This document shows positions 1 to 64,000 of a stretch of 64,000 nt of DNA, in pieces. The translations under genes were made by a program, and so were the position numbers. The notes beneath the pieces are model-generated. The model saw only the letters and a list, made by a program, of their open reading frames with translations, searched no databases and was not told the DNA's origin. The stretch's first letter is position 1. Each line of letters begins with the position of its first letter. The DNA is from Candidatus Nitrosopumilus sp. (GTDB taxonomy: Archaea; Thermoproteota; Nitrososphaeria; Nitrososphaerales; Nitrosopumilaceae): assembly GCA_003331425.1 (NCBI GenBank), contig QOOS01000004.1, positions 38,006-102,005 on the forward strand, written 5' to 3'.

Positions 1-334
1 CCAAATATGCTGCACACCATTTTGCATCACAATCTAATGAAATATCTATGTCTTGTTTAAGTGCACGACCATGTGAAACTATGTCTGCTGTTAATCCTTG
101 TTTGATAATTGTTTTAGTTGCTTCTTGATGATCTTTTGATACTACTGGAGAAATTTCAATTTGATCAACTCCAAAATAATCTAACATCCATGCAATCTGA
201 ATTCTTTGTTTATTTGTAAACGAAACACCTGGGTGCTGTTCACCTTCTCTTAAAGTACTGTCTAACACTCTAATTTTTTTCGGATTTTTTTCATATGCAT
301 TATAGATATTTGCATAGTGATTCGGATCTTTCAT
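1..334 (-). CDS. Homocitrate synthase / 2-isopropylmalate synthase family (N-terminal part, runs off window edge)
   Basis: Reverse-strand translation from ATG at 334: MKDPNHYANIYNAYEKNPKKIRVLDSTLREGEQHPGVSFTNKQRIQIAWMLDYFGVDQIEISPVVS...; DSTLREGEQ is the HCS/IPMS signature. Adjacent to lys genes. Confidence 0.85.
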   Translation of the reverse strand, partial: MKDPNHYANIYNAYEKNPKKIRVLDSTLREGEQHPGVSFTNKQRIQIAWMLDYFGVDQIEISPVVSKDHQEATKTIIKQGLTADIVSHGRALKQDIDISLDCDAKWCAAYL

Positions 335-450
335 TACTAAATTCGTTGAACAAAATTGATGATATAAACATATTCGTACTATTTTCGTTGGAAATATTTT
401 TAATTGATCCTAAATTAGTTTTGAATTAAATTTTTGAAACGAAACTCGTT

Positions 451-870
451 TTACGCAACTTTTCTTAAAATTATCACAGTATTGGTGTCTACTACTCCAG
501 AAATTTTTCTTAAGGCGTCAATACTGTTATTAATTTCTGCAATACTTGAACCACTCATGATTGTTGTAATATCGTATTGTCCTGTTATTTCATAAACTGT
601 TTTTACTCCATCTAGTTTGGCAAGCTTTGCTGAAACTTTTGACGTATCTGTAGCCGAATCAACTGATACTAAAACAATTGCACTCGTAACATTGTCTTCT
701 CCGATTTCAATTGTGAATTTACTGATTGTTTTACTATCTACTAAATTTTTAACTCTTCGTCTAACTGCTGATTCTGAAAGTTTAAGTTTTTTACCAATAT
801 CTACAAATGATTCTCTAGAATCTTCTTTTAGATATCCTATAATTTTTTCATCAATTTTATCCTTATACAT
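451..870 (-). CDS. Lrp/AsnC family transcriptional regulator (LysM-like)
   Basis: N-terminal HTH (LKLSESAVRRRVKNL) plus RAM/Lrp effector domain; last gene of the lysYZJ cluster. Confidence 0.85.
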   Translation of the reverse strand: MYKDKIDEKIIGYLKEDSRESFVDIGKKLKLSESAVRRRVKNLVDSKTISKFTIEIGEDNVTSAIVLVSVDSATDTSKVSAKLAKLDGVKTVYEITGQYDITTIMSGSSIAEINNSIDALRKISGVVDTNTVIILRKVA

Positions 871-2044
871 TCCTCTTTTCTTCCTCTTTTGTTATTACAA
901 CATCTAAAGCATGTAAAACTTTTGTTACATCCTCTTCTTTAATTACTAAAGGTGGTAATATTCTAAGAATATTTCTTCCTGAATACAACATTAAAACACC
1001 TTCATCAATTAATCCCATCAAAATATCTTTAACTTCAAATTTCATTTCAATTCCTATCATTAGTCCTTTTCCTCTAATTTCTCTAATCATTGTATGTTTT
1101 TCTTTTAATTTTTCTAATCCTTCTCTGAAAATTTCTCCCATCTTTTTAGAATTTTCAATTAGGCCATCTTCTGTTAATGATGTAAGTGCTGCAATTCCTG
1201 CTGCACAAGATATTGGATTTCCTCCAAATGTTGATGAATGTTCACCCTTACTTATTGCAGCTAAAATACCTGGTTTAACTAATGTGGCACCCATTGGTAC
1301 TCCCCCTGCAATTCCTTTTGCAAGACATAAGATGTCTGGTACTGTATTCCAATGTTCTCCTGCCCATAATCGTCCTGTTCTTCCTAATCCTGCTTGAATT
1401 TCGTCAAAAACTAATAGAATTCCTTTTTCATCACATAGTTTTCTAACTTCCTGTAAGAATCCATCTGGTGCAACAACTATTCCACTTTCTCCTTGAATTG
1501 GTTCTAAAATAATAAATGCTGTATCTTCATCAATTACTGAACGCAATGAATCCATATCTCCAAATGATGCAAAAGAAACTTTTTCAACTAATGGTGCAAA
1601 TGCTTTTCTATATTTTGGATTAAATGTTAATGATAATGCTCCAAATGATTTTCCATGATATGATCCTTTCATTGCAACCATTCCTTTCTTTCCGGTAAAC
1701 TTTCTTGCAAATTTCATTGCAGCTTCAACTGCCTCTGCACCACTGTTGTTAAGATGTACTTGTGTTAATCCTTCTGGAGCCATTTCAATAAGTTTTTTCA
1801 AAAATCCTTCCCGTGTTTTATTATATAATGAACTATGTACCGTAATTATTTTGTCTACTTGTTCTTTAATTGCATTATTGACTCTTTGATTTTGATGTCC
1901 AACTAATGCTACACCATATCCTCCCATACAATCAATGTATTCCTTTCCTTCTGTATCCCATACATGTGCATCAACACCTTTTTCAATTGTAACTGGAAAT
2001 CTCTGATAGAGATTACCCATATGTTGATCTTCACTCATGTTCAA
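863..2044 (-). CDS. lysJ: [LysW]-aminoadipate/glutamate semialdehyde aminotransferase (class III, PLP)
   Basis: Class III aminotransferase motifs (FDEIQAGLGRTG, LAKGIAGGVPMGA); overlaps lysZ end; operon context. Confidence 0.9.
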   Translation of the reverse strand: MNMSEDQHMGNLYQRFPVTIEKGVDAHVWDTEGKEYIDCMGGYGVALVGHQNQRVNNAIKEQVDKIITVHSSLYNKTREGFLKKLIEMAPEGLTQVHLNNSGAEAVEAAMKFARKFTGKKGMVAMKGSYHGKSFGALSLTFNPKYRKAFAPLVEKVSFASFGDMDSLRSVIDEDTAFIILEPIQGESGIVVAPDGFLQEVRKLCDEKGILLVFDEIQAGLGRTGRLWAGEHWNTVPDILCLAKGIAGGVPMGATLVKPGILAAISKGEHSSTFGGNPISCAAGIAALTSLTEDGLIENSKKMGEIFREGLEKLKEKHTMIREIRGKGLMIGIEMKFEVKDILMGLIDEGVLMLYSGRNILRILPPLVIKEEDVTKVLHALDVVITKEEEKRNV

Positions 2045-2834
2045 TCACCGTACAATTATCATGTGCAATAGCTGTAGAAATAGGATTCTCTTTTTGACCA
2101 TTTGCAATAAAAGCTTGCTTTACTCCCATATCTAGTGCTTCAGTTGAAGCTAAAATCTTTTTTTCCATACCTGGACCTATTTTCGGTCTGATTTCTTTTG
2201 CTTCTGCTAATGTTAATTTTGAAACAACTTTGTCATCCATTAAAAGTCCATCCACATTTGTAATGAATAATACTTTGTCACTTTTTACACTACCTGCAAC
2301 ATAAGCTGCAGCCCTGTCACCATCGATATTGAGAAATTCTGCTTCTTCACTAATTGCAATTGGAGAAATTACTGGTGTTAGTCCTTTTTCTAATAATGAT
2401 TTGATAAATTCTGAATTTACATTTGTAATTTTACCTGTATATCCACCATCAATTGCTTGTTTTCTGCCTTTTTCATTGACTATGAGAAGTTTCTTTTTTC
2501 GGTCTGCTTCAATGACTTTTGCGTCAACTCCTGATAATCCTATTGCATTAATTCCATTTTTTTGAAGCATTTGAACAATTGTTTTGTTTATTCGACCTGA
2601 CATGACCATTGTAAAAATTTCGGCAGTTTCTTTATCTGTATATCTACTTTTAATTCCACTTGGTGATGTTACGAATTTTGGTTCTTTTCCTAATTGTTTG
2701 CATACTTTTGTAACTTCTTTACCTCCACCATGAACAATTATGATGCCTTCTGTTTCTGCAATTTTTTTAATATCTGAAATTGTTGATTGATGTAAATCAT
2801 CCACTACGCTTCCACCGATTTTGATTGTAATCAT
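2031..2834 (-). CDS. lysZ: [LysW]-aminoadipate/glutamate kinase (amino acid kinase family)
   Basis: MITIKIGGSVVDD...VHGGGKEV...NVDGLLMDD; ArgB/LysZ family; operon. Confidence 0.9.
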   Translation of the reverse strand: MITIKIGGSVVDDLHQSTISDIKKIAETEGIIIVHGGGKEVTKVCKQLGKEPKFVTSPSGIKSRYTDKETAEIFTMVMSGRINKTIVQMLQKNGINAIGLSGVDAKVIEADRKKKLLIVNEKGRKQAIDGGYTGKITNVNSEFIKSLLEKGLTPVISPIAISEEAEFLNIDGDRAAAYVAGSVKSDKVLFITNVDGLLMDDKVVSKLTLAEAKEIRPKIGPGMEKKILASTEALDMGVKQAFIANGQKENPISTAIAHDNCTVIEHE

Positions 2835-2836
2835 TT

Positions 2837-3898
2837 CTAAACCGGAGTTAATGGAGTATATCTTAGTCCGCTCATTTCATCAAAACCACACATAACATTC
2901 ATGTTTTGAATTGCAGAACCTGCAGCACCTTTCATTAAATTATCAGATGCCGATAATGCAATTAATCTATTATTATCTTCATCAAAATCAAATCCAATAT
3001 CACAAAAGTTTGAACCTACTAAGAATTTTGGATCTGGGAATTTGTAAAGTCCTTTTTTATCTCTAATTAATCTGATAAATTTTTCATCACCATATGCTTC
3101 ACGATATATTTTCCATAATTCTTTTTGTTCCATATCTTTTTTCAAAAATGTGTGATTTGTACATAAAATTCCTCTAACCACATCTACTGCATGTGGACTC
3201 ATTGATACTTTGATTTTACTTCCTGCAATTTCACTAAGCTCTTGTTCAATTTCACCTGTGTGTCTATGTTTTGCTGGTTTGTATGGTCTGATTACTCCTG
3301 CACGCATTGCATGTGCTGTTCCTGAACCAGAACCTGCACCAGATGATCCAATTTTTGAATCTACAATTATGTGGTCTGTATCTATAAGGTCATTTTTAAT
3401 TAATGGTGCAAGTGCTAGTGTTGATGTTACTGCCATACATCCTGGACAAGAAACAAGTTGTGCTTTTTTAATTTCTTCTCTATGTAATTCTGGAACGCCA
3501 AAAACAGATTTTGGTAAATAATCAGGATGTGGATGTGTCCAACCATACCATTTGTCATATGCTTCTTGATTGTGCAATCTATAATCGGCACTTAAGTCAA
3601 TAATCTTGATTCCTCTATCGTACAATGCTTTTACAATTTCTGTTGCAGTTCCATGAGGTACTGCTGTGAATACTACATCACAATTATCAGTTAATTTATC
3701 GTAATCTAATTCTGAAAAGGTTAGATCTGTAAATCCCTTCAAACTAGGTTGAACTCTATGTAGATATTCACCAACATGTTGTCTTGAAGTTACTGTAGTG
3801 ATCTCAACCTCAGGGTGGTTGACAAGCAGACGAAGTGTTTCGCCACCTACATATCCTGATGCACCTACTACTCCTACTTTCATGATAAATCTCATCAA
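2837..3898 (-). CDS. lysY: N-acetyl-gamma-aminoadipyl/glutamyl-phosphate reductase
   Basis: VGVVGASGYVGGETLRLL; catalytic SCPGCMAVTSTLALAPL; ArgC/LysY family. A start at the internal MKVGVVG is also possible. Confidence 0.9.
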   Translation of the reverse strand: MMRFIMKVGVVGASGYVGGETLRLLVNHPEVEITTVTSRQHVGEYLHRVQPSLKGFTDLTFSELDYDKLTDNCDVVFTAVPHGTATEIVKALYDRGIKIIDLSADYRLHNQEAYDKWYGWTHPHPDYLPKSVFGVPELHREEIKKAQLVSCPGCMAVTSTLALAPLIKNDLIDTDHIIVDSKIGSSGAGSGSGTAHAMRAGVIRPYKPAKHRHTGEIEQELSEIAGSKIKVSMSPHAVDVVRGILCTNHTFLKKDMEQKELWKIYREAYGDEKFIRLIRDKKGLYKFPDPKFLVGSNFCDIGFDFDEDNNRLIALSASDNLMKGAAGSAIQNMNVMCGFDEMSGLRYTPLTPV

Positions 3899-4044
3899 AA
3901 GGAGTATAATTTATCTTGTTATATTGAACCTTGATTGTTGACTTTTTTTATTTAAACAGAGGTTATATGGGAAAAGCTTGATACACATTCGTAAAATTTC
4001 TATTTTTAAAATAAATTTATAGGAAGTCTGACAAATAATCCCTT

Positions 4045-4989
4045 ATGGTTGAGATAGGTCGTCCTGTGAAAGATATTGAAATTGATTCAAATACTTCAAT
4101 TGAAAAAATCTTTGAAGAATTATCACAATCTGGTGGATTTGAATCTGTGAATCTTTCAGATGGATTAGATATTTTAACTAAAATGATTTCTGATGAAAAA
4201 TGTTTGAAATTTGTTTCATTCGTAGGTGCAGTTGTTTCAACTGGATTGAGAGGAATAATAAAAGATATGATCAAAAACAAATGGTTTGATGTAGCAATTA
4301 CAACATGTGGTGCATTAGATCATGATATTGCAAAACATTTCTCAAATTATCATGAGGGTTCATTCACAATGGATGATAATGAATTGGCTGATCAAAATAT
4401 TCATCGATTAGGAAATGTATTAGTTCCAATGGATAATTATGGACCACTCATTGAAGAAAAAATGCAATCATTTCTTGAAGAAGAATACAAAAATGGCGTA
4501 AAAGAAATGTCCACTGCAGAAATTTGTAAAATGATTGGAAAACATATGGGTGAAGATTCTTTTCTTTACTGGGCATACAAAAATGACATTAGTGTAGTAG
4601 TACCTGGAATCATGGATGGTGCAGTTGGAAGTCAAATCTGGATGTTTACACAAAATCATAGTGATTTTAAATTAAATTTAGTTGGAGATGCAAATTTACT
4701 TTCAGGTTATATTTTCAAAGCAGAAAAATCAGGAGCTTTTATGATTGGTGGTGGAATTTCAAAACATCATACTTTATGGTGGAATCAATATAGAGAAGGA
4801 TTAGATTATGCATTTTACATTACAACAGCTCAAGAATTTGATGGAAGTCTAAGTGGAGCATTAGTAAGAGAAGCAATTTCATGGGGAAAAGTAACAAAAA
4901 TTGCACGTCAAGCAACATTACATGCAGAGGTAACAACAATTTTACCTTTCATTTATTCTGCATTATTGTCAAAATTAAAAAAGAGTTAG
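4045..4989 (+). CDS. dys: Deoxyhypusine synthase
   Basis: 314 aa; deoxyhypusine synthase motifs (FVGAVVSTGLRGIIKDMI, CGALDHDIAKHF, FMIGGGISKHHTLWWNQYREGLDYAFYITTAQEFDGSLSGA). Confidence 0.92.
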   Translation: MVEIGRPVKDIEIDSNTSIEKIFEELSQSGGFESVNLSDGLDILTKMISDEKCLKFVSFVGAVVSTGLRGIIKDMIKNKWFDVAITTCGALDHDIAKHFSNYHEGSFTMDDNELADQNIHRLGNVLVPMDNYGPLIEEKMQSFLEEEYKNGVKEMSTAEICKMIGKHMGEDSFLYWAYKNDISVVVPGIMDGAVGSQIWMFTQNHSDFKLNLVGDANLLSGYIFKAEKSGAFMIGGGISKHHTLWWNQYREGLDYAFYITTAQEFDGSLSGALVREAISWGKVTKIARQATLHAEVTTILPFIYSALLSKLKKS

Positions 4990-5066
4990 CAATTTTTAAC
5001 ATTTTTTATTCTTGTATTTTTAAATATTGATACTATTTTTTTTACTGCAACTTTTTATTCTTACCT

Positions 5067-5438
5067 TTGAAAATAATTATGATTGTTATGTTGCCTAAAA
5101 CTATCTTCACTTCTATTATCTTGTTTGTGATTGCTGGATTGTTAGAAATTGGTGGTGGTTATCTTGTTTGGCTATGGTTAAGAAATGATTTTAGTTGGAT
5201 GCTGGGTGCATTAGGTGGATTTGTCTTATTTCTTTATGGTGTAGTTCCAACATTTCAAAAAACTCATTTTCATAGAATCTACGCTGCTTATGGTGGTGTC
5301 TTTATTGTGATGTCTGTTTTTTGGGGATGGTTCATAGATGGAGTTGTTCCTGACATATATGAGATAATTGGAGCAACAATTGCAGTAATTGGAATTTTAA
5401 TAATTTTCTATATCCCTAGAAAAGGAGAAAAAATTTGA
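5067..5438 (+). CDS. YnfA/UPF0060 family small membrane protein (first paralog)
   Basis: LLEIGGGYLVWLWLR...RIYAAYGGVFIV...WG; four predicted TM helices typical of UPF0060. Confidence 0.85.
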   Translation: MKIIMIVMLPKTIFTSIILFVIAGLLEIGGGYLVWLWLRNDFSWMLGALGGFVLFLYGVVPTFQKTHFHRIYAAYGGVFIVMSVFWGWFIDGVVPDIYEIIGATIAVIGILIIFYIPRKGEKI

Positions 5439-5764
5439 TAGACACAATAAGTTCATTGGGGCTTTTCTTTTTTGCAGCATTGTTAGAAATTGCTGGTGGT
5501 TATTTAATTTGGAGATGGTTGAAAAATCATCAAGGAAAGATTCTTGGATTAGTTGGAGGATTGATCTTATTTTCATATGGTATTATCATGACTTTCCAGC
5601 CTGAAAATTTTGGAAAAGTGTACGCTGCTTATGGTGGATTTTTTGTTGTATCTTCTTTATTGTGGGGGTATTGGATAGATAAGAAAAAACCAGATAAATT
5701 TGAAATTATTGGTTCTATTGTAGTTTTGATTGGTGTTGCAGTAATGTTTTATTTTCCTAGATGA
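5435..5764 (+). CDS. YnfA/UPF0060 family small membrane protein (second paralog)
   Basis: LLEIAGGYLIWRWLK...KVYAAYGGFFVV...WGYWID; overlaps the preceding paralog by 4 nt. Confidence 0.85.
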   Translation: MIDTISSLGLFFFAALLEIAGGYLIWRWLKNHQGKILGLVGGLILFSYGIIMTFQPENFGKVYAAYGGFFVVSSLLWGYWIDKKKPDKFEIIGSIVVLIGVAVMFYFPR

Positions 5765-5797
5765 ACTTATTTTTTAAAATATTTTTTATATGTTGAA

Positions 5798-6655
5798 TTA
5801 TTTTCTAGCATAATCTAAAGCGAATTCAATCATTTCTTTTGGTATGTTTCTTTTAGCAACTTTTGCCAATCCTTTGAATTCAACTGTATTATTAACTTCG
5901 TGAACTACTATTCCTTTTTCCTCATCTTCCATCATGTCTATTCCTAAAATTCCTCCTCCCATTGCTTTTGATGCTTTAATTGCCATCTCTTCCATTTCCT
6001 TTGTAATTTCACAAATTTCCGGATCTGCACCTAATGCAATATTTGTTTTAAATCCGCCTGATGACTTTCTATACATTCCTGCAATAGGTTCATCACCTAT
6101 TGTAATTATTCTAATGTCTCTTGGTGGTCTTTTTACAACTTCTTGCAAATAATAAATTCTATCATGTGGGCTATCAGTAATTTCTCTTACTTCCACAATT
6201 CCATCCATTGTGTCCTTATCTTTAATTGGCATTACTCCTCTTCCCCAACTACCAATTACTGGTTTAATCACTAGAGGGTATCCTACATTCTCTAAATTTT
6301 CTGAAGCACTTTGACTTGAAAATGAAAAATATGTTTTAGGTGTTGGAATGTTATTTTTTTTCAATAATAATGTCATGAACATTTTATTTCCACAAATACT
6401 TGCAACATCAAATTTGTTTAATACTGGAATATCTAAAAATTCTAAAGCTGATGTAAAATGAAGGCCTCTAAAATAACTAACACATCTCTCTAATACTACA
6501 TCCCCTAAACCCAAATCTTCTTTTTTAGTATCTGTATTGATCTGTGTAATTTTGGCATCCAGCATTTCTGCGGAATGTCCTAATTCGGCGGCTTCCTTTT
6601 GGAGCATTTTTTCTTCCGTTCTTAAACGGTCAAAAACAATGCTAATTTTTGACAT
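5798..6655 (-). CDS. lysX: Lysine biosynthesis protein LysX (RimK-like ATP-grasp ligase)
   Basis: ATP-grasp (PLVIKPVIGSWGRGV, EVNNTVEFKGL); immediately downstream of lysW. Confidence 0.92.
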   Translation of the reverse strand: MSKISIVFDRLRTEEKMLQKEAAELGHSAEMLDAKITQINTDTKKEDLGLGDVVLERCVSYFRGLHFTSALEFLDIPVLNKFDVASICGNKMFMTLLLKKNNIPTPKTYFSFSSQSASENLENVGYPLVIKPVIGSWGRGVMPIKDKDTMDGIVEVREITDSPHDRIYYLQEVVKRPPRDIRIITIGDEPIAGMYRKSSGGFKTNIALGADPEICEITKEMEEMAIKASKAMGGGILGIDMMEDEEKGIVVHEVNNTVEFKGLAKVAKRNIPKEMIEFALDYARK

Positions 6656-6822
6656 TACTCTCCCCAGTCTTCGCCTACGCTTTCTGCTTCTTTGAGCTCA
6701 ATGTTTGATCCTTCTTTTTTAGAAATCTCATAATCAGCTCCACAATCAGCACAAGAGACTATTTCTCCTACTGCGGCATCTTCTGGGATATTGAGTTTTG
6801 CGTCACATTCTGGACAGTTCAT
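6655..6822 (-). CDS. lysW: LysW amino-group carrier protein (55 aa)
   Basis: Hand translation: MNCPECDAKLNIPEDAAVGEIVSCADCGADYEISKKEGSNIELKEAESVGEDWGE*; zinc ribbon (CPEC/CADC) and the C-terminal EDWGE carrier tail. Below the ORF-track length cutoff. Confidence 0.95.
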   Translation of the reverse strand: MNCPECDAKLNIPEDAAVGEIVSCADCGADYEISKKEGSNIELKEAESVGEDWGE

Positions 6823-8018
6823 GTTTTTGATTTCCTTTTCTTTTGTAATTTATTAGCTTCCGTTGACTGAATTCCCCATAATTCAACAAATCCTTTAGCT
6901 AATCTTTGGTCAAATGTGGATTCTACCCCATAAGTAGCAATTTCGTGACTGTACAATGAATTTTTTGATTTCCTTCCAACTACTCTTAAACTCCCTTTGT
7001 ATAATTTCAATTTCACAGTTCCTGAGACTGGTTTTTGTGATTTTTCAATAAAACCATCTAAATCTGTTTTAAGTGGATCTTGCCAAAGTCCTGAATATAC
7101 TAAATGTGACCATTCATCGTCAATAATTGATTTAAATTTATTTTCATGTTTTGTATGTACCATTTTCTCTAAATCTGCATGTGCTTCAATTAGACAAGTT
7201 GCTGCAGGAGTTTCATATACTTCACGTGATTTAATTCCTACAACTCTATCTTCAATATGATCTATTATTCCAACTCCTGCTGCACCAGCTTTTTTGTTGA
7301 TATATTCAATTATTTTTTGAGAACCTTTTATTTTTCCATCTACTTCTACTGGTACTCCTTTATCAAATTTAATTTCTAAATATGTTGGTTTATCTGGCAA
7401 GTCTTTTGTTTTTACCCAAATGAAAGCATCGTCAGGTGGTTCATTGTAAGGATCTTCTAAAACTCCTCCTTCAATTGCACGTCCCCATAAATTTTGATCA
7501 ATACTAAATTTCTTAGCAACTGAATCAATTTCAATTCCGTGTTTATTTGCAAATTTTAATTCTGTATCTCTGTCTAAATTTTTATCACGAATTGGTGCAA
7601 TGATTGGAAGATCTGAACCAGAACGTAATGTGATATCAAAACGAACTTGATCATTTCCTTTTCCTGAACAACCGTGTGCCAATGATGTGACTTTCTCTTT
7701 TTTTGCAATCTCTAAAACTTTTTCTGCAATTAGTGGTCTAGCAAGTGCTGTTGCTAAACAATATTTTTTTTGATAAAGTGCATTTGCTTTAATTGCTGGA
7801 AATATGTAATCATCAACAAATTCTTTTCTTGCATCTATATTGTAGTGTTTTTTTACTCCTAACTTTTTTGCTTTTGCAGCAATTTTTTTTGCATCATCTC
7901 CTTGACCAACATCAACTGTTACAGTGATTACATCCATGTCATGTTCTTCTTGTAGATATTTCACAACAACTGAGGTATCCAATCCTCCTGAAAATGCAAG
8001 AATTCCTTTTTGAGTCAT
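6819..8018 (-). CDS. argG: Argininosuccinate synthase (start corrected to 8018)
   Basis: Family begins MTQKGILAFSGGLDTSVVVKYL (PP-loop SGGLDTS); the upstream extension to 8519 in the ORF track lies over the divergent ABC gene and has no matching character. Overlaps lysW start (ATGA). Confidence 0.93.
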   Translation of the reverse strand: MTQKGILAFSGGLDTSVVVKYLQEEHDMDVITVTVDVGQGDDAKKIAAKAKKLGVKKHYNIDARKEFVDDYIFPAIKANALYQKKYCLATALARPLIAEKVLEIAKKEKVTSLAHGCSGKGNDQVRFDITLRSGSDLPIIAPIRDKNLDRDTELKFANKHGIEIDSVAKKFSIDQNLWGRAIEGGVLEDPYNEPPDDAFIWVKTKDLPDKPTYLEIKFDKGVPVEVDGKIKGSQKIIEYINKKAGAAGVGIIDHIEDRVVGIKSREVYETPAATCLIEAHADLEKMVHTKHENKFKSIIDDEWSHLVYSGLWQDPLKTDLDGFIEKSQKPVSGTVKLKLYKGSLRVVGRKSKNSLYSHEIATYGVESTFDQRLAKGFVELWGIQSTEANKLQKKRKSKT

Positions 8019-8151
8019 AAAACAATATTTCCGTAGCATTTTGGAATTTATCTTTTGTGATGAGCCCATTTTTTCATCTTTTTGCAAAAAAATCTGACTA
8101 GCTTGAGCTAAAATTCGATGATTATTTAACCGCCCGATATAACGCTGTTTT

Positions 8152-9177
8152 ATGTCCGTCAAAATGATACTTTCAGTAGGCATTGCAGTAATTATACTGG
8201 GCTCCATTGCAGCAATTGTATTAAATTCAAATGAAAAATTAAATGAAAATAATCTAAGAATTGCATATTTTCCAAATGTTGGACATGTAATACCTATTGT
8301 AGGAATTGAGAAAGGATTCTTCTTAGAAAAAATTGATTCTGATGCTGAAATTGAAAGCAGAATTTTTGACAGTGGACCCCAAGTAATTGAATCTCTTTTT
8401 GCAAATTCTGTAGATATTGCATATGTTGGACCAGGACCCGCAATTAATGGATTTTTAAATTCTGAAAATAAAAATATTAAAATTTTATCTGGTGCTGCCA
8501 GTGGTGGTGCAAGTTTCATTGTACACCCTAATTCTGAAATAAATTCTGCATCTGACTTTATTGGAAAAAAAATTGCTGCACCTCAAATTGGAAATACTCA
8601 GGATGTTTCTTTACGACATTATTTGTCTGAAAACAATTTAAAATCTGCTGAAAAAGGTGGCTCTGTAATTGTTTACAATATTTCTAATCCTGATATTTAC
8701 ACTTTATTTGTTAAAGGTGAAATTGATGGTGCATGGGTTGCAGAACCTTGGGCAACAATTTTAGAAACTGAGTTAAATGGAAATAGATTGTTTTTTGAAG
8801 AAGATTTGTGGCCAAATAAACAATTTGCATCTGTTCTGTTGATTGTAAATTCTAATTATGCTGAAGAAAATCCAGAAATAATCTCTAACTTTCTTTTGTC
8901 TCATCATCACACCGTAAATTGGATTAATGAAAATCCTATTGAAACAAGAGATATTTTTAACACCTTTTTAAAATCTCATTTAGGTCAATCATTATCTGAT
9001 GATGTGGTTGACATCTCATTGTCTAATCTTGAAATTACATCAGATCCTGTGAGTGATTCTGTTTATTCTTTTGCAGAAAAGGCTGATGCTTTAGGATATT
9101 TGGGAAGAAATGGATATGATTTATCTGAAATTTTTTACACTATTGATTCAAATTCTAACTCTGGAGAGGATACATAG
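8152..9177 (+). CDS. ABC transporter substrate-binding protein (SsuA/TauA/NMT1-like)
   Basis: Hydrophobic N-terminus followed by periplasmic-binding-like fold (LRIAYFPNVGHVIPIVGIEKGFF...VDIAYVGPGPAINGF...WVAEPWATIL); followed by ATPase and permease. Confidence 0.85.
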   Translation: MSVKMILSVGIAVIILGSIAAIVLNSNEKLNENNLRIAYFPNVGHVIPIVGIEKGFFLEKIDSDAEIESRIFDSGPQVIESLFANSVDIAYVGPGPAINGFLNSENKNIKILSGAASGGASFIVHPNSEINSASDFIGKKIAAPQIGNTQDVSLRHYLSENNLKSAEKGGSVIVYNISNPDIYTLFVKGEIDGAWVAEPWATILETELNGNRLFFEEDLWPNKQFASVLLIVNSNYAEENPEIISNFLLSHHHTVNWINENPIETRDIFNTFLKSHLGQSLSDDVVDISLSNLEITSDPVSDSVYSFAEKADALGYLGRNGYDLSEIFYTIDSNSNSGEDT

Positions 9178-9942
9178 ATGACCAAATTAGAGGCTAAGAA
9201 TATTGTAAAATATTTCAGTCATGATTCTCATAATCTTAAAGCACTAGGTGGTGTTAATTTAAAAATTGAATCTGGTGATTTTGTTTGTTTAGTTGGCCCT
9301 TCTGGTTGTGGTAAATCTACTTTTTTACGCATAGTTGCTGGATTGGAAACACCTGATGATGGTCAAATCCTATTTGATGGTCACCCTGTAACTGAAACTG
9401 GTCCTGAAAGAATCATGGTTTTTCAAGAGGGTGCACTATTTCCTTGGTTAAAGGTTCAAGATAATGTTGAATTTGGATTGAAGATGGCTGGTATCTCTAA
9501 AGAAGAACGTGCAAAAATTTCTCATAGGTATCTTGACATGATGCAATTAACAAAGTTTGCAGACTCCTATACTTACCAACTTTCAACTGGAATGAAACAA
9601 CGTGTAGCTATTGCTAGAGCTCTTGTAATGGATCCTGATGTTTTGTTAATGGATGAACCTTTTGCAGCTCTTGATGCACAAACTCGAGATTTATTATTAG
9701 TTGAAATGCAATTAATTTGGGAAAAAACTAAAAAAACTATTTTATTCGTTACACATAATGTTGCAGAAGCAGCTGTACTTGGAACCAAAGTTGCAGTATT
9801 TAGTAATAGACCTTCAACAATTAAAAAAGAATTCACTAATGACTTTCCTAGACCTAGAACAGCTGAAGATGAATCTTTAACAAAATTTCAACAAGATATT
9901 TTAGTAGAACTACGACCTGAGGTAAAGAAAAACATAGAGTGA
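9178..9942 (+). CDS. ABC transporter ATP-binding protein (SsuB/TauB-like)
   Basis: Walker A GPSGCGKSTFLR, signature QLSTGMKQRVAIARAL, Walker B DVLLMDEPFAALD. Confidence 0.93.
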   Translation: MTKLEAKNIVKYFSHDSHNLKALGGVNLKIESGDFVCLVGPSGCGKSTFLRIVAGLETPDDGQILFDGHPVTETGPERIMVFQEGALFPWLKVQDNVEFGLKMAGISKEERAKISHRYLDMMQLTKFADSYTYQLSTGMKQRVAIARALVMDPDVLLMDEPFAALDAQTRDLLLVEMQLIWEKTKKTILFVTHNVAEAAVLGTKVAVFSNRPSTIKKEFTNDFPRPRTAEDESLTKFQQDILVELRPEVKKNIE

Positions 9943-10706
9943 TAATTGTGGCAAAAAATTTCACCCCTCACAGAATTGCATTTTATATTGGAATAGTAGT
10001 TGTATGGCAAGTAGTTGCAATGGCTGGAATTTGGCCTGATAATATTTTCCCTTCACCTTATGAAGTTGCTGAAGATTTGTTTTATGGTGGTGCTGATGGT
10101 AGTTTGTTTTATGGTATTGCAACTAGTATGTGGAGATTAGCTATTGGATTAGCTATTGCAATTGCTGGTGGAATTGTTTTGGGAATCTTTATGGCAAGAA
10201 TTGAAGTAATTAACCAAACAGTAGGTTCGCTAGTTTTGGGATTGCAGTCCATTCCGTCTATTGCTTGGGTGCCTTTAGGCATACTTTGGTTTGGACTAAC
10301 AGATGGCGGAATAATCTTTGTTACTGCAATTGGAGCAATATTTGCTGTCACAATCAATACGTATACTGGAGTCAAGAATATTGATCCTCATTTTATTGAG
10401 GCTGCAAGAAATATGGGTGCCAAAGGAACTCAATTAATCATATCTGTGCTTATTCCTGCTGCTTTTCCGTACATGATTTCTGGATTTAAACAAGGTTGGG
10501 CTTTTGCATGGAGGGGAGTTATAGGAGCTGAAATTCTATTCTCCTTTTTGGGATTGGGATTTTTACTTAATGCTGGACGTTCCCTCAATGATGTATCACA
10601 AGTAATTGGAATAATGGTTATCATTATGTTAATTGGTTTGATCATTGATGGAGTCATCTTCAAACGTTTAGAAAATAAAGTAATGTCTCGTTGGGGATTA
10701 CGATAA
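9939..10706 (+). CDS. ABC transporter permease (SsuC/TauC-like)
   Basis: Six-TM binding-protein-dependent permease; EAARNMGAKGTQLIISVLIPAAFPYMISG EAA loop. Confidence 0.9.
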   Translation: MIIVAKNFTPHRIAFYIGIVVVWQVVAMAGIWPDNIFPSPYEVAEDLFYGGADGSLFYGIATSMWRLAIGLAIAIAGGIVLGIFMARIEVINQTVGSLVLGLQSIPSIAWVPLGILWFGLTDGGIIFVTAIGAIFAVTINTYTGVKNIDPHFIEAARNMGAKGTQLIISVLIPAAFPYMISGFKQGWAFAWRGVIGAEILFSFLGLGFLLNAGRSLNDVSQVIGIMVIIMLIGLIIDGVIFKRLENKVMSRWGLR

Positions 10707-10709
10707 ATT

Positions 10710-11810
10710 TTATTTGCTAATTTTTAATGAAACTAAAAATGCACTAATTATTATTGTGATTGCAAAATACATTACAGCAACATAGTCAAACATGAATGCA
10801 ATACTTCCTGCAATGATTGGTCCTATTACAGTTGAAATTGATAATGTTGAACTGAATATGCCCGTTGATGTTGAACGTGGATTGTTTTCCATTAGATGAA
10901 AGTTTCCTCCAATAAACAAAAATGCCCATGTTGCACCTACTAATGACATGAATGGCATTGCCATCCACCATTCTGTAACAAATGATAATCCAATAAAGAC
11001 AAAAGTTGTACACCCAATTCCTATTTTGAATTTTGTAACATTTGAAAGATGAATTTTACTTGCCATTACATTCATCAAGATAAATGCTGTGAGTGTATTG
11101 GCAACATACACTATAGAAATATGATACAAATCTCCTCCCCATCTTTCAACAATCATTATCGGAAGAATTGTCCATACAGCTGCAGCACCAATATGTCTTA
11201 GTAGTAATGATAAAAATAGAAATTTATTTTTTAAAATAACTAATTTTGTTGTTCCTGGCTCAATCTCTTTTTTTTGTTCTGGGTTTGGAAGTTTAATTGT
11301 AAAAATCAAACCAATTACAAATGATGCTGCACTGATTAAGAAAATTAATCTAAGATCACTTGCTATTCCAGCTGCAGCTATTCCTGCTAACCATCCTAAA
11401 GCATGAAATGAAATGACTGTTGCTGCTCTTTTTTTGTCAATATTTGCTTCATATGTATAAGCAATCATTGCTGGAATCATTATTCCACTTGCTATTCCAG
11501 CAGCAATTCTTACAAGGAATAATAGCGTCAAATCATCGGCAAAATAATGCAATCCAAATGCTATGGCACATCCTATGAATCCAATTCTGATAAATTTGAG
11601 TCTGGTTCCTTTTTTATCTGAATATCTTCCAAAATAAATTTCTGACAAAATTTGTGCAAAACTAAATGATGCTATCAATAACCCAATTTCAAAAATAGAA
11701 TCAGTAACTCCTTTTCCAATAATTGGCATGAATACAAAAACAATGGAAATTCCCGCATGTTGAAAAAATGTAGCAATACGAACTAAGTTGTTAATTTGTA
11801 ACTTTGACAT
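10710..11810 (-). CDS. MFS transporter (start adjusted to MSKLQINNL at 11810)
   Basis: About 12 hydrophobic segments; FGRYSDKKGTRLKFIRIGFIG resembles the MFS loop 2-3 motif. Confidence 0.8.
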   Translation of the reverse strand: MSKLQINNLVRIATFFQHAGISIVFVFMPIIGKGVTDSIFEIGLLIASFSFAQILSEIYFGRYSDKKGTRLKFIRIGFIGCAIAFGLHYFADDLTLLFLVRIAAGIASGIMIPAMIAYTYEANIDKKRAATVISFHALGWLAGIAAAGIASDLRLIFLISAASFVIGLIFTIKLPNPEQKKEIEPGTTKLVILKNKFLFLSLLLRHIGAAAVWTILPIMIVERWGGDLYHISIVYVANTLTAFILMNVMASKIHLSNVTKFKIGIGCTTFVFIGLSFVTEWWMAMPFMSLVGATWAFLFIGGNFHLMENNPRSTSTGIFSSTLSISTVIGPIIAGSIAFMFDYVAVMYFAITIIISAFLVSLKISK

Positions 11811-11935
11811 AAATATAAAAAAAATTCTATTTTCACCTATTTCAACATACGTGTACATTTTAGCCTAGTTTCTTTGTTAGTCTGAAAAGAGTTAGTCTGA
11901 AAAGAGTTAAACTGTCCAAGTTTTTTTTAAAATTA

Positions 11936-12898
11936 TTGACTGAAAAAGAATCTTTCTTAGATGCATTAAAAAATAGAATTTTACTCTTTGATGGAGCTAT
12001 GGGAACTGAAATTCAAAAATATGATCCTAGCCCTGAAGATTTTCCAAACAATCAAGACGGATTTAATGATGGTTTAATTTTAACTCATCCTGATTGGATA
12101 AAACAAATTCATAGAAATTATCTAGATGCTGGTGCTGATTGTATTGAAACAAATTCTTTTGGTTCTAATAAAATAAAATTAGACGAATATGGTTTTGGTG
12201 ATCAAACAGTTGATTTCAATAAAAAAATTGCTCTATTAGCATCTGAAGTCTGTGCTGAATATTCTGATACTACTAGATTTGTAATTGGCTCTATGGGTCC
12301 TACTGGTTATTTGCCAAGTTCTGATGATCCTGATTTGGGACAAATTCCTCTTGGTGAAATTCGTGAAGCTTTTGAATTACAAGCTGAAGGATTAATTCTT
12401 GGTGGTGTGGATGCATTGTTAATTGAAACAAGTCAGGATATTTTGGAAGTGAAATTAGTTATTGAAGCGTGTCATAATGCTATGTCTAAAACTGGAAAGA
12501 AAGTAGCTATCATTTCTAATACTACTTTGGATCAATATGGAAAAATGTTACTAGGTACCAATATTCAATCTGCATACACTACAGTCTCTGATATGGGAAT
12601 TGATGTATTTGGATTGAATTGTTCTACTGGTCCAATTGAAATGAATCCTAGTGTTCAATGGCTTGATGAACAAAATGAACATAATCTTTTAGTTGTCCCA
12701 AATGCTGGAATGCCTGAAAATCATGGCGGTAAAGCAGTTTACAAAATGACTCCTGAAAAAATGGCAGATGCCTTGGGTGATTTTATTGATGAATATAACA
12801 AAGTAAGAATAATTGGTGGATGTTGCGGTACTGGACCTGAACACATTAAATCATTAAGAAAAATAATTGACGAAAAAGCCAGTTCTATCAAGGGTTAA
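11936..12898 (+). CDS. Homocysteine S-methyltransferase domain protein (stand-alone MetH N-terminal module)
   Basis: ILLFDGAMGTEIQ, ETNSFGSN, zinc ligands FGLNCS and IIGGCCGTGPEH. TTG start. Confidence 0.88.
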   Translation: MTEKESFLDALKNRILLFDGAMGTEIQKYDPSPEDFPNNQDGFNDGLILTHPDWIKQIHRNYLDAGADCIETNSFGSNKIKLDEYGFGDQTVDFNKKIALLASEVCAEYSDTTRFVIGSMGPTGYLPSSDDPDLGQIPLGEIREAFELQAEGLILGGVDALLIETSQDILEVKLVIEACHNAMSKTGKKVAIISNTTLDQYGKMLLGTNIQSAYTTVSDMGIDVFGLNCSTGPIEMNPSVQWLDEQNEHNLLVVPNAGMPENHGGKAVYKMTPEKMADALGDFIDEYNKVRIIGGCCGTGPEHIKSLRKIIDEKASSIKG

Positions 12899-12929
12899 GT
12901 ATTTAGAAAAACTGATGTGATTTTAGAGT

Positions 12930-15428
12930 ATGACTGTTCCAAGAGTAAGTTCTGCATTAAAAGCGGTTGATCTTAAACAAATTCCTGCACCTCTAATTAT
13001 TGGAGAGAGAATAAACACTCAAGGTTCTAGAAAAGCCAAAAAATTGGTTCTGGCTGATGATTTTGATGGTTTAGTTGATTTAGCCAGAATTCAAGCTGAA
13101 GATGGTGCACATTGTTTAGATGTTTGTGTTGCCACAACTGAACGTTCTGATGAGCGTGAATTTATGCTAACTTTGGTCAAAAAATTAAGTTTAGAGATTG
13201 ATGCTCCTTTGGTAATTGATTCTACAGACCCTGATGTGATTGAATCATCTGTAAAACAAATTCCTGGTAGACCTATAATTAATTCTATTAACTTAGAGGG
13301 TGATGGTAGTCGATTTGAAAAATTAGCTCCTGTAATGGCAAAATATGGTTTACCTGCCATAGCTTTATGCATTGGTCCTAATGGAATGGCTAAAACTCCT
13401 CAACAAAAAGTAGACACTGCTGAATTACTTTATGAAACTGGAAAAAAATATGGATTAAAAATTGAACAATTTATTTTTGATGTACTGACTTTCACTTTAG
13501 CAACTGGCGAAGATGAATTTCTTGATGCTGGTAAAAATACTCTGGATGGAATTCAACTTGTTAAAGAAAAATTTCCAAATTGCTTTACTACTTTAGGATT
13601 GAGTAACATTAGTTTTGGATTAATGCCTTATGCTAGAAAAATTGTTAATTCTATATTTTTACATCATGCTGTAAAAGTTGGATTGGATTCAGCTATTGTT
13701 AATGCAAAAGAAATTATCCCTTACGGTGAAATTGATTCTAAAGAAAAGAAACTTGCAGAAGATTTAGTTTTTAATACACATCCTGATGCACTATCCGAAT
13801 TAATTTCTTATTTTGAGAAAGCAGGCCCTCAAACTAGTAATACTTCTAAAAAGGTTGATGTTGATCCAACTTGGCCTCCAGGAAAACGTGCTAATTTTAG
13901 AATTGTAAATAGACTAAAGGATGGAATTCAAAATGATGTTGTTTCTGCAATTGCTGCTAAATTGGATAAAAGTGATTTAATTCAAAATAATGATGGAATT
14001 TTGAGCCTAGATCTGCCTAAAACTGTAACGCATCCTGGAGCTATTAAGACACTCAATGAGGATTTATTGCCTGCAATGAAAGAAGTTGGAGATAAATTTG
14101 GAGCAGGAGAATTAATTTTACCATTTGTTTTAAAATCCGCTGAATGTATGAAAGCTTCTGTTGGAGAACTTGAAAAATATCTAGTTAAGGAAGAAGGTAC
14201 CAGTAAGGGTAAACTTGTTTTAGGAACAGTCTATGGTGATGTTCATGATATTGGAAAAAATTTGGTTAAAACAATTTTCCAAAATAATGGATATTCTGTA
14301 TATGATTTAGGAAAACAAGTTCCACTGCAAAAATTCTTAGAAAAAATTGATGAAGTAAAACCTGATGCTATTGGTTTGTCTGCATTATTAGTTTCAACTT
14401 CTAAACAAATGCAATTTTTTGTTGAACATGCCAGAAAAAATAACATGACTGTTCCAATTCTTTGTGGAGGAGCTGCAATTAACAGTAATTACATTAATCG
14501 AATCGCTAAAGATGGTGGAATTTATGATCCTGGTGTATTTTATTGTAACACAATGTTTGAAGGCCTAAAAACTATGGATACTTTAATTTCTGATGATAAG
14601 CCAAAACTTTTGGAAGAATGGAAAACAAAATTAGAAAATTGGAAAGAAAAATCTAATACTGATATTGATCCGTCTACTCTTCCAAGAAGTGCAGTTCAAC
14701 CTGTCACTCCTCCTACTCCAAAAATAATTGGTCAACCAATTCGTTTAAAATTGGATCAAATCAACATGGCGGAGGTATGGACGATGATTGATAAAAAATC
14801 TCTATTCAAATTATCTTGGGGATTGCGTGGAAAAGCAGGTTCTGAATCAGAAGAAGAACATGAACAATTACTTACTGAATGGAAAATAAAATTATTGCGT
14901 GATAAATTAATTGAGCCTGAAATTGTATATGGATATTTCAAGTGTCATAATAATGGACAAAAATTATTGGTTGAAAATCCTTCTGGAGAAGATGTTGAAT
15001 TTGACTTTCCACGTTCCACTCGTCCTGAACATCTATGTTTAACTGATTATTTTGGTGATAATGATATTGTTGCATTTCAATCTGTAACTGTTGGAACAAA
15101 GGTTGCTGATGTCCTTGAAAAATGGAATGACGAGGATAAATATTCTGATGCATACTATCTTCATGGTCTTGCTGTTGAATTAGCAGAAGCCTTAGCACAA
15201 TGGGTTAATGTAAAAATTAAATCTGAATTAGGATTAGATAAAGGTGGTTTAAGGTATAGTTGGGGGTTTCCTAGTTGTCCTGATGTATCACAACATCATT
15301 TGGTATGGAAATTATTACAACCTGAAAAATCTGGAATGACTATTACTGAATCTGGTCAAATAATTCCTGAGCAATCCACTGCAGCCATTGTTATTCATCA
15401 TCCAAATGCACAATATTTTGTAATTTAG
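12930..15428 (+). CDS. metH: Cobalamin-dependent methionine synthase: pterin-binding, B12-binding and activation domains
   Basis: Pterin-binding (LIIGERINTQGSRKAKK), B12-binding DVHDIGKN, C-terminal AdoMet activation domain (GLRYSWGFPSCPDVSQH). Confidence 0.9.
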   Translation: MTVPRVSSALKAVDLKQIPAPLIIGERINTQGSRKAKKLVLADDFDGLVDLARIQAEDGAHCLDVCVATTERSDEREFMLTLVKKLSLEIDAPLVIDSTDPDVIESSVKQIPGRPIINSINLEGDGSRFEKLAPVMAKYGLPAIALCIGPNGMAKTPQQKVDTAELLYETGKKYGLKIEQFIFDVLTFTLATGEDEFLDAGKNTLDGIQLVKEKFPNCFTTLGLSNISFGLMPYARKIVNSIFLHHAVKVGLDSAIVNAKEIIPYGEIDSKEKKLAEDLVFNTHPDALSELISYFEKAGPQTSNTSKKVDVDPTWPPGKRANFRIVNRLKDGIQNDVVSAIAAKLDKSDLIQNNDGILSLDLPKTVTHPGAIKTLNEDLLPAMKEVGDKFGAGELILPFVLKSAECMKASVGELEKYLVKEEGTSKGKLVLGTVYGDVHDIGKNLVKTIFQNNGYSVYDLGKQVPLQKFLEKIDEVKPDAIGLSALLVSTSKQMQFFVEHARKNNMTVPILCGGAAINSNYINRIAKDGGIYDPGVFYCNTMFEGLKTMDTLISDDKPKLLEEWKTKLENWKEKSNTDIDPSTLPRSAVQPVTPPTPKIIGQPIRLKLDQINMAEVWTMIDKKSLFKLSWGLRGKAGSESEEEHEQLLTEWKIKLLRDKLIEPEIVYGYFKCHNNGQKLLVENPSGEDVEFDFPRSTRPEHLCLTDYFGDNDIVAFQSVTVGTKVADVLEKWNDEDKYSDAYYLHGLAVELAEALAQWVNVKIKSELGLDKGGLRYSWGFPSCPDVSQHHLVWKLLQPEKSGMTITESGQIIPEQSTAAIVIHHPNAQYFVI

Positions 15429-16160
15429 TTACCAGTTTTTTTCTAAATAATCTTTTAATCCATTAAAATCATTTGGTGATGTAATTAGAATATCTTCTGT
15501 AATTTTGTATGTTTCAGTTACTAATTTATGAAATTCATTACTGTATTCCTCTAAATTCAATCCCAAAAAATCTGCTGATTTTTGATTTTTTTCAGATGGA
15601 AATAATATGATTGGAATGATTGAAAATTCTTTTAGATTATCTGACAGATTTTGAACTTGTTGGATATTTTGAATCACTTGAGTCATGAATCCTTTGGGAT
15701 TTGCTTTAATTTTTTTTCCAATTTTTAAGAAATTTGGTTTATTTGATATTGAAAGATACAAATCAATTTTTGTTTCATATTTTTTTTTCAAATTTGATAC
15801 TACTGAACTGGGAATTAAGCCAAAATCTTGTGATTTTGATTGTGATGGATCTCCCATAAGTATCAAAATTCCTTCAATGTTTGTAGCAATACAAGTTTCT
15901 ACAAATTTTTCAATTTCTTCCTCATTTTTGTCTCTGACTCTGAGGCTTACTGTAATTGGATGATCTGGTATTTCTTGTTTCAAAATTTTTCCAATTTCTA
16001 ATGGTGATACTCTTTCATGTCCTAACACATTTTCAGTTAAATGAATTGCATCACATTTTTTAGATATTGTTTTAATTTTTTCTACAAATTTTTTAATAGA
16101 TTCATCCTTGTTAATATTTGGCAAAATTTTAGGTGGGTTTGCTTCATATCTAATTGTCAT
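15429..16160 (-). CDS. Methylenetetrahydrofolate reductase-like protein
   Basis: MTIRYEANPPKILPN..., ITVSLRVRDKN..., EGILILMGDPS; MTHFR-like barrel features; convergent with metH. Confidence 0.7.
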   Translation of the reverse strand: MTIRYEANPPKILPNINKDESIKKFVEKIKTISKKCDAIHLTENVLGHERVSPLEIGKILKQEIPDHPITVSLRVRDKNEEEIEKFVETCIATNIEGILILMGDPSQSKSQDFGLIPSSVVSNLKKKYETKIDLYLSISNKPNFLKIGKKIKANPKGFMTQVIQNIQQVQNLSDNLKEFSIIPIILFPSEKNQKSADFLGLNLEEYSNEFHKLVTETYKITEDILITSPNDFNGLKDYLEKNW

Positions 16161-16231
16161 ATTTTCATTTTTTCCATACTTGGTTAAAACCTTTGAATAC
16201 TAAAACCTCTGTGTAATTGTAGGAAAATATT

Positions 16232-16783
16232 ATGCATTTTGATAAATTAAAATCTATTTTATCTAATCCCATAAATCCCGAAATACAATCTGATGTGGAT
16301 TACAAATTAGCTGCTGTTCTAGTTGTAATTTATGGTGAAACTCCAATAATTATTATGACTGAAAAACCAAAAAGTATGAAATTCCATGCAGGTGAAATTT
16401 CATTTCCTGGTGGAAAACTTGATACAAATGATTCTAATCTTTTGGATACTGCATTACGTGAAACAAGCGAAGAAATTGGATTAAATATTTCAAAAAATGA
16501 TGTAATTGGTCAATTAACACCTGTAAAGACTCTGACCACAGGATTTCTAATTTTACCATTTGTATCTATGTTGGAAGAAATTCCACCTCTTGTAACAAAT
16601 TCTGAAGTTGAGAAAATTCTTCACATTCCGTTAAACCCCTTTTTACAAACTGTTGCAAAAGATAGCGATCCTAGTCATAACTTAATGAATGAAATGTATA
16701 CTTTTGAGTATCAAAATCAGATTGTGTGGGGTGCTTCGGCTAGAATATTAAAACAAATTGAAAATACATTGAGATTCATTTAA
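16232..16783 (+). CDS. NUDIX hydrolase (CoA pyrophosphatase-like)
   Basis: NUDIX box GEISFPGGKLDTNDSNLLDTALRETSEEIGL. Confidence 0.88.
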   Translation: MHFDKLKSILSNPINPEIQSDVDYKLAAVLVVIYGETPIIIMTEKPKSMKFHAGEISFPGGKLDTNDSNLLDTALRETSEEIGLNISKNDVIGQLTPVKTLTTGFLILPFVSMLEEIPPLVTNSEVEKILHIPLNPFLQTVAKDSDPSHNLMNEMYTFEYQNQIVWGASARILKQIENTLRFI

Positions 16784-16809
16784 AAAGAGCTCTTCGTGCC
16801 TGAAAAACT

Positions 16810-16968
16810 ATGGCTGCTCGCAAGTCCTCTCCAAGAAAAATTCGTCTGCTAAAAAAAACAAAGCAGGCTACTGCAGTACCAGCTTGGATAATACTAAAAA
16901 CTAACAGAACTGTTAGAACTAATCCAAAACGTAGAGCTTGGAGATCAACTGATGTGGAGGTCGGATAA
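16810..16968 (+). CDS. rpl39e: 50S ribosomal protein L39e (52 aa)
   Basis: Hand translation MAARKSSPRKIRLLKKTKQATAVPAWIILKTNRTVRTNPKRRAWRSTDVEVG*; immediately upstream of L31e. Below track cutoff. Confidence 0.95.
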   Translation: MAARKSSPRKIRLLKKTKQATAVPAWIILKTNRTVRTNPKRRAWRSTDVEVG

Positions 16969-17391
16969 TTGTCACAAGAATTAGAACGTGTTTATACAAT
17001 TCCATTAGGTAAAGTATTACTTTCACAATCACAACATCGAGCAGTAAGAGCTATCAATATGATTAAAGAATTTGCTCAACATCACATGAAAGTGGAAACC
17101 ATTAAAATCGATGAAGAACTATCTCATCAAATTTGGGCTAGAGGTGTTCGAAGTCCTCCAAGAAAAATTAAAGTTAGAATGAGTAAAACTGATGAAGGTT
17201 ATGTTTTAGTTACTCCATTTACTGATGATGTAGAATCTGCAGTTACTCCTGAAAAAGAAACTAAAAAAGTTGAAGATAAAGTTGAAGATGTTGTAGAAGA
17301 AGCACCAGCTAAAGAAGAAGCACCAGCTAAAGAAGAAGCACCAGCTAAAGAAGAAGCACCAGCTAAAGAAGAAGCACCAGCTAAAGATTAA
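16969..17391 (+). CDS. rpl31e: 50S ribosomal protein L31e with Ala/Pro/Lys/Glu repeat C-terminal tail
   Basis: L31e core (YTIPLGKVLLSQSQHRAVRAINMIKEF...IWARGVRSPPRKIKVRMSK) followed by (EEAPAK)5 tail. Confidence 0.93.
   Translation: MSQELERVYTIPLGKVLLSQSQHRAVRAINMIKEFAQHHMKVETIKIDEELSHQIWARGVRSPPRKIKVRMSKTDEGYVLVTPFTDDVESAVTPEKETKKVEDKVEDVVEEAPAKEEAPAKEEAPAKEEAPAKEEAPAKD
17296..17385 (+). repeat. Perfect 18-bp in-frame tandem repeat x5 (gaagaagcaccagctaaa)
   Basis: Five consecutive identical 18-mers read directly from the sequence, encoding EEAPAK. Confidence 0.97.
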
Positions 17392-17807
17392 AAATTAAAA
17401 TTTTCTTAATTTAATAAAATTATTTTCTAAAATGAATAATGATCATCTATTGGATGACTCTTCATTTTAGATTCTGTTTTTTTGTTTGAACTGGATTCAG
17501 GTAAATCCATAATGAAACAAAATACTTTCTTTTCAATAGTATCTGTTAGTTCATTTTTCATTGATCTATGATGTTTTTCTTTGATTTATGTTCTTCTGCC
17601 ATTTTTCTGAATATTTTTAACTCTAATGTTGGATCAAACTTAAATATTTTTTTTACATAGTCAATTTAACAAGAAAATGCCATTATTTGCAGAATTGAAT
17701 ATTGGAGGTTAATGGAATGCTTTCTTTTCCATATTTCCTTGTTGTTTTGGCATTAGTTTCGTAATAAATCAAATTTTAAGTTCGGGTATTTTCTTGTAAA
17801 ATTAACC

Positions 17808-18035
17808 ATGCCTGAGATCTTTGTTTATTGTAAAACTTGTAGTAAAAAAGTAAAAGCTGTAGTTTTAACAGTTCATGACAAGGAATATGATGAATCCATT
17901 AAGGGATACCGGAGATATGGGATGGTTAGAGTTTTAGAGCATAATATTGGATTTAGAAAAACTTGCTCTGATACTTCACAAATGAAAGCAATTGTCTCAT
18001 CTGACTCAAAAGATGATAATGATGTTCTAAATTAA
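17808..18035 (+). CDS. Small conserved-looking hypothetical protein (75 aa, CxxC)
   Basis: MPEIFVYCKTCSKKVKAVVLTVHDKEYD...; CKTC pair; preceded by an AT-rich promoter region. Confidence 0.65.
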   Translation: MPEIFVYCKTCSKKVKAVVLTVHDKEYDESIKGYRRYGMVRVLEHNIGFRKTCSDTSQMKAIVSSDSKDDNDVLN

Positions 18036-18065
18036 CAACTAATTTTTAGAATTTCTGAAAATAAT

Positions 18066-19013
18066 TTATTCTAATTGATATAGATCTAATTTACAATCTA
18101 TACTGCAATCTGGAGTATCCCAATCAAGAGTTTGTTCTTTTGGTATCATTGCTAATGGATCATAATTATCAAATTTTGTCATTGTTTGTACTGATGATAG
18201 CATTACTACTTTGGATTCATCTGATGATGACATGTTAATTTGTGAACTTGATTGATTTGTGATTCCATTTGAGATATTTTTAATTGAATTAATTACTCCT
18301 ACTGGAATGTTTTCTCCTCCTGCTACATACAACATTGAACTCTTTATGGTATTTGGTGGTGCATTTTGGTATAGCATTTTTAATGAATCCCTTAGAGATT
18401 CTTCCATACCCTGTCCATCTTTACTTGTTGTTAGAATATTTGTTTTTGAATCTATTTCAGTTGTTTCAAGTGATTTTACTACGTGCATTATTGCTGAGTT
18501 GGCAATACTGTAACATGCTTTGGGAGTTAAATCTGGATTACTTTCTAGTAATGAATCGTTATCTAATACAATTGTGCATTGTGAGTCTTCTCTAACTCTT
18601 TTTAATGAAATTCCTGAATTGAATATTTTTTCTTTTTCATATTTGAATGGCATTATTGCAAATGTGATTAACCCTTTGTCTGTGTTTTTACATATTTCTG
18701 AGATAACTGGAGCTATTGCTGCACCTGCTTTTCCTGCTAAATTACTCATTAATACAACTGTAGAATACTGTGAAATCTTAGATTTGATATCTTCAGATTT
18801 TTTATATGCTGAACCTCTAATCAATTGAACTGATGGATTAATGATTGAATCTGTAGATATGTGAATTGAGTCACTATTTGATGAACAATCTTTTGAGTCG
18901 TTACTAATTACTAAGCAATCTGAATTTAGGGTCTCTTTAGCTTGGTTTGCCAATTTTGAGCCTACTCCACCTAATCCTACAACTAGCACTGGTTCTTTTA
19001 CTTGAAAACTCAT
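18066..19013 (-). CDS. Divergent FtsZ/tubulin-fold protein (thaumarchaeal FtsZ-like)
   Basis: N-terminal LVVGLGGVGSKLANQ (FtsZ-like first strand/loop) and NLAGKAGAAIAPVISEICK in the position of GGGTGTGAAPVIA; FAIMPFKYEKEKIFNSG resembles the FtsZ VxxPFxxEGxxR segment. Confidence 0.75.
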   Translation of the reverse strand: MSFQVKEPVLVVGLGGVGSKLANQAKETLNSDCLVISNDSKDCSSNSDSIHISTDSIINPSVQLIRGSAYKKSEDIKSKISQYSTVVLMSNLAGKAGAAIAPVISEICKNTDKGLITFAIMPFKYEKEKIFNSGISLKRVREDSQCTIVLDNDSLLESNPDLTPKACYSIANSAIMHVVKSLETTEIDSKTNILTTSKDGQGMEESLRDSLKMLYQNAPPNTIKSSMLYVAGGENIPVGVINSIKNISNGITNQSSSQINMSSSDESKVVMLSSVQTMTKFDNYDPLAMIPKEQTLDWDTPDCSIDCKLDLYQLE

Positions 19014-19085
19014 TCTAATATTATTCTCAGATTTACATAAAAAACCTTCTTACGTTTTTTTTATCAAATTTTAGATCGAAAAAAT

Positions 19086-20354
19086 TTAGCTTGCGATCTT
19101 CCCAATTAGCCTTTTTCTGGTGGCATCAGTGATTTCAACTATGTATGAATCTCCAATTTTGACTTTATCGTTTACTGCAATAGGTTTGTAAGCATAGTTT
19201 CTTCCCTTGATTCCTTCTTCTGTGTTTTCATCAAACAATACTTTTCCTTTCCATCCGATCCATTTTTTATTACTTTCTAGGGATATATTGTTGATCTGAT
19301 CAAAAATTATTTTACTTCGTCTTTTAACTTCTGCTGCATCTATTTGTTTTAATTCTGCAGCATCAGTTCCAGGTCTAGCACTATACTTTGACAAATTAAC
19401 AACATCTGGTTTTGTTTCATCTAGCAATTGAACAGTTTTTTGAAAATCTTCTTCTGTTTCTGATGGGAATCCAACAATTATGTCTGTGGAAATTGTGAAG
19501 TTTGGAAATTTTTCTTTTGTCTTTTTTACAATTTCTCTAAATGTTTGAGAAGTATGTCCTCTTTTCATATCGTTTAGTACCTTATCGCTTCCACTTTGAA
19601 CTGGAATATGTAAAAATTTGAAAACTTTTTTGTTGTCATATGATTCAATTAATTTTTCTTTAATTCTTGGCATATACATTGGGTTCATCATTCCAACTCT
19701 TATCATAAAGTCTTCTGGAATTTCTGTAACTGCATTTACCAATGAAGGCAAATCTGTTCCTATATCTAGTCCGTAACATCCGTTATCTGTTGATGTCAAC
19801 CAAACTTCCTTACATCCTTCTTTGATTTCTGTTTGGACTTGTCTTACTATGTCTCCTAATCTGTAACTTGAAAGATCTCCTTTTGATAATTTGGTCTGAC
19901 AAAACGTGCATTCACTCATACACCCACTTGCAATTTCTACAATTCCAACAGTTGGATTGAGTCTAACTTTTGGTAATCCTACTTTTGATAAATCTGAATC
20001 CTCTAATGCAATTTGCTTTCTACCTCCTAATGTAGAGTTGATTACTTCTAATGTTTTTCCTAATGAACTTGGGCCAAGTAAACTAGCATTTTCTGAAAAT
20101 TTTTCAACATTTTCTTTTTCAGCTTTCGGTAGACATCCTGCAACGATTAGTGGTTTTGTTTTTAATGACTTTATCCTGTGCATCATCTTATTTGCAGTTG
20201 TATCTTTAACTGAACAGGTAACTATGAGATTGAGATCTGATTCTGTTGAATCTGTTGCTAACGTGTGTCCTCCATTAACAATTAATCCCGAAATCATTTC
20301 AGAATCTGCAAAGCTAGCAGAACAGCCATAGGCTTCTACAAAAATTTTTGCCAT
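19086..20354 (-). CDS. tRNA (N6-L-threonylcarbamoyladenosine37-C2) methylthiotransferase, MtaB/CDKAL1-like radical SAM
   Basis: MTTase N-term (FVEAYGCSASFADSEM), radical SAM CMSECTFCQTKLSKG, C-terminal TRAM-like domain. Confidence 0.9.
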   Translation of the reverse strand: MAKIFVEAYGCSASFADSEMISGLIVNGGHTLATDSTESDLNLIVTCSVKDTTANKMMHRIKSLKTKPLIVAGCLPKAEKENVEKFSENASLLGPSSLGKTLEVINSTLGGRKQIALEDSDLSKVGLPKVRLNPTVGIVEIASGCMSECTFCQTKLSKGDLSSYRLGDIVRQVQTEIKEGCKEVWLTSTDNGCYGLDIGTDLPSLVNAVTEIPEDFMIRVGMMNPMYMPRIKEKLIESYDNKKVFKFLHIPVQSGSDKVLNDMKRGHTSQTFREIVKKTKEKFPNFTISTDIIVGFPSETEEDFQKTVQLLDETKPDVVNLSKYSARPGTDAAELKQIDAAEVKRRSKIIFDQINNISLESNKKWIGWKGKVLFDENTEEGIKGRNYAYKPIAVNDKVKIGDSYIVEITDATRKRLIGKIAS

Positions 20355-20357
20355 AGC

Positions 20358-21752
20358 TTATCTAAATAATGAATCTATTTCTTTGTTGGTCATTAGTTTC
20401 TTTGAAACTACTAATTCTCTAATTGTTTTTCCAGTTTTTAGTGATTCTTTGAATAATTCTGCTGACTTCAAATATCCTATCTTTGGAGTGAGTAAAGTTA
20501 CTATCACTGGACTGTTTTCAATATTTTCTTGAAGTTTTTGTTTATTTGCTGTTAACCCATCAATTAGATTTGCAGAAAATATTGGCAAAAAGTTTTTGAG
20601 CATATCTGTTGACTCTAAAACTGATTTTAGCATTCCTGGTAGCATTACATTTAGCTCAAATTGTCCTCCTTGAGCAGCATATGAAACTGCAGTATCGTTT
20701 CCAATGATGTTAAAACAAATCATATTCATGCATTCAGCTAATGATGGGTTCACTTTACCTGGCATAATGGATGAGCCTGCATGAACTGCAGGAATTCCCA
20801 ATTCTGCCAATCCTGCAATTGGACCTGATGCCATTAATCTAATGTCGTTTGCAATTTTTCCAATTTCTAATGCCAAGTTTCTCAATGACCCTGATGCATT
20901 TGCAACTGGATACTTACTTTGTAAACTAAATTGCATATCTGGTTCTGGTTTTAGTTTAAGTTTAGAAATTTTACTAAGTTCTGCTATTGCAATTTTTCTA
21001 TATCCTTTTGGTGTATTTGCACCATTACCTACTGCTGTACCTCCAAGTGCAACATTTTGTAATTCTTTTTGTGCTGCAACAAGATTATTTTTAGCTTTTG
21101 TTATGGATGTAGTGTAAGCTGCAAATTCACTACCTAATGTAATTGGTAATGCATCCATCAAATGTGTTCTTCCAATTTTTTTAAATGATGAAAATTCTTT
21201 TGCTTTTTTAGATAATGATTTAATTAAAATTTCTACTGCTGGAATTGTTTCTTTGAGATTCATCAAAATTGCAACATGCATTGCAGTTGGATATGTATCG
21301 TTACTTGATTGTGACATGTTGACGTGATCATTTGGATGTAAGAATTCATACTGTCCTTTTTTCTTATGTAAAATTTCTAATGCAACATTTGAAATAACTT
21401 CATTGGAATTCATGTTAAATGCAGTTCCTGCACCTGAATTGATCATGTCTACAACAAATTGATCAATAAATTTTCCTGACAATATTTTGTCACATGCTGA
21501 AACTATAGCTTTTCCGCGTTTTGCATCAATTGCTTTAGTCTTCATATTTGCAACTGCTGCAGATCTCTTAATCATTACAAATGCTTCAATCAGATTTTTG
21601 TGAGCCTTATTTCCTGTTACATGATATTGATTAATTGCTCTACCTGTAAATGCCCCATAATATGCATCTGCAGGAATTTTGACTTTACCTAATGAATCTT
21701 CATCTAATCTAAACTTCATGCTGACTTTACTATTTTCACTTTTATTATTCAT
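20358..21752 (-). CDS. Class II fumarase / aspartate ammonia-lyase family
   Basis: GSSIMPGKVNPSLAE signature and SSNDTYPTAMH; cannot separate fumarase from aspartase by eye. Confidence 0.85.
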   Translation of the reverse strand: MNNKSENSKVSMKFRLDEDSLGKVKIPADAYYGAFTGRAINQYHVTGNKAHKNLIEAFVMIKRSAAVANMKTKAIDAKRGKAIVSACDKILSGKFIDQFVVDMINSGAGTAFNMNSNEVISNVALEILHKKKGQYEFLHPNDHVNMSQSSNDTYPTAMHVAILMNLKETIPAVEILIKSLSKKAKEFSSFKKIGRTHLMDALPITLGSEFAAYTTSITKAKNNLVAAQKELQNVALGGTAVGNGANTPKGYRKIAIAELSKISKLKLKPEPDMQFSLQSKYPVANASGSLRNLALEIGKIANDIRLMASGPIAGLAELGIPAVHAGSSIMPGKVNPSLAECMNMICFNIIGNDTAVSYAAQGGQFELNVMLPGMLKSVLESTDMLKNFLPIFSANLIDGLTANKQKLQENIENSPVIVTLLTPKIGYLKSAELFKESLKTGKTIRELVVSKKLMTNKEIDSLFR

Positions 21753-21842
21753 TTCTTTTGAAATGATTCTATAATTATGGAATCATGAATGATCTTGAAT
21801 TTACACTAGGATTGATCGTTAGCACCATGAAAATTCAAGTTT

Positions 21843-21853
21843 GGTATTTATAT
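21843..21853 (+). promoter_or_regulatory. Putative TATA box for nirK (leaderless or short-leader transcript)
   Basis: ggtatttatat lies about 22-32 nt upstream of ATG at 21875, fitting archaeal TATA-to-TSS spacing. Confidence 0.4.
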
Positions 21854-21874
21854 CTCCAATGTGGGATTTGTACC

Positions 21875-23287
21875 ATGAATAAGAAAGTTAGTATGCTCTT
21901 CACAATTGCAGCAGTAGCTGTAATGGGAGCAACCTTATTCGGAAGCACATACACTAACACCCAAATTAGTGGACAAGCACTCGACATCAACAAAATGGAT
22001 GTTGACGTACTTGAACAAATCCACCAAATGGGCGGTTTACAACTTGTAATGCCTCAAGCATTCGCAGAAACTGATTGTGGTGTTCTTGCAGACTCTGGAC
22101 GTACAGTTCACGAGTTCGATCTAACTGGTGAAAGTGTCGAACTTCCAATTATGGGAGGAAAAACATACAACGCCATGACCTTTAATGGACAAGTCCCAGG
22201 ACCAACATTAAGAGTTACACAAGGTGACGTTGTACAAATGACACTCGTTATTCCAGCAGACGAAGTTACTGGTCACGGTAACGATATGCACGCATCACAA
22301 ATGTCAGCAACATACTTTGATTCTGTTAACCCAGGAGAGACAAGTCAATATTGCTACATTGCTGAATCAGCTGGTGTCTTCAAATACCACTGTTCTGGTG
22401 TTCACTTAGCAGGTATGGATCAACACGTTCTTTCCGGCATGTACGGAATTGCAATCGTTGACCCAGCTAACGGATACAAGAAATTAATGGTAGAGAAAAC
22501 TAGCGGCAGCGGTGAATTAGACAGAATTTTCTATGATGCAGATGCACTCGAGTTCACACTCCAATACAATCAATTGTATTTGACAGCAGATGGTAATTAT
22601 GATGCCGGCGCAATGTTCGGTCACCAAAATACCGGTACTGTTGTTAACGGAATGCAATTCGGTTATGTACCAAACATGGCTCACAACTTACTCGTAATGG
22701 GTGATACTGAGAAAAACATCTTTGTTGCACAACCATGGAATGGACTTGAACACAAGCAATACCAATCACAACTCTTGTTTGTTGAAAATGATCAACACGT
22801 AAGACTCTTTATTGAAAACCAAGGTAACGAACCAGTTTTCTTCCACATTGTGGGTGAAATCTTGGATAGAGTTGTCCAAGGCAATAGAGTACAATCCGCA
22901 GCAACTGAAACATGGATGCTCGGTGGCTCACAAAACATGATTGTTGATTTGGTCTTTGACGAACCAGGTGTATATGCAGCAGTAAACCACGATTATGCAG
23001 CAATTTACACTGGTGCAGCAACAATCTTTGTTGCAGGTGATCCATTTGGCTTGAACCCAGTTCTAGTCGATGCAGGCATCCTTGAAGCCCCAGTGCCATC
23101 TTATGCTTATGCATTAGGTAACCCAAGCAGTGCAGTTCCTCCAGTAGGAATGAACAGTATTGCTCATCCTGCAATCAACATTCATGGTTTAATGACTGAT
23201 GAAGTCGCTTCTGAGTTACAAGAAAACGGTGCAATTCCACTCTGGGAAGTAATTCCTGTAGTAGCTGGAATTCTCACTGGTCAATAA
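21875..23287 (+). CDS. nirK: NirK-type multicopper oxidase (putative Cu nitrite reductase); start corrected from 21785
   Basis: Signal peptide MNKKVSMLFTIAAVAVMGATLFG; cupredoxin repeats with HGNDMHAS and YHCSGVHLAGMDQHVLSGMYG type-1 Cu ligands. Confidence 0.92.
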   Translation: MNKKVSMLFTIAAVAVMGATLFGSTYTNTQISGQALDINKMDVDVLEQIHQMGGLQLVMPQAFAETDCGVLADSGRTVHEFDLTGESVELPIMGGKTYNAMTFNGQVPGPTLRVTQGDVVQMTLVIPADEVTGHGNDMHASQMSATYFDSVNPGETSQYCYIAESAGVFKYHCSGVHLAGMDQHVLSGMYGIAIVDPANGYKKLMVEKTSGSGELDRIFYDADALEFTLQYNQLYLTADGNYDAGAMFGHQNTGTVVNGMQFGYVPNMAHNLLVMGDTEKNIFVAQPWNGLEHKQYQSQLLFVENDQHVRLFIENQGNEPVFFHIVGEILDRVVQGNRVQSAATETWMLGGSQNMIVDLVFDEPGVYAAVNHDYAAIYTGAATIFVAGDPFGLNPVLVDAGILEAPVPSYAYALGNPSSAVPPVGMNSIAHPAINIHGLMTDEVASELQENGAIPLWEVIPVVAGILTGQ

Positions 23288-23289
23288 AC

Positions 23290-23325
23290 AATACATATTT
23301 TTCATTTTTTTAATTTTTTAATGAA
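23290..23325 (+). terminator. Poly-T termination region downstream of nirK
   Basis: acaatacatatttttcatttttttaattttttaatg: successive T runs directly after the stop, as in archaeal intrinsic termination. Confidence 0.45.
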
Positions 23326-23354
23326 TTATATGCCGCATTTCATTTTGGACTTTA

Positions 23355-24287
23355 TTGAGTTTTGAAGATTCTGTTCTTATTTGCGATGAAGTAGATCCTG
23401 TACTAACAAAAATTTTAACAGACAATGGTCTAAAGATTTCTTATGAACCTGAAATAACTCCTGAACAAATTTTAGAGAAAATTTCTAGTTTCAATATTAT
23501 CATTGTAAGAAGTAGAACTACTATTACCAAAGAGATGATTGACAAAGCTGATAATTGTAAAATAATTGCACGCGTTGGTGTTGGATTAGATAATGTTGAT
23601 CAAGAAGCTGCAAAAGCAAAAAACATTCGCGTAATTAATGCTGTAGAAGGTGCAATGAATGCAGTAGCTGAATTAGTTTTAGGTTTAATGTTATCTTTGG
23701 CAAGACAAACTGCTAGAGGTGATAGGGCAATACGTGATGGCAAATGGCTTAAAAAAGAACTAAAGGGAACAGAACTCCGTGGAAAATACTTGGGTATTAT
23801 TGGACTTGGAAATATTGGAAAAAGATTGGGTAGATTAGCACGTGCACTTAACATGAATATTATTGGATATGATGTTATGCCAATTGATGAAGAATTTGCA
23901 AAAGAAGTTGGACTGATGAAAGCTGATTTGAATACTTTGTTACAAAGTTGTGATTATGTTTCAATTCATGTGCCATTACTTGATTCAACTCACCATCTTT
24001 TGGATGCAGAAAAAATGTCTACTATGAAAAATACTGCAAAAATTATCAATACTTCTAGAGGGGGTGTTGTTGATGAGGATGCTTTGTATGAAGCAATCAA
24101 AAATGGTACCTTGGGTGGGGCAGCTTTGGATGTATTTGAGCAAGAACCTGCAACTGGTAACAAATTGGCAGAACTTGATAATGTAATTTTAACTCCACAT
24201 ATTGGGGCTCAAACAAAAGAGGCTCAATCATTGGCTGCAAATGTCATTGGTGAAAAAATTATTCAAATTCTTAGAGGCGTAATTTAG
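23355..24287 (+). CDS. serA: D-3-phosphoglycerate dehydrogenase
   Basis: VGVGLDNVDQEAAKAKNIRVINAVEGAMNAVAEL, GIIGLGNIGKRLGRLA, NTSRGGVVDEDAL; D-2-hydroxyacid DH family. Confidence 0.88.
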   Translation: MSFEDSVLICDEVDPVLTKILTDNGLKISYEPEITPEQILEKISSFNIIIVRSRTTITKEMIDKADNCKIIARVGVGLDNVDQEAAKAKNIRVINAVEGAMNAVAELVLGLMLSLARQTARGDRAIRDGKWLKKELKGTELRGKYLGIIGLGNIGKRLGRLARALNMNIIGYDVMPIDEEFAKEVGLMKADLNTLLQSCDYVSIHVPLLDSTHHLLDAEKMSTMKNTAKIINTSRGGVVDEDALYEAIKNGTLGGAALDVFEQEPATGNKLAELDNVILTPHIGAQTKEAQSLAANVIGEKIIQILRGVI

Positions 24288-24398
24288 AATTTATTCCAAT
24301 AGTTTGTGCCTAACATCAAAAAATATTCAAAAAAATTGACTTTTACGTGATTAATAATCGGCTCTTTGATTTTAACACCTTTTTTGAGTTAAAAATTT

Positions 24399-25760
24399 GT
24401 GTTAGAAAAACAAAATATTGACGGTTCAAAGTCTGAAATTTTACATTTTCCTAATGTTAGTACTTTGATGAAAATTTCTTTAGGTTTGATTCTCTTTACA
24501 ATGATTTCTACAGTGTTAGTTTATGCACAAACATCTGATGATCCAATTATTCAAATTCTTGAAAATGGCTATCTTGAAGACAATCCACAATACCTTGATA
24601 ATACTTTATTCTCTTCTTCACCTGGAACAACAATTACTGTAATTAACAATGATGTTGTTTCACATACGTTTGTTAGTGGCAGTGATAATTCTAATCGTCA
24701 ATCAACCATAAATTATGATACTTTTCTAATTTGTGAGTTTGATCCAAATGATACCCAAAAGTATGATACTCAAACTGATGATAATTTATGTGATTTTAAC
24801 AAGGATGATAGAATAATAACTGATATTATTCCACCTGGTGAATCCATTTCATTTACATTAGTTGATCTTGGAACTTATAGAATAATTGATCCTGACTATC
24901 CTTGGATTGAATTTGTAATCTATAGTTTCCCTAATTCTGACTCTTCAAATAATGTCAACTCTGGATTTGCTGTGGATGAGACAACTCCTGAACAAACATC
25001 TGCCTCTAAATCAGAACCTATTATTGAAACTCTTTCAGTAACTGTTGATGGAATGCCTTTTGATGTAAACTATTCTTCAACTGGTTTGACTGTTTATGAA
25101 TTAGAATCTGATACTGACTCAATGTCTCTTATTTTTTATGTTGATGTAAATGACTCAACTGGAAAATTGAATGTTACCTTTGATCGAACCTTCTTTGATT
25201 CTATTTATGATGGTGTTGATGATCAATTCTTTATTTTATCTGATGGGGATGAAACAATTTTCAGAGAAATTGAAACTACTCCTGACAGTAGAACATTAAG
25301 CATTGATGTTTCTTTGGGAACTGAAGAATTAGAAATTATTGGTTCTAAATTTGGATTTTCAACAGAAATTATACCTGTAATTGAAACACCTGTAATTGAA
25401 ACACCTGTAATTGAAACACCTGTAATTGAAACACCTGTAATTGAAACACCTGTAATTGAAACCATTCCTTCAAATGAATGTGGTCCTGGAACTATTCTGG
25501 AAAATAATGCATGTGTGTTGGATCAACGCTGTGGTCCTGGAACTATGTTGGAGAATAATGTATGTGTATTAGATTCTACTCAAACTACCACCAGTACTCA
25601 AACTACCACCAGTACTCAAACTACCACCAGTACTCAAACTACCACCAGTACTTCATCCAATAAAGAAATGATAATTAGTTTTTCATTGGCTTTTGGAATT
25701 GCTGGGGTTGTTGGAATAATTTTAGCACTAATTGCTAAAGCCCATAAAAAGAAAAATTAG
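24399..25760 (+). CDS. Secreted/membrane-anchored hypothetical protein with cupredoxin-like N-terminal domain and low-complexity repeats
   Basis: N-terminal signal, TITVINNDVVSHTFVSGS...DIIPPGESISFTLVDLGTYRIIDPDYPWIEFVIY; PVIET x6, paired CGPGTxLENNxCVLD, TQTTTS x4; C-terminal TM plus KKK. Confidence 0.75.
   Translation: MLEKQNIDGSKSEILHFPNVSTLMKISLGLILFTMISTVLVYAQTSDDPIIQILENGYLEDNPQYLDNTLFSSSPGTTITVINNDVVSHTFVSGSDNSNRQSTINYDTFLICEFDPNDTQKYDTQTDDNLCDFNKDDRIITDIIPPGESISFTLVDLGTYRIIDPDYPWIEFVIYSFPNSDSSNNVNSGFAVDETTPEQTSASKSEPIIETLSVTVDGMPFDVNYSSTGLTVYELESDTDSMSLIFYVDVNDSTGKLNVTFDRTFFDSIYDGVDDQFFILSDGDETIFREIETTPDSRTLSIDVSLGTEELEIIGSKFGFSTEIIPVIETPVIETPVIETPVIETPVIETPVIETIPSNECGPGTILENNACVLDQRCGPGTMLENNVCVLDSTQTTTSTQTTTSTQTTTSTQTTTSTSSNKEMIISFSLAFGIAGVVGIILALIAKAHKKKN
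25374..25463 (+). repeat. 15-bp tandem repeat x6 (cctgtaattgaaaca), encodes PVIET
   Basis: Six consecutive copies, last with a single terminal substitution. Confidence 0.95.
25578..25649 (+). repeat. 18-bp tandem repeat x4 (actcaaactaccaccagt), encodes TQTTTS
   Basis: Four identical consecutive copies. Confidence 0.95.
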
Positions 25761-26272
25761 TTACAAGATAATTCTTGGTTTTTCATAATTTGGTCTAATT
25801 CAAATCCTGAAATTTGTAAATCATGAGAATATGGAATGATTCCTGCAATTGGTGTGTGAATACTTACAATAACTATGAATTTGTTAGGATCCACTCTAAT
25901 TTCTCCTCCATCAAATTCATAATCTAATGTCAAAAACAAACGCTGAGTTGATTGATATTCTTCAGTAAAAAAATCTCCATTCGTTATTACTGATGATTGT
26001 GGTTCAATTGTTGTTGCCATTATTTCATAAGTTCCTATATTTTTTGCATTATAAAATGAACCAATTTGTAATTCCTCAAAACTTATAGAAAATGGCATTG
26101 GATTGCATAATTCTATATTTCCATTATTCATCATTGTAAAAAAAGAAAATTCTTCTGAATCATTCCATTTGTATTGTAATTGTTCTGCTCCTATTATGTT
26201 AAGTCCAGAATATGCAAATGGTGCAATAATAATTAAAATTGCAATAATAGTGATTGCTGAATACTTGTTCAT
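25757..26272 (-). CDS. Hypothetical membrane-anchored/secreted protein
   Basis: N-terminal TM (ITIIAILIIIAPFAYSGL); overlaps upstream gene by 4 nt. Confidence 0.65.
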   Translation of the reverse strand: MNKYSAITIIAILIIIAPFAYSGLNIIGAEQLQYKWNDSEEFSFFTMMNNGNIELCNPMPFSISFEELQIGSFYNAKNIGTYEIMATTIEPQSSVITNGDFFTEEYQSTQRLFLTLDYEFDGGEIRVDPNKFIVIVSIHTPIAGIIPYSHDLQISGFELDQIMKNQELSCN

Positions 26273-26952
26273 ATTTCACTCACTCTTTCATCTGGGAATG
26301 AAATTATTTTTTCATCAATCAAATATTGTAAATTTTTAGTAAACATTTGATCTGAAATTATTCCCATTATCCATCCTTTAGCTATACTTTTGACCCATTC
26401 TGGAACATATAATGAATCAATATTATTCTCATTGAATTCAAATGGTATGTCTATCAATTTTTTATCTACAATGTTTTGGAATCCACTAATTAACATTCCA
26501 TCTGTAAATTCCCCATTAATCCATCTAATTACAACTGGTTGCATTGCTTCAGAAATACAGATGTTATCTGAATCAATTAAATCAAATTCTAAAGTTGTTG
26601 TTGCTCCTGAATATTCTATATCTATGAAATATTTTCCTAATGGAAAAATATCTTTTTCAAATGGATGTGGCGATGGAATTGGATTTGATAATTTTTCTAT
26701 TGGAATTGGAATTGCACTGCTTTGTCCTCCTGCCCCATCTCTGATATGTATAATTGCAAGATCACCTGTAACTTCAGAAACTTCAATGGTATACACTAGT
26801 CTTTCACAATATGTGTAAGTTGTTTTTTCAATAGTTGCATACATCTGTGGTTCTGCAAATGCTATTGTTGAAATGCTACCTGTACTTCCAATTAATAAAA
26901 CAAAAAATATGATTTTTTTAGAGATCATAGGTTGAGAAATTCTTTTGTCCAA
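26269..26952 (-). CDS. Hypothetical secreted protein
   Basis: N-terminal hydrophobic signal (IIFFVLLIGSTGSISTIAFAEP); operon with the next gene. Confidence 0.65.
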   Translation of the reverse strand: MDKRISQPMISKKIIFFVLLIGSTGSISTIAFAEPQMYATIEKTTYTYCERLVYTIEVSEVTGDLAIIHIRDGAGGQSSAIPIPIEKLSNPIPSPHPFEKDIFPLGKYFIDIEYSGATTTLEFDLIDSDNICISEAMQPVVIRWINGEFTDGMLISGFQNIVDKKLIDIPFEFNENNIDSLYVPEWVKSIAKGWIMGIISDQMFTKNLQYLIDEKIISFPDERVSEI

Positions 26953-27192
26953 TAAATATCTGAAATTTATGCTTGGTAATCTTTTTTAACAACTTTGAGT
27001 AACTATTATCATAGCGTTTTCTGCGGAAGCATATCTTTGAGTTGATGAAATTCATCACTCAAAGACATTTTGATTAACTAGCATTGCTTAGGATAGATTG
27101 GTAATTTTTGATGTTCCAAAACCTCTTGAAAATTGAAATTTTTCATAATTTTCTGAAATCAGTTATTATAGGGGATTTTTATCATTTCTAGT

Positions 27193-27648
27193 ATGCCTAG
27201 TCATCAAGATAAAACATGGATCCGACTCTGGAAAGAAAATGCACCTGAACTTCGTTCTCGTGTAATTGGATGGCGTAAACAAAACGCAATCACTCGTATT
27301 GATAAACCAAGTCGTTTAGAACGAGCAAGAAGATTAGGCTACAAAGCAAAACAAGGTATTGTTGTTGTTAGAATGAGAGTCGGTACTGGTGGTATGAGAA
27401 AACAAAGACCAACAGGTGGTAGAAGACCAAAACATCTTGGTGTAACTCGAATCAAAGCTGATGATAACATGAAAACCGTTGCAGAAAGAAGAGTTCTAGA
27501 ACGTTATCCTAACATGAAACTTTTAGGTTCATACTTTATCTATAAAGATGGAAAGCATTATTGGTTTGAAGTTATTCTTGCTGATCCATCACATCCAAGA
27601 ATTGCACAAGATAAGGAATTAAACCAAAGAGTTCCTCAATCCGCATAG
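27193..27648 (+). CDS. rpl15e: 50S ribosomal protein L15e
   Basis: RARRLGYKAKQGIVVVRMRVGTGGMRKQRPTGGRRPKHLGVTRI. Confidence 0.95.
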   Translation: MPSHQDKTWIRLWKENAPELRSRVIGWRKQNAITRIDKPSRLERARRLGYKAKQGIVVVRMRVGTGGMRKQRPTGGRRPKHLGVTRIKADDNMKTVAERRVLERYPNMKLLGSYFIYKDGKHYWFEVILADPSHPRIAQDKELNQRVPQSA

Positions 27649-27649
27649 A

Positions 27650-28228
27650 TTGAAAATATTAATCATACTTTCAATAGTTTTAATTTTTACAATCACCCCT
27701 GTGTATGGACAATTATTATCTGATGCAACTGGATTGATTAATCGAATTGATATTCAAACTTCAGGTTATGATTTTGAAGTTGTACTAACTTCAAATTTTG
27801 ATTTAGTTGATTATAAATTTGATAAAAATAGTAAACAACTTACTCTTTATCTTGATAGTGGATTAGAAAATAATTTGGGCGAACTTGTTATTCCTTCAAC
27901 TTTGTTAAACGGCGATTTTACTTTTTATCTAAATGAACAGGAATTTTTTCCAAAAATTCAATCCAGTGAAAGAATTCATTTCATTACTTTGGAGTTTACT
28001 GGTTCTGGCTCCAATGTTCTCTCAATTAGTGGAACTGAATATTTAATTGGTTTAGATGAAATTACCCCAAACCAAAATAATTCTTCAGAAAAAATTGATG
28101 GGAACTTTTTGCCTCCTGAGGGAGAATTTGACACAACTCCTTCAAATGATTATTTGATATGGCTCATGGTGGGTGGAATTATAGTTGTAATAGTTGTATT
28201 TGTTGGAGTAAAGTTTCTTAAAAAATAA
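27650..28228 (+). CDS. Hypothetical secreted protein with C-terminal TM anchor
   Basis: N-term signal (LIILSIVLIFTITPVYGQ), C-term TM (LIWLMVGGIIVVIVVFVGVKFLKK). Confidence 0.7.
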   Translation: MKILIILSIVLIFTITPVYGQLLSDATGLINRIDIQTSGYDFEVVLTSNFDLVDYKFDKNSKQLTLYLDSGLENNLGELVIPSTLLNGDFTFYLNEQEFFPKIQSSERIHFITLEFTGSGSNVLSISGTEYLIGLDEITPNQNNSSEKIDGNFLPPEGEFDTTPSNDYLIWLMVGGIIVVIVVFVGVKFLKK

Positions 28229-28236
28229 AAATTAAT

Positions 28237-28935
28237 TTAATCTTCACTAAGTAGTTGTTGAATCATTCCATCAATGTGTCCTGTTTGACCAAATGAAACA
28301 TCTCTTAGAATTCCTTTTCTGTCTACTAAAATTACTGATGGTGTACCTTGAAGTGAAAAATTTTCAAATGTTTCAGCAGAATATTCTTTAGTTTTCATAT
28401 GATCTTTTACTCTTTGTATAATTTGATTTCTATAGTCTTCTGGTTGTGAATCAAAGTTTGGAATTTGTGGATAGATAAACTCTAATATTTTTTCTTGACT
28501 AATTTCTCCAGAACTTTTTGTTAACTTGTCCATTCCTAATGGAAATGGAATCTTAAATGATAATTTGTCTCCTTCTTGTAATTGTCCATATTGTGATAAT
28601 GCACTTTTTGTTTCACCAACTACTTCTCCAGTTTCTGCTAACATCTTCAAGTTATCTAAAGTATTTTTATCAAAATCTTCAAATGCAGTTGCAAGACCCA
28701 AAACCCTTACTCCTTCATCTTTATACTTTTCATAAATGCTGATTGCTTCTGGAATTGCATGCATAAAACATCCCGGACAATTTACTTGAAATACTTCTAG
28801 TAATACAATGTGATCTTTTTCCTGATCAAAATTTGTTGGAGCTCCTTGTACCCAATCTGAAACTCCAAAGTTAGGTGCTTTTTCACCTATTTTGACTGCC
28901 ATATCATCAGGTCTGATTTTTTCGGATAAATACAT
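28237..28935 (-). CDS. TlpA/redoxin-type thioredoxin-fold protein
   Basis: LLEVFQVNCPGCFMHAIPEAISIYEKY (CPGC), C-terminal GTPSVILVDRKGILRDVSFGQ. Confidence 0.82.
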   Translation of the reverse strand: MYLSEKIRPDDMAVKIGEKAPNFGVSDWVQGAPTNFDQEKDHIVLLEVFQVNCPGCFMHAIPEAISIYEKYKDEGVRVLGLATAFEDFDKNTLDNLKMLAETGEVVGETKSALSQYGQLQEGDKLSFKIPFPLGMDKLTKSSGEISQEKILEFIYPQIPNFDSQPEDYRNQIIQRVKDHMKTKEYSAETFENFSLQGTPSVILVDRKGILRDVSFGQTGHIDGMIQQLLSED

Positions 28936-29001
28936 ACCTCTATTTTTTTTGAATTTATTTTCAAGTAGGCTAATATAGAACTCAGAAATTTTTAACTTAA
29001 A

Positions 29002-29490
29002 TTGCAGGCAGTAACTGATGAACGATTGGCCCTTTTTGCAGAAATGGAATCAAAATATGAAAATAGTGATATTGAATATTTTGTATCTTTACTGAATCAT
29101 CCTGATTATGTTGTACGAACACGGGCTACTTGCATTTTAGTAGATTTTGGTGGAGAAGATAAAATTCCACATATTGCCAAAGTTTTGAAAAATGATGATA
29201 ATGAACTAGTTCGTCATGAGGCTGCTTTTTCATTAGGTCAGATGTCTTATTCTGCTGCTATTCCTCCACTGATTGATTCAACTCTAAATGATCCAAGCAT
29301 GTTTGTACGTCACGAAGCAGCTATCGCTTTGGGTGTTGTGGGAAACAAGGAGGCAAAAGAGACTTTACAAAAAGCATTAAACGATCCAGACAAACCCGTA
29401 GTGGAATCTGCTGTAGTTGCTTTATCAAATATTGAATTTATGGAAACTTTAAGTAAGAATGAAAAATTTGCTAAATTAACAGGTGGATGA
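29002..29490 (+). CDS. HEAT-repeat protein resembling one half of deoxyhypusine hydroxylase
   Basis: NELVRHEAAFSLGQMSYSAAIPPLIDSTLNDPSMFVRHEAAIALGVVGNKEAKETL: two HE motifs 32 residues apart. Confidence 0.8.
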   Translation: MQAVTDERLALFAEMESKYENSDIEYFVSLLNHPDYVVRTRATCILVDFGGEDKIPHIAKVLKNDDNELVRHEAAFSLGQMSYSAAIPPLIDSTLNDPSMFVRHEAAIALGVVGNKEAKETLQKALNDPDKPVVESAVVALSNIEFMETLSKNEKFAKLTGG

Positions 29491-30292
29491 GATGAATCTT
29501 ACATATGGTGTAATTGCAGTTGTTGGAGTTTTAATCGCAATATCTTTGTCTCTAATTGTTACTGATCCAAATGAAACACCTGCATCTCGTGAACTTGCAA
29601 TTCCTGAAAATAATATTGCTCAAATTGAAGAAGACTTAACCAAACTTTCAGTTAATCCTAGTTTGTTAACTAGTACAAGTAATGTTGGTGATTCCCTAGT
29701 ATTTGAAGTTGAATTTATGGATGATGATGGAAAGATTGTTGATCATGTAAATTATGATGTCTTTGCAAATCAAAATTCAAATACAATTCTTTCAGATTCT
29801 GCAGCACATCGTCACCCTGGAAAGTACCCTGTACATGAAAGTAGTACATTAGATGATTCTATAATTGAAATTAAAGTAATTGTTCAAGGTCTGGGACACG
29901 GTGATGACATTTATGGTCCTAAAGGTATTGAAACTGCTTTTAGTTTAACTCCTGCAGTTTCCGCACAAACTGCAACTAGTACTGAAATTAAAACTGCAGA
30001 TAATTCTGGTATGAGTATGGACTGTCAAGCATCATTAGACTGCTATACTCCTAGTATTGTTACAGTAAGTGTAGGTGATGTAGTAACTATGATTAATTCT
30101 GATTCAACTGCAGCCATGCATTCATTTACTGCCGGTACTGTCGATGGATTTACTCCTTCTCCAAGTGGAACATTTGATACTGGTATAATGAGTGCAAATG
30201 ATACTTTTGAATGGACTCCAGAAACTTCTGGTGAAGTACCATACTATTGTTTACTTCATACTTGGATGCAAGGAACTATTATTGTAGAGTAA
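29483..30292 (+). CDS. Membrane-anchored plastocyanin-like blue copper protein
   Basis: N-term TM; C-terminal cupredoxin with AAMHSFTAG...VPYYCLLHTWMQGTIIVE (Cu ligands H, C, H, M). Confidence 0.85.
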   Translation: MDEMNLTYGVIAVVGVLIAISLSLIVTDPNETPASRELAIPENNIAQIEEDLTKLSVNPSLLTSTSNVGDSLVFEVEFMDDDGKIVDHVNYDVFANQNSNTILSDSAAHRHPGKYPVHESSTLDDSIIEIKVIVQGLGHGDDIYGPKGIETAFSLTPAVSAQTATSTEIKTADNSGMSMDCQASLDCYTPSIVTVSVGDVVTMINSDSTAAMHSFTAGTVDGFTPSPSGTFDTGIMSANDTFEWTPETSGEVPYYCLLHTWMQGTIIVE

Positions 30293-30332
30293 TTTTTTAC
30301 ACATTTAATACTTAAAATTAATTTTATAATTC

Positions 30333-30878
30333 ATGTCATCTGATATCCAAAAACTTCCAAAGTTTCCTTGTGTTGATTGTCATACTGATTGTTGTAAGGA
30401 ATATACTATTTTTGTTAATGCTCATGATGTTTATCGACTTTCCAATGGTTTGAATTGTAAACCTGAAACTTTTTTAGAATTGATTGGTGCAAAAGATTAT
30501 TCATTGGGAATAAAAGTTGAAGAAGGTTTAGTAGATCTTGCTTTAAAACAAAAAAATAATGCATGTAAATTTCTTGAAGAAACTGATGAAGTTTTTAGAT
30601 GTACAGTTAATGATTTCAAACCAGGTGTGTGCAAATCATATCCATTTGAAATGAAAAATGGTAAATTATCTCAAATGAGTGATATCATGTGCCCTACTGA
30701 TTGGGATCTTACTGGCTTTAAAGAAATGATGGTACCTCATTTACAAAAAGATGAATCTGAATGGAAGTTTTATGATCAACTAGTAAAGGAATGGAATTCA
30801 AAACATGAGGGGGAATCATTATCTATATTTCTAAAATTCATGTTAAATCAAGTCGAATTATCTCTTAAAGTGCAATAA
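30333..30878 (+). CDS. YkgJ-type cysteine cluster protein
   Basis: FPCVDCHTDCCKEYTIFVNAHDVYRLS...CKFLEETDEVFRCTVNDFKPGVCKSYPFE. Confidence 0.85.
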   Translation: MSSDIQKLPKFPCVDCHTDCCKEYTIFVNAHDVYRLSNGLNCKPETFLELIGAKDYSLGIKVEEGLVDLALKQKNNACKFLEETDEVFRCTVNDFKPGVCKSYPFEMKNGKLSQMSDIMCPTDWDLTGFKEMMVPHLQKDESEWKFYDQLVKEWNSKHEGESLSIFLKFMLNQVELSLKVQ

Positions 30879-32934
30879 CTTTACTTCCCTCTTCTTTTGA
30901 TTCAAATTTGTAAATTTGTTCAACGTTTGAATCTTCAAAAATTTCTGCATCGTGAGTGATGATTAAAAATTGCATTGGTGTTTGTGAGTTTGAAATTTCT
31001 GTTAATTGAGATAATACTCTAACCAATGATTTCTTCCTCTCAGCATCAAGATGTGTGGTTGGTTCATCAAGTATCATTAGATTTAGGTTTGATGAGCCTA
31101 GTAAACTTGCCATTCCCAATCGTAATGCTAATGCGACGCTTACTTTTTCTCCTCCACTAAGTGATTCCAATTCTAAAACCTCTGTTTTTGAATAACAGGC
31201 AATTGATACGTCTCTAGCTTTTTCTGATAATGCAATTCTTTGAATTTTTGTATTTAGAAATGATAGATATTCTGAAGCTTTAACTGAAATTGAATTTAAT
31301 GCCCATGATCTTAAGCTTGTTGCAACAGAACCATCTCTGCTGAAAATATTTGTTTGAACTTTATCTAATTTTGAAACATATTTTTTTACTATTTTAAGTT
31401 CTAAAATCACTTTTTCAATTGTTTCTATTTGTCTTTTAGCTTTATCTATCTTCTCTAAAATTCCTCCTACTTGTTGATCCATTTGAGATAAACTGGTTTG
31501 TTTTTCTGATATTGTATTTTTAAGATTTAAAAATTCTTTTTCACTGAATCCTTTTGTATCCACTTCTAATTTTAAAATATTTTCAAAAATTACTTTCGAA
31601 TGATCATCAATTTGTGATATTTCTTTTAAATCATTATTGTTCATCATTGGTAATTTTGCTTTTTGAATTTGAGTCTCTTTTTGAATTTCCATTAATTCTT
31701 CTTTTGTGTTTATTGAATGTGCTCTAAGAGTTGCTTCTGCATCTCTTGTTTTTTGTACTTTTTCCAAAAATTCTTTCTTCTTTTGAGTATACATATCTCG
31801 TTCTTTTTCTTTTAGTTTGATATTTTCTTGTAATTTGATTATCTCTTCTTTGATATGTTCTTCTTGAAAAAATGGATTTAATTTTTCTACAATTGAATCA
31901 CACACTGGACATTTGTTATCTTTTAATTGTAATTTTGATGCAAGAATTTGTTTTTCTTTTAAAGATGCAATTTGACTTGTCATTTCTTGAATTTTTTTTA
32001 ATGTGTCCTCTACTGCTTCTTCAACTTTCTGGATTTTTGACTCAAAATCAACTTTTAGTTTAATTTCCTCAAAACACCCTTCACAATCACGTATTTTACG
32101 CTCATTTTCACTAATTTTTTGCTGAATCTCTTTCATTGTTTCTTTAACATATCTTAATAGCTCATCTTTTCGTAATTCTAATTGCTTGATTTTGTCAACT
32201 TTTGGTGTTTCAATTTCTAATTCTTTTTGTAATTTTTTTAATTCTTCGTGAATCTGTTTTTGCTTTAATTCTAGTTGTTTTTTTTCAGGTTCTGCTTCTT
32301 TTATCTCCAGATGTGATCTTTCAAGATCTCGTTCTAAAATCTCAATATGTGTATCATCATATCCTAAATCTGTTTTAATTTTTTCACGAAATTCCTTTGT
32401 TACTTTTTTCATGGATTCAGATGCCACATCTAACTTGTCTATTCCAATTATGGCGTTGAGTAATTCTTTGAATTCTTTTGGTTTTGCATTAATTATTGAA
32501 TTTAATTCACCTTGTTGAACAATTGATGCTATTTTTAATTTCTCAAAATCCATACCTATTGTTTTTTCTACTTGTTCTGTCATTGATTCTCCAAATTGTT
32601 TTCTCTCTCCTGCTGCGATTTCTACTCTGCCCTCCTTAGTTATTTCAGAAAATGTTGCAACTAAGCCCCCCTTACTATCAATTTTTCTTACTGTTTCATA
32701 CTGTTTACCATTTATTGAAAATTCTATTTTTGAATAACCCTGGTTTGAACCTCTTTTAATCAATCCTTTATTTGATTTTCTAGTATGTTGTCCAAATAAT
32801 GAAAACGTAATTCCATCTATGATGCTTGATTTCCCTGCACCGTTTTCTCCTACAAAAATTGTTACTCCTTTTTCAAACTCTAATTTTGTTTCTGAATGTG
32901 CTAGAAAATCTCCTAATTCAATTGAAGTAATCAT
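30865..32934 (-). CDS. rad50: DNA double-strand break repair ATPase Rad50
   Basis: Walker A FVGENGAGKSSIIDGITF, zinc hook CPVC in coiled coil, LESLSGGEKVSVALALRLG, LMILDEPTTHLD. Confidence 0.95.
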   Translation of the reverse strand: MITSIELGDFLAHSETKLEFEKGVTIFVGENGAGKSSIIDGITFSLFGQHTRKSNKGLIKRGSNQGYSKIEFSINGKQYETVRKIDSKGGLVATFSEITKEGRVEIAAGERKQFGESMTEQVEKTIGMDFEKLKIASIVQQGELNSIINAKPKEFKELLNAIIGIDKLDVASESMKKVTKEFREKIKTDLGYDDTHIEILERDLERSHLEIKEAEPEKKQLELKQKQIHEELKKLQKELEIETPKVDKIKQLELRKDELLRYVKETMKEIQQKISENERKIRDCEGCFEEIKLKVDFESKIQKVEEAVEDTLKKIQEMTSQIASLKEKQILASKLQLKDNKCPVCDSIVEKLNPFFQEEHIKEEIIKLQENIKLKEKERDMYTQKKKEFLEKVQKTRDAEATLRAHSINTKEELMEIQKETQIQKAKLPMMNNNDLKEISQIDDHSKVIFENILKLEVDTKGFSEKEFLNLKNTISEKQTSLSQMDQQVGGILEKIDKAKRQIETIEKVILELKIVKKYVSKLDKVQTNIFSRDGSVATSLRSWALNSISVKASEYLSFLNTKIQRIALSEKARDVSIACYSKTEVLELESLSGGEKVSVALALRLGMASLLGSSNLNLMILDEPTTHLDAERKKSLVRVLSQLTEISNSQTPMQFLIITHDAEIFEDSNVEQIYKFESKEEGSKVIAL

Positions 32935-34073
32935 TGTTTTTCCTCTTTTTTGAATTTTTCATAATCGTGCAAAATTATCTCTAACGCTTCATTCATTCCA
33001 TCTGTTGTCAGTGTTGGTAGGAGTTCTTTAATCGCAAAATCTGCATCTTTTTCTGAATCTAATGTTTTTGCTGAAAGTCTAAACATTTCATCTTCAATTG
33101 CACTTGGTCTATCTAGAAATACTGATGAATCTGATATTTGCTTTGTAGTAATTTTCCAAAAACATCTTAGTGATAATGCATTTAATCTGGCAATTTGCGC
33201 CTGAATTTGGTCTGTTTCTATCTCTTCGCCTTGTATTTTTACTTCAATAATTGGTTTTTTTGTAAGATTACTGATTTTTTCTATGATTTGATCAATTGTT
33301 TTTGGTAATTCTTTGTATTCTGTATCAAATGAAAATTGAGGTCTTGTGTCTAATTCAATCCATTTTGGTACTGCTTCATCTCCTGAAATATCTACCTCAA
33401 AAAACCCTTTTTTGACATCCTTAATTCCTTCACTAGTTGTTAATTCAATTGAACCTGGATATGCAATTGGACCTTTTAGATGATTGAATTGTTTGATATC
33501 TTTATCATGTAAATGCCCCATTGCATAATATGTAAAATTTTTTGGTAAATCTGTTGACTGTAATTCTCCTGCAAATTTGTTGAATTCTGTAATTCCTTGA
33601 TGTAGTACCAATATTTTATGTCCAGGAAATTTTTCTACACTTTTATCTAGATTTGAAAATACTTCTTCATATTGAGACATTTCTGTTTTTCTAATTTTGT
33701 CTAATCCTGCTAACATTATTCCTTTGTATTCTATTGGGTTCCCATTACCTATGTATTTTGAAAATCCTAAATTGTGATAGATGTATGGAATAGGTGTTGT
33801 TCTAATTCTACTGATATCATGTTCACCTAAAATAAAAAATGAGTCTATGTTGTTTTCTTTTAATCTTTTTAATGCATTTCCCATTTGTACTATCGCAGTT
33901 CCATTTGGATTGGGTACATGAAAAATATCCCCTGCAAAAATTACAAAATCTACATTATCTTCAATTGATTTGTCAATTGCTTGATTAAAAACATCATACA
34001 CATCTTGCTCTCTTTCATTGGAACCATACTGAACTAATCCCAAATGTGTATCTGAAATATGTGAAAATAACAT
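32931..34073 (-). CDS. mre11: DNA double-strand break repair nuclease Mre11
   Basis: MLFSHISDTHLG, FVIFAGDIFH, LGEHD, YYAMGHLHDKD; calcineurin-like phosphoesterase motifs. Confidence 0.93.
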   Translation of the reverse strand: MLFSHISDTHLGLVQYGSNEREQDVYDVFNQAIDKSIEDNVDFVIFAGDIFHVPNPNGTAIVQMGNALKRLKENNIDSFFILGEHDISRIRTTPIPYIYHNLGFSKYIGNGNPIEYKGIMLAGLDKIRKTEMSQYEEVFSNLDKSVEKFPGHKILVLHQGITEFNKFAGELQSTDLPKNFTYYAMGHLHDKDIKQFNHLKGPIAYPGSIELTTSEGIKDVKKGFFEVDISGDEAVPKWIELDTRPQFSFDTEYKELPKTIDQIIEKISNLTKKPIIEVKIQGEEIETDQIQAQIARLNALSLRCFWKITTKQISDSSVFLDRPSAIEDEMFRLSAKTLDSEKDADFAIKELLPTLTTDGMNEALEIILHDYEKFKKEEKQ

Positions 34074-35605
34074 TAGTCTAATAACAAATCTTTTTGAACT
34101 AATCCTTGTGTAGATTCTACTCCGACATTTTTCATTTTATCTGCCTTTATCCAAGCTTTAGTTGCACTTTGATCTGCTCCCATTTTCTTTTCTTTGACTT
34201 CTTCAACATGAACCATTGATGGTAAATTCGTCCATTGACCCACAAGAACTGCATCTCCTACGTTTAATGATGTCAATTGTGATATCAATTCACGACTGGT
34301 TGACTCTGTGGCTGAGGCTATCTGTCTCTGGTCATCTTCTTGAATGATTTTCATAATTGCAAATGAGCCCATCTGGCTGAGGATGTTTAAATCTACACTG
34401 CGTGGTCTCTGAGATACTATTGCTAAACCTACTCCAAATTTCCTTCCTTCTCTTGCAATTTTTGCAGCCCAATACTTTGCTGCAGTATCATGATCTTTTG
34501 GAATGAATACATGTGCTTCTTCAAGGATTATGAAAACTGGTTCAAAGAATTTGTAATCTTTTTGTTTCTTTGATTTTCCATGTTTTGCTATAGTTGCATT
34601 TTTTCTATCTTTTAACAATTGTTGCAAATAAAATCCCATTGCTACATTTGCTTGTTTTTCTGATAATTCTGAAATGTTAATGATGTTTGTACATCCTTCT
34701 TTAATGTAGTCCATTGGATTTCCAATTTCTGGATCCAAAATATCATCAAATCTTCTTTGTGCATCTTCTATGATGTCTTGCACTCTGTATGCTGATGTTC
34801 TGATTTCTTTTAATTTTTTGTCTTCTGAATTTACAAGTAAATCTACTTCATATTCTAATTTTTTCCAAAACTCTCCTGCTTCTTTTACTTCTTGAGTAAA
34901 TGACATCCTTAAAACTCGTTGTTGTACATCTGCATTTTCTCTAATTTCTAAAACTTCTGAAAACTGATCTGCTTCAAGTAATCTTGGATTAATTTTTGCA
35001 TCAATTACATTTACGTTTGGAATATTTAGTGTTGTGTAATCGTTATGGTAATCAAAAATTATTACTGTGCCTTTTACTTCTGAAATTTTTTTAGTAATTA
35101 AAGAAACTAAATTACTTTTACCCATTCCCGTCATAGCTAGAATTCCTAAGTGTCTAGATACGATTCTATCTAAATTTATTTTAGCTTCAATTTTTTTATT
35201 TCGCAACAAATTCCCAATTTTTAACCAGCCATCTTTTTTTGGACTAAAAATTTCTTCTAGATCTTGATTGGTTGGTTGTGTAATTTCTGTGCCTGGAATT
35301 GGTGGAATTGCAGGAATTATTGACTGACCTCTACGTAAATTTTCTAAAAATCCTAAAATTCCTATATGTGCTGTGAATGTTTTGTCTCTCTTATTGATGT
35401 CTGCAATTTCTGTACTTTCTTCTGCTTCATGAAAATTTCTGACATCCGTAAATGCTGCACTTGATACTGATGATCTTTCAACTAACCCTAAAATTTCCCC
35501 TTCATCAATACTGATTTTAATATATTCTCCAACTGATAATGATCGTGATGTAATTGCTGTTACTGATGTTGGTTTTGATTCTCCAACGACAAAACCTAAA
35601 CTCAT
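34073..35605 (-). CDS. herA: HerA DNA-end-resection translocase
   Basis: LAMTGMGKSNLVSLI Walker A, FIILEEAHVFIP Walker B, IVSQRPRSVD. Confidence 0.93.
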   Translation of the reverse strand: MSLGFVVGESKPTSVTAITSRSLSVGEYIKISIDEGEILGLVERSSVSSAAFTDVRNFHEAEESTEIADINKRDKTFTAHIGILGFLENLRRGQSIIPAIPPIPGTEITQPTNQDLEEIFSPKKDGWLKIGNLLRNKKIEAKINLDRIVSRHLGILAMTGMGKSNLVSLITKKISEVKGTVIIFDYHNDYTTLNIPNVNVIDAKINPRLLEADQFSEVLEIRENADVQQRVLRMSFTQEVKEAGEFWKKLEYEVDLLVNSEDKKLKEIRTSAYRVQDIIEDAQRRFDDILDPEIGNPMDYIKEGCTNIINISELSEKQANVAMGFYLQQLLKDRKNATIAKHGKSKKQKDYKFFEPVFIILEEAHVFIPKDHDTAAKYWAAKIAREGRKFGVGLAIVSQRPRSVDLNILSQMGSFAIMKIIQEDDQRQIASATESTSRELISQLTSLNVGDAVLVGQWTNLPSMVHVEEVKEKKMGADQSATKAWIKADKMKNVGVESTQGLVQKDLLLD

Positions 35606-36438
35606 CCTAATACCTCTCTTGAACCAATTTCATTACTTAATCCTAACAAACTAACCATTTTACCAAGCTCTTTGTCTGATATTTTACAGTTATTATGTGC
35701 AAGCTTTAGTGCATATGGATATCCACCTACACTAGTCTTAAACAGTTTATTCATTATTGACTTCACTTCATCATTATCGTGTTTTCCTCCTAAAAATTCT
35801 AATTTAATAATTGGAGTTGAATCACTTAATCTTACAAATGTCGATGAAATTATTTTATCTGGTCCATAATTTTTTTCTACAAATATTTCACTAAAACCTG
35901 GACCGTTTGTTACATGATTATAATAAAAAATATCTCCTGCAAGTGATCCTAAATTCTCAAATTGTTTTTTTGTGTTTGATGTTTTTGCAATAAAAATAAC
36001 ATTTCTTTTTTTATTCATTGTTCTAACAACTTGTGCATCTAGTGCTGATTGTCTTGTCATAAATTGTGAATGTAGTGAACCATCCATTAAAACTAAATCT
36101 ACTTCGTCAACTGTTTTTTCACATGCATCAATCTCCATTTTACTTGCAATTCTTGAAAGATCTGTATCTGAACCTAATCCTGAATCATGAAGATCAACAA
36201 GGATGTCTCCGTCAGATTTTATTGAAACTGCTGTAGTTGCCCATAATTCAATTCCTTGAAATTTAGTATTGTTGAAACTACTGTCAATACCTGCTGTGAT
36301 TACTTCTTCTTTGGTAGGCGTGAAATCATTCCAATTTGATTGTGCTTTATGTAAAATTTGTTCAAATTTAGGACCTTTTAGAATTGATAACATTTTCTCT
36401 CTATTGATAATGGCATCTTTGTAAACTGTATTGAGCAC
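35602..36438 (-). CDS. nurA: NurA 5'-3' nuclease
   Basis: AGIDSSFNNTKFQGIELWATTAVSI, LVLMDGSL; 4-nt overlap with herA. Confidence 0.88.
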   Translation of the reverse strand: MLNTVYKDAIINREKMLSILKGPKFEQILHKAQSNWNDFTPTKEEVITAGIDSSFNNTKFQGIELWATTAVSIKSDGDILVDLHDSGLGSDTDLSRIASKMEIDACEKTVDEVDLVLMDGSLHSQFMTRQSALDAQVVRTMNKKRNVIFIAKTSNTKKQFENLGSLAGDIFYYNHVTNGPGFSEIFVEKNYGPDKIISSTFVRLSDSTPIIKLEFLGGKHDNDEVKSIMNKLFKTSVGGYPYALKLAHNNCKISDKELGKMVSLLGLSNEIGSREVLG

Positions 36439-36512
36439 AACAATACTTGGTATGTTTGAATAAAATCTTTAGGTTATGTCGATATTTGACTAAGATGATC
36501 CATTAAACAACT

Positions 36513-37469
36513 TTATCCAATCATGCCTTTGAAAATCACTTTTTCATCTGAATTTGATGGAGTGGTTCTATCAATGTATTTTATTTCATACCAATCTCCA
36601 ATATGGATAGTTTTTCCATCAATTTGACGTGGGATTTTGATTTGTACTTCAAAGATGTTTGTATTGTGTCCTGTTTCAATCAAATAATTTGAGTTGGCAT
36701 CAAATTTTGGATTTGCAAGAGTAGTTTTAATTCCTCCTTCACTTCTAAATTCTAATTGACTAATTGAAATTTTATCTTCATCTCTAGAATCTCTATTTGC
36801 ATCTGGTTCATACAGTCTAAGAATAAACTCATGCCCAATTCTTGAACCTCCTCCGAAAGTCTCAATTTCAGCAAATGTTTTTGTTAATGGAATTGACTTT
36901 AGTTGAATGCTTTGTTCTCCAGATTGATTGGATTTATCTAAATATTTTATCACAACAATGTCATCTTGACTTAGTTGTTTCCCATTAATTGTTTCAGGTA
37001 ATTCTAATTTTAGATAAAATTTACCTGTATCGTATCCTGTTTCAATCATTCTTTCAGGCCCTTGGATTGAAATTCCATTTATTGTAAACTCAAAAAGTCC
37101 TTCAGTAGATATTACTTCTATCCCTCGGTGTGACAAATTCAAATCATGATCTGTAATATAGAAATTCACTATGGACATGCTTGATGCTGGAACTGTTGTA
37201 ATTTCAAAGTCTGATTTTATTATCTTTGTATCTAGTAAAATTCCTCTTTCTTGCATTCTATCTGCAGTTTCTGGTTTTACGCATGCTGGCATTCCATTTA
37301 TCCGAATAACTAACTCTAATCCCTCCCTACAGAGTATGTTTTCTGGGGAAATCCCATCTTTCATTTGCTTTATTGGAGATTCTGTTTCTGCATTTATGGG
37401 CAAAATAAATGAAAATATCAAAAAAAATGTTATTCCTAGAATTATTTTTTTATTAATTACCACTACCAC
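36513..37469 (-). CDS. Hypothetical secreted protein
   Basis: Signal peptide IILGITFFLIFSFILPINAETE; repeated VETGYDTGKF/IETGHNTNIF-type segments. Confidence 0.65.
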   Translation of the reverse strand: MVVVINKKIILGITFFLIFSFILPINAETESPIKQMKDGISPENILCREGLELVIRINGMPACVKPETADRMQERGILLDTKIIKSDFEITTVPASSMSIVNFYITDHDLNLSHRGIEVISTEGLFEFTINGISIQGPERMIETGYDTGKFYLKLELPETINGKQLSQDDIVVIKYLDKSNQSGEQSIQLKSIPLTKTFAEIETFGGGSRIGHEFILRLYEPDANRDSRDEDKISISQLEFRSEGGIKTTLANPKFDANSNYLIETGHNTNIFEVQIKIPRQIDGKTIHIGDWYEIKYIDRTTPSNSDEKVIFKGMIG

Positions 37470-37530
37470 AGTAATTCTATTTTTTATTTTAAACTATCAT
37501 TAATTAAGAGAACTTTTCTATGCTGATCAC

Positions 37531-38349
37531 TTGAAAAAAATTGGATTATTGGGTTGTGGTGTAATGGGTACACAGATTGCACTTGCAATTGATTCAGGTA
37601 AAATTCCTGGAATTTTAACACATGTTTATGATGATTCAAAAGATGCATCCTCTGCACTTGTTTCAAAATTAAATAACAAACCCGTGATTGTAGAAAACTC
37701 TCATTTGTTATCTTCACATTCTGTAAATATTGTAGTTGAAGCAGCTTCACAAAATGCAGTAAGAGATGATGGACTAAGCATTTTACAAAATAAACGTGAT
37801 TTTATGATTATGAGTGTGGGTGCATTACTAGATGAATCTATTTATGATATTTTGTACGACGCATGTGATCATTTCAAAAAAACAATTTATCTTCCATCTG
37901 GCGCAATTGCAGGATTAGATGGTTTAAAATCAATCAAAGATGAATTAGATTCTGTATCTATTACTACAACAAAACATCCTCGTTCATTAAAGGGAGCAAA
38001 ATTTTTTGAAACTTCTGAAATTAATTTAGATTCAATTAGTTCTTCAACTGTTATTTTTGAAGGAACTGCACGTGATGCTGTTTCACTATTTCCCGCAAAT
38101 GTCAATGTAGCTGCACTTGTGTCCTTATCTGGAATTGGTAGTGATAAGACATCTGTGAAAATTATTGCTGATCCTAATGCTGATAAGAATACTCATCATA
38201 TTGAGGCAGTAGGTAAATCTGGTAAAATGACCTTTACTATTGAAAATACTCCAGACCCACAAAATCCAAAAACTAGTAGATTAGCTATTTTATCTGCTAT
38301 TGAAACTTTGAGACAATATTGTTCAGATGATATTCAAATCGGTACATAA
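37531..38349 (+). CDS. nadX: L-aspartate dehydrogenase
   Basis: IGLLGCGVMGTQIA Rossmann; YLPSGAIAGLDGLKSI; upstream of nadA. Confidence 0.88.
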   Translation: MKKIGLLGCGVMGTQIALAIDSGKIPGILTHVYDDSKDASSALVSKLNNKPVIVENSHLLSSHSVNIVVEAASQNAVRDDGLSILQNKRDFMIMSVGALLDESIYDILYDACDHFKKTIYLPSGAIAGLDGLKSIKDELDSVSITTTKHPRSLKGAKFFETSEINLDSISSSTVIFEGTARDAVSLFPANVNVAALVSLSGIGSDKTSVKIIADPNADKNTHHIEAVGKSGKMTFTIENTPDPQNPKTSRLAILSAIETLRQYCSDDIQIGT

Positions 38350-38441
38350 ATGGCAAAACTTGCCGCTTTTAGAGATTCTATAGAAGATTATAGACTACTT
38401 CCTATTCTTTAAATTTACACATATTCAATTTTTTGTAAATC

Positions 38442-39398
38442 ATGCAAGTTCAAGATACTTCATTTTTAAAAAATGAAATTATGAGATTGAAAAAGGAAAA
38501 AGACGTTGTCATTTTGGCTCATAATTATGAAATTCCTGATGTACAGGATGTGGCAGATTTTACTGGTGATTCTCTTGGATTATCTCGATTGGCTGCAACT
38601 GTTCCTCAAAAAACAATACTGTTTTGCGGTGTTCATTTTATGGCAGAAACTGCTTCAATAATAAGTCCTGAAAAAAGAGTACTTTTACCTTCATTGGAAG
38701 CTGGTTGTTCATTATCTGACTCAATAACAGTTGAAGAATTAAGAAATTGGAAAAAACAACATCCAAATGCAATTTCTGTTGGTTATGTTAACACTACTGC
38801 TGAAATAAAATCTGAACTTGATTATTGTTGTACTTCATCCAATGCTGTAAATGTTGTAAAAGCAATTCCTGAAGATAAGGAAATTTTATTCTTACCTGAT
38901 ATGTTTCTAGGTTCTTATGTTGCAAAAATGACTGGTAGAAAAAATATGCATATTTGGGCAGGCGAATGCCATGTACATGCTGGGATCACACCTGAAGATG
39001 TTACTAAAAAATTACAATCCATGAAAGATGCAGAATTTGTTATTCATCCTGAATGTAGTTGTACAACACCAATGATGTATGATGTTGCTGATGGAAGTTA
39101 TGACGATAACAAAGTTTCCATTCTTTCAACTGAGGGAATGCTAAATCATGTTAGTAAATCTAAATCAAAGAATTTTGTTGTTGCAACTGAAACTGGAATT
39201 CTGTATAGGATGAAAAAAGAAAATCCTGAGAAAACATTCATTCCAGCTTCAGAAAAGGCTGAATGTGAATATATGAAAATGATTACTCTTGAAAAAGTGT
39301 ATGATGCCTTGATCAATGAAAGAAATGTGATTACTGTTCCAAAAAAAATTGCTGATAAAGCTCGTTTGGCCATTGATAGAATGCTTGAAATCAGTTAA
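38442..39398 (+). CDS. nadA: Quinolinate synthase A
   Basis: VILAHNYEIPDVQDVADFTGDSLGLSRLA, VHFMAETASI, HPECSCTTPM. Confidence 0.94.
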   Translation: MQVQDTSFLKNEIMRLKKEKDVVILAHNYEIPDVQDVADFTGDSLGLSRLAATVPQKTILFCGVHFMAETASIISPEKRVLLPSLEAGCSLSDSITVEELRNWKKQHPNAISVGYVNTTAEIKSELDYCCTSSNAVNVVKAIPEDKEILFLPDMFLGSYVAKMTGRKNMHIWAGECHVHAGITPEDVTKKLQSMKDAEFVIHPECSCTTPMMYDVADGSYDDNKVSILSTEGMLNHVSKSKSKNFVVATETGILYRMKKENPEKTFIPASEKAECEYMKMITLEKVYDALINERNVITVPKKIADKARLAIDRMLEIS

Positions 39399-39401
39399 CA
39401 T

Positions 39402-39803
39402 GTGATTATTTTGGTTGGATTATTTAGTAAAACACCTGAAGATATTGAATTTAAAAAGAACATTGACCAATTTAAGAAATTTAAAAAACTTGTTAAAAAG
39501 AAAAAATACCCTGAAGCCTTGAAATTGGGTTTAGATTATTTAGAGAAAGTACCCTACAATCATGATGCATTATTTACTATTGGAGGCATCTATTATCTGA
39601 AAAATAAACATCGTACTGCAATATCTTATTTTGACAGGGCTCTAGAGACTGGAGATACTGATGTTGAAGTTTTATTATTAAAGGCATATGCACATCAAAA
39701 ATTGCAAGAAAATGAAATTTCAATTGATTGTTGCAAAAAAATTCAAAATATTGATCCTAAAAATAAATCTATGATTAATTTACTATCCGAACTAAATTCC
39801 TAG
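39402..39803 (+). CDS. TPR-repeat protein
   Basis: ALFTIGGIYYLKNKHRTAISYFDRALETGDTDVEVLLLKAYAHQKL TPR pattern. Confidence 0.75.
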   Translation: MIILVGLFSKTPEDIEFKKNIDQFKKFKKLVKKKKYPEALKLGLDYLEKVPYNHDALFTIGGIYYLKNKHRTAISYFDRALETGDTDVEVLLLKAYAHQKLQENEISIDCCKKIQNIDPKNKSMINLLSELNS

Positions 39804-40615
39804 ATTTCTAAACTAAAATCAATTCCTTTAACTGAATTTGTTATACTTCCGATTGAGATAATATCAACTCCTGTCTTGCCGTATTTTGAAATATTTTTAG
39901 AATTAATTCCTCCTGATGCTTCTAACAAAACATTATTTCGTAATTTTTTATTTTTTAAAACTTTGATTGTTTTGGTAATTTGATTTGGAGAAAAGTTGTC
40001 TAACATGATAATTGTCGCACCTTTTTCTGCAGCAAGAACTGCATCCTCTGTATTTTCAACTTCCACTTCAAATTTCTTATATTTTTTCTTAGTTTTGTTA
40101 ATTAATGATAATAGTGATTGTTCTGCAGCTATGTGATTGTCTTTAATCATTACCATTTCGTCTAATCTTAATCTGTGTCTTTCTCCACCTCCTATCTTAA
40201 CAGCTTCTTTATCGAAATATCTTAATCCTGGTGCGGTTTTTCTAGTCGCATACAATTTTGTTTTCTTTGGAATTTTTTTTACGAGTTCATTTGTCTGTGT
40301 TGCAATTCCGCTCATTCTTGTGAGTATATTTAATGCAGTTCGTTCACATGTCAAAATTTTATCTGCATTTCCTGTAATTTCAATTATATCTTGATTAGGT
40401 TTTATTTTTGTTCCATCTTTAGTTATGATTTTTGCTTTACATCCTTTAATGGCAAAAATTTCCTTGGCATATTTTGTGCCTGCAACAATGGCATTTTCTC
40501 TTGAAATTATTTTTACTACAATTTTCTTTTTTGATAATAATTGACTTGTGATATCTCCTTTGCCGATATCTTCGGCAAGAAACTGTGATAATTGCTTTTT
40601 TGGATTAAATGACAA
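39800..40615 (-). CDS. nadC: Nicotinate-nucleotide pyrophosphorylase (carboxylating)
   Basis: EDIGKGDITSQLL, RTALNILTRMSGIATQT, TRKTAPGLRYFDKEAVKIGGGERHRLRLDEMVMIKDNHI. Confidence 0.95.
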   Translation of the reverse strand: MSFNPKKQLSQFLAEDIGKGDITSQLLSKKKIVVKIISRENAIVAGTKYAKEIFAIKGCKAKIITKDGTKIKPNQDIIEITGNADKILTCERTALNILTRMSGIATQTNELVKKIPKKTKLYATRKTAPGLRYFDKEAVKIGGGERHRLRLDEMVMIKDNHIAAEQSLLSLINKTKKKYKKFEVEVENTEDAVLAAEKGATIIMLDNFSPNQITKTIKVLKNKKLRNNVLLEASGGINSKNISKYGKTGVDIISIGSITNSVKGIDFSLEI

Positions 40616-40659
40616 TGTTATGATTAATGTTATTATGATTTTAAAGATTTAGAATTTTT

Positions 40660-40848
40660 CTATGTTACTTTAATTGCATATTTGCCTTTTTGTGTTATGT
40701 TTAATGTATCTGCAATTTTTGAGTCTGTTGGATTAACTACTAGTACAACTCCATTCCAATCTGGTGTTAAGTCTGATGATTTACAAGTTGGACAAACTTT
40801 TTCTGTTGTAACACGTTTACATTTTCTGCATGCCATTTCTCGTGCCAT
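40660..40848 (-). CDS. rpoE2: DNA-directed RNA polymerase subunit E'' (RpoE2 / Spt4-like)
   Basis: CRKCKRVTTEKVCPTCKSSDLTPDWNGVVLVVNP. Confidence 0.93.
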   Translation of the reverse strand: MAREMACRKCKRVTTEKVCPTCKSSDLTPDWNGVVLVVNPTDSKIADTLNITQKGKYAIKVT

Positions 40849-40849
40849 T

Positions 40850-41443
40850 TTAACTAGCCTCTACTTTTTCTTCTTTTGCAGGTTCACTTGAACCTCCAGC
40901 TTTTTTAATTTCTTCTTCAATCCACTCATCTGCACCTAAGAATGGTTGTCTACAAGTAATACCAATTTTACCCATTGCAGCAGCTTTTCCTAATGACACA
41001 GCTGTAATTCTTGCACGCAATGTTGAACCAACTTTCAAAGTTCTTCCACTTTGATTTGCTAAAATTAATCCCATCTTGACATCACTCTTTAGATAATCAT
41101 CCATAACTTGTGATAAGTGTAGTAATGCATCTGTTGGACCGATTCTTACAAATGCACCAAAGTCTGTAATGTCTACAATTTCACCTTGAACAATTTCTTG
41201 TAATTTTGGATAAAATGTTAAAGCTTCGAATTGTACTTTGTGGAATGTTCCTCCATCTCCTGCAATCATTTTTCCCATTTCGTCGACTTTAGCATCTAAA
41301 ATCATGATGATGTAACCTAATTCGGCATTAATCATACTCTCGTATTTTTCTTTGAGAATGTTTATTGCTGCTTTTTTGAGCGTAGTTCCAAATAAGCTTG
41401 GAGGTATCCTAACGACATCAACTAGGGTAGATATAGAAAACAA
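40850..41443 (-). CDS. rpo7: DNA-directed RNA polymerase subunit Rpo7/E'
   Basis: VVRIPPSLFG...EIVQGEIVDITDFGAFVRIGPTDALLHLSQV (S1 domain). Confidence 0.93.
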   Translation of the reverse strand: MFSISTLVDVVRIPPSLFGTTLKKAAINILKEKYESMINAELGYIIMILDAKVDEMGKMIAGDGGTFHKVQFEALTFYPKLQEIVQGEIVDITDFGAFVRIGPTDALLHLSQVMDDYLKSDVKMGLILANQSGRTLKVGSTLRARITAVSLGKAAAMGKIGITCRQPFLGADEWIEEEIKKAGGSSEPAKEEKVEAS

Positions 41444-41589
41444 ATGTATTTTTTTTCTTGAATTTCAATTTATGAATCTTTGGGTGATTTGGCTTGAATT
41501 TCTAAAGATTTTGATGATTTTTGAAAAAATTTACAATTTTTTTCCATGTCCAACTTACTTTAAATATCGTATTTTGACTTTTTTATCCA

Positions 41590-42714
41590 ATGGTTGCTAT
41601 AGATCAAGTTCTTGAAAAATTAAGTACTGTAATTGATCCTGATTTGAAAAAAGATATTGTTTCTATGGGAATGATTAAAGATTTAGAGCTTAATGATGGT
41701 AATCTAAAATTCACTTTAGAATTAACTACTCCTGCATGCCCTTTCAATGTAGAAATTGAAGATGATGTAAGAAAGGCAATTGCTGAACTATCTGACTTGA
41801 AGAATTTTGATTTGAATGTAACTGCAAAGGTAATGGAAGGTCGTTCACTTGAAGCAGATACCCAAATGGCAACTGTCAAAAATATTATCGGCGTTGCCAG
41901 TGGTAAAGGTGGTGTAGGAAAGTCTACTGTATCATTAAACTTAGCTCTTGCATTATCTCAAACTGGAGCTAAAGTTGGATTACTTGATGCAGATATCTAT
42001 GGACCTAGTATTCCTTTGATGTTGGGAATGAAAGATGGTTCAATGGAAGTTGAAGATAACAAACTTCAACCTGCAGATGTAAATGGATTAAAAGTAGTAT
42101 CTTTTGGTTTTTTTGCAGATCAATCTAATCAAGCTGCAATTTATCGTGGTCCTATTATTTCTGGAATTTTAAAACAATTTTTAGTTGATACTAACTGGTC
42201 TGAACTAGATTATCTAATTGTTGATCTTCCGCCTGGAACTGGTGATATTCCGCTAACTCTTGCACAAACAATTCCAATTACTGGAATTCTTGTAATCACT
42301 ACTCCTCAAGATGTTGCAAGTAATGTTGCAGTGAAAGCAGTTTCAATGTTTGAAAAACTTAATGTTCCAATAATAGGTGTAATTGAAAATATGAGTCATT
42401 TTATTTGTCCAAAATGTGATGACAAACATTACATATTTGGAAACGGTGGTGCTAAAAAAATTAGTGAACAATTTAAAATTCCATTTTTGGGTGAAATTCC
42501 ATTAAATTATGGAATTATGTCTGGTTCAGATTCTGGAAAGCCAATTATGAATACAAATACTGATTCACCAAGTGCTGAAGCATTTCGTGCTAGTGCAAAA
42601 AATGTAGCTGCTCAATGTAGTATTATTGCATCTAATTTACAAGAAGAAATGGAATCTGAATCTGGTGAATCTGAATCATCTGATGAAGATTCTACAAATA
42701 ACGGCACTTCTTAA
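41590..42714 (+). CDS. Mrp/ApbC/NBP35-family iron-sulfur cluster carrier ATPase (with N-terminal MIP18 domain)
   Basis: N-term VIDPDLKKDIVSMGMIKDL; P-loop SGKGGVGKSTVSLNLALALS. Confidence 0.92.
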   Translation: MVAIDQVLEKLSTVIDPDLKKDIVSMGMIKDLELNDGNLKFTLELTTPACPFNVEIEDDVRKAIAELSDLKNFDLNVTAKVMEGRSLEADTQMATVKNIIGVASGKGGVGKSTVSLNLALALSQTGAKVGLLDADIYGPSIPLMLGMKDGSMEVEDNKLQPADVNGLKVVSFGFFADQSNQAAIYRGPIISGILKQFLVDTNWSELDYLIVDLPPGTGDIPLTLAQTIPITGILVITTPQDVASNVAVKAVSMFEKLNVPIIGVIENMSHFICPKCDDKHYIFGNGGAKKISEQFKIPFLGEIPLNYGIMSGSDSGKPIMNTNTDSPSAEAFRASAKNVAAQCSIIASNLQEEMESESGESESSDEDSTNNGTS

Positions 42715-42725
42715 TTGAGATTCCT

Positions 42726-43220
42726 GTGAAATTACCTGATTCTCTTAGAGACCAATTCAAAACTCCTTTAGGTGTATTATTGCCAATTGGAGAAGATAAT
42801 AAAGAAAATATTCAAAAATATCTTTCAAAAAATTCCTATGTCGTAACTGTTGGAGATCAAACTACTGAAAAAATGATTAACTTTGGTTTAATTCCCTCTT
42901 TGCAAATTATTGATGGTTTTGAAAAAAGACAAAAACGTGATTTGCCAAAACTTGGAAGTGCAACTGAATTAAAAATTGATAATCCTGCAACTGAAATCAC
43001 TGTAGAAAGTGTTGAGATGATCAAAAAAGCATTTTCTATGACTTCTCCTGTGCGAATAACTGTATTTGGTGAAGAGGATTTGTTAGTGCTTCCTGTTTGT
43101 ATTCATGCTCCTGATAACTCAATAGTGTTGTATGGTCAGCCAAATGAGGGGCTTGTTTTAGTTGAAATTACTACAGAAATTAGAAATAAAGCACAAACAT
43201 TACTTGATCTAATGAACTAA
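42726..43220 (+). CDS. GTP-dependent dephospho-CoA kinase (DUF359 family)
   Basis: VVTVGDQTTEKMINFGLIPSLQIIDGFEKRQKR; GEEDLLVLPVCIHAP. Confidence 0.88.
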   Translation: MKLPDSLRDQFKTPLGVLLPIGEDNKENIQKYLSKNSYVVTVGDQTTEKMINFGLIPSLQIIDGFEKRQKRDLPKLGSATELKIDNPATEITVESVEMIKKAFSMTSPVRITVFGEEDLLVLPVCIHAPDNSIVLYGQPNEGLVLVEITTEIRNKAQTLLDLMN

Positions 43221-43282
43221 TGGGGTGTGATGAGACGGTGGCTGTATGATTCGTGATTACCCCACATAACCTCTGACCCTAT
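43221..43282 (+). ncRNA. Candidate C/D box (sno-like) sRNA
   Basis: ggg-GTGATGA(43227-43233)-gacggtgg-CTGT-atgattc-GTGATTA-ccccacataacct-CTGA(43273-43276)-ccc: C, degenerate D', C' and D boxes, about 50 nt span, short GGG/CCC terminal stem; intergenic. Confidence 0.6.
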
Positions 43283-43371
43283 TTATTCATAATTTTACGA
43301 AATCAAAATCAACCAATCGTCTTACAAGAATTGACATTTCAAGATAAAGATGGATTACTTTACGATAAACT

Positions 43372-43749
43372 ATGAAACTTGATGATGATCTAAAGTTACA
43401 AATTTTAGAAAAAGTTGGAATCTATTCTCAAAGATTTTCAATTCCTGAACCTGTAATTTTATTGACTACAAAAGAAGTACTTGATGCCCCTAGAGAAAAG
43501 ACTGAAGGTCGACGTACATCTGCTTACAAGTATTACGGGGTTTCTTATTTACAACATAATTTGGTTTTTCTCAATATTAGAAAAATTCCTGATGAAAAAA
43601 CTCTTGAAAATACTCTAGTTCATGAATTAATTCATATGCGATTCCCTTATCTTGCACATGGAAAGAGATTCAATAAATTAGTTAGACAAGGATTGAGAGG
43701 AAAAACATTTTCCCCTTATAAAAAAAGAAGTAAAACCCCTTCTTTTTGA
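43372..43749 (+). CDS. SprT-like zinc metalloprotease-type protein
   Basis: NTLVHELIHMRFPYLAHGKRFNKL: HExxH plus downstream H. Confidence 0.75.
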   Translation: MKLDDDLKLQILEKVGIYSQRFSIPEPVILLTTKEVLDAPREKTEGRRTSAYKYYGVSYLQHNLVFLNIRKIPDEKTLENTLVHELIHMRFPYLAHGKRFNKLVRQGLRGKTFSPYKKRSKTPSF

Positions 43750-45824
43750 TTAATACTTTTAAGATTGAAATAAATCAATATACTGTGGATATTTCTGAGG
43801 TTTTACCTTTCATAGCTGGTATTGCGTCTTTTCTTGTAGCTGGTGGTTTAGTTGCTTGGATTACCAAACAACCTTCTGGTAGCAAAGAAATGATGGATAT
43901 CTCAAATGCTGTAAAAGAAGGAGCTTCTGCATTTTTAAGACGTGAAATGAAAATTATTGTTCCTGTTGCAATTGCACTTTCAGTCATTATTGGAGCCTTT
44001 TTACAACCGTCAAATGGAATAGCATTTGCAGTTGGTGCAGCATTATCTGCAGTTGCAGGAATTATTTCATTAAAAATTACAGTAAAAGCAGCAGTAAGAG
44101 CTGCAAATCTAAGTAGTGAAGGTCTTGGAAAAACATTTGCTATGGCATTCAGGGGTGGAGCCACCGTTGGATTAGCCGTACCTGCAATGGCACTTTTGGC
44201 AATCACTGGTTTGTATTTGATTTACCCTGATCCAATTACAATTGCAGGAGTGGGAATTGGTGCCAGTCTAATTGCATTATTCATTAGAATTGGTGGTGGT
44301 ATTTTTACAAAGGCTGCTGATATGGGTGCTGATTTAGTAGGTAAAGTAGAAGCAAATATTCCTGAAGATGATCCTAGAAATCCTGCTACTATTGCCGATA
44401 ATGTTGGTGATAATGTTGGCGATGCAGCTGGAATGGGTTCTGATGTTTATGAATCTTATATCGTAACAATACTTGCAGCATTACTAATTGCTGCATTAAT
44501 TGGTGCACCAAACTTTTTCCTTTATCCAATTTTAATTGGTTCTTCTGGAATGATTGCATCCATTATTGGTGTTGTAATTGTTGGTTCAAAAGGTGTAACT
44601 GATGTCATGAAACCCCTCAATCGTTCATTCTATGTTTCAGCAGCAATTGCAATTGCATTAAACTATGTTTTCATTACACAATTTATTGAACAATCTTCAA
44701 CTGCACTTGCTTTATTTGGCACAACTGTAATTGGTGTAATACTAGTTCCTGTAATTCAAAAAATTACTGATAATTATACTAGTTACAAAAAAGGTCCAGT
44801 TAAAGAAATTGCAGATTCTGCAAAATGGGGATATGCATCATTAACATTAATGGGAATAATCAAAGGAATGCAATCAACTGGACCATTCATGATTGCATTA
44901 GTTGTTGCAATTATCATCTCATACTCTATTGCTTCTTCTGCAGCTCCTGAAGGTGCAGATCCAGTACTTTATGGAATTTTTGGAACTTCTTTGACTGCAA
45001 TGGCAATGTTGAGTCTTGCTGGAATAGTTCTAAGTATTGATGCATTTGGTCCAATTGCTGATAATGCAGGAGGAATTGTTGAAATGACTGGAATGGGTGA
45101 AGAAAATAGAAAAGTTACTGACGAAATTGATGCCGTTGGAAATACAACAAAAGCTGTCACAAAGGGATTTGCGATAGCTAGTGCTGCCCTGGCTGCATTA
45201 GCTATGATTCAAGCTTTTCAATTTGAAGCAGCCCATATTTTTGAAGGAGTTTTGGAATTAAATTATAGTTTAACAAATCCTGCAATAATTGTTGGATTGT
45301 TAGTTGGTGGTCTAATTCCATTTATTATAACTGGACAATTGATCAATGGTGTTTCAAGAGCTGCAGGTAAAATGGTAGATGAAGTTAGAAGACAATTCAA
45401 AGCTGATCCTGGTATTCTTGCAGGAACTTCAAAACCTGATTATGCAAAGTGTGTTGATATTGCAACTGTTGCTTCAATTAGAGAATTATGGAAACCTGCA
45501 ATTGTTGCAATTATTTCACCTATAATTTTGGGAATTTTACTGGGTCCTACTGCAGTTGCTGGTTTGTTAATGGGTGCAGTTGTAACTGGAATTTTACTAG
45601 CATATCATTTAGCAAATACTGGTGGTGCATGGGATAATGCAAAGAAATTGGTTGAAATGAAAGGTGAGAAAGGTTCTGAAGTCCATAAAGTTGCAGTGGT
45701 TGGTGATATTATTGGTGATCCTTACAAAGATACCGCAGGACCTGCACTAAATACTGTGATTAAATTACTTAATACAATAGCAATTGTATTTGTATCTGCA
45801 TTTGTAGCAATTCTTTCAATTTAA
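43746..45824 (+). CDS. hppA: Membrane-bound ion-translocating pyrophosphatase
   Basis: ADMGADLVGKVEANIPEDDPRNPATIADNVGDNVGD; VGDIIGDPYKDTAGPALN. Confidence 0.96.
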   Translation: MINTFKIEINQYTVDISEVLPFIAGIASFLVAGGLVAWITKQPSGSKEMMDISNAVKEGASAFLRREMKIIVPVAIALSVIIGAFLQPSNGIAFAVGAALSAVAGIISLKITVKAAVRAANLSSEGLGKTFAMAFRGGATVGLAVPAMALLAITGLYLIYPDPITIAGVGIGASLIALFIRIGGGIFTKAADMGADLVGKVEANIPEDDPRNPATIADNVGDNVGDAAGMGSDVYESYIVTILAALLIAALIGAPNFFLYPILIGSSGMIASIIGVVIVGSKGVTDVMKPLNRSFYVSAAIAIALNYVFITQFIEQSSTALALFGTTVIGVILVPVIQKITDNYTSYKKGPVKEIADSAKWGYASLTLMGIIKGMQSTGPFMIALVVAIIISYSIASSAAPEGADPVLYGIFGTSLTAMAMLSLAGIVLSIDAFGPIADNAGGIVEMTGMGEENRKVTDEIDAVGNTTKAVTKGFAIASAALAALAMIQAFQFEAAHIFEGVLELNYSLTNPAIIVGLLVGGLIPFIITGQLINGVSRAAGKMVDEVRRQFKADPGILAGTSKPDYAKCVDIATVASIRELWKPAIVAIISPIILGILLGPTAVAGLLMGAVVTGILLAYHLANTGGAWDNAKKLVEMKGEKGSEVHKVAVVGDIIGDPYKDTAGPALNTVIKLLNTIAIVFVSAFVAILSI

Positions 45825-45829
45825 AAATT

Positions 45830-46006
45830 TTAATCAATACTCAAAGTCATATCTAATTCATCAACTTGTGCTTGAATGGCTTTTTGTAAAGTTTGATTAT
45901 GCTTGCTACAAAATTTAAAATAATCATCTGCTGTTTGAAAACAACCACAAATCCACTCTGTTTTTTTGTCTCCTTCAATTGTGCCTTTTGAATATTTTTT
46001 ATTCAT
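45830..46006 (-). CDS. Small hypothetical protein (58 aa)
   Basis: Hand translation MNKKYSKGTIEGDKKTEWICGCFQTADDYFKFCSKHNQTLQKAIQAQVDELDMTLSID*; below track cutoff, no competing ORF. Confidence 0.5.
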   Translation of the reverse strand: MNKKYSKGTIEGDKKTEWICGCFQTADDYFKFCSKHNQTLQKAIQAQVDELDMTLSID

Positions 46007-46059
46007 AAATTATGTTGTAATTTCTTCTAAAAATATTTTTTTAAAAAAGAAAAAAATGT

Positions 46060-46317
46060 TTAAGGACAGCCTTCCATTTTTTGAATGAAATAACCTTTTT
46101 CCTTAATTGCCTGTTCTACAGGCTCTGGACAAGATTGTGAGTGGCAAAATGTACATTCGTTTTGTGTCATTTGTGCTTCTCCTTCTCCTATCTCTTTCAA
46201 CCATTCTTTACCATACTCGATGGCTTTAGGATGATCTTTTTCACCTGTAATTACATCAAAGTGCATTGTGTGACCGTCTGCTGCTTTGACATAAGTGTCG
46301 TATACGTGAATTTCCAT
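46060..46317 (-). CDS. DUF2024-like small protein
   Basis: MEIHVYDTYVKAADGHTMHFDVITGEKDHPKAIEYGKEWL...CTFCHSQSCP. Confidence 0.72.
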   Translation of the reverse strand: MEIHVYDTYVKAADGHTMHFDVITGEKDHPKAIEYGKEWLKEIGEGEAQMTQNECTFCHSQSCPEPVEQAIKEKGYFIQKMEGCP

Positions 46318-46384
46318 ATTTTTTGTTAAAAAAAGGGATATTTAATCCCAAAGATGATTCTACACCCTTGAATTTTTTATTTTG

Positions 46385-46777
46385 TTATTTTTCTTCAATT
46401 GGAATCTCTATACTGTCTGATTCTAGAATAAATGCTTTGAAATTTTTGTTGATTCCTGAATAGATTATCCATACTACTGGATTACTTTGCATAAATTTTT
46501 TATCTGTATTTGAAGGAAATGCCTCTGAATTTGGATGTGAGTGGAATATTCCTATTACTTCAATTTTTTTGTCTTCGGCAATTTTGTATGCCTCTATCAA
46601 TTGTTCATTTGAAATTGTAAAATTTATTGGCGATTCATCAATATTTTTTGTTAAAAAAACCTCTTCAATTTTGTTTTCTTTTCCAAATAATATTGCACAT
46701 GCTTCGTTAGGTTTTTGGTTTTCTGAATGTTGTACAAGAATTTTTTTATCTGATTGTTTTAAAATAATTTTCTGCAA
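46385..46777 (-). CDS. JAMM/MPN (Mov34-type) metalloprotease-like protein
   Basis: EVIGIFHSHPNSEAFPSNTDKKFM: HxHx(n)PSxxD JAMM motif. Confidence 0.88.
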   Translation of the reverse strand: MQKIILKQSDKKILVQHSENQKPNEACAILFGKENKIEEVFLTKNIDESPINFTISNEQLIEAYKIAEDKKIEVIGIFHSHPNSEAFPSNTDKKFMQSNPVVWIIYSGINKNFKAFILESDSIEIPIEEK

Positions 46778-46779
46778 AT

Positions 46780-47871
46780 CTATTCTACGTTAACTGTTCC
46801 AATCATCCATGGATGTAAAATACAATAGTACTCAAAGTTACCAGCTTCAGTAAATGTGAATTCATAAGTATCTCCCAAGTTTAATATCTGTGAATCAAAT
46901 ACTCCATCTGCACCGTCTGCTGGACTTCCAGATGTTGCAGTATGCATTGCAGCATCTTCATTAACCCATTCGATTGGTGTTCCTACTGAAATGTTAATTA
47001 CTTCTGGGTCATAGTAAATTCTTCCATCTTCTGGAATTGCAGCTCCTTCTGGAATAATTATTTTAGTTGCCTCTTTTGGAGCTTCAATAACTAAAGTTGC
47101 AATCATCCATGGATGTACAATACACAAGTATTCGTATTCGCCAACTTCTAAGTTAGTTGTATCTAAAGAATATGTTTCTCCTTCACTAATTAAACTAGAA
47201 TCAAATGTCTCTCCATAATCAGATGCACTAGTAACTGTATGTGGTGCAACATCTGCGTTTGTCCATACAACTGTATGACCTTGTGTTACAATTGCTCTAT
47301 CTGGATCATAATCTGGATTTCCTTCTTGTGCTGAATCTTTGAGAATTTCAATTGCAAAAATTTGTCCGGCTGGAACATCTTCCATTGCTTCTTCATCAAT
47401 TAATTCTTCAGCTAACTCTGCTTCACTTTCGCTCATTGAACCAGCTGTAATCCAAATAACTAATCCGCTAGCAACTGCTAATCCTAATACTAAACCAATT
47501 GGTTTGATACTTCCTGGTTTTTTCATTGCTATCCATGCAACTCCTGCAGATGGAAGTGCAATTGCTAGTATGACAAGAATTAATGAAAATGTGTAATCTG
47601 AAGAATTCATTGTACTTAATGCATAAAGTCCAAATCCTATTGAAATAGCAACAATAACTAAAGTTGTAATTTTAGCCCTGTTACTAGTTGATACTCCACC
47701 ATCCAGAATACCTGCTGCTGTGAAAATTAGTCCTACAAACATTGTTAGACCTGTTAGTGCGTGCATTCCATCGATGAATGTGTGTGCAATTCCTGCATAT
47801 GATAAAATGAGACCAGCTAATCCTACGCCTGTAAGGCCCATACCTGGCATTAATAGGTCCCAATTACTCAT
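46780..47871 (-). CDS. Multi-TM membrane protein with two C-terminal cupredoxin domains
   Basis: Several N-terminal TM segments, then HTVTSASDYG...YLCIVHPWMIATLVIE and HTATSGSPAD...YYCILHPWMIGTVNVE. Confidence 0.88.
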   Translation of the reverse strand: MSNWDLLMPGMGLTGVGLAGLILSYAGIAHTFIDGMHALTGLTMFVGLIFTAAGILDGGVSTSNRAKITTLVIVAISIGFGLYALSTMNSSDYTFSLILVILAIALPSAGVAWIAMKKPGSIKPIGLVLGLAVASGLVIWITAGSMSESEAELAEELIDEEAMEDVPAGQIFAIEILKDSAQEGNPDYDPDRAIVTQGHTVVWTNADVAPHTVTSASDYGETFDSSLISEGETYSLDTTNLEVGEYEYLCIVHPWMIATLVIEAPKEATKIIIPEGAAIPEDGRIYYDPEVINISVGTPIEWVNEDAAMHTATSGSPADGADGVFDSQILNLGDTYEFTFTEAGNFEYYCILHPWMIGTVNVE

Positions 47872-47966
47872 TAAAATAAGCTGGTAAGAGTGAGATACTT
47901 ATTCCTTTTGAAATATAATGGATCTACAACAAGGAATAAAACGGCTTTGAAACTGGGTAGAGTGAA

Positions 47967-48854
47967 TTGGGAATTAATGAAATAATAGAAATATCGAAAC
48001 CAAGAATAGTAGTTCTGTTAGTTATTACTGCAGTTACATCCATGTATGCTGCAAGTAAATTAGTTACAGGAGCATCTCAACTTGATTATTTGGATTATTT
48101 GCATATTATAGTTGCAGGAGCATTGGCATCAGCTGGCTCTAGTGCTCTAAATCACTATTATGATAAAGACATTGATCCTAAAATGAGTAGAACAAGTTCT
48201 AGACCTATTCCTTCTGGAAGAATGGCTGCATCACATGTTTTGTTATATGGATTAGCTGTAAGCTGTATTTCTGTAATTTACGGATTCTTTGCACTTAATG
48301 CGATATCTGCATTTTTTATTGCATTAGGAATATTCTCTTACGTTATAATTTACACAGTTTGGCTAAAACGTAGAAACACTTCCAATATTGTAATTGGTGG
48401 AATTGCTGGTAGCGCTGCAGCTTGGGCAGGATGGGCAGCTGCAACTGGTAGTATGGATTTATTGGGATTCTTAGTTGGCTTTTTAGTATTTGTTTGGACA
48501 CCTTCCCACTTTTGGTGCCTTGCAATGAAAATTAAAGATGAATATGCACAGGCTGAAGTTCCAATGTTACCTGTTGTGATTGGAATGCAAAAAACATCTA
48601 AATTCATTTTGGGTAATACTTTAATTTTAATTCCTTACTCTCTGTTACTTGTATTGATTCCAGATGGATTGGGAATTGTTTACACAGTCATTGCATCTGT
48701 ATCTGGTGGTTTGATGTTGGTATATCATTACAAATTAACAAAAACCCCTACATCTGAATTTGCTTGGAAAGCATACAAAGTAACTGCACCTTATTTGACA
48801 ATTATTTTTGTAGCAGTTGCATTAGATGCAGCATTTCATTTTCCTTTAATCTAA
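47967..48854 (+). CDS. ctaB: Protoheme IX farnesyltransferase (heme O synthase)
   Basis: NHYYDKDIDPKMSRTSSRPIPSGRM; WTPSHFWCLAMKIKDEY. Confidence 0.94.
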   Translation: MGINEIIEISKPRIVVLLVITAVTSMYAASKLVTGASQLDYLDYLHIIVAGALASAGSSALNHYYDKDIDPKMSRTSSRPIPSGRMAASHVLLYGLAVSCISVIYGFFALNAISAFFIALGIFSYVIIYTVWLKRRNTSNIVIGGIAGSAAAWAGWAAATGSMDLLGFLVGFLVFVWTPSHFWCLAMKIKDEYAQAEVPMLPVVIGMQKTSKFILGNTLILIPYSLLLVLIPDGLGIVYTVIASVSGGLMLVYHYKLTKTPTSEFAWKAYKVTAPYLTIIFVAVALDAAFHFPLI

Positions 48855-48862
48855 TTTTTTAA

Positions 48863-49159
48863 TTATTTATCTACGCCTGGAAAACTTGCTTCGTAATCTT
48901 TTTCCATTACTTCTTTATTCTGTTTTTCTATAGGATCCTCTTCTTTTTCAATTACTGCAACCTCTATTCTTCTTTCATCTTTAGTAAACCATGCGACTTT
49001 GATTAATCCTAATATTTCCAAATCTAAAAGTAATTTGTTAAATTTATCTTCTGGTAAATTTAAGCCGTCTTTTGTTAAACTCTTGTAAAGTTCTACATCT
49101 GTTAACGAGTTAGATTCTTTAATTTTTTCAAATATTTGATTTCTTAATGGGATTGTCAT
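48863..49159 (-). CDS. Small winged-helix-like hypothetical protein
   Basis: 98 aa; VELYKSLTKDGLNLPEDKFNKLLLDLEILGLIKVAWF pattern; downstream of Cdc48. Confidence 0.6.
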   Translation of the reverse strand: MTIPLRNQIFEKIKESNSLTDVELYKSLTKDGLNLPEDKFNKLLLDLEILGLIKVAWFTKDERRIEVAVIEKEEDPIEKQNKEVMEKDYEASFPGVDK

Positions 49160-49161
49160 GA

Positions 49162-51330
49162 TTAACCGTAAAATGCTTTCTCTCCTGTCTTGGGTACTAC
49201 ATTAGATATACTTTCTCTTATCGTATTATACCATTGATCCACTTCCTTTGTAATTGATGGTTTGATTTGTTTTAGACTAACTGCAAAATCACGACTGTTG
49301 ATTTTGGATGATTTATTTCTCATTGCACAAATTGCTGCCTCCCTACATAGTGCTGCTAAATCTGCACCAGTGTAATTTTGTGTTGCTACTGCAATCTCTT
49401 GTAATTTAATATCATTTGATAATGGCATTTTTTTTGTTAAAATTTTAATGATTTCTAATCTACTTTTTTCGTCAGGAGGTGTGACATATAGAACCAGATC
49501 TAATCTCCCTGTTCGCAATAATGAATTATCAATAATGTCTGGTCTGTTTGTAATTCCAATTACTGCAACTCGAGATGAAGTACCTTCTTCAATTTCTGTT
49601 AATAGTTGACTAAGTATAGTTTCTCCTGCTCCTCCCTCACCTGATTTTGATTTTGCTAATGCATCTAATTCGTCAAAAATTATTACACATGGTGATGATG
49701 CTTTTGCTTTTCTAAAAATTTCTCTTATTGCTTTTTCTGATTCTCCAACCCATTTTGAAAGAATTTCTGGACCTCTAACTAAAATCATATTTGCACCTGT
49801 TTCTGTTGCAACTGCTCTTGCAAGTAATGTTTTTCCACATCCTGGTGGACCATAAACCAAAACTCCTTTTGGGGGTTTGATACCCATTTTTGTAAATTTA
49901 CTTGGTTCTTTAACTGCTGTAATTATATTATCTGTCAAACTTTTCTTGATGTCATCCAAACCTCCAACATCATTCCACCATACTTTTGGTCTTTCAACAT
50001 AAAATTCTCTCATTGCTGTAGGAACAACTTCTTGCATAGCATCGTAAAAATCCACCAATTTAATTTCCATTGATTGTAAAACTTCTGAAGAAATTTTTTC
50101 AGTTTCAAGATCAATTTCTGGTAAATATCTGCGAATTGATTTCATTGCAGCTTCTCTACATAGTGATTTGATGTCTGCACCAGTATATCCATGCAATTCT
50201 GCTGATAGTTGCTTTAAATCAATTTCTTCATTTATTGGCATTCCTCTTGTGTGAATTTGTAAAATTTCATATCTTCCATCTTCATTAGGTACACTAATCT
50301 CAAATTCTCTGTCAAATCTTCCTGGTCTTCTAAGTGCTGGATCTACACTATCTGGTCTGTTGGTTGCTCCTAAAACAATGACGTTTCCTCTGTCGTTTAA
50401 CCCATCCATTAATGCAAGTAATTGTGCCACCACTCTTTTTTCCACATCTCCATACACTTCTTCTCTTTTTGGTGCTATTGCATCAATTTCATCGATGAAA
50501 ATTATGCTTGGCGAATTATCTTTTGCTTCTTTAAAAATTTCTCTTAATTTAGCTTCTGTTTCACCATAGTATTTGTTCATGATTTCTGGACCATTAATTG
50601 GATACATGTTAGCTTCAGATTCACTTGCCATAACTTTTGCAAGTAATGTTTTTCCACATCCCGGTGGACCATATAGTAAAATTCCACTATGTGGTTCAAT
50701 ACCTAGCCTGGAAAATAATTCTGGATGTCTTAATGGTAATTCAACAATTTCTCTCATTGCTTTAGTTTTTTCTTTTAATCCACCAACTTCTTCATATGTG
50801 ACTCTGACTTTTCTGTCAATTGATGTTTCTGTTGAAATATTTAATTCAGTTGTTCGGTCAATATCAATAATTCCTTTAGGTGATGTTTTTGTAATTTTAA
50901 AGTCCATAGAGTTTCCTAATATCATCACAGAAATTTCATCTCCGTGAGTTACTGGCAATCCTTTCAATCTATTTTTTACAAAATCCATGAATTCTTTATC
51001 TATTGTTACTGCATCGTTGAGTGGAGTTAGTGTAATTGTTTTTGCAATTTTTGAAATTACTTTTCTAACTTTTACTATATCGTTTAAACTTCCTCCAACA
51101 TTTTTTCTTGTTTGTCCATCTACTCTAATTATGTCTGGGAATTTTTCATCCTCATCTGCAGGCCAAATAATAGCACAACTTGTCCTTGAACCCATGATTT
51201 CAATTATGTCCCCTGGTTCTGCTTTAAGAAAATCCATTGCTTTTGGACCTACTCTGGCACGTTTTTTGCCTACGTCTCTTTGTTTTGCTTCACCAATTCT
51301 CATTTGCAAAGGCTCTTCTTTGCGTACCAT
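49162..51330 (-). CDS. Cdc48/VCP-type AAA ATPase
   Basis: Two AAA modules ([30 protein letters not shown]) with N-terminal double-psi barrel. Confidence 0.95.
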
Positions 51331-51368
51331 AAAATCAATTAATTCTTGTTATGCTAATTACTGTTATG

Positions 51369-51635
51369 TTAATTGCGACTCATACTAAGTACTTCGAATT
51401 CACTGACTCCTTCTACTGCTCTTACAGTATCCTCTAGTGAATCCATTTGTCCTTCTTTATCTTCTAATACAAATTGTGCCTTTAGACATTCTAATCCAAA
51501 AGCTAGTGGTTCTTTTTCATGTCGATTTAAAGTAATTCCGTCTTTTAGTGATGTTTTTACAGTTTCTGCTAATTTGTCTAAATCAACCTCCATTCCGGTT
51601 GGAAGAATTTTTGCAATTAATACAATATCAGTCAT
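51369..51635 (-). CDS. Translation elongation factor aEF-1 beta
   Basis: 88 aa; [46 protein letters not shown]. Confidence 0.92.
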
Positions 51636-51640
51636 TTTGT

Positions 51641-51847
51641 TTAAGGTCCCGTGAAGTTACATGAAGAGCAGGTATATGATCTTGCTGCTTCTCTACAACT
51701 TTCACATCTCCAAATAAGATCACCGTCATCACAGTCAGGGCAATTGAATTTAACACATTTATCATTAGGCATAATTGCTCTATGACAACAACTGCACGTT
51801 GGTAGTGATATAGTAGATGACATGCTGAATTTTTCTGGAAACATCAT
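51641..51847 (-). CDS. Small multi-CxxC zinc finger protein (associated with aEF-1 beta)
   Basis: [22 protein letters not shown]...[23 protein letters not shown]. Confidence 0.88.
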
Positions 51848-51876
51848 TTATAGTTTCCTTAGAAATTATGTTGGGA

Positions 51877-53013
51877 TTAACCCAATATTTTTTTCAATTC
51901 ACTACTGACTAATGTTTGAGCTGTTTTCAATGAAATTTTGATTCCTAATAATTTGATAATTGAACTTGTATGAAAATCAAAATCATCTTTTTCTGAAATC
52001 TCTTTGATAATTTCTGGAGTAATTGATTCAAATAATTTATTGATCGTTTCATTATCAATTCTTTCTAAAATTTTTCTTGCTAACATTTGTTTATCAAATT
52101 CTTTACCAAATCTCTCGGTCCATTTTTTTTGGTAATTTAGAAGATCTGTTTCTTCATTTGTTTTCAAAAATTTAGATATTGCTTGTCCTGCATAAACTCC
52201 TCCCATTCCACTTGTAAAAATTCCTCCTGCAGTTGTTGGTTTTGCTTGTCCTGCTGCATCTCCTACGATAACTACTCTATCATCAACAAATTTTTTGATT
52301 GGACCCTTAATCCAGATGGGGGCAAAAATTTTCCTTATTGTTGAAAATTCACCTTTCTCTTTAAGAAATTTATCTAATGTTTCTGCTACATTGATGCCTT
52401 TTCCTGCAATTCCTACTTTGCCTTTTCCTTCATTTGATGGAATTATCCATGCAAAAAATCCTGGGTATTTTTCTTGATCAAAGATAACTTCTACTTTCCC
52501 TTTTTTTATCCAATCTGCATAAATTTCGTATTGTGCTGATGATAAAATTCCTGTTCTGTCTTTCTGAATTAATGATGAGACTCCTCTTGCATCTACAAAA
52601 ATTTTGCAATCAATTTTCCCCTCATTTGTTCTAATTCCTGTTTCAGTCATTTCTTGAAAACTTGTTCTAACTTTTATCACTGCACCGTTTTTTTGAGCTT
52701 GAAATGCAACTTGTTTGTCCAACTCTCTTCTGCTTATTTCTACAACTTTTTGATTTTTTGAATTAATTGTAAAATTTTTTCCATCTGGTGATGTAATTTT
52801 TGCAGATTCAATCATATGATCAAAAGTTTTTCTAAATGGAATAATTCCTAATTCTTCTAGACCTGCAATACTTACTAATCCTCCACAATGTTCTGGTGTT
52901 CCGATTTCATAATCCTCTTCAATTACTAATACTGAAAATCCTTTAGAGGAAATTTCTCTGGCTGTTAATAATCCTGCAATACTGCCCCCGGCAACAATTA
53001 CATCATAGTACAC
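51877..53013 (-). CDS. Geranylgeranyl reductase family FAD-dependent oxidoreductase
   Basis: YDVIVAGGSIAGLLTAREIS; VVIVGDAAGQAKPTTAGGIFTSGMGG. Confidence 0.88.
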   Translation of the reverse strand: MYYDVIVAGGSIAGLLTAREISSKGFSVLVIEEDYEIGTPEHCGGLVSIAGLEELGIIPFRKTFDHMIESAKITSPDGKNFTINSKNQKVVEISRRELDKQVAFQAQKNGAVIKVRTSFQEMTETGIRTNEGKIDCKIFVDARGVSSLIQKDRTGILSSAQYEIYADWIKKGKVEVIFDQEKYPGFFAWIIPSNEGKGKVGIAGKGINVAETLDKFLKEKGEFSTIRKIFAPIWIKGPIKKFVDDRVVIVGDAAGQAKPTTAGGIFTSGMGGVYAGQAISKFLKTNEETDLLNYQKKWTERFGKEFDKQMLARKILERIDNETINKLFESITPEIIKEISEKDDFDFHTSSIIKLLGIKISLKTAQTLVSSELKKILG

Positions 53014-53079
53014 AGATTTTGGTTCTTTGTCAATTATTTAATTCCAAAGTTTTTCATTGTGCCTATTTGTGAAAATGTT

Positions 53080-53433
53080 ATGGGTGAAATTAAACAAGTA
53101 ATTGCAGTCAGAACTGATCTAGGTATGGGTAAAGGTAAGATTGCTGCGCAAGTAGGTCATGCATGTGTTATGGGTTCAGAACATGTTAGAAAGTCTCACC
53201 CAGAATGGTGGTCTGAATGGTGGGGTGGACAAGAAAAAGTCGTTGTAAAGGTTTCAGGAATTAAAGAATTACAAGAAGTAAAACGACACGCCATTGATTT
53301 GAATTTACCTTGGTCTGAAGTTTCTGATGCTGGACATACTCAATTGGAACCAGGAACCACCACATGCATATCAATTGGCCCTGCACCTGAAAATTTGATT
53401 GATAAAATCACTGGTAACTTGAAATTATTGTGA
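53080..53433 (+). CDS. pth2: Peptidyl-tRNA hydrolase Pth2
   Basis: MGEIKQVIAVRTDLGMGKGKIAAQVGHACV...SDAGHTQLEPGTTTCISIGPAP. Start probably 53080 rather than GTG 53059. Confidence 0.95.
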   Translation: MGEIKQVIAVRTDLGMGKGKIAAQVGHACVMGSEHVRKSHPEWWSEWWGGQEKVVVKVSGIKELQEVKRHAIDLNLPWSEVSDAGHTQLEPGTTTCISIGPAPENLIDKITGNLKLL

Positions 53434-53476
53434 TTTTCTGGGAATGAGATATTAACAGTATAATTCAAAAAAATCT

Positions 53477-55069
53477 GTGAAAAAGAAGACTAAGGGAATT
53501 TTAGCATTTATTTTTCTAGGTGGTCTTATGTTGACTTCTGGAGTTTTAGTTGCTATAACAGGTTATGATCCTGATGTAGATTATGCAGCTATGAATGATC
53601 CTGCAGTAACAATTACTGGTACTCCTGCAGATAACTATCCTGATGAACAAAGAACTCAATTTTGTAGTTCTGATAAAATTGCAAAATCAACAAAGTTTGT
53701 TCAAGAATTTGTTATTCCTACTGAATGTACTAATCCATTAGCTATTACTTCTGATTATGACGGTAATGTTTGGTTTGCTCAAACCAATACTGGAAACCTT
53801 GCAAAATTCAACCCTGTAACTCAAACATTTGTTGAATATGAAAATCCTACATGGCCTGATGGTGCTCGTTCAATGATGTGGGGAATAGATTATGCTCCTG
53901 ATGGTTCTGTTTGGTTTACTGATGAAACTTATGATTCCGTATGGAAATTTTCTACACTTGATGAAGAATATGAGCGATTGTCTTATCCATCTGATGGAAA
54001 TTCATTACCTCAAAAACTTCGAATTGATGGCTCTCAAATTATAGTTAATGATTTTACTGGAAACAAATTAACTATTCTAAATGTGAATCCTACCGATACT
54101 GAAGTAAATTATCTAAGTGTGCCATCACCTGTAGATGACTCAGTAACAGCTGATTTTGCAATCGATGGAAATGACAACATTTGGTATACAAATTGGTTAT
54201 TTCAACAAGGAGGGATTTTAGTTCAATTCGATCAAAATGATTATCTTGATGATGTTACAAATTCTGGTCAACCATACTTACCATTGATTGATTACATCAA
54301 TGGTTATCCTTTACCGGTGCAACTACTTACTCCAAACGGTGTAACTTTTTCTGATGATGGAACACTTTGGATAGCAGATACAACTTCTTCTTCATTCTTT
54401 AGTTTTGATCCTACAACTGAACAATTTATTCAATATGTGACTGCTGATCCTATCTTTGAAACATTTGGAAATCAAACAGGCATTGTTAAATCACCTATTT
54501 CAAGACCTTATTGGATTGAAAATAATGATCAAGGACAACTTGTGTTTAATGCACAAACAGCAAATAATATCTCTGTAATGGATCCAACAACACAAACTCT
54601 TGTAGAGTATCATGTACCTTCAAAAAATCCTAACTGGGCTGACTGTGATTCTGGCATGCAAGTAATGGAAAATTGTGGTGTTGCACAAATTTTTGATTTT
54701 GCCATATCTGGTGAAAAAATTTGGTTTACTGAATGGGTTGAAAACAAAATTGGTGTTGTAGACACTTCTGTACCATTGCCTTTTGAAATTCAACTTAAAA
54801 ATAATATATTGAAACTTTCTCCAGGTGATTCTATTTCTTCTCATTTCATAGTTTCCCCACAAAATGAAAATCAATTTGTTGACATTTCTGCTATTGTGTC
54901 TACCACTCATGATTTTCTTGATGTTGAATTAACTATTGATGATGCTGTTTTTCAAAATATTGAAATTTCAGCTTCAGATGATGCTTTACCTGGAACATAC
55001 AAAATTTTACTAGGTGGACAAACTTCAGATATTGCAATTAGTAAATATCTTACAGTGATTGTAGAGTGA
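53477..55069 (+). CDS. Secreted Vgb-like beta-propeller protein
   Basis: Signal/TM, repeated GNVWFAQTNTGNLAKFNP / GSVWFTDETYDSVWKFS / GTLWIADTTSSSFFSFDP blades; C-terminal Ig-like domain. Confidence 0.8.
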   Translation: MKKKTKGILAFIFLGGLMLTSGVLVAITGYDPDVDYAAMNDPAVTITGTPADNYPDEQRTQFCSSDKIAKSTKFVQEFVIPTECTNPLAITSDYDGNVWFAQTNTGNLAKFNPVTQTFVEYENPTWPDGARSMMWGIDYAPDGSVWFTDETYDSVWKFSTLDEEYERLSYPSDGNSLPQKLRIDGSQIIVNDFTGNKLTILNVNPTDTEVNYLSVPSPVDDSVTADFAIDGNDNIWYTNWLFQQGGILVQFDQNDYLDDVTNSGQPYLPLIDYINGYPLPVQLLTPNGVTFSDDGTLWIADTTSSSFFSFDPTTEQFIQYVTADPIFETFGNQTGIVKSPISRPYWIENNDQGQLVFNAQTANNISVMDPTTQTLVEYHVPSKNPNWADCDSGMQVMENCGVAQIFDFAISGEKIWFTEWVENKIGVVDTSVPLPFEIQLKNNILKLSPGDSISSHFIVSPQNENQFVDISAIVSTTHDFLDVELTIDDAVFQNIEISASDDALPGTYKILLGGQTSDIAISKYLTVIVE

Positions 55070-56262
55070 TACCTGAAATAGATTCACAAATAGGAATCTC
55101 TGTTTACACTACAAAATTTTCTGGTATTGGTGGCAAAATTAGAATTAATCCTGAAGACTTTGAAGTTTCTGAATTAATTTCTAAACGTGCCATAAATTCT
55201 ATCACTGATGAGAGTGGTTATGCTGTTTACAAACTAAAAAAGAAAAAAATTGATACTAATCATGCCTTATCCGGAGTTTTTCGAAAAACTGGTGTTCGTC
55301 TAAAGTCTCTAGGCCTAAAAGATGCCTCTGCTATAACTGAACAATTTGTTGGTTCTCCTCATAAGGGTAAACCTATTGACGATTTTTCTACTGAAAAATA
55401 CTCTCTTAGAAAAATTGGATTTACAAAAAAACCCTTATCAAAAAAAGATATGATTGGCAATAATTTCAAAATTCAAATTTCTGACTGCTCTGATGATCTG
55501 TCTTCATTTGCTGAACATAATCAGATTTTGAATTTTTATGGATATCAAAGATTTGGTTCCAAAAGACCTGTTACTCATTTAATTGGAAAGGCAATTTTAC
55601 AAAGAGATTTTGATATGGCTGTTGATTTGATTTTATCGTTCACTTCTTCATATGATTCAGCTGAAAATACAGAAATTCGTGAAAAACTTTCTGACAAAGC
55701 AAATTATGTAAAATATTATGATAAAGTTCCATCTCAAATGGATATTGAAAAAATTGTTTTAAAAGAAATGATTGAACATGATGATTCCATTCGTGCTATA
55801 CGTGCAATCCCATTATCTTTACGACGTTTTTATATTCAAGCATACGAATCGTATATTTTCAATAAATCTCTAAGTTCTGCATTTTTAGATGGTGAAAATT
55901 TATTTCAATCTCAACCTGGTGATGTCTGCTTTGATTCTAAAAGTATAATTGGAAAATTCAAAGATGGAGTTGAACAATATCTTGCATTACCGTTTGTTGG
56001 TTATTCGTATTACAAAAAAACTAGATTTGACCATTCCATTTCTAAAATTTTAATTGAAGAAGAAATTTCGCCAAAAGATTTTTTCATAAAAGAAATGCAA
56101 GAAGTCAGTAGTGAGGGTGGGTTTAGACAAGCTGCCATTCATTGTACTGATTATGTGTCTGAGAAAAATAAAGTTGAATTTTCATTATCTAGGGGTTCAT
56201 TTGCAACTATTTTGTTAAGGGAAATAATGAAGCCTAGTGATCCTATTCTTGCTGGATTCTGA
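55066..56262 (+). CDS. truD: tRNA pseudouridine(13) synthase TruD
   Basis: GKIRINPEDFEVSELI, SLGLKDASAITEQF, NFYGYQRFGSKRPVTHLIGKAIL. Confidence 0.92.
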   Translation: MIPEIDSQIGISVYTTKFSGIGGKIRINPEDFEVSELISKRAINSITDESGYAVYKLKKKKIDTNHALSGVFRKTGVRLKSLGLKDASAITEQFVGSPHKGKPIDDFSTEKYSLRKIGFTKKPLSKKDMIGNNFKIQISDCSDDLSSFAEHNQILNFYGYQRFGSKRPVTHLIGKAILQRDFDMAVDLILSFTSSYDSAENTEIREKLSDKANYVKYYDKVPSQMDIEKIVLKEMIEHDDSIRAIRAIPLSLRRFYIQAYESYIFNKSLSSAFLDGENLFQSQPGDVCFDSKSIIGKFKDGVEQYLALPFVGYSYYKKTRFDHSISKILIEEEISPKDFFIKEMQEVSSEGGFRQAAIHCTDYVSEKNKVEFSLSRGSFATILLREIMKPSDPILAGF

Positions 56263-56267
56263 GAGAC

Positions 56268-56474
56268 TTATTTTTTTAAAATTTTCAATAATGCCCCAAC
56301 CCCAATAATTATTATTCCTAAAACCATTATTTGAATTCCATATGTTATCCAATCAGGGTTGGCATACATGAAAGATGATTCAGGACCAACTATGGCTTGT
56401 CCTTGTAGATCAAAAATTAACCCAAAAATGAATACTATGCTCCCAATTCCAATAACTGAATAACCTTTCCCCAT
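56268..56474 (-). CDS. Small two-TM hypothetical membrane protein
   Basis: 68 aa, two hydrophobic segments. Confidence 0.55.
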   Translation of the reverse strand: MGKGYSVIGIGSIVFIFGLIFDLQGQAIVGPESSFMYANPDWITYGIQIMVLGIIIIGVGALLKILKK

Positions 56475-56577
56475 GTTTATTTCATTTAATTTCCATTAAA
56501 AAGGGTAAACAGAATTGATTCATTGAGCAAATCATTTTTGGGCTGTATTTTTAATCATTTTCTTAAGATGTCATAAA

Positions 56578-57264
56578 ATGTACAATTGGAGCGGCCAATC
56601 TGAATCTGGTGGGCACAAATACCTTGGATTGATATTATTTTGTTCATCTGCTTTGTTGGCTTTATTGCTCTTTTTGATATTTCATCCTCAAATTGATGCT
56701 ATAAATCGAGAATCCCCAATTCTAATCAATTTGATGTTTATTCCTGCAATGGCTGTTGGATTTCTTTATGGAATTAAAATTACTCAACGAGCTGTAAATC
56801 CTGCTGAAATTAGAAGTCCTATCAAAAGATCAATTGTAAAAATTTTCTTGTTCTTTTTTGTAATGGGTGGTATGTTCAGTTCAGTCAATTTTGCAATAAA
56901 TGGTGGTAGTGTAATGCCTGATGTGTCTATTTTTGAAGATGGTTTAATCACATGGGTTCAAACATTTGTAATGGCTAATGGAGGTGCAACTTTTCTTATT
57001 ATCTCAAGTATTATGTTGATGGCAGCTGCAACAAAAAGAATTGTTGGCTTGGATTCTGGATTCTTGAATAGATTAGTTTCATCTGCTAGTACTTTTGTTT
57101 TTGTTACAGTTCTGGCTTTGAGTTTCACAAAATCAGATCCTACTTCTTCAGGTATATTTTTGTACACTTTTTATCAAGCAGGAATTGTTGGTGGTGCATT
57201 TTTTGCAATGAATAGATTAACTAAAGATAAGAATATGGTATCTGATTTTGCTAATGGCTATTGA
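56578..57264 (+). CDS. Hypothetical multi-TM membrane protein
   Basis: Five to six hydrophobic segments over 228 aa. Confidence 0.7.
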   Translation: MYNWSGQSESGGHKYLGLILFCSSALLALLLFLIFHPQIDAINRESPILINLMFIPAMAVGFLYGIKITQRAVNPAEIRSPIKRSIVKIFLFFFVMGGMFSSVNFAINGGSVMPDVSIFEDGLITWVQTFVMANGGATFLIISSIMLMAAATKRIVGLDSGFLNRLVSSASTFVFVTVLALSFTKSDPTSSGIFLYTFYQAGIVGGAFFAMNRLTKDKNMVSDFANGY

Positions 57265-57319
57265 TTTCATGTTTTTTATTTCATAAACATTATTACTTTC
57301 TAGATATTTTGATTTCATA

Positions 57320-57658
57320 ATGGGGTTACTTGATAAAATTAAAAAAAGTATTGAACTAAAACATCCTTCTCCAAGTATTTCCTTAATTGAAAAGACGGAA
57401 AAAAAAATTCTAGAATTAACAAAGAAATCTGAACTAAATCCTAAAAATTCTAAAATTTTACTTGAATTGTATACATGCTATGTTGAAACATCAAATTCAG
57501 AAAAGAAAATTGAATGCTTGGAAAAATTATCTTTTCTTTTACCTGGGGATTCTTATCCTCTTCAACAACTTGCAGATATTTATCTGAATGAATTAAATGA
57601 TGATGCTAAAGCAAAATTTTATCAAAATAAGGCAAATGATGTTAAAAATAATTTCTAG
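57320..57658 (+). CDS. Hypothetical TPR-like protein
   Basis: 112 aa; NPKNSKILLELYTCYVETSNSEKKIECLEKLSFLLPGDSYPLQQLADIYL. Confidence 0.6.
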   Translation: MGLLDKIKKSIELKHPSPSISLIEKTEKKILELTKKSELNPKNSKILLELYTCYVETSNSEKKIECLEKLSFLLPGDSYPLQQLADIYLNELNDDAKAKFYQNKANDVKNNF

Positions 57659-57678
57659 TTTTTAATAGTGATTCAGAA

Positions 57679-57927
57679 CTAGTTCTCTAGATCAACGTAA
57701 ATTCCTGAAATTTCGTTATTTATTCTGTCCCAGTATATTTCACAGCCGTCTGTTTTGAAATCATTTGCTTTACACTCATTGAAATGGGCTGTATTGTTTC
57801 TGGACATATTATCTGCATACAATACGTCTTCGCCTATAACTACGCCAATTATTAAGACTGCCAACAAACTGGCTGATACTAATATCATGGAATATCCAAC
57901 TTGTCTCATATTTTTGGATTTTTTCAT
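57679..57927 (-). CDS. Small hypothetical membrane-anchored protein
   Basis: N-terminal TM (MILVSASLLAVLIIGVVIG), two Cys; both-strand overlap makes this moderate. Confidence 0.55.
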   Translation of the reverse strand: MKKSKNMRQVGYSMILVSASLLAVLIIGVVIGEDVLYADNMSRNNTAHFNECKANDFKTDGCEIYWDRINNEISGIYVDLEN

Positions 57928-58045
57928 TTACGTGAAATCGATAAGGCTTGAATTTAATCTTTTCAAGTCCTGTTATTCCCTTAGATCTTATCACTAGACT
58001 CTTTTTTCCGATAAAAAGAAAAGAAAGTACTTCAAAATACATTCA

Positions 58046-58474
58046 ATGAGCATTCAAATCCTTCAATATGAGTTTCTAGGACCAATACCACTATCAGAAT
58101 GGGGCCCTCCAATGGAAAAATTAGTTTATCTGATCTTATCTAGAAACAAAGATAAATTTGACATGGTCTATGTTGGGGATTGTCAAAAAACTGATGAAAA
58201 ATCATTTTTTACATCTCATGAACAATTCAAATGTTGGCTACAGAAATCTGGCTCTGAACAATCCTTGTACCTTGCAATTTTTCCAATGTTTGAATCAAGT
58301 GACGCAAAAAGACGCAATGTAATTCAAAAGATTATTGCTCAATACAAACCTCCATGTAATAATGATGAAATTTCTGAACCAAAGCCTGATTATGTTGTAA
58401 GGGCTTCAGAGGAATCAGATAAAGATTCAGAGGAATCAGATAAAGATTCAGAGGAATCTGACAAAGATGAATGA
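58046..58474 (+). CDS. Hypothetical protein with acidic Ser/Asp/Glu repeat tail
   Basis: 142 aa; C-terminal EESDKDSEESDKDSEESDKDE. Confidence 0.65.
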   Translation: MSIQILQYEFLGPIPLSEWGPPMEKLVYLILSRNKDKFDMVYVGDCQKTDEKSFFTSHEQFKCWLQKSGSEQSLYLAIFPMFESSDAKRRNVIQKIIAQYKPPCNNDEISEPKPDYVVRASEESDKDSEESDKDSEESDKDE

Positions 58475-58610
58475 TGAATCAGACAAAGATTCAGATAAGA
58501 TTCCTTGTGCGTGCTGTGGACACGAAATGAAATTAGAAAAAAAACTTCAAAAATCTAATCTATACCGTTGTAGCAGTTGTGGGATTAGTGATACTAGACT
58601 TAATTCTTAA
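58467..58610 (+). CDS. Small zinc-ribbon protein (47 aa) overlapping the previous ORF
   Basis: Hand translation MNDESDKDSDKIPCACCGHEMKLEKKLQKSNLYRCSSCGISDTRLNS*; CxCC...CSSC; below track cutoff. Confidence 0.6.
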   Translation: MNDESDKDSDKIPCACCGHEMKLEKKLQKSNLYRCSSCGISDTRLNS

Positions 58611-58884
58611 CTTTGTTTTGTACATCGAATAATTGTAAAGTTAGTAAATCTAATGCCTTTTTCATATGTTGAAATTCATTAACTGAATGCATTTGTCCTT
58701 CTACTAGTGCTCTCATTACTTTGATTGAATTTTTTTGGTAATCATCTGATGCAACAATTTCCATTGCATTTAATTTTGATAATAAATTATCCAAATCTTT
58801 AATCATCTCATCAGAAGGTTTGTGTTTATCCATAGAATTCAATTTTTTATTTCGTATATGAATTATTGCCAAGTTAATAATCAA
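58600..58884 (-). CDS. Hypothetical helical protein
   Basis: 94 aa, amphipathic; PSDEMIKDLDNLLSKLNAMEIVASDDYQKNSIKVMRALVEGQMHSVNEFQHMKKALDLLTLQLFDVQNKV. Confidence 0.6.
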   Translation of the reverse strand: MIINLAIIHIRNKKLNSMDKHKPSDEMIKDLDNLLSKLNAMEIVASDDYQKNSIKVMRALVEGQMHSVNEFQHMKKALDLLTLQLFDVQNKVKN

Positions 58885-58917
58885 TAATCAACCTAGATGT
58901 GCATTTGTTATTTTTCA

Positions 58918-59601
58918 TCAGTTTGAGTTTGCATAAACTCCATAGGGTTTTACCCACAAATCAAAAAGTACTTTGATTCTTGTTTTTGCATCGCCAAGTT
59001 TTCCTGCCTTTAAATTTTGTTTGAGATTCTTATCATCCATCAGACTATACATGAATTCTCTTCGCTCATTTGGAGTAGGAATTTTGGTTTTTGCCATGCT
59101 TCGAGCATATTCATGAATTCTGATGTAATTTAGATCCTCTTTTTTTATAACTTTTTTAAAAATTTTTTCTGCTTCAATTCTGAACTTTTTTGCCATTATT
59201 GGGCTTTTTCCTTGAGTGGATATTGCAATTTGTACTATGTTTTCTATGTTGATAAGTGAGGGATGTGAAAAATCACTTATCATTGGATCATCGACGGCAT
59301 AACCATGACAATTCATGTCTTTGGCCTTTTGGTAAATTTTTCGATTAAGTTCCTTGTCATCAGTGGTTCCCATTATCATTATTGGTTTGTATTTTTCCAA
59401 AAAATCCAAGTTTGATATTTTCTTTTTCTCAAAAGTAATCTTTTTTTGCTTTACATATTTCTCAATTTCTTTGTTAGATTCTTCGCTGAAAAGTAGAATC
59501 TTACAATCTTGTGTTAACAATGATCTTATTTTCAACATTCCTTCATCACCACCTCCGATGACAATTACGAGTTCTCCCTTCAAATACAAATCAATAATCA
59601 T
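58918..59601 (-). CDS. Precorrin-2 dehydrogenase / siroheme synthase (Met8/CysG-N-like)
   Basis: LYLKGELVIVIGGGDEGMLKIRSLLTQDCKILLFSEE; STQGKSPIMAKKFRIEAE. Confidence 0.85.
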   Translation of the reverse strand: MIIDLYLKGELVIVIGGGDEGMLKIRSLLTQDCKILLFSEESNKEIEKYVKQKKITFEKKKISNLDFLEKYKPIMIMGTTDDKELNRKIYQKAKDMNCHGYAVDDPMISDFSHPSLINIENIVQIAISTQGKSPIMAKKFRIEAEKIFKKVIKKEDLNYIRIHEYARSMAKTKIPTPNERREFMYSLMDDKNLKQNLKAGKLGDAKTRIKVLFDLWVKPYGVYANSN

Positions 59602-59606
59602 TTTAT

Positions 59607-60647
59607 TTAGCCTCTAGGTGTTTTCCAAATTCTTACTTTACCATCTTCACTGCATATTACAAGAAATGATCCATCTTTTGACCATTGTAATTGGTTAATT
59701 GCTGCATCCACTTCAAAGACAAGTCTTGGTTTTTCTGGAACTGCAGTTTTCCAAAAAACAACAGAACCATCTTTGGCCCCACAAACCAAAAAATCACCAT
59801 TATTTTGATACGACATTTGGGTTATTTTTCTATCATCTTTTAGTAATTGAGGCTCAGTGCCCTTGGGTCCCTTTCCTGAAAAGTCCCATATCACAACCCA
59901 GTTACCGTCAGATGTTGCAAGGTTTATTCCGTTTTTACTCCATGATAGCTGAGTTACCTTTGTTTCGTATCCATCTATACCAATGTAATTGTCATCAGTT
60001 GGAGGCAATTGCCATCCACACATTGAACCTTCTTGAGTACCTCCAACAATCCATTTTCCACTCTTTTGCCAAGTCAAAGATATGATAGAGCTTGGAAATT
60101 TCAATTCTGTTTTTGGTTCATTTACACCAACTAAGAAAATTAGAATTTTTCCATAAGACGCAGTTGCAATCTCTGTACCATTTGTATTCCATTGTAATGC
60201 AGTTATTGTACTTGGATGATCCTTATACTCTTGGACTAGAGTACCTTCTGAATTCCAAATCCTTAGTATCTTACCTGCAGATGATGCAATATAATCACCA
60301 TTAGGAGACCAGGAAACATGTTCGACCCACTGAGTTCCTCCAACCATTGTTTTTACAACTTTTTGTGTTCTCACATTCCAAATCTTAATTTGTCCATCTT
60401 GGCCTACTGAAACTAACTTGGAGTTATCAGGAGACCAGTTAATTTCCATTGTTCCAAATTTATGACCGTCTAAAGTTTTCTGTTCTCCACTTTTGGAATT
60501 AAAAATTTGAATTGGTCCGGAGGCTAATGCTACTGCAACAAATAATCCGTCAGAAGACCATTGTACATGTGATGCAAAATCAGATATTTCAAAAACCCAG
60601 CGTTCTATTTTGTCTGAATTTTTTTCTACATCTTTTAGATTAGACAT
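59607..60647 (-). CDS. WD40-repeat beta-propeller protein
   Basis: Multiple WD-like repeats ([72 protein letters not shown]). Confidence 0.93.
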
Positions 60648-62017
60648 GAACTAAATCCTTTTGTAATTTCTTCCCGATTTAGATTTCGTCCAATAAATAC
60701 AAGTTGATTAATTCTTTCTTCATCGTCTTTCCAATATCTGTCAGATGTTACATCAAGTAGCATGTGGACTCCTTGAAATATGACTCTGTCTTTTCTGTCT
60801 TTAATACTGACGATTCCTTTTGAGCGGAAGATATCAGTTCCTTTTGTTCTCAAAAGATTTCCTAACCATTCATTAAATTTCTCATAATCAGCAGAACCTG
60901 GAATGTCTATTCCTATTGAAGAAACAGTATTGTCGTGGGTATGACTGTGAGGGTAAATCTTTGATTCATTTGGATTTTTTACTTCTTCACCAGTTAAAAT
61001 TGTCATCTCATACTCTGAAGGAAGATGTTCTGTAAAAACTGCAAATGTATCAGAATTAGATTCATCAATTTTGAACTTGATTGTTGATGGTCCTTCTTCA
61101 GGAAATGTGAACTTTATTGGATTCTCAGATTGAGTGAACATATCTCCATTGGTGTAGGGGCCAATATTATTAGAAAATGTCCTCACACCCATATCTTTTA
61201 TTGATTCCATGTCATCTGAGTCTTTAACAGGAATTATTGCCATGTTAATTGATGGGTCTGGACCTTCTTTGAAATTAATTTGATATGTACCGTTTTCAAG
61301 TTTGTATTTTCCAATCCACTCAAATGGTAAGTCTTCCTTCAAAAAGTCTGGTTTTTTCTCTAGTTTTCCTTTAAGATCAAATGACTTTACATTCAATATT
61401 TTTTCAACATCTATTTGAGAATTTTCTGTTCGGTAGATTTTTACTAATGAATTCATAGAATAGATTTTTTGCTCTAACTTGTCTATCTCAGCAGGTGTGA
61501 CAAGATCTGTCTTGTTAAGTAAGATTAAGTCTGCAAATGCAATTTGTTCTTGACACTCACTACTATCATCAATATGTTGCCAAACATGTTTTGCGTCAAC
61601 AACTGTCACTATTGCATCAAGATCAAAACTATCTTTTGTATCATCATCAACAAAGAATGTTTGTGCAACCGGTGATGGATCTGCCATTCCGGTTGTTTCA
61701 ATCAAAATGTAATCAAATTTGTCCTTTCTTTTCATCAAGTTTCCTAAAATTCTAATAAGATCACCACGTACAGTGCAACAAATACAACCATTACTCATCT
61801 CAAAAATTTCTTCATCTGCCCCAACTACCAACTCATTATCGATTCCAATTTCTCCAAATTCGTTTTCTATTACTGCAATGCGTTTTCCATGTTCTTTTGT
61901 CAAAATGTAATTCAGCAAAGTGGTCTTTCCAGATCCTAAAAATCCAGTTACTACAGTTACTGGTACACGGTAATCACTAGGTCGACTTGAATCTTCTAGT
62001 TGTTCTGTATCGCTCAC
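60635..62017 (-). CDS. CobW/P47K-family G3E GTPase (metallochaperone type)
   Basis: [27 protein letters not shown] (CxCC); C-terminal CobW_C; HSHTHD stretch. Confidence 0.93.
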
Positions 62018-62051
62018 TAGTCATATAGTTATTAAGTGATATATAATTCTT

Positions 62052-62096
62052 TAATAATTATTATTAAGAAACATTTAAATTATTAATAATATTATT
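62052..62096. promoter_or_regulatory. Pair of perfect 12-bp AT palindromes in cobW-like/cbtB divergent promoter
   Basis: TAATAATTATTA at 62052-62063 and AATAATATTATT at 62085-62096, centres 33 bp apart. Confidence 0.35.
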
Positions 62097-62102
62097 GACA
62101 TC

Positions 62103-62318
62103 GTGTCAAAATCAGAACAAATAACACGTACAGTCGGTAAACCTCCAATTCTTGCAGTTGCACTACTTGCAGTCGTTTTTGCATTTGGTCTATTCATAGT
62201 AGGATTTGATCAAGGTCACATCTTTAGTGTAATTCAAGGTGTAGATGCATACGAGGAACTTTACATACATGAGTTAACTCACGATATGAGACATGCAGCA
62301 GGATTTCCTTGCCATTAG
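62103..62318 (+). CDS. cbtB: CbtB-like cobalt transporter subunit
   Basis: Single TM followed by His-rich C-terminus HELTHDMRHAAGFPCH; upstream of CbtA-like gene. Confidence 0.85.
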   Translation: MSKSEQITRTVGKPPILAVALLAVVFAFGLFIVGFDQGHIFSVIQGVDAYEELYIHELTHDMRHAAGFPCH

Positions 62319-62387
62319 TATTGCTAGTGTCAATTTTATTTTGAAATAACAGTAGTCTATTAATTATACATCAATTTCTTAATAACT

Positions 62388-63113
62388 GTGAAAACCATAG
62401 TCTTTATTGCAATTGTACTAGCTTCTGGTGCTATAGCAGGTTTAGTTCATGGAACTGTTAACTTTGCAATAGTTGAACCATATTTGGATCAGGCAATTGG
62501 AATTGAGAATCAAAACCTCTTTGCATCAGGTGAAGAGGAAGATACTTTAGAATTTTGGGCAGAATACGAAAGTTATAGAATTTGGCAAAAAAGTGGGCAA
62601 GTATTAGCTGGTGTTATTTTGGGACTTGCAATGGGCTCATTATTTGGAATTGTATTTGCATTATCTAGAAATTCTTTGCCTGGAAAGAACGATATTTCTA
62701 AAGCAGTATTTTTATCCGTAATTATGTGGGTCACAATTTATCTAATTCCATTTTTGAAATATCCTGCAAACCCTCCAACTGTTGGAGATGGCGAAACTGT
62801 AGTGTTAAGAGCAATTTTGTATTTGTCATTTATTGCAATATCTGGCCTTAGTGTTGTTGTATTCTATAAATTATCAAAGAAATTAAATGGTAATAAAAAA
62901 TATCTTGCACTAGCTGGTTACGCTGGATTAATGGTAATAACATTTGTTGCAATGCCAGATAACCCTGATGAAATAACTGCACCAATGAACTTAGTAAATG
63001 AGTTTAGATTTGTATCTGTACTGGGGGTTTCATCATTTTGGGCATGCGTTGGAATAACTTTGGGATTCTTTTGGAAAAAATTTGATAAAACACCACAAAT
63101 GGAATATTCTTAA
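62388..63113 (+). CDS. cbtA: CbtA-like cobalt transporter membrane protein
   Basis: ASGAIAGLVHGTVNFAIVEPYLDQAIGIE; multi-TM, LIPFLKYPANPPTVGD typical of CbtA. Confidence 0.88.
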   Translation: MKTIVFIAIVLASGAIAGLVHGTVNFAIVEPYLDQAIGIENQNLFASGEEEDTLEFWAEYESYRIWQKSGQVLAGVILGLAMGSLFGIVFALSRNSLPGKNDISKAVFLSVIMWVTIYLIPFLKYPANPPTVGDGETVVLRAILYLSFIAISGLSVVVFYKLSKKLNGNKKYLALAGYAGLMVITFVAMPDNPDEITAPMNLVNEFRFVSVLGVSSFWACVGITLGFFWKKFDKTPQMEYS

Positions 63114-63177
63114 TTCTTATTCTAGATAATGAGAATCAGACTACTCTGTTTAAATAACAAATGATAGCAGATGATGT

Positions 63178-63513
63178 ATGTCCAGAAAGTTAACACTTCC
63201 TCAATTAAAAAAATATGATATTAGTCAAAAAGTCATTGAAGCATTAGCTGATTCTGAATCAAGAGCAATTTTGTTTTCTATTGTCAAAAAAGGAAATACT
63301 GCTGCAGAATTATCAGACAAATTAAAAATTCCACTTAGTTCCGTTTACAAAAAATTGTCAGATCTTGAAGAATTGACATTAATTGAGGTAGAAAAATGGA
63401 TGCTATCTGATAAAGGTAGAAAATACAAAGTTTACCGAAGTAGGATTAAGCAGGCTGAAATATCTATTAAAAAGCCTGAACCAGTTTTAATATTGGTTTC
63501 AAATAGTAAGTAA
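63178..63513 (+). CDS. Winged-helix transcriptional regulator (ArsR/MarR-like), paralog 1
   Basis: ISQKVIEALADSESRAILFSIVKKGNTAAELSDKLKIPLSSVYKKLSDLEELTLIEV. Confidence 0.82.
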   Translation: MSRKLTLPQLKKYDISQKVIEALADSESRAILFSIVKKGNTAAELSDKLKIPLSSVYKKLSDLEELTLIEVEKWMLSDKGRKYKVYRSRIKQAEISIKKPEPVLILVSNSK

Positions 63514-63514
63514 C

Positions 63515-63865
63515 GTGTCTAAAAAAAGCATAATTCAATTATCTGAATTTGATATCAATCAAAAAATCATAGAGGCTATGAGTAACGTTTGTACTCGTTC
63601 AGTATTGTTTTCAGTAAAAAATGAATCAAAAGACGTGCCAACTATCGCCGAAGAATTAAAAATTTCAATATCCACAGTTTACAAAACATTATCCAATTTA
63701 GAAGAACTTGCATTGGCTGAAGTTGACAAATATGTGATAACTCCTGATGGTAAGAAAATTAAACTTTATCGAAGTAGAATTGGTAAAGTGGAAATTACTT
63801 TAGAAGACCTAGAACCTAAACTACATTTACACCCTAACCCTTTAAACTCTAAATCAATTTCTTAA
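63515..63865 (+). CDS. Winged-helix transcriptional regulator (ArsR/MarR-like), paralog 2
   Basis: INQKIIEAMSNVCTRSVLFSVKNESKDVPTIAEELKISISTVYKTLSNLEELALAEV; homologous to the preceding ORF. Confidence 0.82.
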   Translation: MSKKSIIQLSEFDINQKIIEAMSNVCTRSVLFSVKNESKDVPTIAEELKISISTVYKTLSNLEELALAEVDKYVITPDGKKIKLYRSRIGKVEITLEDLEPKLHLHPNPLNSKSIS

Positions 63866-63960
63866 ACATATTTTAGATTCTCATTCTATAGATTTAGAAT
63901 AATAGATTGGAAACTTGTCTGACTTTAAATAATCTTAGCTGACACTAATTTTCGAATTAA

Positions 63961-64000
63961 ATGAACCAAAACATAATTCTAGCATTAGTTGCTGTATTTG
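63961..64000 (+). CDS. Start of a CDS truncated by window edge (hydrophobic/signal N-terminus)
   Basis: ATGAACCAAAACATAATTCTAGCATTAGTTGCTGTATTTG = MNQNIILALVAVF...; preceded by TTTAAATAA-type TATA element. Confidence 0.5.
   Translation, partial: MNQNIILALVAVF

Follow-up and report, generated by a model that had tools for sequence, protein, structure and literature searches.

A half-size HEAT-repeat protein of the Nitrososphaeria is a strong candidate for the missing archaeal deoxyhypusine hydroxylase

The window analyzed here, a stretch of 64,000 nucleotides from the genome of a Candidatus Nitrosopumilus species, encodes a HEAT-repeat protein resembling one half of eukaryotic deoxyhypusine hydroxylase (DOHH) and, elsewhere in the same stretch, a homolog of deoxyhypusine synthase (DHS). 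The features relevant to the analysis are the following.

4045-4989, plus strand: deoxyhypusine synthase homolog DHS1 (first step of the pathway; one of two in the genome; Pfam DS, 331 bits)
29002-29490, plus strand: half-size DOHH-like HEAT protein (162 residues, TTG start, TGA stop)
29209-29226, plus strand: first VRHEAA motif (H72-E73), followed by LGQ; aligns with H56-E57 and H207-E208 of human DOHH; invariant in 126 orthologs
29305-29322, plus strand: second VRHEAA motif (H104-E105); aligns with H89-E90 and H240-E241 of human DOHH; invariant in 126 orthologs
29467-29490, plus strand: C-terminal tail FAKLTGG and stop codon; disordered in the AF2 model; TGG kept in 118 of 126 orthologs

The open reading frame at 29002-29490 was confirmed as delimited in the original prediction, and the segment quoted there is exact. 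As also stated there, VRHEAA occurs exactly twice in the frame, with the histidine codons starting at 29215 and 29311, 32 residues apart; the spacing of about 33 residues ascribed to the His-Glu pairs of DOHH is indeed 33 in both halves of the human enzyme, from which the window protein deviates by one residue. Pfam detects generic HEAT families only (HEAT_2 and HEAT_PBS), and the AF2 monomer (mean pLDDT 92) presents nine helices and four HEAT repeats, equivalent to one DOHH arm. Such a Pfam result would suit an ordinary PBS-lyase-type HEAT scaffold devoted to protein contacts, in which the His-Glu pairs are structural or fortuitous, as would the observation that designed consensus HEAT proteins lacking those pairs align as well as DOHH. 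Yet the His and the Glu of each repeat never vary across 126 orthologs, which come from two orders and several families. His-Glu pairs are missing from the other HEAT proteins inspected, and the scores of natural scaffold HEAT proteins lie far beneath that of DOHH. Given the invariance of these residues, this reading, which had been the alternative offered initially, becomes much less likely and is here considered improbable.

The prediction had been made to depend on the conservation of the His-Glu residues among orthologs, and in this comparison it held: all 126 distinct orthologs keep the pattern His-Glu-x30-His-Glu, with R71, H72, E73, G79, Q80, R103, H104 and E105 all invariant. These orthologs are mostly close relatives, but members sharing 36 to 54% identity with the window protein show the pattern as well. 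Every ortholog is half-size, the fused form being absent among those inspected. The genome's other HEAT_2 protein, along with its relatives, has no such pairs, and neither does a HEAT protein of 414 residues. A search of 300 genomes of the phylum gives matches that separate cleanly into two groups, one with E < 1e-58 and the other composed of weak, generic HEAT hits. To the former belong the 44 genomes sampled from the window's family, without exception, together with two other families of its order and some members of families f30, which includes Candidatus Caldarchaeum, and f45. When 84,980 prokaryotic genomes were considered, the relatives listed included Nitrosopumilus, Nitrosarchaeum, Nitrosotenuis, Cenarchaeum, Nitrososphaera, Caldarchaeum and two Bathyarchaeota-labelled metagenome-assembled genomes (MAGs). 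Archaea account for each of the best 80 among 276 relatives, and by name nearly all of these are of the Nitrososphaeria type, apart from one Caldarchaeum and the two Bathyarchaeota-labelled MAGs; the segments matched to human DOHH in these 80 are at most 39% identical, and no full-length, two-arm DOHH was found among them with human DOHH as the query.

Eukaryotic DOHH is composed of two four-repeat arms arranged in a symmetrical dyad, with an iron centre that arises from the cooperation of the arms (PMC8153317). Its iron anchors are H56, H89, E90, H207, H240 and E241, while E57, E90, E208, E241 and two glycines have been implicated on the substrate side (PMC9117371). The four repeats of the window protein align in register with each of these arms, so that H72-E73 corresponds to H56-E57 and H207-E208, H104-E105 to H89-E90 and H240-E241, and LGQ to LGQ. 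Each arm of human DOHH also has a substrate-side glycine beyond its first His-Glu pair (LG63Q, LG214Q), and this too is present in the window protein, G79-Q80 being invariant. A profile of 21 orthologs searched against the PDB retrieves human DOHH as the top natural protein, with 139 bits, followed among natural proteins by YibA (45 bits) and Rpn2 (44 bits), although designed alphaReps, which consist of numerous near-consensus repeats, also score highly. In a plain phmmer search against the PDB these designs top everything, since the scores of many repeats add up, and for this reason DOHH was ranked against natural proteins only, a ranking verified with the profile, the reciprocal search and Foldseek. 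The reciprocal search with human DOHH (query sequence checked against PDB 4d4z) gave matches in 28 of 41 related genomes, with the half-DOHH gene as the top match in all 28. Foldseek places DOHH (4d4z) at rank 11 for the AF2 monomer, as the sole natural protein in the top 36, the others being designed alphaReps. By these three approaches the window protein is therefore nearer to DOHH than to other natural HEAT proteins, and reciprocally so. The AF2 monomer superposes on DOHH with an rmsd of 4.2 over 141 columns and a TM score of 0.74, a fit that does not surpass that of designed HEAT proteins, and hhalign assigns the DOHH alignment a probability of 98.6% over 116 columns. Identity to the N- and C-terminal arms is about 32% and 30%, respectively, compared with 37% between the arms themselves, and these values of only about 30% belong to a repeat superfamily in which designed consensus proteins also score highly. 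In a phylogenetic tree the two DOHH arms are sisters (support 100/99), on long branches, as expected if the half-size form is the older one and was duplicated into eukaryotic DOHH.

The C-terminus of the half-DOHH orthologs constitutes a separate observation. It follows the pattern F-A-K-x-T-G-G (for instance in loci L077, L088, L089 and L034), with TGG at the very end of the protein in 118 of the 126 orthologs, whereas basal families end in PHP, PRP or other residues instead. A conserved terminal Gly-Gly is unusual on a protein without a ubiquitin-like fold. The possibility that TGG is a mere by-product of the ribosome-binding site of an overlapping downstream gene was rejected because TGG persists at loci whose following gene is convergent or lies far away.

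With regard to the remainder of the pathway, the deoxyhypusine synthase that had been placed at 4045-4989 of the same window is real by its Pfam match. It lies 24 kb from the half-DOHH gene, a distance that would arise by chance in about 8% of cases and that means little alone. The genome also harbors a second DHS-family gene (G000:C16:28551-29444) and a single aIF5A gene, in which the context of the substrate lysine, TSKPGKHGAAK, is kept. Two distinct synthase families, DHS1 and DHS2, coexist in these archaea and form a convergent pair in several Caldarchaeales (L077:5626-7566). At L171:1255-2592 (contig C9 of G000), the aIF5A gene is followed, judging by eye, by a Dph6-like gene, related to diphthamide amidation, and then by an SRP54-like sequence, so that two translation-factor modification themes would adjoin at this locus. 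According to reviews, an archaeal deoxyhypusine hydroxylase has never been found (PMC6105217; PMC8153317), and hypusine has been reported for Sulfolobus acidocaldarius and other crenarchaea (PMC5178350). A control search of S. acidocaldarius returned no HEAT_2 match, on which grounds the half-DOHH gene was rejected as the source of Sulfolobus hypusine; since this organism has hypusine and lacks the gene, the family is not a general archaeal solution. The literature searched, which did not extend to subscription papers and preprints, yielded no hypusine measurement for Nitrososphaeria, and spermidine has been found in cultures of another ammonia-oxidizing archaeon (PMC8573960).

Synthase genes occur near the half-DOHH gene in some Caldarchaeales. 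At one locus of this order (L077, genome G192), 75 bp separate the half-DOHH gene from a divergent DHS gene, with another DHS gene directly adjoining the latter; Pfam confirms both synthases. In two further genomes (G109 and G077), which belong to one genus and count as one observation, a DHS gene is located 5 kb away. By chance, a gene would come this close to either of two DHS genes in about 0.2% of cases at 75 bp and about 1.4% at 5 kb. This arrangement is seen in only three of the six Caldarchaeales carriers, and no synthase was found within about 8 kb of the half-DOHH gene in the other lineages. In Caldarchaeales genomes of group g45 (L078:6147-7555), the half-DOHH gene adjoins a CGI-121 (KEOPS) gene and a ThiS/Urm1-like gene, with a gene that looks by eye like Sua5/YrdC nearby, outlining a cluster of tRNA-modification genes. 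The neighbours in the Nitrosopumilaceae are a divergent thioredoxin-fold protein, a cupredoxin and Mre11-Rad50. The first of these, encoded at 28237-28935 on the minus strand, is a thioredoxin/AhpC-fold protein with a CPGC motif, divergent from the half-DOHH gene in most Nitrosopumilaceae loci compared; that it might serve as the electron donor is a guess. Two genes downstream of the half-DOHH gene, at 30333-30878 on the plus strand, a CxxCxxCC protein (putatively zinc- or iron-chelating) is encoded, and it recurs in only some Nitrosopumilaceae loci.

These neighbourhoods bear on a further reading, namely that the protein is a DOHH-like HEAT oxygenase, homodimeric and with a diiron site, that acts on another substrate, be it a different protein residue or a polyamine. 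Conservation of ligand residues is a separate matter from substrate specificity, the nearest conserved neighbours in the Nitrosopumilaceae, the largest family, are not synthase genes, and many of these genomes possess a second, paralogous family bearing His-Glu pairs (A2), which indicates that the scaffold has diversified. Against this stand the adjacency to synthase genes in the Caldarchaeales, the presence of both the synthase and the substrate lysine in the genome, and the fact that DOHH is the only known enzyme with such an arrangement, and we regard action on a different substrate as rather unlikely. The same paralog raises a second possibility, that of a non-catalytic, DOHH-like iron protein (a sensor of iron or O2) or of a half that needs a different partner, such as A2 in a heterodimer, given that A2 keeps both pairs at the same spacing. 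Of the Nitrosopumilaceae inspected, only some encode A2; it was not found in the genome of the window, where a single His-Glu protein of this kind is seen (assembly 96.6% complete). Barring an assembly gap, this makes an obligate heterodimer with A2 unlikely, and the sensor or heterodimer reading as a whole seems very improbable.

DOHH requires O2, and the distribution of heme-copper oxidases is of relevance in this regard. Among 24 genomes of the window's order outside the Nitrosopumilaceae, a heme-copper oxidase is encoded by all ten carriers of the half-DOHH gene and by seven of 14 non-carriers. In the Caldarchaeales the oxidase occurs in five of six carriers and in 19 of 38 non-carriers; the genome of the sixth carrier is 81% complete. 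Outside the window's family, 15 of the 16 carriers tested thus encode the oxidase, with a pooled Fisher p of 0.0012 that ignores shared descent, and for the Caldarchaeales alone the link is not significant (p = 0.14). Hence, the co-occurrence fits an oxygenase, if weakly.

The proposed resemblance to DOHH is therefore borne out by the reciprocal best match, the four-repeat register, the presence of both His-Glu pairs and of LGQ, the strict conservation of these residues, the synthase neighbourhood in the Caldarchaeales and the aerobic hosts. On the sequence evidence, identification of the window protein as a half-DOHH is well supported, and we put at roughly 60% the probability that it is a half-size, probably homodimeric deoxyhypusine hydroxylase. 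One hallmark of DOHH, the two arms with four His-Glu pairs in a single chain of about 300 residues, is absent from a protein of 162 residues with two pairs. Because four pairs in one chain are missing, we do not call it a canonical member; it is a half-size variant that probably works like DOHH. Each chain would correspond to one DOHH arm, with its four HEAT repeats, and contribute two His-Glu pairs, and two identical chains may pack face to face about a twofold axis, like the arms of the eukaryotic enzyme. The four His-Glu pairs of the dimer would then hold two irons in a diiron site, at which O2, in the presence of a reductant, would give rise to a peroxo-diiron state. The predicted substrate is the deoxyhypusine made by the synthase on the lysine of aIF5A (TSKPGKHG), which would be hydroxylated to hypusine, and eukaryotic DOHH could have originated by duplication and fusion of such a half.

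A broader proposition, to which we give about even odds, is that this family represents the first archaeal DOHH, an obligate homodimer of a single arm that preserves the state prior to duplication and fusion, confined mainly to O2-using Nitrososphaeria and some Caldarchaeales, with the Sulfolobales making hypusine by another route. The protein is a strong candidate for the missing archaeal DOHH, and it provides a named, small and widely distributed candidate for how archaea make hypusine. If this is correct, a eukaryotic enzyme of translation-factor modification would have its unfused ancestor here, and some of the ocean's most abundant archaea would build a diiron site at the interface of two copies of one chain. 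The archaeal hypusine problem would in that case split in two, as S. acidocaldarius lacks the gene.

The family was compared with three known systems. The PBS-lyase-like HEAT proteins (CpcE/CpcF, NblB, YibA and MTH187) and the designed alphaReps share with it the superfamily, the repeat length and the Pfam families HEAT_2 and HEAT_PBS, but the natural members score much more weakly (45 bits or less) and the alphaRep repeats inspected have no His-Glu pair at these positions. The Nitrosopumilaceae paralog A2 (L043:7935-8423, L044:7601-8080, L045:7529-8017 and L046:7782-8270) has HEAT repeats, a similar length and two His-Glu pairs at the same 30-residue spacing. It differs in having lost LGQ (replaced, for example, by IAARN), in its Trp-rich first repeat and in being only about 35% identical over the repeat core, and it is possibly another diiron HEAT enzyme. 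Eukaryotic DOHH (EC 1.14.99.29; human PDB 4d4z; yeast Lia1) shares with it four HEAT repeats in register with each arm, two His-Glu pairs in each arm, the first of them followed by LGQ (at a pair spacing that differs by one residue), a conserved Ser/Thr in the last repeat (ES/ET) and co-occurrence with the synthase and IF5A. The archaeal protein, on the other hand, consists of one arm rather than two, with two His-Glu pairs per chain, and carries an extra N-terminal helix pair and the conserved C-terminal TGG tail.
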